Shown piece by piece: positions 1 to 25,865 of a stretch of 25,865 nt of DNA. Positions within the stretch are counted from its first letter, which is position 1; each line of letters starts with the position of its first letter. The translations under genes and the position numbers were made by a program. Source of the DNA: a virus; IMG/VR virus record IMGVR_UViG_3300032271_000926, positions 1 through 25,865 of that record; one strand, 5' to 3'. Under the pieces are notes generated by a model. That model had not been told where the DNA came from. It saw only the letters and a program-made list of their open reading frames with translations, and did no database searches.

Positions 1-1
1 C

Positions 2-337
2 TTTAAGGGCTCGTCAATCTACAACGAGCTTCATGGCCAGAAGCGTGCCGCGATGTTCTCCGGCGGCGCCGCCGACATCTACGCAGCCTTCCACCGGCAC
101 ACGTTCGGGACGTCGCAGCACGAACTAGACAATGGCCGGGACGCAACCCTGATCCGGGCGCGCGGCTACAAAGAAGTTGATGGCTATGCGATCGTCAACG
201 GGTTCGCCGAGCAGAAGACCGGACAGTCCGTCGTGACTGTGGTCGAGCCTCGCGGCACTGAGCAGCCCAAGGTCACGGCCTTTCGCGATGTCGAGGACGG
301 CGCAGACTTTCTGCGCTTCAAGCGGTCGAAGCTGTGA
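2..337 (+). CDS. C-terminal fragment of a probable calcineurin-like metallophosphoesterase (5' end outside window)
   Basis: The frame is open from the first bases of the window, so this is the last ~111 residues of a longer protein; the ATG at 53 is internal. The visible part contains HRHTFG, which resembles the last metal-binding G-H-x-H motif of calcineurin-like phosphoesterases, followed by TLIRARGYK and NGFAEQKTGQSVV, a tail that I associate with phage-encoded metallophosphoesterases. The residue before HRH is Phe rather than the usual Gly. The catalytic Asp and His motifs of the N-terminal half lie outside the window, so activity cannot be judged. If the call is right, it would hydrolyse phosphoesters in the cytoplasm, possibly in nucleotide or DNA metabolism. 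It overlaps the next small gene by one base (TGATG). Confidence 0.5.
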   Translation, partial: FKGSSIYNELHGQKRAAMFSGGAADIYAAFHRHTFGTSQHELDNGRDATLIRARGYKEVDGYAIVNGFAEQKTGQSVVTVVEPRGTEQPKVTAFRDVEDGADFLRFKRSKL

Positions 338-450
338 TGTTGTACTATTTTTGGTTGGGTGCCGAGGCCAAGCAGGCCTATGTCGAATACGAAACGTACC
401 GCCAGCTTGCGCGAGAGTTGCCCGAGCTAGACGGTACGCTGGAGGAGTAG
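337..450 (+). CDS. Small 37-residue protein, translationally coupled
   Basis: A short ORF begins at an ATG that shares its A with the stop codon of the preceding gene (TGATG), the classic arrangement for translational coupling. The product starts MLYYFWLGAEAKQAYVEYET and ends in an acidic stretch (ELPELDGTLEE). The aromatic N-terminus is too short for a clear membrane span. No Shine-Dalgarno sequence stands out, which fits re-initiation after the upstream gene. Its stop lies four bases from the stop of the convergent minus-strand operon. I do not recognise a family. The call rests on coupling and composition. Confidence 0.5.
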   Translation: MLYYFWLGAEAKQAYVEYETYRQLARELPELDGTLEE

Positions 451-454
451 AGGT

Positions 455-700
455 TCAAGGGATCAGGTGGTCGCCTGCCTCGATCGCTTCGGCAATCTGG
501 TTGCGCCCATTTTTGGCCAGCCATCGCACGATCATCTTACGCTCGTGGATTGCCGCGTCATTTGCCACTTCATCTACAGCATCCCTGTATGGGTGAAGTG
601 GCAGGCGGGCGCCGTGCTTGTCTAAAGACATCAGGATCATCGCCCGCCACTCGTCAAAGGCATCAGAGATATCTTTGTGCTTGAATTCTTCTTCGGTCAT
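455..700 (-). CDS. Hypothetical 81-residue protein, last gene of the early operon
   Basis: The reading frame extends further upstream, but I place the start at the ATG at 700 (MTEEEFKHKD). There GGAGA lies about 9 bases upstream, and the codon overlaps the stop of the preceding gene as ATGA. The C-terminus contains HERKMIVRWLAKNG followed by AEAIEAGDHL. This closely resembles the C-terminus of the gene immediately upstream (HERYQIVAWLRTRWG, then ADAIKAGEHL), so the two look like diverged duplicates. The protein is soluble and charged, with no catalytic motif that I can identify. Function unknown. As the last gene of the long leftward operon, it meets the plus-strand genes tail to tail with no visible terminator hairpin. 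Confidence 0.7.
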   Translation of the reverse strand: MTEEEFKHKDISDAFDEWRAMILMSLDKHGARLPLHPYRDAVDEVANDAAIHERKMIVRWLAKNGRNQIAEAIEAGDHLIP

Positions 701-861
701 TTCAGATGCTCTCCTGCTTTGATGGCGTCTGCCAAAAACCCCGGCCCGTCTCCCCATCGGGTGCGCAACCAAGCCACGATCTGGTAGCGCTCGTGCGTCT
801 GACCCTTTTCAAAGCCATAGAGAAAGGTCATCGCGTCTTTTTTAGATTCTTCGTCAGTCAC
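697..861 (-). CDS. Hypothetical 54-residue protein with GTG start; paralog of its neighbour
   Basis: This short gene starts at GTG (861), 8 bases inside the end of the preceding gene. A strong GGAGG lies about 7 bases upstream. The product begins VTDEESKKDAMTFLYGFEKG and ends with HERYQIVAWLRTRWG and ADAIKAGEHLK. Its stop overlaps the ATG of the next gene (ATGA). The shared His-Glu-Arg, Ile-Val, Trp-Leu and Ala-x-x-Gly-x-His-Leu pattern with the downstream neighbour indicates a tandem duplication of a small helical module. Function unknown. Real coding is supported by the ribosome binding site, the overlaps on both ends and the paralogy. Confidence 0.65.
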   Translation of the reverse strand: MTDEESKKDAMTFLYGFEKGQTHERYQIVAWLRTRWGDGPGFLADAIKAGEHLK

Positions 862-1153
862 GCCCAAGCCTCCATATTCCGGTTACTGCATCAAGTTGAA
901 TGCCCTCAATGCAACGCAGGATTTTCTCGCGCGCCTCGTGCGGCAGACTAGGGCACCATAAGCGCTCCACGTTATACAGGGCTGCGTCCCTTGTCTGGCG
1001 GGCAGCAGCAAGCACGGCGCTCTCAAGCGCTTTGCTCAAGACGGCAGCGGCGGCCACATCATCAGCGTTGTGGTTACCAACAGGACGAGCATCGCTATCG
1101 TGCCAAATCTGAAAGGCGCGCTTCCACAGATCCATAACTTCATCGTCAGTCAT
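854..1153 (-). CDS. Hypothetical 99-residue protein
   Basis: Starts MTDDEVMDLWKRAFQIW, with AAGGA about 8 bases upstream of the ATG; the codon lies directly against the stop of the small membrane protein gene upstream. The protein is mostly helical, with an Ala-rich centre (ADDVAAAAVLSKALESAVLA) and a C-terminal segment with HEAREKILRCIEG. No known domain was recognised. It sits in a chain of overlapping small early genes and shares 8 bases with the following GTG-start gene. Such small helical accessory proteins are common in phage early regions, but nothing here fixes a role. Confidence 0.7.
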   Translation of the reverse strand: MTDDEVMDLWKRAFQIWHDSDARPVGNHNADDVAAAAVLSKALESAVLAAARQTRDAALYNVERLWCPSLPHEAREKILRCIEGIQLDAVTGIWRLGRD

Positions 1154-1258
1154 TTACGTGTCCTTATGGTGTGAAAGCCACCGGCCAAGCATGATCGCCA
1201 GCGGGATGGTGACGGCAAAATAGGCGATAATCGCGCCAATGATGCACAAGGCGGTCAT
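1154..1258 (-). CDS. Small 34-residue single-span membrane protein
   Basis: The product starts MTALCIIGAIIAYFAVTIPL and continues AIMLGRW before a charged tail ending SHHKDT. This gives one hydrophobic segment of about 24 residues with a basic, probably cytoplasmic, C-terminus. The ATG at 1258 overlaps the stop of the upstream gene (AAATGA), and its own stop abuts the next ATG, so it is embedded in the operon by coupling. It is far from the lysis cassette, so a holin role is unlikely. Phage early regions often carry such peptides that act on host envelope or membrane proteins; that is inference only. Confidence 0.65.
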   Translation of the reverse strand: MTALCIIGAIIAYFAVTIPLAIMLGRWLSHHKDT

Positions 1259-1578
1259 TTCCCATATCCCTCCTCCCAGAGCTCGATGGCGCGGACTGTC
1301 CATTGAAGGCCCGGTGTGTTGTCGTTGCGTCCCTCACGCCAGTGGGCCTGAACCATTTCAGACACATCCTGTACCCTTGCTATCGCCTCACGCGCGCACA
1401 GGATCTTGCGGTCCACGGGCGGCTGCTCGTGCCGCAGGATCATGTCGCAGAGGGCGTCAAAATATGGGCGGGCAGCTTTAGCCAATAACCCTGCCCGCAG
1501 TCGCGCAGGCGTGAGATTATGGTTGGCGCGCTTTGCGGCTTCGATCAGTACCCAATCGGGCGGTGTTTGTTCGGTCAT
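1255..1578 (-). CDS. Hypothetical 107-residue protein
   Basis: Starts MTEQTPPDWVLIEAAKRANH after a GAGGAAA sequence about 9 bases upstream. It is predicted to be helical and soluble, with ARPYFDALCDMILRHEQPP in the centre and a C-terminus rich in Trp and Glu (RAIELWEEGYGK). The N-terminal pattern (Pro-Asp-Trp-Val-Leu then Glu-Ala-Ala-Lys-Arg) recurs in small phage proteins of unknown function. The stop overlaps the ATG of the small membrane protein gene. No catalytic or metal-binding motif is visible. Confidence 0.7.
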   Translation of the reverse strand: MTEQTPPDWVLIEAAKRANHNLTPARLRAGLLAKAARPYFDALCDMILRHEQPPVDRKILCAREAIARVQDVSEMVQAHWREGRNDNTPGLQWTVRAIELWEEGYGK

Positions 1579-1595
1579 TGCTCTATTTCCTCATC

Positions 1596-1658
1596 CTATT
1601 TCAGCGCAAACATGGCGATCTCGCACATGTCCGCAGCCGGGTCCAAACACTCGGGCAT
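1596..1658 (-). CDS. Possible 20-residue micro-ORF in a gap between genes
   Basis: The 90-base gap between two operon genes contains one ATG-started frame encoding MPECLDPAADMCEIAMFALK. The sequence looks protein-like and fills the gap, but no good Shine-Dalgarno lies upstream. It follows the previous stop codon by about 9 bases, so re-initiation is conceivable. The alternative is a simple untranslated spacer. Listed only because the gap is otherwise unexplained. Confidence 0.25.
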   Translation of the reverse strand: MPECLDPAADMCEIAMFALK

Positions 1659-1667
1659 CAGCGCGAT

Positions 1668-1880
1668 CTAGCGCAGTGCCTTTTCCAGTTTCTCGGCAAT
1701 GTCGTAGAGATGGGCCTTAGCCTCCTCAAAGGTGATACCCTTTTTATCGGCCACCTCCTGAACAGTCGCGCGAGGCACCAGCATGTAAGTGGGGTGCAGG
1801 AAGGGCTTCAGCGGCTCCGCATGCTTTTTTATCTTGAGCATCGCCTGTGCGAGGCTCTCCTCGCTCAGATTGCCAGTCAT
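1668..1880 (-). CDS. Hypothetical 70-residue protein
   Basis: Starts MTGNLSEESLAQAMLKIKKH at an ATG overlapping the stop of the upstream gene (ATGA). The second half (ATVQEVADKKGITFEEAKAH) reads like a small helix-turn-helix or helical bundle, and the C-terminus (LYDIAEKLEKALR) is amphipathic. A DNA-binding role is possible but not shown. It belongs to the chain of small coupled early genes of unknown function. Confidence 0.65.
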   Translation of the reverse strand: MTGNLSEESLAQAMLKIKKHAEPLKPFLHPTYMLVPRATVQEVADKKGITFEEAKAHLYDIAEKLEKALR

Positions 1881-2254
1881 GCTCCGTCGTCCCCATCGCT
1901 GTCACCCACCGGCACGTAGACTGTGCCTACGGCCCGCGCTGCGATGATGGCGGCGGGGTCAAGGTTGCGGATGGCGGGCACCAGCGCACGCTTGTCATGC
2001 GGGTAGTTGTCCTGAACGTACCGCGCCCCCGCCTCAATCCCCAGCGCGACCCCTTCGGCAAGACCGGCTGCGCGGGCTTGCTCGCGGTGGCGGGCAAAGG
2101 CTTGAATGAGGTTGTCGTCATCAAGTCTTCCACCGATCAGGGCGTCTATCCAAGTAGAGCTCGGCTCGTAATCGTAACAAGTAGACTCGTAGCAAATATA
2201 GTAAGCGTTTACTGCGGCGTCTCGATCTTTCTTCGTAACAGTGGACTCGGTCAT
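1877..2254 (-). CDS. Hypothetical 125-residue protein
   Basis: The start at 2254 (MTESTVTKKDRDAAVNAYYI) overlaps the stop of the short gene upstream as ATGA. The N-terminal third is rich in Tyr and Cys (YYICYESTCYDYEPSSTW). The middle is a helical Ala/Gly/Arg segment (REQARAAGLAEGVALGIEAG), and LDPAAIIAAR follows. The C-terminus is acidic (VGDSDGDDGA). The Ala/Gly segment and the LDPAAI pattern recur in small phage hypothetical proteins, often of alphaproteobacterial phages. No function can be assigned. Confidence 0.7.
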   Translation of the reverse strand: MTESTVTKKDRDAAVNAYYICYESTCYDYEPSSTWIDALIGGRLDDDNLIQAFARHREQARAAGLAEGVALGIEAGARYVQDNYPHDKRALVPAIRNLDPAAIIAARAVGTVYVPVGDSDGDDGA

Positions 2255-2319
2255 GCTCTCGGTTCCTTGTATTCGCCGCGTTCGATGGCGTCGGCTTCCT
2301 CACGCTTGGCCTTGGCCAT
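2251..2319 (-). CDS. Probable 22-residue peptide gene
   Basis: The frame is open from further upstream, but the most sensible start is the ATG at 2319, giving MAKAKREEADAIERGEYKEP plus two residues. It is highly charged and helical. The stop overlaps the next ATG (ATGA), matching the coupling seen along the whole operon. The ribosome binding site is weak. The ending (AIERGEYKEP) recalls the AIxAGxHL ending of the paralogous pair at the operon end, so it may be a remnant of that module. It could also be only a leader that couples its neighbours. Confidence 0.4.
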   Translation of the reverse strand: MAKAKREEADAIERGEYKEPRA

Positions 2320-2332
2320 GATTGTTCGCTGA

Positions 2333-2521
2333 TCATGGGTGGTTCCGATCATGGTCGACCAACTGCTTCTCCGCGTGCTGCTTGCACAGGCTCGCGATGT
2401 GGTCCGCAAAAGCGTTTCCCTTTGCGGTCCTGAAAATGCCGCCTTCGCAAATGGCGATGATCGCACAGGCGGCGTTCAGGTCACACATGGCATCGCGCGC
2501 GCGTTCAAAATCCCCCATCAT
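2333..2521 (-). CDS. Hypothetical 62-residue protein
   Basis: Starts MMGDFERARDAMCDLNAACA; the two Met codons overlap the stop of the upstream gene, so either (2521 or 2518) could be used. It contains three to four Cys residues, an AICEGG turn, and a His/Asp-rich end (VDHDRNHP). The Cys spacing is not a clear zinc-finger pattern. Helical, soluble, function unknown. It is followed by a short gap and then the 22-residue gene. Confidence 0.6.
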   Translation of the reverse strand: MMGDFERARDAMCDLNAACAIIAICEGGIFRTAKGNAFADHIASLCKQHAEKQLVDHDRNHP

Positions 2522-2796
2522 ACCCTTTCCGTAAGCGCGGCGATGGCGGCTGTGGCGATCTTGCAGCGCTCTTCGTGTGTTAGCTCGTCGACCCGCACAT
2601 CAAGTTCAACGTCAAACGCAAGCGCCTTATCAAGCGCCCGCGCCACCCGATCCACTGCATCCGGCCCGATCACTGCGAGGTGGTTGGCGCGATATGCGTT
2701 CACTAAGGCCAGAACGAACTGGTTATACGCGGCAGCGCCTTCCATACCGGGCCTGCCTGCCGCATCACTCAGCGCGGCCAGTTCAGCTTGGGTCAT
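2518..2796 (-). CDS. Hypothetical 92-residue helical protein
   Basis: Starts MTQAELAALSDAAGRPGMEG, with AAAGGA about 6 bases upstream of the ATG. The start lies 14 bases inside the end of the preceding gene. The sequence is Ala-rich and helical (NQFVLALVNAYRANHLAVIG), then acidic (FDVELDVRVDELTHEE). No motif was recognised. The good ribosome binding site and overlaps on both sides support a real gene in the operon. Confidence 0.65.
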   Translation of the reverse strand: MTQAELAALSDAAGRPGMEGAAAYNQFVLALVNAYRANHLAVIGPDAVDRVARALDKALAFDVELDVRVDELTHEERCKIATAAIAALTERV

Positions 2797-2989
2797 TGGT
2801 GGTCCTTTCGATGTGGGCTTTGAGGGCTAGGCCGAGGGGGGACAGCGACCAATCGCGGTTCAACAAACCGCGCTTCACCAATTCGGTACTGATGACGTTG
2901 TAGGCAGCGCCTCCGGGACCTTGCCAGCCTGTAATGCGCTCAATCTCCATCGCAGTCAGCCCACTCGCCCGCTTGTCTAGGTCATCCAT
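2783..2989 (-). CDS. Small winged-helix-like putative DNA-binding protein, 68 residues
   Basis: The frame is open further upstream, but the ATG at 2989 is preferred: AGGAGC lies 7 bases upstream, and the ATG overlaps the previous stop (ATGGATGA). The product contains LTAMEIERITGW, then AYNVISTELVKRGLLNRDW and SLSPLGLALKAHI. This is the layout of a small winged helix-turn-helix: helix, recognition helix, and a short strand-turn wing with TxxG/SPLG character. It may act as a phage transcription regulator in the middle of the early operon. Distant similarity only; an RNA-binding or protein-binding role is not excluded. Confidence 0.6.
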   Translation of the reverse strand: MDDLDKRASGLTAMEIERITGWQGPGGAAYNVISTELVKRGLLNRDWSLSPLGLALKAHIERTTNDPS

Positions 2990-3272
2990 CGGGGTTGCTC
3001 CTGTGTTTGGCGGTGGCGGCGAGGCGGCAAGAAGCCTGTCTACGTTCATAAAAAGCGATTGTGTTTGCCCGTGTGGGAATAAGGAAATCATCCACCCATG
3101 CTTCAGGGTCAATCGGCACCGCCTCGGCTTCAATGCGACGGGCTAGGGCAGGCAAATACTTGCGCCACCAAAACGCATGACCGCGCTCGTCCTTTTCGCC
3201 AAAATGTTTGCCGTCTAGCGGGCCTTCGCCATTCAGGAACGCTAGGATTGATTGTTCGGTGGGGGCGGTCAT
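2982..3272 (-). CDS. Hypothetical 96-residue protein
   Basis: Starts MTAPTEQSILAFLNGEGPLD, with AGGGAG about 9 bases upstream. The centre (HAFWWRKYLPALARRIEAEA) is helical and basic. The C-terminal ~30 residues (from about RANTIAFYERRQ) are rich in Arg and Ala and are less protein-like. The last bases overlap the start of the winged-helix gene. No family was recognised. It follows the Ala-rich repeat protein gene after a 4-base spacer. Confidence 0.6.
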   Translation of the reverse strand: MTAPTEQSILAFLNGEGPLDGKHFGEKDERGHAFWWRKYLPALARRIEAEAVPIDPEAWVDDFLIPTRANTIAFYERRQASCRLAATAKHRSNPDG

Positions 3273-3276
3273 GGTG

Positions 3277-3993
3277 TCAAACTCCCTTGATTGGCGCGGC
3301 GGCGAGCAATTCGATTAGCTTGTCGGCCTGCCGCTTGCGTGCTGCGGCGGCGGCGTCTGCGGCGTCTGCGGCGGCGTCTGCGACGTATGCGACGTATGCG
3401 GCGGCGCGTGCGGCGGCGGCGGCGACGTATGCGACGTATGCGTCGGCATCTGCGGCATCTGCGGCATCTGCGGCGGCGGCGTCTGCGGCGTCTGCGGCGG
3501 GGCGTGCGGCGGCGGGGCGTGCGGCAGCGCGTGCGGCGGCGGCGGCGGCGTCTGCGGCGACGTATGCTGTTACAGGCCGACCTTGCGCCTTATCGGCCAG
3601 CACTTGCACGGCGGGCACGCAAGCGGCTTGCGTGTCCGGGTCGGCGTACTGGTGCAGCGTATCGGACACGCACCAGTACAAAAACTGCCACGGCACAAGT
3701 GACAGATCAGCGCCCACGGGCGGCGCGGCGATCACGGCCTGCGGGAAGCCCTTGGCTGTCGCGTTATCCAGCCCTTCAAAAATGTTTTCGGCGATCCGGG
3801 TCAGCATGAGCGGGAAGCCGGTCAACGCTTGCACCTTGTCGGCGCTATCGCTGTGGGCCAAGCAGCCGATGAAACAGCCCTTGCCGTTTTCCCAGTATTT
3901 GCCTTGCACGATCTCGTCGGCGGCGGTGTGTGCGTCAACTTGCGCGCGGACTTGTTCCGCCAGTGCAGGGTCGTTGTGGAATGCTAGCGTCAT
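3277..3993 (-). CDS. Phage protein with conserved N-terminal domain and long Ala-rich repeat tail
   Basis: I start at 3993 (MTLAFHNDPALAEQVRAQVD) because AAGGTG lies about 6 bases upstream; the frame is open for 21 further codons upstream. Residues 1 to about 140 form a compact domain (GKYWENGKGCFIGCLAHSDS, then TRIAENIFEGL and PVGADLSLVPWQF) that I know from phage and bacterial proteins of unknown function. Residues ~148 to 222 are almost purely Ala, Asp, Arg, Tyr and Val in short repeats (AYVAYVAAAAARAAAYVAYV), ending with a basic RKRQ and a Leu-rich end. Similar Ala-rich tails occur in that family. The tail probably forms a long helix. Function unknown. It is the largest of the small-gene cluster. 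Confidence 0.75.
   Translation of the reverse strand: MTLAFHNDPALAEQVRAQVDAHTAADEIVQGKYWENGKGCFIGCLAHSDSADKVQALTGFPLMLTRIAENIFEGLDNATAKGFPQAVIAAPPVGADLSLVPWQFLYWCVSDTLHQYADPDTQAACVPAVQVLADKAQGRPVTAYVAADAAAAAARAAARPAAARPAADAADAAAADAADAADADAYVAYVAAAAARAAAYVAYVADAAADAADAAAAARKRQADKLIELLAAAPIKGV
3338..3566 (-). repeat. GC-rich trinucleotide-type low-complexity tract (GCN codons) inside a gene
   Basis: About 230 bases built from gcg/gcc-type triplets. The tract includes 9-base units such as acgtatgcg that occur in two tandem pairs, near 3391-3409 and 3424-3442, and tctgcggcg units. It encodes the Ala-rich tail of the 238-residue protein. All six frames are nearly open here, which creates long false ORFs. 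Such a tract is prone to slippage, so its length may vary between isolates. Confidence 0.85.
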
Positions 3994-4080
3994 GTTGTCA
4001 CCTTTCATAAAATAATTTGTGTAACTAAGTGTCGTCCAATATGCCATATAACCCATGTCAACAAGATTTTAGCTTGGGTT

Positions 4081-4278
4081 CTAAAATTCGCCCCTATGGT
4101 CGTCCTGCCTATAATCCTCCGGATCTACCTTGGTATCATCCAGCAGGAAGCTGCCGCACCAGTCATCCACCTCCTTGGTGACAGCCTCAGGTGTAAAGCG
4201 GCACATGACGAGCTTGCCCCAGAAACCTCCATTTTGGACAATGCCAAAATAACAAAATTCACAATTTTCGTGGTCCAT
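4081..4278 (-). CDS. Small four-cysteine putative metal-binding protein, 65 residues
   Basis: Two in-frame ATGs exist; 4278 is preferred because GGAGA lies 8-9 bases upstream, whereas 4293 has none. The protein starts MDHENCEFCYFGIVQNGGFW, giving C-x-x-C. A third Cys follows in LVMCRFTPEAV and a fourth in VDDWCGSF. This C-x2-C ... C-R ... W-C-G layout is common in very small phage proteins and probably binds zinc or forms a knuckle. The C-terminus is acidic (DDTKVDPEDYRQDD). It follows an AT-rich spacer and precedes a 90-base gap with a TTGACA-like box on the same strand. Function unknown. Confidence 0.65.
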   Translation of the reverse strand: MDHENCEFCYFGIVQNGGFWGKLVMCRFTPEAVTKEVDDWCGSFLLDDTKVDPEDYRQDDHRGEF

Positions 4279-4300
4279 AAATATATTCTCCATAATATAA

Positions 4301-4444
4301 TTATTTTACCCAGCCCGCATGAACATGTCCTCGAAGCTGGTTGTAGGCGGTTTCAGACAGGCCGTGCCTTTTCTTCACCACATCTTTTGGCATTCCGCTT
4401 TTTATGTCGGTTCGGGCCCGATCGTTACGTTCTCTGATTTGCAT
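4301..4444 (-). CDS. Small helix-turn-helix-like protein, 47 residues
   Basis: The C-terminal part, GMPKDVVKKRHGLSETAYNQ followed by LRGHVHAGW, reads like a helix-turn-helix: a helix, a Gly turn, then a recognition helix with Ser/Thr/Asn/Arg. The start is uncertain. The ATG at 4444 (MQIRERNDRARTD) is used because it limits the overlap with the upstream gene to 20 bases. An ATG at 4504 has a better Shine-Dalgarno (AAAGGG) and would give a 67-residue protein. It could be a small transcription regulator. Confidence 0.5.
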   Translation of the reverse strand: MQIRERNDRARTDIKSGMPKDVVKKRHGLSETAYNQLRGHVHAGWVK

Positions 4445-4766
4445 CTCTCTTTGGGCACGCAAACTGAGGATTAAGGAATTCTTTGGTATCAGAGAATTTT
4501 GCATATGCCCTTTCTGCCTCAGTATCCGCATCTTCCTGCACCTCTTTCAATGCGATGCATAGATAATCATTGTACCACTGGCTTTTGCGGGCATCTGTCA
4601 GGGCGGGCCCTTTCAAACCGGCGCGCCAATTATACTTCATCACTTGCCCGCGTAGAAAGGCTATAAAACCCTCGGGGCCAAGGGCTGCTTTAATCGCGTC
4701 GATACACTCAATGCCGCCCTGCGTGTAATGTCTCGGGTGATTAACCTCGTCATGATCCTTCTGCAT
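4425..4766 (-). CDS. DUF3310 family protein
   Basis: Residues ~8-75 carry the signature of DUF3310: VNHPRHYTQGGIECIDAIKA, ALGPEGF, then RGQVMKYNWRAGLKG and a helix with ARKSQWYNDYL. This family is widespread in phages. To my knowledge, phage T7 gp1.7, reported as a nucleotide kinase, carries the same domain, so a nucleotide-metabolism role is possible but not shown here. AAGGA lies about 10 bases upstream of the ATG, and the start overlaps the previous gene by 17 bases. The C-terminus (FACPKRDANQRT) extends beyond the usual domain. Confidence 0.85.
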   Translation of the reverse strand: MQKDHDEVNHPRHYTQGGIECIDAIKAALGPEGFIAFLRGQVMKYNWRAGLKGPALTDARKSQWYNDYLCIALKEVQEDADTEAERAYAKFSDTKEFLNPQFACPKRDANQRT

Positions 4767-4935
4767 ATCCGTTTTCCTTCAATATAACATGCAATCGCAT
4801 GATTTCATCTTTTTGAAGCTTGATGCGGGCATTCTTTCCCAGCACCTCAGTCTCCAAATGCTTAATCCTCGCATCCCGGGCGCGAAGGGACAAGTCCTCC
4901 CTTCGGCTGAAGGCCTCCAGCACTTTTCTCCACAT
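4750..4935 (-). CDS. Small coiled-coil-like protein, 61 residues
   Basis: The product starts MWRKVLEAFSRREDLSLRAR and continues with a strongly heptad-like segment (ARIKHLETEVLGKNARIKLQ, then KDEIMRLHVILKEN), suggesting a coiled coil. The start overlaps the upstream DnaA-like gene by 74 bases, which is unusual for this operon. An internal TTG start would shorten the overlap, but the ATG gives the more protein-like N-terminus. Function unknown; partner binding through the coiled coil is likely. Confidence 0.6.
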   Translation of the reverse strand: MWRKVLEAFSRREDLSLRARDARIKHLETEVLGKNARIKLQKDEIMRLHVILKENGYAEGS

Positions 4936-5185
4936 AAGGCGCCACCCGGAAGTTGATCATGCGCTCAACCAAGTCTCGATAAACCGGATCCTGCATCAGC
5001 TTGTCAGCCTGCCTGACACCATACATGATTGTACTATGATCGCGAAGCATCCATCGGCCAATGTCGCTATATGTAGCGCCGCGAACCCGCAAAGCCTTGT
5101 AGACGGCGAAGCGCCCTTTGGCCTTCAAGTGCTGCGGCGTGGTGTTGTAATGCTTTGCGGCAATTTTAATGATATCGGTTCTCAT
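4862..5185 (-). CDS. Orphan DnaA domain IV-like DNA-binding protein
   Basis: Residues ~5-70 match the C-terminal DNA-binding domain of the bacterial initiator DnaA. DIIKIAAKHYNTTPQHLKAK corresponds to the first helix pair, RGATYSDIGRWMLRDHSTIM to the helix-turn-helix with the R-D-H-S-T signature that reads the DnaA box, and YGVRQADKLM to the following helix. The AAA+ domain of DnaA is absent, so it cannot act as an initiator ATPase. It could bind DnaA boxes to recruit the phage replisome or compete with host DnaA. GGAGATG lies 4-9 bases upstream of the ATG. The last ~25 residues are Gly/Pro-rich and overlap the next gene. Confidence 0.8.
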   Translation of the reverse strand: MRTDIIKIAAKHYNTTPQHLKAKGRFAVYKALRVRGATYSDIGRWMLRDHSTIMYGVRQADKLMQDPVYRDLVERMINFRVAPYVEKSAGGLQPKGGLVPSRPGCED

Positions 5186-5428
5186 TTACATCTCCTGCAC
5201 TTGATCGTCTTTATCCGGCACTTCCTGTTCGAGAAGATCTATCCAATCCGCCTGATCACAGATCACTTCAGCGGCCTGTCGGAGCAGAACGCCGTCTGGA
5301 TCGACACCCCAAGGGGCTGACACTGAAAGAAAATGGGCGCGGCGTGCCAAAATGCCAGCGAAATCTCGGGCAGACAAAACTGGATTTAACATCTCCACGA
5401 TATCCCCATCTGGCAACATTTGGCCCAT
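5186..5428 (-). CDS. Hypothetical 80-residue protein
   Basis: The frame is open upstream. I use the ATG at 5428 (MGQMLPDGDIVEMLNPVLSA), one base after the stop of the preceding gene; an ATG at 5419 has the better-spaced AGGA. The sequence contains RDFAGILARRAHFLSVSAPW, then a helical LRQAAEVICDQADWIDLLEQ and an acidic end (VPDKDDQVQEM). No domain was recognised. The stop directly abuts the start of the DnaA-like gene, suggesting co-translation. Confidence 0.6.
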   Translation of the reverse strand: MGQMLPDGDIVEMLNPVLSARDFAGILARRAHFLSVSAPWGVDPDGVLLRQAAEVICDQADWIDLLEQEVPDKDDQVQEM

Positions 5429-5429
5429 C

Positions 5430-5630
5430 CTACTTGAGCCTCGTAAACGTGATGACATCATCAGCAATCTTGCGACCGCGAATGTGCCAGTCGAACCGTG
5501 TATTCGCATTGGCAGCCGCATTGCGAAGCCTGCGCTCCTCCACAGGACTCTCCAGCACAAAGCTCACGACGTCGCCGAGCCGCATGTTTACGAAAGGATA
5601 TTTTGCCTGAAAACCTTTATGCTTTGCCAT
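5430..5630 (-). CDS. Small conserved phage protein, paralog A, 66 residues
   Basis: Starts MAKHKGFQAKYPFVNMRLGD after a clear GAGGTGA. The layout YPF-x-x-M-x-x-GD, a helix with EERRLRNAAANANTRF, then basic strands ending in TRLK matches another gene in this window (8785-9051: YPFKKLGVGE, RRKKSVRQLSVRASAYAY, and a CKRVA end). I recognise this pattern from small phage proteins of unknown function near replication genes. The Arg-rich helix suggests nucleic-acid binding, but that is inference. It lies directly downstream of the PrimPol-helicase. Confidence 0.65.
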   Translation of the reverse strand: MAKHKGFQAKYPFVNMRLGDVVSFVLESPVEERRLRNAAANANTRFDWHIRGRKIADDVITFTRLK

Positions 5631-5638
5631 AAATCACC

Positions 5639-7729
5639 TCAATCTCCATACAGGTAGTTAATCACTCGGATACCTTTGGTCCGGGTCTTGGTATCACGCA
5701 TTTCGACCTCGATCACGCCATTAAGTAGCCAGTCATTCAGCATGATATTGGCCGTGCGCTCCTCTACATCCCACCGCGCCATAAGGACGGCTGCGTAGCG
5801 GCCATCCCTGCGGGTGTTGGGCTGAGTGGACCACGGCTTGCTGTCGTCCCACGCCTCCGACATGGCGCGTAGGATCTGGCGGCACACATGCATACTTGGC
5901 CACTCGCTCCTCGGCGCGTCGGGCTTCTCTGCGGTAAATTCAAAATACAGACTACTCTGCGGAACGATGCCGGGGATCTCAACTGGCTTCAACCGAAACG
6001 ACAACTCCCAACCGTCTTGCGCACTTTTAATTTTGCGGGCCGTTAAGGTGCCAATCGAGTTTCCGCTTTCGCGCTCCATCATAAAAATAAAGTCTGCGGC
6101 ACCGTCGAAGACAGTTGACCCACGCAAGTTCCCCTGTCGGCTAGTATGGTGGACACCGCAGACAGTCGAGCCAAAAGCCACTCGCACCTCGTCGCATGCC
6201 TTGATAAACATGGTCATATCCTTTTGCAGATTTTCATCTGCGCCCGGAAGCGATCGGCTGACGGTGTCCACGACCACCAACACCGGCTCAATGCCTGTCA
6301 AAAGGTCGGAGTATTTTATCGTGTTGATCAGGCGCGCAATTTCGCCGTTGTCCATAAAATTAATCGGCTGGCTGATCAGATAAAATGGAATGTCGGCGGC
6401 GCTGATACCCGTCTCCTGCTCCCATGCCGTGATGCGGAACTTGAGATCCGATACACCTTCGGATGAAATATAAATCACAGGGCCGTGTTTGTGGATTGTC
6501 TTGCCCTGCCACTCAGGCAGGCCAGCCGCGATCGCCAAGGCCAAGCTGATGGTGCAGAAAGACTTGCCGCACCCCGGAGGGCCCGCGACAAACCCCAGAC
6601 CATTCTCCACGATCATGCCGTCCACCAACCACTTGGGGTCGGGCATTTCCTTAATCATGGTTACGCTGTAGAGCGTGAACGGCTCAAACTTGGGCCTAAA
6701 AACCCCATCATCCCCCTGAACCATTTCGAGGACGGGCGCGGGAGGCGCGATAACCCTGTCCTCGGAGGCTTTTTTTGGGATGGACGCAGCCTCTTTAACG
6801 GGGCCAGCCCACTTCGACAGGGCAATGTGCCACTTCTTGCGAAACTCAGTCCAGCCACGCCCCTCGCGCTCTAACAGAACGGCATTGTCCGTACCGGGCT
6901 CGGCGATGCGGGACTTTACGCTAGTAGCGTACAGGCTGAACGCATCCCTGCACTCCTCCTCCATAGTGGCGGGTGCAAGGATTGGGCAATCCCGATATAG
7001 GTCAACAATACGCGCCCAGATCAGGCGGCGCATATAATCCTCGCGCCCATCAACGATCGAGCCGAAGGCGTCAATTGACTGCCCCGCGCTTTCGGTCTTT
7101 TCGCGCGGCCCAGCACTGACCCCGCCGTACTCTTCAAGCAACTGGTCTATGGCCTCCAGAGACCACACAGGGGCCTCCTGTAGCTCGACGACCCAAGGCT
7201 CGTACCCCTTGAGCCACTCATAGTTCTTGCCGCTCTCGTGGAGCGACGGAGGGATCACGGCGAAGCCACCCTGACCGCGAATATCAACGCCTATCGTCGT
7301 CTTATTTGTCGGCGGGGTGTACCACTCAGGGGCTTGCAGAAAGATTTGAAGGCCACCGCCGCCAGTGCGCTGCGTAGGCGTCTGGAGCGGAATTCCGTGG
7401 TTATAGAGATCGACAAGATCATCCCACCACTCTTTGGCCCTCGGAAACTTTTGCAGGTCGATATCGACCACAAGCAGGTTACCCGAGGCCTTCCCGCTGA
7501 TAACGCCCATGTTGGTGCGGCGATTATGCTCGCCCCATGCACCATACCAATTGTCAAAAGTGGCCTGATCCACCAACTCATTTTCATGCTCACGCCACTT
7601 GACGATCGGGCGCTTCCATGAAGTGTCCTCTGACGGGCTTTTGGCCGGTACGACTTGCAGACCCAACTGCCTGTAAAGGCTTGCATATTCTCTCGGGCCC
7701 GCGAATTCTTCATCAAATTGAATAGACAT
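5639..7729 (-). CDS. Bifunctional primase-polymerase (PrimPol) and RepA-like hexameric helicase
   Basis: A replication protein of 696 residues. Residues ~10-195 form a bifunctional DNA primase/polymerase domain: the metal-binding D-x-D in LLVVDIDLQKF (D89, D91), the Gly-rich RTGGGGLQIF (121-130), and GVDIRGQGGFAVIPPSLH (147-164). Residues ~370-580 form a RecA-fold ATPase of the RepA/AAA_25 type. It has Walker A GPPGCGKS (383-390), a strand with HGPVIYISSEG, Walker B PVLVVVDTVSRS (D488), and GVHHTSRQGNLRGS, a sensor-like loop. The C-terminal ~100 residues resemble a winged-helix. It probably makes primers and unwinds the fork. AAGGGG lies about 5 bases upstream of the ATG. The usual catalytic His of the Gly-rich PrimPol motif is Gln128 here. 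Confidence 0.9.
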   Translation of the reverse strand: MSIQFDEEFAGPREYASLYRQLGLQVVPAKSPSEDTSWKRPIVKWREHENELVDQATFDNWYGAWGEHNRRTNMGVISGKASGNLLVVDIDLQKFPRAKEWWDDLVDLYNHGIPLQTPTQRTGGGGLQIFLQAPEWYTPPTNKTTIGVDIRGQGGFAVIPPSLHESGKNYEWLKGYEPWVVELQEAPVWSLEAIDQLLEEYGGVSAGPREKTESAGQSIDAFGSIVDGREDYMRRLIWARIVDLYRDCPILAPATMEEECRDAFSLYATSVKSRIAEPGTDNAVLLEREGRGWTEFRKKWHIALSKWAGPVKEAASIPKKASEDRVIAPPAPVLEMVQGDDGVFRPKFEPFTLYSVTMIKEMPDPKWLVDGMIVENGLGFVAGPPGCGKSFCTISLALAIAAGLPEWQGKTIHKHGPVIYISSEGVSDLKFRITAWEQETGISAADIPFYLISQPINFMDNGEIARLINTIKYSDLLTGIEPVLVVVDTVSRSLPGADENLQKDMTMFIKACDEVRVAFGSTVCGVHHTSRQGNLRGSTVFDGAADFIFMMERESGNSIGTLTARKIKSAQDGWELSFRLKPVEIPGIVPQSSLYFEFTAEKPDAPRSEWPSMHVCRQILRAMSEAWDDSKPWSTQPNTRRDGRYAAVLMARWDVEERTANIMLNDWLLNGVIEVEMRDTKTRTKGIRVINYLYGD

Positions 7730-7765
7730 AAAGACCCCTTGCGGGCGAAAGTGCGGGGTGGAGCC

Positions 7766-8242
7766 TTATAGGCTGGATCCATAATAGGCAATCAGCGCCG
7801 CATCAGACCTCCCATCATCTTTCTTGCGTGCAAACAGCGGGGCAGCCGCCGGGAAAATTTGCATAGCCCTCTCGCGAGAGCCGTCCTTGCCGCCGCGAAC
7901 CCCCACAGCCTTTTGCCAGACTGCGGGAGGCACGATGGTAGTTGGGATGTCGAAGGAGGCCAAGACCCCCTCGACAATCCCTACCGAGCGGCCAAAAGAA
8001 AAGACGCTGGTGACGCCCTGCCCCGGCATTGCCCCGACCCTTTCAAGGAAAGCCACCGCCCGCCCCTTAAGCAGGGCGTTGGAAATCTCGCTCGACAAAA
8101 GCTGCGCGCTAACTTCGCGCTTTGACTTTGCGTTTCGCGTCACCTCCACAGTGGGCATATCAATGATGTCGATGGAGCCTTCCGTCATGTTAAACACACA
8201 GATGGCACCACTGAGGCCGGGGTCAATGCCGAGATAGATCAT
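7766..8242 (-). CDS. RuvC-like Holliday junction resolvase
   Basis: An RNase H-fold resolvase of 158 residues. MIYLGIDPGLSGAICVF carries the first catalytic Asp (D7), AVAFLERVGAMPGQG the catalytic Glu (E67), and KDDGRSDAALIAYYG the final acidic residues (D142/D143 and D147). The order and spacing fit phage RuvC family enzymes, which cut four-way DNA junctions during replication or before packaging. The ATG shares one base with the stop of the GapR-like gene (TAATG), so expression is coupled. It is followed by the PrimPol-helicase after a 36-base spacer containing that gene's ribosome binding site. Confidence 0.88.
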   Translation of the reverse strand: MIYLGIDPGLSGAICVFNMTEGSIDIIDMPTVEVTRNAKSKREVSAQLLSSEISNALLKGRAVAFLERVGAMPGQGVTSVFSFGRSVGIVEGVLASFDIPTTIVPPAVWQKAVGVRGGKDGSRERAMQIFPAAAPLFARKKDDGRSDAALIAYYGSSL

Positions 8243-8478
8243 TAGTCAATTCCCAATGCACACTTGTATGTTTCGAGAAGCGCGTCGGCCTCGCGGCGAT
8301 CGTCGGGCTTCATGCGGCGAAGGCGAACGATGGCGCGCATGATTTTGGGGTCATACCCGATCGCCTTGGCCTCAAGGTACACATCCTTGACGTCATCGGA
8401 AATGCCTTTTTTCTCTTCCTCAAGGCGCTCTACACGCTCGATCAGCAGGCGAAGACGGTCATCGTTTGAGTCGGCCAT
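8242..8478 (-). CDS. gapR: GapR-like (DUF2312/UPF0335) DNA-binding protein
   Basis: The 78-residue product matches the GapR family along its whole length: RLRLLIERVERLEEEKKGIS, DDVKDVYLEAKAIGYDPKIM, RAIVRLRRMKPDDRREADALL. In Caulobacter, GapR is a nucleoid-associated protein that clamps overtwisted DNA ahead of replication and transcription; the family is typical of Alphaproteobacteria. I start at the ATG at 8478 (MADSNDD) because GGAG lies 9 bases upstream; the frame is open for five more codons to a TTG. The phage copy may support its own replication or compete with host GapR. It overlaps the resolvase gene by one base. Confidence 0.9.
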   Translation of the reverse strand: MADSNDDRLRLLIERVERLEEEKKGISDDVKDVYLEAKAIGYDPKIMRAIVRLRRMKPDDRREADALLETYKCALGID

Positions 8479-8482
8479 GTCA

Positions 8483-8662
8483 TTATGCTCCAATTTTAAT
8501 CAGGTTGGTAAGGGCAAAGTCTCGCAAACCGCGAACGCCGTGGGCGTGCATCAGGTTGCTTTTGATCATAAGTTTCTGGGTGCGGCAATCCTGCAATTTA
8601 CGCTGCAGGGCGTCTTCCGCGCGCTGGAGCCTAAGCCAAGCGCGTTCATCTTCAGTAAGCAT
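8483..8662 (-). CDS. Hypothetical 59-residue helical protein
   Basis: A short gene starting MLTEDERAWLRLQRAEDALQ, with AAGGA about 8 bases upstream of the ATG. The protein continues as a basic helix (RKLQDCRTQKLMIKSNLMHA) and ends RGLRDFALTNLIKIGA. Its last bases carry the ribosome binding site of the GapR-like gene (the TTGGAGCATAA region), which ties the two together. No family was recognised. The basic amphipathic composition would suit a small nucleic-acid or protein-binding role, but that is inference. Confidence 0.7.
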   Translation of the reverse strand: MLTEDERAWLRLQRAEDALQRKLQDCRTQKLMIKSNLMHAHGVRGLRDFALTNLIKIGA

Positions 8663-8699
8663 GATAATATCCTTCGGCAGCGCGTTGCCGTTTATAAAG

Positions 8700-8792
8700 T
8701 CAGGATGAAGGGCTGGCCAAGATCAGCAGGCAGACAACCGCCCAAAGGGATACCGATCCGATCAGCAGCCTCGCTAGATGCCCGTCAGGCAA
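8700..8792 (-). CDS. Probable 30-residue membrane peptide with TTG start
   Basis: After the stop of the first early gene, the frame overlapping it encodes LPDGHLARLLIGSVSLWAVV followed by CLLILASPSS, an excellent single membrane span. The likely start is TTG at 8792, overlapping the previous stop by 8 bases (TTGCCTGA), which is the same geometry as other overlaps in this operon. No ATG or GTG is available closer. The ribosome binding site is weak (AAGCGAG). A second tiny membrane protein lies at 1154-1258. Function unknown. Confidence 0.45.
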   Translation of the reverse strand: MPDGHLARLLIGSVSLWAVVCLLILASPSS

Positions 8793-9051
8793 CTCGCTTG
8801 CAACGAATGTAGCCCTCGCGATCAGGTGCCTCTCCGACACTGAAGCGCGGCCTGTCGGCGGTGCGGTACGAGTAGGCATAGGCTGAGGCGCGGACACTCA
8901 GTTGCCGAACCGACTTTTTACGGCGCTCATTCCAGCCCATGTCGTCAAGGACGTCAAATGCCTCGCCAACGCCCAACTTCTTAAAGGGATAGGCGGGGGA
9001 GCGCGGGAGCGAACTCTGAGGGGTCACGGCATTTTCAACGATATCAAACAT
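8785..9051 (-). CDS. Small conserved phage protein, paralog B, 88 residues; first gene of the early operon
   Basis: Starts MFDIVENAVTPQSSLPRSPA, with AGGA about 9 bases upstream. From residue ~21 it follows the same plan as the protein at 5430-5630: YPFKKLGVGEAFDV, a basic helix NERRKKSVRQLSVRASAYAY, then strands ending YIRCKRVA. The two are therefore paralogs flanking the replication genes. Being the promoter-proximal gene of the leftward operon, it is expected to be made first. Nucleic-acid binding or an early regulatory role is plausible from the Arg/Lys-rich helix, but not shown. Confidence 0.7.
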   Translation of the reverse strand: MFDIVENAVTPQSSLPRSPAYPFKKLGVGEAFDVLDDMGWNERRKKSVRQLSVRASAYAYSYRTADRPRFSVGEAPDREGYIRCKRVA

Positions 9052-9218
9052 TCTTTGTATCCTATCACATTGTGTAACAGCCCTAATCAGGCAAACGCTT
9101 TCTCTTACATATTTTTGTACATTGCAAGATAATTATTTCCACATAATGCCCCCCGAGAGAGGGTTGACAGTTTGGGCCTGATCGAGGAGATACAAGGCCT
9201 GATTAAGGATTTTATGGC
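9052..9218. promoter_or_regulatory. Divergent control region between early (-) and recombination (+) operons
   Basis: This 167-base non-coding stretch separates two divergent operons and is more AT-rich than its surroundings. It holds three copies of a 12-base motif. GCCTGATTAGGG is on the minus strand (9092-9081), and GCCTGATCGAGG (9176-9187) and GCCTGATTAAGG (9197-9208) are on the plus strand. The last two are exactly 21 bases apart, two helical turns. It also has a TTGACA box at 9164, a short palindrome CACATTGTG near 9067-9075, and an inverted repeat ATTAT-N6-ATAAT around 9132-9147. The layout suggests an operator bound by a phage regulator; an origin role is also possible. Confidence 0.55.
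9164..9194 (+). promoter_or_regulatory. Candidate sigma70-type promoter for the rightward operon
   Basis: A perfect TTGACA (9164-9169) is followed 19 bases later by GATACA (9189-9194), a weak -10. The spacer is longer than the optimal 17, so the assignment is tentative. Transcription would start near 9202, just ahead of the AAGGA ribosome binding site of the nuclease gene. One motif copy lies in the spacer and the next begins three bases after the -10, as expected for a repressible or activated promoter. Confidence 0.35.
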
Positions 9219-9971
9219 ATGACCCCTTTTGAGCGCTTTGGCATTCAGCACCTTTCCCCGTCCTCTTGCAACACCTTCACGACCTCACCGGCGTCGTTCC
9301 TGCTGCAAAAGGTTTTTAAGAAGTCCAGCCCCGTCGGGCCCGCAGCCCATCGCGGGACGTCAGTGGAGTCCGGTATAGCCCACGGCCTATTTAATCCTCA
9401 GGCATCGTTGGACGAGTGCGTGGCGATCACGCGCGAGGAGTTTAACAAGCTCACGGCGATGATATTCGACTCTCGTGTCGAGAAGGAGCGCGCCTCGCTG
9501 CCGGAGATGGTGAAGCGGGGCCTTGCGGAATTGCGCCAATACGGCATCCCTTCCTCGGCACAGGGGCATATCACTCACGCAGTTGAGGGCCTGTCTGTCC
9601 CGCTCATCGGCTACTACGACTTTGAGTGGGAACACAAGGGCATCCTCGTGGATCTCAAAACGACTCAGAAGTTGCCTTCAAAAATCAGCAACCCGCATGC
9701 GCGTCAGGTGTCGCTTTACAAGCGCGTGCGAGGTGATAACCTATCTGCTCGCATTGCCTACGTCACGCCGAGCAAGACGGCGACATATGAGTTGGAGAAC
9801 CACCGAGACCACCTGCATTCGCTTGAGCGGGTTGCTTTGACGATCCAGCGCTTTCTGTCTCTCAGCGAAGACCCGATGGAGCTTGCTTCCCTCGTGGTGC
9901 CCGATGTGGACACGTACCATTTCAATGACCCGATCGCGCGCCAGACGGCGTTTGAGATATGGGGCATTTAA
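9219..9971 (+). CDS. PD-(D/E)XK nuclease, RecB/Cas4-like
   Basis: A 250-residue nuclease. The start MTPFERFGIQHLSPSSCNTF is typical of this family (Ser-Pro-Ser then a helix), followed by HRGTSVESGIAHGL (44-57), with E50 as the likely first acidic residue. The catalytic core is GYYDFEWEHKGILVDLKTTQ: D134, then D145 and K147 as the D-x-K pair. HARQVSLYKR supplies the Gln-x-x-x-Tyr motif (Q163, Y167). Such phage enzymes degrade DNA ends for recombination or processing. AAGGA lies 9 bases upstream of the ATG. It is first in a plus-strand operon with a probable ssDNA-binding protein, which suggests an exonuclease and annealing or SSB pair. No iron-sulfur Cys cluster is visible, unlike true Cas4. 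Confidence 0.85.
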   Translation: MTPFERFGIQHLSPSSCNTFTTSPASFLLQKVFKKSSPVGPAAHRGTSVESGIAHGLFNPQASLDECVAITREEFNKLTAMIFDSRVEKERASLPEMVKRGLAELRQYGIPSSAQGHITHAVEGLSVPLIGYYDFEWEHKGILVDLKTTQKLPSKISNPHARQVSLYKRVRGDNLSARIAYVTPSKTATYELENHRDHLHSLERVALTIQRFLSLSEDPMELASLVVPDVDTYHFNDPIARQTAFEIWGI

Positions 9972-10040
9972 CGAAATCCGCACCAACGCGGTAAGGCAAG
10001 CGGTGGGCCAGATCACCGCACAATTGCAAAGGGTAAATGT

Positions 10041-10697
10041 ATGTCTCTCGGTTTCAACTTCTCGTCGGACAGCGGCGAAATCATCCCCATCATCAAGTTC
10101 AACGCCAAGGCCGGGCGCATGGTGCGCCGCGATCGCGTGAACGGGGAAAACGACGAAGTCGATATTACCAAAATCTTTAAGGCCGTGTTTGACCTTGAGA
10201 ACATTGAAGTTGGCTTTATCAACTTCGACACGGGCAGCGCTCCTGATTTCGCTGTGGCCCGTATCGGTGAGGGGCCGCGCCAAAGGCCTTCTGACAAGCA
10301 CAAGCAGGGCGCTCGCATTCTGGTGCGTCTTGCCAAGGATTGCGGCAACGATGTTCGTGAACTGGCTTCGACCGCCAAGTCGTTCCTGATGGGCCTTAGC
10401 GCCCTTCACGATGCTTACGAAGCGGGCGCAAAGGCAAACCCGGGCAAGCTGCCTGTGGTTGTTCTGGCTGATCCCAAGCCCATCACGACGGGCGAGGGCA
10501 CGAAGAGGTCCACAAACTACGCTCCGGTGTTTGAGATTGTTTCGTGGGTTGCCCGTCCTGCCGACCTCGTCTTTACCTCGAAGGGTGGCGCTCCGACTGC
10601 CCCCAGCCGCAGTGAAACACCGCCGTCCACTGGCTCTACAAAAGTCTCAGCAGACGACAATGTACCGGGCTTTGACGACGGTGAAGATTTCGGTTAA
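10041..10697 (+). CDS. Probable phage single-stranded DNA-binding protein
   Basis: A 218-residue protein with a globular N-terminal part (MSLGFNFSSDSGEIIPIIKF, NAKAGRMVRRDRV, VGFINFDTGSAPDF), then VKxG-like basic segments. A Ser/Pro/Thr-rich linker follows (GAPTAPSRSETPPSTGSTKV), and the short acidic tail DDNVPGFDDGEDFG ends it. Flexible linker plus acidic tip is the hallmark of bacterial and phage SSB proteins, where the tip recruits partner enzymes. I recognise the N-terminal pattern from phage proteins near recombination nucleases, not from classical Ssb. AAAGGG lies 7 bases upstream of the ATG. The 69 bases between it and the nuclease gene contain no convincing gene. Confidence 0.65.
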   Translation: MSLGFNFSSDSGEIIPIIKFNAKAGRMVRRDRVNGENDEVDITKIFKAVFDLENIEVGFINFDTGSAPDFAVARIGEGPRQRPSDKHKQGARILVRLAKDCGNDVRELASTAKSFLMGLSALHDAYEAGAKANPGKLPVVVLADPKPITTGEGTKRSTNYAPVFEIVSWVARPADLVFTSKGGAPTAPSRSETPPSTGSTKVSADDNVPGFDDGEDFG

Positions 10698-10711
10698 TTA
10701 GCAAGGAAATG

Positions 10712-10737
10712 GTGGGGGCGGGCCCTCCTGCTCCCAC
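10712..10737 (+). terminator. GC-rich hairpin downstream of the SSB-like gene
   Basis: GTGGGGGCGGG (10712-10722) pairs with CCTGCTCCCAC (10727-10737) through 9 Watson-Crick and 2 G-U pairs around a CCCT loop. It lies 15 bases after the stop codon and is followed by TATATTTCTTG, a weak U-rich stretch. It could be an intrinsic terminator that reduces expression of the two downstream genes, or an RNA-stability element. The next gene's ribosome binding site begins 10 bases later. Confidence 0.5.
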
Positions 10738-10757
10738 TATATTTCTTGAGGAATTAT

Positions 10758-10994
10758 ATGCGTTTTATCTTCACCATGCATATGCCGAGTGTTTCGGGAA
10801 ATCTCGTGCATCAAATCATTGGCGATCATCCTGCGCAATCTCTTGCAGAACTGGCCATGGAGCTATCTAGCTGTGATTTTCTGGTCGTCAACGAGTTCTA
10901 CAAGGACGATAGTGCTGGCCGATCTGGGCTTGCATCGCGCGGCCCTATCAGCTTGAATTGCATGCATATCGGCAAGATCAAGGAGTTTGTATGA
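10758..10994 (+). CDS. Hypothetical 78-residue protein
   Basis: Starts MRFIFTMHMPSVSGNLVHQI at the ATG at 10758, with TTGAGGA about 5 bases upstream; an in-frame TTG upstream is part of that ribosome binding site. The fold looks alpha/beta: a first strand, DHPAQSLAELAMELSSCDFL as helix then strand, VVNEFYKDDSAGR, and a C-terminal strand. HIGKIKEFV ends it. No family was recognised. It overlaps the next gene by four bases (ATGA). It sits downstream of the hairpin, so it may be expressed below the SSB-like gene. Confidence 0.65.
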   Translation: MRFIFTMHMPSVSGNLVHQIIGDHPAQSLAELAMELSSCDFLVVNEFYKDDSAGRSGLASRGPISLNCMHIGKIKEFV

Positions 10995-11299
10995 ACATCA
11001 TTAGATATCTGACGTCCAAGCTGAATTCGGTTCCACAGACAACTTCGACTTGCGAACACGGAATTTCTAAGACGCTTCTCTGCACGCACTGTATCGACGA
11101 ATTTACGCAGAACTTCCACGCGATGCCTGTCGAAGGTGAGGACAGTGCTTACCTGACAGCCGCAAAACAACTTGAGGCCGTCGCTGACCTTCTTCGGCAA
11201 ATGGATTTTTGTTTGCAGGAGGGCGGCATTATCGACATCATTTCAGGTGATGGCTCACCCCTTGGGACAGTCACCCTCACAAAGGCACACAAAGACTGA
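10991..11299 (+). CDS. Hypothetical 102-residue protein with a Cys/His cluster
   Basis: The frame extends 11 codons upstream, but the ATG at 10991 (MNIIRYLTSKLNS) has an ideal AAGGAG 7 bases before it and overlaps the previous stop (ATGA). Residues ~22-35 read CEHGISKTLLCTHC, a C-x-H ... C-x-x-C cluster that could bind zinc. The rest contains AAKQLEAVADLLRQMDFCLQ (helix) and a Gly-rich strand region. Function unknown. Its last 45 bases overlap the end of the convergent lipoprotein gene on the other strand, so the two operons run into each other. Confidence 0.65.
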   Translation: MNIIRYLTSKLNSVPQTTSTCEHGISKTLLCTHCIDEFTQNFHAMPVEGEDSAYLTAAKQLEAVADLLRQMDFCLQEGGIIDIISGDGSPLGTVTLTKAHKD

Positions 11300-11488
11300 A
11301 TTGTGGGCTTCGATTTGCTGGATCGTTTTGACGCTATCCTTTACGCTATCATAAAAAATAGGCTTTGCGATCCGGCAGTAATCACCCTTAATCGGGTTTT
11401 TCAGCGGCATCGAAACGTGAGCGCAGCCGCTTATCGCGAGTAGGATCGGGGCTGACCAGAACAGCTTCTGCTTTTGAGACATTGTCAT
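11255..11488 (-). CDS. Small lipoprotein, probable outer-membrane spanin (Rz1-like)
   Basis: The 77-residue product has a signal peptide (MTMSQKQKLFWSAPILLAIS) ending in the lipobox ISGC, so Cys22 would be acylated after cleavage. The mature part has DYCRIAKPIFYDSVKDS, TIQQIEAHNSVFVCLCEGDC, a pattern that I know from small phage lipoproteins next to lysis genes. The gene starts inside the upstream Rz-like gene in another frame, the nested layout of Rz/Rz1 pairs. The o-spanin would join the inner-membrane partner to fuse the inner and outer membranes in the last step of lysis. AAAGG lies 6 bases upstream of the ATG. Classical Rz1 is Pro-rich; this one is not, so it may be another lysis lipoprotein. 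Confidence 0.65.
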   Translation of the reverse strand: MTMSQKQKLFWSAPILLAISGCAHVSMPLKNPIKGDYCRIAKPIFYDSVKDSVKTIQQIEAHNSVFVCLCEGDCPKG

Positions 11489-11597
11489 CTAATACCTTTT
11501 GATCCTGCTGCTGGACCGAAGCCTTAATGCCCTCGTCATGAATGAGGCCGAGCAGCCCCCTCAGGGCCACTAGGAGGTCCAGCAGCAGGCGCAGCAT
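11388..11597 (-). CDS. Probable inner-membrane spanin (Rz-like)
   Basis: The ATG at 11597 overlaps the holin stop (TAATG). The product starts MLRLLLDLLVALRGLLGLIH, an N-terminal hydrophobic segment with a few charges. A helical charged stretch follows (DEGIKASVQQQDQKVLDDNV, SKAEAVL), and then a basic end with RDKRLRSRF. An N-terminal membrane anchor plus a periplasmic coiled part, a gene directly after the holin, and the lipoprotein gene nested in another frame over the last 101 bases together suggest an i-spanin. The anchor is less hydrophobic than in classical Rz, so this remains an inference from context. Confidence 0.55.
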   Translation of the reverse strand: MLRLLLDLLVALRGLLGLIHDEGIKASVQQQDQKVLDDNVSKAEAVLVSPDPTRDKRLRSRFDAAEKPD

Positions 11598-11779
11598 TAC
11601 GCCGGGGCCTTTTCGTGCATCACAACTGCCAGCAAGCCAATGGCTGTGATCACAATGTTGGAAACGCTCATTGCAACCGGCTGGCCAAACCCAAAGTGTT
11701 CGATCAGCAGGGCAATACCGGCCATCGACGACGGCTCGGAAAGGCGGGCGACTACCCAATCAAGAAAATTAACTAGCAT
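11597..11779 (-). CDS. Holin
   Basis: A 60-residue membrane protein starting MLVNFLDWVVARLSEPSSMA, with a first hydrophobic stretch (GIALLIEHFGFG), a strong second segment (VSNIVITAIGLLAVVM), and a charged end (HEKAPA). The pattern W-x-x-A-R-L-x-E-P-S-S is one that I associate with small phage holins. It would form membrane lesions that let the endolysin reach the peptidoglycan. AAGGAG lies 6 bases before the ATG, and the start overlaps the endolysin stop by 11 bases. It is followed at once by the spanin-like pair, completing a lysis cassette. Confidence 0.8.
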   Translation of the reverse strand: MLVNFLDWVVARLSEPSSMAGIALLIEHFGFGQPVAMSVSNIVITAIGLLAVVMHEKAPA

Positions 11780-12215
11780 GTTTCACTCCTTCTGCCTTCA
11801 GCCAGTCTTGGACGCTGAAGCTGGGGCACGCCTTGGTCACTCCCGGCCATTCGTTGTGCCCCCGGATAATGATGGCCGGGTATTTCTCTTGATAAAATTT
11901 AATGATTTCAAGGATCGCAGCTTTTTGCGCACCGTTGCGCGTATCCTGCGGCCTGTGCATATCCTTGTCCATACCGCCGACATAGCAGACGCCGATATTG
12001 CCAGTGTTGTTTTTTGCCACATGGGCGCCCTTGCGATCGTCGCGTAGCGTGCGGACGGCTTTGCCCGATAGCTCGACCACCCAGTGGTAGGACGTCTGGC
12101 CAAACTTAGCCTGATCCCACGAACAAATCTGCAAAGCGCTGACGTCACGCCCCTCCGGCGTAGCGGCGCAGTGAATAGTGAGCCATCGTACATTACCTAG
12201 AGCCGCCACAGGCAT
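11769..12215 (-). CDS. Endolysin: T7 lysozyme-like N-acetylmuramoyl-L-alanine amidase
   Basis: A single-domain amidase of 148 residues (Amidase_2 family). WLTIHCAATPEGRDVSA gives the first zinc ligand (H15), QTSYHWVVE the conserved Tyr (Y43), and RGHNEWPGVTKACPSFSVQ gives H120, K128 and C130, matching zinc ligands and catalytic residues of T7 lysozyme. It cleaves the bond between N-acetylmuramic acid and L-alanine in peptidoglycan. No signal peptide is visible, so export depends on the holin. The start is uncertain: ATG 12215 is 4 bases after the previous stop and close to GAGGA, a GTG at 12209 has better spacing, and a TTG at 12230 is also in frame. Confidence 0.92.
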   Translation of the reverse strand: MPVAALGNVRWLTIHCAATPEGRDVSALQICSWDQAKFGQTSYHWVVELSGKAVRTLRDDRKGAHVAKNNTGNIGVCYVGGMDKDMHRPQDTRNGAQKAAILEIIKFYQEKYPAIIIRGHNEWPGVTKACPSFSVQDWLKAEGVKHAS

Positions 12216-12219
12216 TTCC

Positions 12220-12519
12220 TCATTGATCAAGATGGATTTCAGATCCGGATATACCCAAATAGTTCTTGGCTGTCACGATGCTATCCCGTGCATCGCGGAT
12301 GGCTACTTTGACGGCTGGGGGTTCTCCCGCCACCTCAAGGGCCGTCAGTAGCTTGTCGAAGCTGTTGACGAGCAGCGAGCAGATTTTGTCGCACCGATCG
12401 GCATGGGGTGAGTGGGTGGATTGCTTCTTGCCCCACCAGTTGCCGCCCATCGCCCCTGCGACGACACCTCCGGCGGCGCTGATAAGCGAGGACAAGACCT
12501 GAGGATCGAGAGAAGGCAT
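12220..12519 (-). CDS. Membrane-anchored 99-residue protein between fibre and endolysin genes
   Basis: The ATG at 12519 (MPSLDPQVLSSLISAAGGVV) has AAGGGG about 8 bases upstream; the frame is open for six further codons upstream. The N-terminus continues AGAMGGNWWGKK, giving a short Gly/Ala-rich hydrophobic segment that could span a membrane or form a small hydrophobic helix. The remainder is soluble and helical (ICSLLVNSFDKLLTALEV). Its position just before the endolysin suggests an accessory lysis role such as an antiholin or second holin, but a structural role is equally open. Confidence 0.6.
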   Translation of the reverse strand: MPSLDPQVLSSLISAAGGVVAGAMGGNWWGKKQSTHSPHADRCDKICSLLVNSFDKLLTALEVAGEPPAVKVAIRDARDSIVTAKNYLGISGSEIHLDQ

Positions 12520-12533
12520 GGAGGTTCCCCTTA

Positions 12534-13844
12534 TCAAACGCCGATGGCGAACCAGCTTACGGTTGCAGTGTAGTCATTGGCATTACTAATTGTAAATCCC
12601 GTTGTGCCATTATATGAACTTATGCCGGTGTTTTGACTATCTGTGGTATTTGCAATAGATACGGCAGTGGCAATAGGCTGAACAAATGTTGAAAAGCCCG
12701 GGCCACTAGCTGTGTAAGTGATGGTGGTGCTGCTATCTTGGCTCACGGTTGTCCGACCCCATTGCAAAATCAGGCCATTGTTGAGCTTTACGTAGCCGTT
12801 CGATGTTAGGCTTGATGACGCCACATTGAGCATCGTCGCCGTTGAGCCATTCAACTGTGCAAATAGACTTGCGCCCACAATCCACATGTCACCATTGGCC
12901 GGTGCTGTCGGCGCAACGCCGGGTGTGAGGGTGAAGGCGGCGGCGGAAACCGTTGAGGCAGCCGTAGTGATGTCTGCGCCGGAAATGACCGGAGCCCCAG
13001 TAATGCTAGTGGCGCCAGTGATTGTCGGCGCCGTCAAGGTCTTCTGGGTTAGTGTCTGCGCCCCTGTGGTGCCGACGATCGCACCGCTCGGGGCAGCCAA
13101 AGACGGGCCCCAAGCCGTGCCGGTGGAAACCGCAATGCCAGCGGCAGGGAAGCTGATGGAGATAGGTGACAACCAAGACAGGTTTCCGCTGCCGTCGGTG
13201 GTTAAAAGCTGTCCAGCAGTACCGTCATTCCCCGGGAGCGTGAAGGTCACCGAGGAAGCCACTGCGCCCGCCGCCTTTAGGCCCGTGTAGCCGCTAGTCG
13301 AGCCGTAGAAGCGCAAGGCGCCGCTCGGGGCATCATAGAACAGGCTAGCGGCACCCGTGATCCTAGCGGGAATGGAGCTAGTCGCAGTGCCCGAAGAGAA
13401 GAGGACTTGCCCGTCTACGGTCTGGAAGACCTTCTGCGCGCTGTCTGCAAAGCCAAAGTTGGCACCATCACAAATGATGGCGGTTGTCGCGCCTTGCGGG
13501 ATCTGCACCGAAGATCCGCCACCAATGCTGGCAAACGTGATGGTGAAGCTGCCGGTCGTATTGTTGTAGACCGTCCATGTCCCGCCAACGCCAGCCGGAA
13601 GACGGTAAATGACGTTAGCAGTCAGGTTGGCCGGGGTGGATATGCTCTGGCCAATAATGATGATCTGCGGGGTATACTGGGCAGAGGTTAAATCAACATT
13701 GCCGGAAGCGCCTGTCGGGTTCAGGCCTGTGTACCCCCCAAGCGCGCTGTCGATCGCGGTAAAATTGCTGTTGAGGCTGACATCCCAATTTGGCGCATTA
13801 TACGCCGGTTCAATGAGGTTTTTGTTGGTGGTGTAGGTCGCCAT
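12534..13844 (-). CDS. Tail fibre protein with receptor-binding-type C-terminus
   Basis: A 436-residue fibre. The N-terminus is of the type seen in many phage fibres: TYTTNKNLIEPAYNAPNWDV, LNSNFTAIDSALGG, then VDLTSAQYTPQ and a strand-rich domain with GGTWTVYNNTTGSFTITF. The centre is a Ser/Thr/Gly/Ala-rich shaft (TLTQKTLTAPTITGATSITG). The C-terminus, GYVKLNNGLILQWGRTTVS to NDYTATVSWFAIGV, resembles the gp53-like receptor-binding end found in other fibres. It probably contacts the host surface. AAGGGGAC precedes the ATG. It is separated from the other fibre gene by about 10 kb, between the large virion genes and the lysis genes. Confidence 0.85.
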   Translation of the reverse strand: MATYTTNKNLIEPAYNAPNWDVSLNSNFTAIDSALGGYTGLNPTGASGNVDLTSAQYTPQIIIIGQSISTPANLTANVIYRLPAGVGGTWTVYNNTTGSFTITFASIGGGSSVQIPQGATTAIICDGANFGFADSAQKVFQTVDGQVLFSSGTATSSIPARITGAASLFYDAPSGALRFYGSTSGYTGLKAAGAVASSVTFTLPGNDGTAGQLLTTDGSGNLSWLSPISISFPAAGIAVSTGTAWGPSLAAPSGAIVGTTGAQTLTQKTLTAPTITGATSITGAPVISGADITTAASTVSAAAFTLTPGVAPTAPANGDMWIVGASLFAQLNGSTATMLNVASSSLTSNGYVKLNNGLILQWGRTTVSQDSSTTITYTASGPGFSTFVQPIATAVSIANTTDSQNTGISSYNGTTGFTISNANDYTATVSWFAIGV

Positions 13845-13855
13845 CTTAAGTCCCC

Positions 13856-15679
13856 TTAGATCGCATCTTTGGCAACGTTGAGCGCCTTGACGATCGCGTC
13901 ATCGGAATGGTTCAGAAGCGACTTAGAGCCTGCCTCTTCGTCCCTCTTGGCTTTCTTGTAGCGGTTCATCAAGTCTCTAACAAGCGGCTCCACATGCCCG
14001 ACTGACCCGCCGCTCTTATAGTTTGCGCGACCACCTGCGGCATGGGGTTTCGACATGCGCGCGAGATCGTCCGCCGTGTAGACTTGGCCGTACTCGCCGG
14101 GGTGCAGGCCGGGAAGCTCGTCGGAGGGGGCTGGCTCCTTGTCCTGCATCGGCTGCAACGTGGTCATGCGCGCCACATTTAAGCCCGTGCCCACACCGCT
14201 CAAGTCAGGCGTTGTAGGCGGGGTTACTGGAGCGCCTGCAAGCTCGGCTGTTGCCGAAGTGTCGGGCATCAGCCTGCGTTGCAAAGCAGCCTCGCCCTTG
14301 CCCGCCAGAGCCCCTACGGCAGCGCTCAGCGGATATGCAAAGGGCCCAAGGTGAGAGTACAAGAGGGCGTTTGATAGCGCACCGGCACCGACACCAACCG
14401 CACCCGGCAACGCCTGAGCGAGCCTACTCGGAGATCCGCCAGCCGTGGAAGGCCCAAGATCCTGACGGCCAAGCATGTCTAGGGCCGTCTGATGAATATC
14501 ATACTGCCTGCGCTGCGAGGGCTTCATGTCATCGTAGTGGATGCCTGAAGCGGCTGGCGCGGGTGCCGGGGGCGGCGCAGGAGGTGGGGGCGGGGCCTGT
14601 AGCGCCGCCTGCGCCTCAATTTGCGTGATAAGGCTGGGATTGGAGACTGTGGCGCCAGTGGCATTCTTCCACTGCCCAGAAGCTGGGTCATGGGTAAATT
14701 TGCCAAGCCCCGCAATATTTACCGGAGGAGCGGGCGGTGCGGGAGAGGCGGGAGTAGGGAGAGGGGTTGGGGCCCGAGGCCCTGTCTGGACATCCCCAAA
14801 CTTCCGTCGCTGTTGGGCCGCTACGTCAGCCCGCGCTTGGGTAAGATGACCTTCGGTATCCACCCCTGTCGGAGGCGCCTCCCGCATCGTTGTGCCGCGT
14901 GTGGGGGTCTGCACCCCGGCATGCCGCAAGACCGCTTCTCGGGCAGTGGCTGCGCTTACACCCTTATCTTTTGCAATGCCAGCCCAAGTTCCTTGCAGGC
15001 CCTTATCGCCGAAGAGCTTGGGATCAATGCCCGCATCGGAGATCGCCTGAAAAGCTTCAGGGGAAAGGCGGGTTTGGCCACCCGGCTTATACAAACTGTA
15101 ATAGGAAGGCTTGGCCTTTGCTGCCGCGACAAAGGCGGGGGCCTTGCCCAACGCGGCGGCTCCCCACTTTACAGGGTCTGGGTAGTATGAGGCCACCTTT
15201 GCTCCCGTCCTTAATGCACTTGCCATCCCGGGCATGCCCGCACGTTCGGCCATCCCGGGCATGCCCGCACGTTCGGCCATCCCAGCGCCGCCCCTGAAGC
15301 CTCCGCCTATCGCGTCTACCAAGGGGGCGGCATCAAGTATGGTGGCGTAAGGGTCTTGGTAAAAATGCTCGGCTACATTGCTGGCGATCGGTGCGAGATT
15401 GGTTGGGGACGCGCCTTTGCCGTATTGCGCATAGTGCTTCACCGCCCCCTTCAATGCCGGAATACCGGGATCAGCTTTTGCCAAATCTTTGATATATTTA
15501 GGCATCCAACTGGTTTTGGCTATTACAGGCGCATACGGTGCGGATGGACTCGCAATCGAAAGCGCACTCGGAATACCCTCAACGAACCCCGCAGCAGCCT
15601 TTTTGGCATTCTCCCATGATGCATTGTTAATTACGCCTAGCCAATAATCCTCATAAGTCCGCTGGTTATTGTCTGCCAT
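13856..15679 (-). CDS. Large Pro/Ala-rich internal virion or ejection protein, 607 residues
   Basis: Starts MADNNQRTYEDYWLGVINNA, with AAGGAG about 9 bases upstream. The N-terminal ~190 residues are Ala/Gly-rich and hydrophobic in patches. Residues ~135-152 contain a tandem repeat of GMAERAGMP. A Pro-rich stretch follows (APTPLPTPASPAPPAPPVN; APPPPPAPPPAPAPAAS). The C-terminus has HAAGGRANYKSGGSV and then VEPLVRDLMNRYKKAKRDEE, LLNHSDDAIVKALNVAKDAI, a tail that I recognise from phage internal virion proteins of unknown structure. It is encoded directly after the transglycosylase protein and probably enters the cell or lines the ejection channel. No enzyme motif is seen. Confidence 0.7.
   Translation of the reverse strand: MADNNQRTYEDYWLGVINNASWENAKKAAAGFVEGIPSALSIASPSAPYAPVIAKTSWMPKYIKDLAKADPGIPALKGAVKHYAQYGKGASPTNLAPIASNVAEHFYQDPYATILDAAPLVDAIGGGFRGGAGMAERAGMPGMAERAGMPGMASALRTGAKVASYYPDPVKWGAAALGKAPAFVAAAKAKPSYYSLYKPGGQTRLSPEAFQAISDAGIDPKLFGDKGLQGTWAGIAKDKGVSAATAREAVLRHAGVQTPTRGTTMREAPPTGVDTEGHLTQARADVAAQQRRKFGDVQTGPRAPTPLPTPASPAPPAPPVNIAGLGKFTHDPASGQWKNATGATVSNPSLITQIEAQAALQAPPPPPAPPPAPAPAASGIHYDDMKPSQRRQYDIHQTALDMLGRQDLGPSTAGGSPSRLAQALPGAVGVGAGALSNALLYSHLGPFAYPLSAAVGALAGKGEAALQRRLMPDTSATAELAGAPVTPPTTPDLSGVGTGLNVARMTTLQPMQDKEPAPSDELPGLHPGEYGQVYTADDLARMSKPHAAGGRANYKSGGSVGHVEPLVRDLMNRYKKAKRDEEAGSKSLLNHSDDAIVKALNVAKDAI
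15222..15283 (-). repeat. 27-base direct repeat inside the 607-residue virion gene
   Basis: Two perfect copies of a 27-base unit (15222-15248 and 15249-15275) are followed by 8 further matching bases. Each unit contains the palindrome-like CCCGGGCATGCCCG. The repeat is in frame and encodes two copies of a 9-residue unit (GMAERAGMP). Perfect identity suggests a recent duplication by slippage. Confidence 0.9.
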
Positions 15680-15684
15680 GGTGA

Positions 15685-18600
15685 TTACTCCTTCACTTCA
15701 GCGAACTTGCCGCCGGGCAGGGCGACCATGATCTTGCCGTTAGGACCAATAAAGGCGTGACCGGGCGAGAATGCTGCCCCTTCTTTCCAGTGCGGCAATT
15801 CACTCTTATACGGAGCCAAATCTCGCGCAGTCATGCCCTTGAAGATTGGGGTATTTGCCACTGCATGACGGTGATAGACATTGTATGGGTTCTGACGTGC
15901 CCAATCATTTTGCCACTTAGTGATGTTATTAAAGTCAGGATATTTCAGGTGATCGTTGAAGTTGGCGGCAAAGCGCTCCTTCAAATATGCCGCAGTCTCG
16001 GCGCGCGTGACGGCATCAAACCGAGCGGCGGGAGTATCCATCGGGCCCGTTGGAATGGGGGGTAGTTTCACCCCAATCTCCTTGGCAATCTGGTCGGAAG
16101 ATGCGTAAAGCGCTTTGGTGAAGTCCGCAGTCGATTGCGCGCTGGAAAGTGCTTGCGCTGCCGCAGGCGTAAAGAATTGCCCAAGGCCAGGTACGGATCT
16201 CGCAGCAGAGGCTGCATTAGCAAATGCCTGAGTATTGGGCTGCAAATCGTTGCGTGTCGATATATCTGCTATCCGGTTAAGGTAGCTTATAGTGGACTGA
16301 TATTCCGTCGGAGTGTTTGCTAGCGCTTCTTGGAAGCGCGCTTTTGCGGCGTTATTCACATTCACGCTCGCCTGATGTGAAGCATCCCGCCCTGTGAAAT
16401 CGCGCCACAAATTGACGGGTTGGCCACTAGTGGTCAACTGGGGGACTTCGCCCCTTTCAATGCGCTGCATCTGCGCCGTCGCCTGAGCCGCGTAGGCTGG
16501 GTTGGTTTGAGCAAGGTGCTGCTGGTGATAATAGCTGTATTCCGGAAGAACGCCAGCCGCCTGCTCTTCGGCTTCGGTGGGGCGATTTGGGCGGTCATAA
16601 GCCTCGGCGTATGGAGAGACATAGGGCTTCTTCGCGGGAACCTCCGGGGTTTGCGCGGGCGCAGCTTGCGTAGTCGGCGCCGCCTTCATTACTCCCGTAT
16701 CCAAGGCAGAGGCGGGGGTTGGAGCGCCTTGCGCAGGGGCGGCGGGGGCAGAAGACCCACCCGGCGGCGCATAGGCCGTCAAGATTGCATTGGCCATAGG
16801 GTTGCCTGTCCCCCCAACTTTTCCAGAACCGGGGTTAAGGGCAGCCATAGCCGTCTGAACGGCCTCCGAATATGCCTGACTGTATTCAGGGGCTCCCAAC
16901 ACCCTCCCGGTCCTCTGGTCAATCCACGACGGGATGGGCTGGCCATTCGTGTCCGTGCGGGCGTAGGGCTGAAAGCGCGCCTGAATGGCGGGCATGATCT
17001 GGCCAAGCACCCGCGCGTTGACTTCGGTTTCGCGGGCGCCGGTCGCGCGATTGGCGAGCTCAAACTCACGCTGCTGCTGGTAGGCCTGTGTGCCAGCCCC
17101 AAGGCCGCTTGCAAGGGCTACGCCAAGGCTGCGCGTCGGCGCGGTGCCCATGGCTGCTAGGCCACTGAGGAGCGACAGGACTGCGTCGGTCTTGCCGTGG
17201 CGAAGATCAGTGAAGTAGCCGCCGTTCCAGATGTTGTTCAACAGGCCGTGGTGTTCTGGCTTCCCGCCGGATGGCACAAGTCTCTCAAGCCCTTGCTGCG
17301 CTGCCTGATCGCTGAGGTACGGGGCACTATCGGGAGTGGTGATCTTGTCTACAACGCGAGGGTCCGCCTGTGGTGTCATCGGCGGCGGCGTGACAGCCTT
17401 TCCGGGGACAAGGCCCTTGCGGCGGCGAGTGAGGTCATTTTCATCCTGCGGGTCGAGCATGCTGTCAATGCCCCGTAGGGGGGCTCCAAGACCCTCGCTC
17501 ACGGCAACATTGCCGCTTGGTGCGTAATTAGACTTCTGTGGATCGTCAGGGTTCTGTGGATCGTCAGGGTTCTGTAGATCGTCAGGGTTCTGTAGATCGT
17601 CAGGGTTCCGAGGGGGTCCACCCCAGACGTACCCATGACGCCCCGCAAGCCCGCCCGAGGCACGCCCAAGGCGACCCTCTTGCTTGGCCATAGTGTTGCG
17701 AGCCCAGTTGATCGTACCTGCGACTGACTTGCCGCGAAGGAAGGGGTTGGCCTCGACCACGGCGGGGCTAACATGGGCACTGATTGGGTCGTTCGGGTTG
17801 GCTGCTAGGACCGACAGAGCGCCGTGCGTGCCGAGGAAGTGGGCAAGGTAGACGTTGCCAGCATCGGGCTTAAAGCCCGCCTTGGAGAGGGCCTGTGCGT
17901 TATCTGCAATGTACATCGGGCCCAACTGATCGCTGATCCCCGCGCCTTCGGGCGTATGCTTAATAGCAGCGATATCATGGTCGCTCATGCCAGCGGCGCG
18001 GTCGGGGAAGGCCTTGCGGAAGTAGCTTGCAAAGGTCTTGTCGAGCATCTGGTAGGGGCCCAGTGCGCTTGACCGGGGGTTCTTGCTCAGACCTTCGCCG
18101 CCGCGAATGAGCTTGGCGATCGTGCCAAGGCCAGAAGTGTCGCCGATGGATTGCGGGTGGTCTTCGGGCGGCGTGGCAGCAGCCAGACCTGAGGGCGTGG
18201 CTCCAACTCCCATAGGGGTATCCGCAGGCTGGTCCGGAGTCGGCTGCATATCCGTATCAGGCACGCCGCCAGCCAGCCCTGCTGCCTGATCCTGATAAAT
18301 TTGGTCGGGGTGGGAAATCTTTTTAATCTTTGCCATGACCTTGGCAAGGTAATCAGACTGACCGCCCGCCGCAAAGTGGCCACGGTCGGCTGCGCGATCA
18401 GTCGCGGCATCGTAGTCCACCATCTTGACGCCGTGCTGATGGCCGACGGCATGCGGGTGGTGATGCTCGACTTCCTGCGCAATCAGGCCGATTTGCGTGC
18501 GGTGGTCACCCTTGTAGTTGTACGAGTAAACTTTCTGGCCGTCGAACAGTTCGCCAATCGGGCGGATATTGTCCTTCACGCGTGCGTCGGAAAGGCCGAG

Positions 18601-20655
18601 CATGGGGAGGAAGGACATGACAGTTTTAGCGACACCCATCGTCTGATCGAAGCCAGACTTGCCCTTTTGAGGCGCCTGCCCTGCCGTCTTGAGTTCCGGC
18701 GTCTTGCCCTGATCGTCAGGAATATTCAGCCCGTTGCTGACCTGCTGGCTGTATGGCATCGAGGCGTCTCCGCCTGCGGCCATGCGAGGGGCCAATTCAT
18801 CCAGTTTGTGATGGAAAATGTCGTTATCCCGAGTTGGGATTTTCCCATCCATTGGATGGGACTCAGCCGGAGGCGGGGCCTGAGTCGGGGCCTGAGTCGG
18901 GGCCGGGTCCGATCCACTCTTACCCTTGATGAGGTCACGACCAGCTTGGTAGGTGTCCATGCCGGACTTCACGGTGTCGGTGATCGACTTAGCCTGCTCG
19001 GCGGGGCTTGCGCCCTTCGACAGCCCGCCAGCCACGGCAAGTTGGTGCGACCCAGCACCCTGTGTCGGAATACCAATGCCGCCCACGCCTCCGGCAGCGC
19101 CAGCACCACCGCCAAGGCCAGTGAGGCCCGCAAACATCTGTGGGTACTGGCTCAGGAAGCCGTAGGATGGGTCGTAGCCGACATCAGGCATGCCGCCCAT
19201 AGCGAAGCCTTGCCCCGTATGCTCGGGCAGCACGCCGCCGCCCATGCTGGAATAGCCTCCCCCGGCTAGGCCCATGCGGTCCTTAAGCTGCTCGTCGTAG
19301 GGGTGAAGCAGATCCTGCATCTCGCTAGAGACATCTTGCCGCATGGCGGGGGACATTGCTGAGTAATACTGACTAAGATTGGGCGTAGCGCCGCCTGCCG
19401 CAAAGTGGCCGCGATCAGCCGCGTGATCGGTCGCCTTGTCGTAATCGACTGTCTTGATCCCGCCAGCGAGGCCTACTGCGTGCGGGTGGTGGTGCTCAAC
19501 CTCTTGCGCGATCAGACCAATCTGCGTCTGGGGGTCACCCTTGTAGTTGTAGCGGTAGATATGCTGGCCATCGTAGGTCTTGCCGACCTTCTCAATGTTC
19601 TCTTTGACGCGGGCGTCCGAGAAGAAGCCGCCCGGTTGCGAGGTCGTCGTGGTGGAGCCCGAGTTGGCGCCAGTACCTTCGGCGATGTTTGCGAGGAACT
19701 GTGCAGTTTGGAATGGATAGGACTGCTTCTGTAGGAATTGGTTATACTGGGCAGTGTCGAGGGCCTGATTGGTTGCCTGCTCGGTCTGACCGGCTGCCAG
19801 CTGCGCCTGAGCGCCCTGAAGGGAAGCGGCCTGCGCCCCCGCACCAAGGCCAGCCATGCCCTGCGAGGTCTGGTAGCCCATGCCGTAGATATCTTTGCCA
19901 AGGCCAGCCAACTGGCTTCCTTCGCCCATCTGCTGCGTATAGCCCTGCTGGCCAAGGGCAGCCATGCGATCGGCGGTGCTTTGCATCGCGGCACGGTTGG
20001 CCTGATCTGCGGAAAGGTTGACGCCCTGCTGCTGCTGCGCAGTCCCCAGAGCCTGATTATAGCCCTGATTGAGGATCCCACTAAAGATATTGGCATTGGC
20101 AAGCTGCTGCTGCTGAGCAAGGTTCGCGGCGGCAATGCCCGCACGGTCCCCGCCAAAGCCGCCGGAGCGAATAGCGTTGCCGGTCTGTCCCGCCATGGCC
20201 TGCTGGTTCATCTGGTTCTGGAGGGCGGCGGTGCCCTGCAAGACCGTGCCCAGATAGGGACTCATGTACTTGTTGACGTCGAGGCCTTGGGCATTGACTG
20301 GGCCTGCGCCAGCTTGTGCATAGCCTGTGGCTGCGCCAAGGTACTGCTGCCCCTGTTGACCAGCGCCAACCGTAAAATCTGTCGCGCCCTGATAGTAAGG
20401 CTGCGCCGATGCCTGCGCATTTTGCAGGTAGTTTGTGGCCTGCTGGAAATAGGGCTGGGCCTGATTGGCTGCGGCATTTGTGCCAGCAATACCCGCCTGC
20501 TGCGTCGAAGTGAGCGGAGCAACAAACTGACCGCTATACTCCTTGAAGGGGGTGTTAGCCGCCTTCTCGGCGCGGGCATTGACCGCGTTGTACCGAGCAA
20601 GGACCTCGGGCGGGATGGTAACCTGTTGGGTAGAAGTAGAGGTTTTTTTACCCAT
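15685..20655 (-). CDS. Giant internal virion protein: two internal S74 chaperone/protease modules and a lytic transglycosylase
   Basis: A 1656-residue virion protein. Residues 1-330 are Gln/Ala-rich (FVAPLTSTQQAGIAGTNAAA; NKYMSPYLGTVLQG; FGGDRAGIAAANLAQQQQLA), a layout seen in phage ejection proteins. Two S74-type intramolecular chaperone modules start at S346 (SDARVKENIE) and S689 (SDARVKDNIR); each has Ser and Lys five residues apart, then YNYKGD and IGLIAQEVEHHHPHAVG. Residues ~845-990 form a lytic transglycosylase: IRGGEGLSKNPRSSALGPYQ (E854 probable catalytic) and NVYLAHFLGTHGALSVL. PDDLQN-type repeats (1017-1041) and a long C-terminal region of ~600 residues follow. The enzyme would open peptidoglycan during DNA ejection. 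S74 modules usually end proteins and cut before the Ser; here they are internal. Confidence 0.85.
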   Translation of the reverse strand: MGKKTSTSTQQVTIPPEVLARYNAVNARAEKAANTPFKEYSGQFVAPLTSTQQAGIAGTNAAANQAQPYFQQATNYLQNAQASAQPYYQGATDFTVGAGQQGQQYLGAATGYAQAGAGPVNAQGLDVNKYMSPYLGTVLQGTAALQNQMNQQAMAGQTGNAIRSGGFGGDRAGIAAANLAQQQQLANANIFSGILNQGYNQALGTAQQQQGVNLSADQANRAAMQSTADRMAALGQQGYTQQMGEGSQLAGLGKDIYGMGYQTSQGMAGLGAGAQAASLQGAQAQLAAGQTEQATNQALDTAQYNQFLQKQSYPFQTAQFLANIAEGTGANSGSTTTTSQPGGFFSDARVKENIEKVGKTYDGQHIYRYNYKGDPQTQIGLIAQEVEHHHPHAVGLAGGIKTVDYDKATDHAADRGHFAAGGATPNLSQYYSAMSPAMRQDVSSEMQDLLHPYDEQLKDRMGLAGGGYSSMGGGVLPEHTGQGFAMGGMPDVGYDPSYGFLSQYPQMFAGLTGLGGGAGAAGGVGGIGIPTQGAGSHQLAVAGGLSKGASPAEQAKSITDTVKSGMDTYQAGRDLIKGKSGSDPAPTQAPTQAPPPAESHPMDGKIPTRDNDIFHHKLDELAPRMAAGGDASMPYSQQVSNGLNIPDDQGKTPELKTAGQAPQKGKSGFDQTMGVAKTVMSFLPMLGLSDARVKDNIRPIGELFDGQKVYSYNYKGDHRTQIGLIAQEVEHHHPHAVGHQHGVKMVDYDAATDRAADRGHFAAGGQSDYLAKVMAKIKKISHPDQIYQDQAAGLAGGVPDTDMQPTPDQPADTPMGVGATPSGLAAATPPEDHPQSIGDTSGLGTIAKLIRGGEGLSKNPRSSALGPYQMLDKTFASYFRKAFPDRAAGMSDHDIAAIKHTPEGAGISDQLGPMYIADNAQALSKAGFKPDAGNVYLAHFLGTHGALSVLAANPNDPISAHVSPAVVEANPFLRGKSVAGTINWARNTMAKQEGRLGRASGGLAGRHGYVWGGPPRNPDDLQNPDDLQNPDDPQNPDDPQKSNYAPSGNVAVSEGLGAPLRGIDSMLDPQDENDLTRRRKGLVPGKAVTPPPMTPQADPRVVDKITTPDSAPYLSDQAAQQGLERLVPSGGKPEHHGLLNNIWNGGYFTDLRHGKTDAVLSLLSGLAAMGTAPTRSLGVALASGLGAGTQAYQQQREFELANRATGARETEVNARVLGQIMPAIQARFQPYARTDTNGQPIPSWIDQRTGRVLGAPEYSQAYSEAVQTAMAALNPGSGKVGGTGNPMANAILTAYAPPGGSSAPAAPAQGAPTPASALDTGVMKAAPTTQAAPAQTPEVPAKKPYVSPYAEAYDRPNRPTEAEEQAAGVLPEYSYYHQQHLAQTNPAYAAQATAQMQRIERGEVPQLTTSGQPVNLWRDFTGRDASHQASVNVNNAAKARFQEALANTPTEYQSTISYLNRIADISTRNDLQPNTQAFANAASAARSVPGLGQFFTPAAAQALSSAQSTADFTKALYASSDQIAKEIGVKLPPIPTGPMDTPAARFDAVTRAETAAYLKERFAANFNDHLKYPDFNNITKWQNDWARQNPYNVYHRHAVANTPIFKGMTARDLAPYKSELPHWKEGAAFSPGHAFIGPNGKIMVALPGGKFAEVKE
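17534..17605 (-). repeat. Four tandem 18-base repeats in the giant virion gene
   Basis: Four consecutive 18-base units (ttctgtggatcgtcaggg, with g or a at one position) occupy 17534-17605. They encode the six-residue unit NPDDLQ or NPDDPQ four times, between the transglycosylase domain and the C-terminal region. The first two units and the last two differ at a single base, so expansion looks recent. Probably a flexible acidic linker whose length may vary. Confidence 0.9.
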
Positions 20656-20681
20656 TAATCATCTCCACCCGAAGGCTATCG

Positions 20682-21182
20682 TCAGTCCTCGCTGGGCGAG
20701 TTACCGCCAGCTTCGCCCGTCTTGGCGCCGTACAGGAAAAATGCTCCCGCAGGTTCGCCGAATTGACGCTTGTATAGACGAATTTTCGCCTCAGTGCGAC
20801 TATTGCTCAATACACCAATAATGAGGGGAATTCCAAGGGCATCTGATACGCTTTTTGCGAACTCACAAAGCTTACGGGCACGCCCTACCTTGGCGGCTCG
20901 GTAGTCGGGGTGGATAAAGATCGCCCTCTCCTCCAGCACTGGGTCATGAGAGTACCACATCTTCCCCGTACTCAGCAAAATAGCGCCTTCAATGGGCCCG
21001 TCAGCCTTGCAAACAATGCCCACGATGCCGCTGTCTTTAGATAAGAGTGACCACATGTCGGTTGCCAGAAGGCCCGGATCGGGATTGACGAAGGCATTTT
21101 CCGCACAGCCCATCAGGGCTAAGTCCATCATCTCATCCATATCTTCGACAGAACCAATGCGTATAATTAGATCATCTTCCAT
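20682..21182 (-). CDS. GNAT-fold acetyltransferase-like protein
   Basis: A 166-residue protein with the GNAT layout. It has an N-terminal strand and helix (IRIGSVEDMDEMMDLAL), a central sheet (PIEGAILLSTGKMWYSHDP), then ERAIFIHPDYRAAKVGRARK, which resembles motif A where acetyl-CoA pyrophosphate binds, though the classical Q/R-x-x-G-x-G/A is degenerate here. A helix and strand (LCEFAKSVSDALGIPLIIGV) and KIRLYKRQFGEPAGAFFLYG close the fold. GNAT proteins between structural genes are common in phages; the substrate is unknown. AGGTGATGT lies directly upstream of the ATG. It sits between the 380-residue and the 1656-residue virion genes. Confidence 0.75.
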   Translation of the reverse strand: MEDDLIIRIGSVEDMDEMMDLALMGCAENAFVNPDPGLLATDMWSLLSKDSGIVGIVCKADGPIEGAILLSTGKMWYSHDPVLEERAIFIHPDYRAAKVGRARKLCEFAKSVSDALGIPLIIGVLSNSRTEAKIRLYKRQFGEPAGAFFLYGAKTGEAGGNSPSED

Positions 21183-21195
21183 ACATCACCTACAA

Positions 21196-22338
21196 TTAAT
21201 CTCTTTTGGGTCCCGGGAGTTTTTGCAGCGTTTTGATTGTCTCCTTACGCATGCGTTTGACGAATTCGTCAAGGGCGCGGTGCCCCGCCTCCATATCTCC
21301 GCCGCCAAGAGACATTACCTCCTCGGGGGAAACGACATGCTCGCCGCCAGCGGCGACGATGGGGACTGTGGCCGTGCCGCCCTCGGCCTTGCCGGGAAGG
21401 GGTTCGTTGTAGGGACTGGGGCTTTGGCCGTAGGGCTCCTGCTTGCCACCATAAGGTGAGCCACCGAAGATCCGGCGCATGACGCGGAAGCCTGCCAAGG
21501 TGTTGCCCTCACCGGCTGCCGAGACGATGTCTGCGGGAATGACGTAGGACCCTGAGGGAACATGCATAGGGAGGTGATCAGTGCGACCGGCAACGCTACT
21601 GGTGATTGGACCTGTATGGACCGATTCCGTTAAGGCGCCGCCGTCAGCCTTGGCGATCCGACCTCCATTGCGCTTTACTGACCGCAGCCCTCCCATGGGC
21701 ACAAAGCCTTCATGGTTCTCAGGGCCCGCGTTAACGCGAGTTGCCTCAAAAAAGTCACTTTGGGGATCGCCACGCTCCACATTGTAGCCGTACCCACCTT
21801 TTTGGTCAGCCCAATGGCCTTTGACTTCAAACGGAGGCAGATCATTTTTGCGGCTGTGCGGGGTAGAAAAGCGCGTCCCCACCTCAAAAGGCAAAAGCCC
21901 TTGGTCGCGGATTGCCCTTGTCCGCTCCATCATCTCTTTAATACGGCCAGTCATTTTGCCTTTGAAATCTTTGTGGAACTCCAGAAGCTTTTGATGCTCC
22001 CGCAGGGCGGGAATGTTATCAGTTGGAATGTCCAGACGCTTGGCTGATTTAATAAGGTCGGCGCCGCCGTCAGCCTTGGCGGTGCGAGCGGAATTCTCAA
22101 ATGCCTGCTCCGTCGGGGCACCCTTACTTCCCGGCTTGCGCATATGCTCCTTTGAGCCGTGGGCGATCCGCTCCTGCTTGGCGTGAATGTTAGCGTAAAG
22201 GCCACCGCCTTCGGCCCTGCTCTTGCGGGCAATATTCAGGGCTGCGGCAACCGCTTGGTTCTGAGGGTGACCCGTCTTGACCATTTCAGAGATGTTTTTG
22301 CCGATGGTTTTTTGGGACTTACCCTTTGTCAGCGGCAT
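21196..22338 (-). CDS. Structural protein with repeated double-glycine motifs, 380 residues
   Basis: Starts [20 protein letters not shown]; the first ~42 residues (continuing with [18 protein letters not shown]) match a short Lys/Gln/Ala module that I know from the N-termini of many phage proteins. The rest is Gly- and Lys-rich, with recurrent double-Gly sites: [30 protein letters not shown] and VAAGGEHV. Two segments stand out: [20 protein letters not shown] and [20 protein letters not shown]. The latter also occurs in phage structural proteins. AAGGGGG lies 5 bases before the ATG. The position suggests a virion or assembly protein. No enzyme motif was seen. Confidence 0.65.
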
Positions 22339-22380
22339 ATAAACCCCCTTACGACATTCGTTGCAACTTTGCGGGCAATA

Positions 22381-22644
22381 CTACACATCCTGCGCACCGG
22401 CAAACTCATCACGCGTCTTCGCCACGGCGTAGATAGCCTCCCGGTCCATGCCGGGAGCATACTGCTCTCCCAGAATTTCAAACGCACGGATTGCCAGAGG
22501 TGTGTCCGTGTCTGCGGGGTCTGTATGGGCGAAGCCGTGCATAACTGCTACGCTATTGACGCCAAAGGTGTCGTGGTACTCGCCCAGCCGCCAGTAGGTG
22601 GCCGGGATGCCGAATTCCGTGGGGATACTGATAGATAGTGCCAT
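22381..22644 (-). CDS. Conserved 87-residue phage protein next to the fibre genes
   Basis: I start at the ATG at 22644 (MALSISIPTEFGIPATYWRL) because GAGG lies 6 bases upstream; the frame is open for four more codons. The sequence looks strand-rich and compact: a first strand with G-x-x-A-x-Y-W, then VAVMHGFAHTDPADTDTP, and a helical end with REAIYAVAKTRDEF. I recognise the A-L-x-I ... G-x-P-A-x-Y-W start from small phage proteins placed among tail or fibre genes. It may be a fibre or baseplate accessory protein. It lies between two structural genes with short spacers. Confidence 0.65.
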   Translation of the reverse strand: MALSISIPTEFGIPATYWRLGEYHDTFGVNSVAVMHGFAHTDPADTDTPLAIRAFEILGEQYAPGMDREAIYAVAKTRDEFAGAQDV

Positions 22645-22652
22645 GGCTTGCC

Positions 22653-24212
22653 TCACATCATGAGAAGGGAAAAAAATTGGCTGGTGCTGGAGGCGGGAGC
22701 GGTAAACACGATCCCGGTGTTGCCGCCGCCGTCTACGTTGCCATCACTGGTGTAGGCGAGCAAGGTGCCGTTAGTCACGGTAACATCGGTAAAGGTGTTG
22801 TTGTAGACGCGGCGTGTAAACCCGCCTAGATCAAGAATGCAGGGGGTTCCCGATACCGTGCTTTGGAAATTAGTGTTACCAAGCGTAAAATTAGAGGCAA
22901 ACAACGTCTGGCCGTAAGTAAGTGTAATCGTCGTACCGGTTGTTGTAGCCTGAAGATCGGCAAGAGACGTATTACCGCCGCCTACTCCGATAATGTTTAG
23001 CTGGCCTGAACCGGCTTGAACCAGCGTGAGATTGGCAGCACCGGCACCGTTAAAGGTCTTGCCGGAACCACCGGAGGTCATTCTTACGGTTGTGGCGTCA
23101 GCAAAATTGTTGGTGGCACTACTATTTGCAAAAGATGTACCAGTGCCAGTTACGGTAAGCGTACCGCCACTCTGTTTCCAACCGTTGGTTCCACTAATGG
23201 AAATGCGGTCGCAAGTCACGGCAAAGCCAGCTTGGTCCAATTGTCCGCTAGTTTGTGTGATACCCGCCGTGTTTGTCTGTGTTAACGCGGCTTGCAGTGT
23301 CAGCGTACCCGCACCGGTATGGCTTACGCCCCAAGGTAGACTGCCGTTTGGCTTAAATGTTTGTGCAGACGCGCTTCCGAAGCCAAGGGTTCCGGTGCCG
23401 CCATAAGAGCCACTGAAGGTGGATAGGTCAAGGTTACCGGAGCGCAATGAGAGCGTGCCGCTGGTTGCGAATGTGCCTGTAAAGCCAGACACGCTGAGAG
23501 TGCCTGCGTACCCCGTCAGCGTCATCGTCGCAAGCGAGCCGGTGAGCGTCAGATTAAACGGGTTCGTGCCCGTGCTGGCGGTGATGGCAATGGCCGTCGT
23601 CGCGTTGACGGTGACGTTTGGGGTGCCGGTAAGCGTGATTGCGTTCTGAACATCAAGGGCGCTACCAGCGGCGGTCGCGTTGACCTGTATGTTACCGCCG
23701 CCCGTAAAATCCAATGTTCGAGTAGAGGTGGTGCCATCAAGGAAGGACGCGCAAGTCAGCGTATTCGCGCCAAGCGCCAGTGTGCCACCGGCCAGTGTCA
23801 CCGCCTTGGTCGTCGTGCCGCTTGAGCCCAGCGTGACGGTCGTACCAGTGCCGCCCAATGTGAGCGGGGAAGTGATTGTCTTGCCGTTGAGGTTAACCGA
23901 GGAGGTTGAGTTGAGGTTAACCGTGAACGTGCCGGTCCACGTACCTGCGCTAAAGGTTAGGCCGCCTGTGCCAAGAGTAAGGGTGGTTGCGCCCGCAAGC
24001 GTTGTATTGGCGCTGGTAAGCTGAAGACCTTGGATTGTGGCTGCCGCGCCTGTGGCGCGTGTGATCGTGCCTACACCGGGCACACCGTCGAGGACTGCAA
24101 CGTCAGCCGTGCCGGGAGCTGTGGCTCCGCCTGCTCCGCCTGAAGTCGCTGACCAGTTGGCGGTGGAACTATTCCAGCTATAGGTAGCAAGAGCGGGATA
24201 CCTATTTGCCAC
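22653..24212 (-). CDS. Strand-rich, autotransporter-like repeat protein (probable fibre, spike or decoration protein), 519 residues
   Basis: Starts at GTG (24212) with a perfect AGGAGG 5 bases upstream, inside the end of the fibre gene. The N-terminus (YSWNSSTANWSATSGGAGG, then PGTADVAVLDG) resembles the start of autotransporter-associated beta-repeat proteins. The rest is extremely rich in Thr, Gly, Ser, Leu and Asn in short strand-like repeats (TTLAGATTLTLGTGGLTFSA; TMTLTGYAGTLSVSGFTGTF; GGTLTVTGTGTSFAN), which suggests a beta-solenoid. The C-terminus ends in QFFSLLMM. No hydrolase motif was seen, so a passive adhesin or capsid-surface role is more likely than depolymerase activity. Confidence 0.7.
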   Translation of the reverse strand: MANRYPALATYSWNSSTANWSATSGGAGGATAPGTADVAVLDGVPGVGTITRATGAAATIQGLQLTSANTTLAGATTLTLGTGGLTFSAGTWTGTFTVNLNSTSSVNLNGKTITSPLTLGGTGTTVTLGSSGTTTKAVTLAGGTLALGANTLTCASFLDGTTSTRTLDFTGGGNIQVNATAAGSALDVQNAITLTGTPNVTVNATTAIAITASTGTNPFNLTLTGSLATMTLTGYAGTLSVSGFTGTFATSGTLSLRSGNLDLSTFSGSYGGTGTLGFGSASAQTFKPNGSLPWGVSHTGAGTLTLQAALTQTNTAGITQTSGQLDQAGFAVTCDRISISGTNGWKQSGGTLTVTGTGTSFANSSATNNFADATTVRMTSGGSGKTFNGAGAANLTLVQAGSGQLNIIGVGGGNTSLADLQATTTGTTITLTYGQTLFASNFTLGNTNFQSTVSGTPCILDLGGFTRRVYNNTFTDVTVTNGTLLAYTSDGNVDGGGNTGIVFTAPASSTSQFFSLLMM

Positions 24213-25865
24213 TTACGCCTCCTGCGCCACGGCGATGACATCCCACTTGGTGTCGGTGGAGTTGTATTTGCAGCCCACGTATGTGGTCTTGCTAGCTACA
24301 GTTGTGGTGGGCAGTGTCGTGCCGACGATCCGGTAGATCGCGTTCCACGTAAAGGTTGCCACAACGCCGCTATCCTTGAACCGCAGGATCAGAACCTGAC
24401 CATCTGCGGGGGTGCCGCTGGGTGCCGCAATAACATATATACCCGTAAGGGCGGTATAGTTGAATTGGTTAGCTGTGTCTGCCGCAGGCGTAAGGGTGCC
24501 AGCGGCGGGAGAGGCAGTGACACTGAGCGGCTTGATAGACCCGTTAATCGTGACAACGCCCGCAGCGGCAGTCGATCCGATATTGATGGTCGTGGTCGAG
24601 CCGCTCACACCGCCAGTGCCTAGGTTGACGGTCTTGACAAAAGTCGATGCGGTTGCTCCGCCACCAAAAGTGAAAGTCTGCGTGTTTGTAGAGAGACCTA
24701 TGGAAGCGTTTGTAAGAACAGTAAGGGTTGAGGTTGAGGTTGTACCGGCAGAGGAAATGCTGTCTGCACCCAATGCGTAAGTCGTTGTACCTGAAACACC
24801 GGAATTGCGAACTGGATTTTGAAAATATGTTCCGTAAAGAGTTGTAACGGTAATAGCGTTTGTTGCAGCATATGTTTGCGGGGCCATCAAATTCATATAT
24901 GCGGTTGCAACAGTACCAGCCGCAGCAGTAGTGTTGTCCGTAAACGTGGCCGCAGACTGAACTAGGCCCACACCACCAGTGGACCACGCCGCCACAGTGG
25001 CCCCAATAGGGGCGAGTGTTATGCGCCCGTTAACGGTGGTGGTTTGCGTTGCGCCACTGATGGCGGAGCCGATGGCGATAGCCGTGGTCGATCCGCTAAG
25101 TCCAGCCGTGCCGATGTTGATCGTTTTGGTTGAGCCTGAGGCAGTCGCGCCCGCTTGGATATTGGTGGTCTGGCTGACTGTGGAGCGGCCCAAGGTGATG
25201 GTGCCGGTGCCAGAAATGCTGCCCACGGTGACAAGGCCGGTGGACTGGCTACTAGAAATTAGAGAGTCAGCAGAACCGCCCGGTGCAGTAAAATTAGTGT
25301 TGTTGGCAACATACAGCCCTTCTGCATAGATAGCATAGGCATTAGTCACTGAAACGTTCGTCGATGCTATCGGAACGTTAAAATAGTTTCCGTAAAGGTT
25401 ACTAACAGTTACGTTCGCATTTGTCGCCGCATAAGCCGCTGTGCCAAATAAATTCATAATAGCGATGGTAATAGTACCAGCCGCAGCGGTGCTGTTGTCG
25501 GTGTAAGTAGTCACAGCCTGCCTGAAGCCAATACCAGCCGTACCCCAAGCCGCCGCCGACAAGTTGATGCCGCCGAATGTGGTCGTGCCCGTTATCGTCG
25601 GGCTCGCGGATAGCACCACGGATGTTCCGCTACCCGTCGTGGAGTAGCTAGTGCCCCACGCGGATCCGGTGGAGTTTGCGATACCTGCTCCGGGGTACAC
25701 GGTAGGCCCCGTAGGCCCTGTAGGCCCTGCGACAGACGAAGCCGCGCCCGTAGGCCCTGTAGGCCCTGCGACAGACGAAGCTGCGCCCGTAGGCCCTGTA
25801 GGCCCTGTAGGCCCTGCGACAGACGAAGCTGCGCCCGTAGGCCCTGTAGGCCCTGTAGGCCCTGC
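24213..25865 (-). CDS. Collagen-containing tail fibre protein (5' end beyond window)
   Basis: The frame is open to the right edge, so the GTG at 25700 is internal and at least 550 residues are visible. The first visible part is collagen-like: runs of Gly-Pro-Thr triplets separated by GAASSVA. Next come two related domains (AWGTAGIGFRQAVTTYTDNS and AWSTGGVGLVQSAATFTDNT, each followed by TAAAGT and YAATNA). They alternate with shaft repeats such as KTINIGTAGLSGSTTAIAIG. The last ~100 residues (AADTANQFNYTALTGIYVIA; GQVLILRFKDSGVVATFTWN; TTYVGCKYNSTDTKWDVIAV) form a C-terminal domain common in phage fibres. It is expected to be trimeric and to project from the virion for adsorption. Confidence 0.85.
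   Translation of the reverse strand, partial: AGPTGPTGPTGAASSVAGPTGPTGPTGAASSVAGPTGPTGAASSVAGPTGPTGPTVYPGAGIANSTGSAWGTSYSTTGSGTSVVLSASPTITGTTTFGGINLSAAAWGTAGIGFRQAVTTYTDNSTAAAGTITIAIMNLFGTAAYAATNANVTVSNLYGNYFNVPIASTNVSVTNAYAIYAEGLYVANNTNFTAPGGSADSLISSSQSTGLVTVGSISGTGTITLGRSTVSQTTNIQAGATASGSTKTINIGTAGLSGSTTAIAIGSAISGATQTTTVNGRITLAPIGATVAAWSTGGVGLVQSAATFTDNTTAAAGTVATAYMNLMAPQTYAATNAITVTTLYGTYFQNPVRNSGVSGTTTYALGADSISSAGTTSTSTLTVLTNASIGLSTNTQTFTFGGGATASTFVKTVNLGTGGVSGSTTTINIGSTAAAGVVTINGSIKPLSVTASPAAGTLTPAADTANQFNYTALTGIYVIAAPSGTPADGQVLILRFKDSGVVATFTWNAIYRIVGTTLPTTTVASKTTYVGCKYNSTDTKWDVIAVAQEA
25700..25865 (-). repeat. Collagen-like Gly-Pro-Thr repeat tract at the right edge
   Basis: Nine-base steps (aggccctgt/c) encode Gly-Pro-Thr runs, and a longer unit containing acagacgaagc and gcgcccgtaggccctg recurs at least three times before the window ends. 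The longer units differ in having one or two extra GPT triplets and one silent c/t change. The tract continues beyond the window. Confidence 0.9.

Follow-up and report, generated by a model that had tools for sequence, protein, structure and literature searches.

The DNA analyzed here (the window, meaning the whole stretch of 25,865 nucleotides), for which no DNA similarity to cultured phages was found, carries an open reading frame (ORF) of 1656 residues in which two peptidase S74 modules and a lytic transglycosylase are fused within one ejection-type protein (Table 1). The gene directly upstream, whose product gives an Acetyltransf_7 match below the cut-off, occupies the place of phiGT1 gp16 (P22 gp14-like), and the 607-residue ORF directly downstream would, judging from its position, encode a third internal virion protein. 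Elsewhere in the window we noted a 696-residue primase-helicase-like protein (5639-7729; DNA primase-like N-terminal part, phrog_1156, and helicase-like C-terminal part, phrog_906 and phrog_2850), a RuvC-like Holliday junction resolvase (7766-8242; phrog_1770, E = 1.7e-35) and, downstream of the ejection genes, a tail-fibre-like protein whose C-terminus carries a Gp53-like_C domain (12534-13844).

Table 1. Features of the ejection locus, with positions in the window.
Feature	Position	Strand	Basis or remark
Fused ejection (internal virion) protein ORF, 1656 aa	15685..20655	minus	two S74 modules and lytic transglycosylase; GGAG (RBS-like) ahead of ATG
N-terminal ejection domain, residues 1-345, all-helical by prediction	19621..20655	minus	phrog_4287 match; AF2 helices
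S74 module 1, residues 346-422 (S346, K351)	19390..19620	minus	PF13884, 39.1 bits; AF2
Candidate scissile bond F345-S346	19618..19623	minus	placed by analogy with MYRF P586-S587 (PMC8326128)
Inter-module region, residues 423-688, Gly-rich, hydrophobic segment at its end	18592..19389	minus	sequence
S74 module 2, residues 689-765 (S689, K694)	18361..18591	minus	PF13884, 44.2 bits
Candidate scissile bond L688-S689	18589..18594	minus	placed by analogy with MYRF P586-S587
Lytic transglycosylase domain, residues ~843-1013	17617..18129	minus	phrog_4067; Foldseek 3bkh; conserved Glu
C-terminal region, residues ~1014-1656 (~640 residues)	15688..17616	minus	without family match
GNAT-type acetyltransferase, directly upstream of the ejection ORF	20682..21182	minus	phrog_1249, 2e-7; synteny with L142 and L006
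607-aa ORF, directly downstream of the ejection ORF	13856..15679	minus	no family match

Two lines of evidence mark the fused ORF as an ejection-type protein. Residues 1-407 match the family phrog_4287, annotated as 'DNA ejection protein' (E = 1.2e-20), and the gene follows a GNAT/P22 gp14-like gene and encodes a peptidoglycan hydrolase, the setting of P22/T7-type ejection genes. By synteny and ejection-protein profile it thus fills the same functional slot as P22 gp7/gp16/gp20 and T7 gp14/15/16, which are, however, encoded by separate genes and are not known to carry S74. The transglycosylase that the first-pass annotation had placed downstream of the modules is indeed there: the region matches the transglycosylase family phrog_4067 (2.1e-15), its predicted fold is closest to phiKZ gp144 (3bkh; Foldseek E = 6.9e-4, prob 1.00) and the Glu of such an enzyme is conserved (near-invariant E200 of A3), whereas Pfam gives no recognition of the domain. 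No other part of the ORF, apart from the N-terminal domain and the S74 modules, has a family match.

The modules themselves had been described as two 77-residue units starting at S346 and S689, identical at 58 of 77 residues and each containing SDARVK (the Ser-x4-Lys spacing) and IGLIAQEVE; a direct count agrees with this to the residue. Both match PF13884 (Peptidase_S74) well above the Pfam curated cut-off of 22 bits, and the profile finds the two stretches on the whole protein with E = 9.5e-20. At the DNA level they share only 164 of 231 positions, with 29 synonymous differences among the codons of identical residues and with different codons for Ser (TCG/TCC) and Lys (AAA/AAG), which shows that the doubling arose neither through duplication in the assembly nor by recent copying. 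Their upstream contexts differ as well: a Ser/Thr-Gly linker comes before module 1 and a hydrophobic stretch before module 2 (in the window, residues 664-688, within the top 1.5% of the protein's stretches by hydrophobicity), a pattern that the window shares with most two-module relatives. We also observed that motifs of the F/M-A-x-G-G type repeat along the ORF (residues 416-422, 759-765, ~483-489, 624-629 and 999-1015), two of them closing the S74 modules (RGHFAxGG), and that the short motif MPYSQQVSNGLNIP (window 18718-18759, ORF residues 633-646) has counterparts of the form (M/V)PYxxxxxxGLDIP between the modules of L003, L004, L024 and L032 and could be a linear motif.

To survey relatives, we scanned with the module alignment, the patterns being placed only around YKG and IGLIAQ and not over the catalytic end. 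The scan yielded 78 viral loci, among them 52 distinct complete relatives on viral contigs, 30 with two modules and 22 with one; in all 52 the module is internal, in ORFs of 941-1986 residues that continue for 582-1551 residues beyond the last module. The arrangement is therefore widespread and not an oddity of the window, and the earlier placing of internal, doubled modules in an ejection-type protein is supported. The window is a metagenomic contig, a virus record of 25,865 bases and perhaps only a fragment, which invites the suspicion that the fused ORF or its duplication is an artefact of assembly or gene calling, but the arrangement recurs on other contigs in 52 relatives that are distinct and complete, the two copies have diverged in DNA and similar public uncultured-phage proteins are already annotated with the domain, all of which makes this exceedingly improbable. 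Together with the profile scores, the 52 relatives led us to reject artefact and chance alike. The first module of the window clusters with the first modules of other proteins and its second module with their second ones, which indicates that the doubling is old in the window's lineage and led us to reject a recent tandem duplication there. Both modules of one protein cluster together in L027/L036, L039/L046 and perhaps L040 and L048, so that duplication or homogenization seems, from few alignment columns and with weak support, to have happened more than once.

Across this family the catalytic end is strictly maintained. Ser1, Asp2 and Lys6 are invariant in 103 of 103 nonredundant modules, although they were absent from the scan patterns, and the remaining fully invariant columns of the 102-row alignment are Gly, Ala or Pro. 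The Ser codons include all four TCN forms and one AGC, which argues for selection on the Ser at the protein level. In L056:4501-10461 and L049:4993-8424 the second modules have diverged from the first to only 12-17 positional identities in 77 residues, and the dyad is kept. The N-terminus and module 1 are 43-74% identical to the window across relatives, as opposed to 14-34% for the region after the last module, where different cell-wall enzymes are carried; the module thus marks a boundary between conserved and exchanged parts.

The first-pass annotation had assumed that S74 sits C-terminally in known proteins, which is incorrect, as MYRF contains an internal, autocleaving S74 domain (PMC3742440, PMC8326128). 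In MYRF, S587 and K592 are essential, R590, Y615, Y617, I637 and Q639 contribute, and the Y615A/Y617A double change abolishes correct cleavage (PMC8326128). These seven residues align to module positions 1, 6, 4, 24, 26, 37 and 39, respectively, with the qualification that the MYRF profile match (7dc3) starts at position 2, S1 being placed by register since S587 is Ala in the crystallized protein. At the equivalent positions of 102 modules we find S in 102, R in 96, K in 102, Y/F in 102 (position 24) and 95 (position 26), I/M/L in 101 and Q in 99. Like the window modules, the intramolecular chaperone autoprocessing (ICA) domain of MYRF/MrfA is internal, has a functional part downstream and shares the dyad and the aligning reaction-centre residues; unlike them, it is present in single copy in a transcription factor rather than a virion protein and comes with a beta-helical stalk and a trimerizing alpha4 helix, the latter driving the trimerization that cleavage needs (PMC8326128).

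A second comparison comes from phages in which a small protein terminates in the same short S74, namely the Sulfitobacter phages NYA-2014a and phiGT1 and Bradyrhizobium phage ppBeUSDA76-2, and likewise from apparent prophages of Bradyrhizobium, Mesorhizobium, Methylobacterium and others. In several of these split forms a glucosaminidase, SLT or phage lysozyme gene comes next, and in others no hydrolase was recognized. The closest parallels, phiGT1 gp17/gp18 and NYA-2014a SUFP_020/SUFP_019, share with the window the short S74, the Ser/Lys dyad, the lack of alpha4 and the peptidoglycan hydrolase that comes next, and phiGT1 also shares the gene order after the GNAT gene; they differ in that their S74 ends a separate protein of 326-342 residues, whereas the window has it twice, internally, in fusion with the hydrolase part. 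The authors of the phiGT1 study describe weak relatedness to the P22 ejection proteins, and mass spectrometry of the phiGT1 virion exists (PMC10386132, Table S3). The split hydrolase of L090 matches the transglycosylase region of the window (hhalign 96.8%), and the window ORF accordingly spans at least two split-form genes, with module 1 on the seam. Comparison of the C-terminal ~640 residues with the second proteins of split forms detected no relation, so that homology between the two finds no support, a point against the fusion proposed below. As a separate observation, the split-form S74 of L097:4787-6280 (also L099 and L100) has a ~25-residue insertion in its core and still contains the Ser and Lys.

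Because a complete active site is under strict selection and is sited at what is a gene boundary in other phages, autoprocessing appears the most likely function of the modules, and we lean, with some reserve, towards a single chain that is autoprocessed by its S74 modules at the seams between fused ejection proteins. The ORF would then be a fusion of a small helical ejection protein that ends in a short S74 module, a second part that likewise ends in S74, and a peptidoglycan-cutting ejection protein, each module acting as an autoproteolytic seam: Ser1, activated by Lys6, would attack the peptide bond just before itself, so that, while the virion assembles or afterwards, the chain would be severed immediately ahead of S346 and of S689 into products of ~345, 343 and 968 residues, each S74 module staying at the N-terminus of the following piece. 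The self-processing polyprotein envisaged in the first-pass annotation is supported in part, namely by the location of module 1 at a two-gene boundary of split phages, as such a polyprotein predicts, and by the invariance of the dyad in 103 modules; cleavage into the three predicted pieces is plausible. As the Ser/Lys dyad is general in canonical S74 sequences too, its conservation may partly mirror the family.

A variant of this scheme, which we consider improbable, has cutting take place at module 1 only, with module 2 retained as a surplus unit that serves in assembly. In its favour, the gene boundary of split forms coincides with module 1, no split counterpart of module 2 is known, one-module relatives are common (22 of the 52 complete ORFs) and the upstream contexts of the two modules differ as described above; against this, the dyad is kept everywhere in module 2, and the copies are old and separately maintained in the window's lineage.

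The structural data bear on a broader alternative. Module 1 is modelled by AF2 with a pLDDT of ~91-94 over most of its core and finds, among viral Foldseek matches, an 'Endosialidase chaperone' (A0A8S5TG63; 72 columns, rmsd 1.8, prob 1.00, E only 2.6e-2). Searching PDB folds with the N-terminal model brought up nothing but long-helix look-alikes and listed no S74 chain, an outcome dominated by the long helices and judged uninformative. The model around module 2 is poor (pLDDT mostly <60, 17 sequences), and the predicted S74 fold is therefore stated on the basis of module 1. Upstream of module 1, residues 16-331 are predicted to be largely helical, with no strands before residue 351 and no triple beta-helix stalk (AF2, moderate confidence); the region upstream of module 2 yields a low-confidence model. 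Downstream, the conserved Tyr is followed by a median of 8 residues among 27 split-form S74 ORFs versus 47 among 23 canonical ones, the window chain becomes Gly-rich ~16 residues past this Tyr, and the C-terminal alpha4 coiled coil is absent from the window and from all split relatives examined. The C-terminal chaperones of endosialidases, neck appendages and tail fibres share with the window the PF13884 family and the dyad but differ in their C-terminal position, upstream triple beta-helix, long C-terminal helix and release after folding. The modules belong to PF13884 and to an ejection-type protein and are not an endosialidase-type C-terminal chaperone; the intramolecular-chaperone role assigned earlier finds no support, with the trimerizing helix missing and no upstream beta-helix predicted. 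Given the lack of alpha4 and the helical upstream region, the classical role of folding, trimerizing and then releasing is not transferable, and cleavage would have to rely on some other means of oligomerization.

This missing helix is the main reason for doubting autoprocessing, and a reading in which the modules fold as S74 without cutting, serving instead as assembly or docking units (in self-association or in portal or scaffold binding) with Ser, Asp and Lys kept as a helix cap and for structural contacts or by family inertia, deserves serious consideration even if we hold it to be rather unlikely. It would account for the loss of alpha4 in both fused and split forms, for the absence of a beta-helix stalk to chaperone and for the hydrophobic segments that adjoin the modules, chiefly module 2; furthermore, the GLIAQ stretch, which corresponds to a region reported as needed for trimerization of phage proteins (PMC3742440), is retained in ejection S74 modules. 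Yet a purely structural Ser or Lys should sometimes become Thr, Asn or Asp, or Arg, which happens in none of the 103 modules, some below 25% identity, and the cutter-hole aromatics are kept too. Autoprocessing at the seams hence stays our preferred reading, with oligomerization presumably supplied from elsewhere, as the usual trimerizing helix is absent.

Proteins of the same type exist in public data as uncultured Caudovirales entries named 'Intramolecular chaperone auto-processing domain containing protein' (BFVD A0A6J5LD05, A0A6J5N916 and others), which have 1329-1487 residues, are 47-50% identical to the window over the N-terminus and module, and are known from database annotation only; a literature search for S74 in ejection proteins found no paper describing or testing them. 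Polyprotein processing by protease modules embedded in the chain itself is a more familiar theme in RNA viruses than in tailed phages. More tentatively, we propose that the locus may represent a tailed-phage ejection apparatus organized as a self-processing polyprotein, in which two helix-less S74 modules have been repurposed and a fibre chaperone has become a general processing element. Even without cutting, an S74 subtype that lacks the helix and is linked to ejection proteins constitutes a distinct class, of which we found no description in the literature. Should cutting at the seams occur, many uncultured phages would derive the injection machinery from a single precursor that brings its own proteases, equimolar parts and control over timing would follow, and the S74 active site would work without the coiled coil thought necessary for it.
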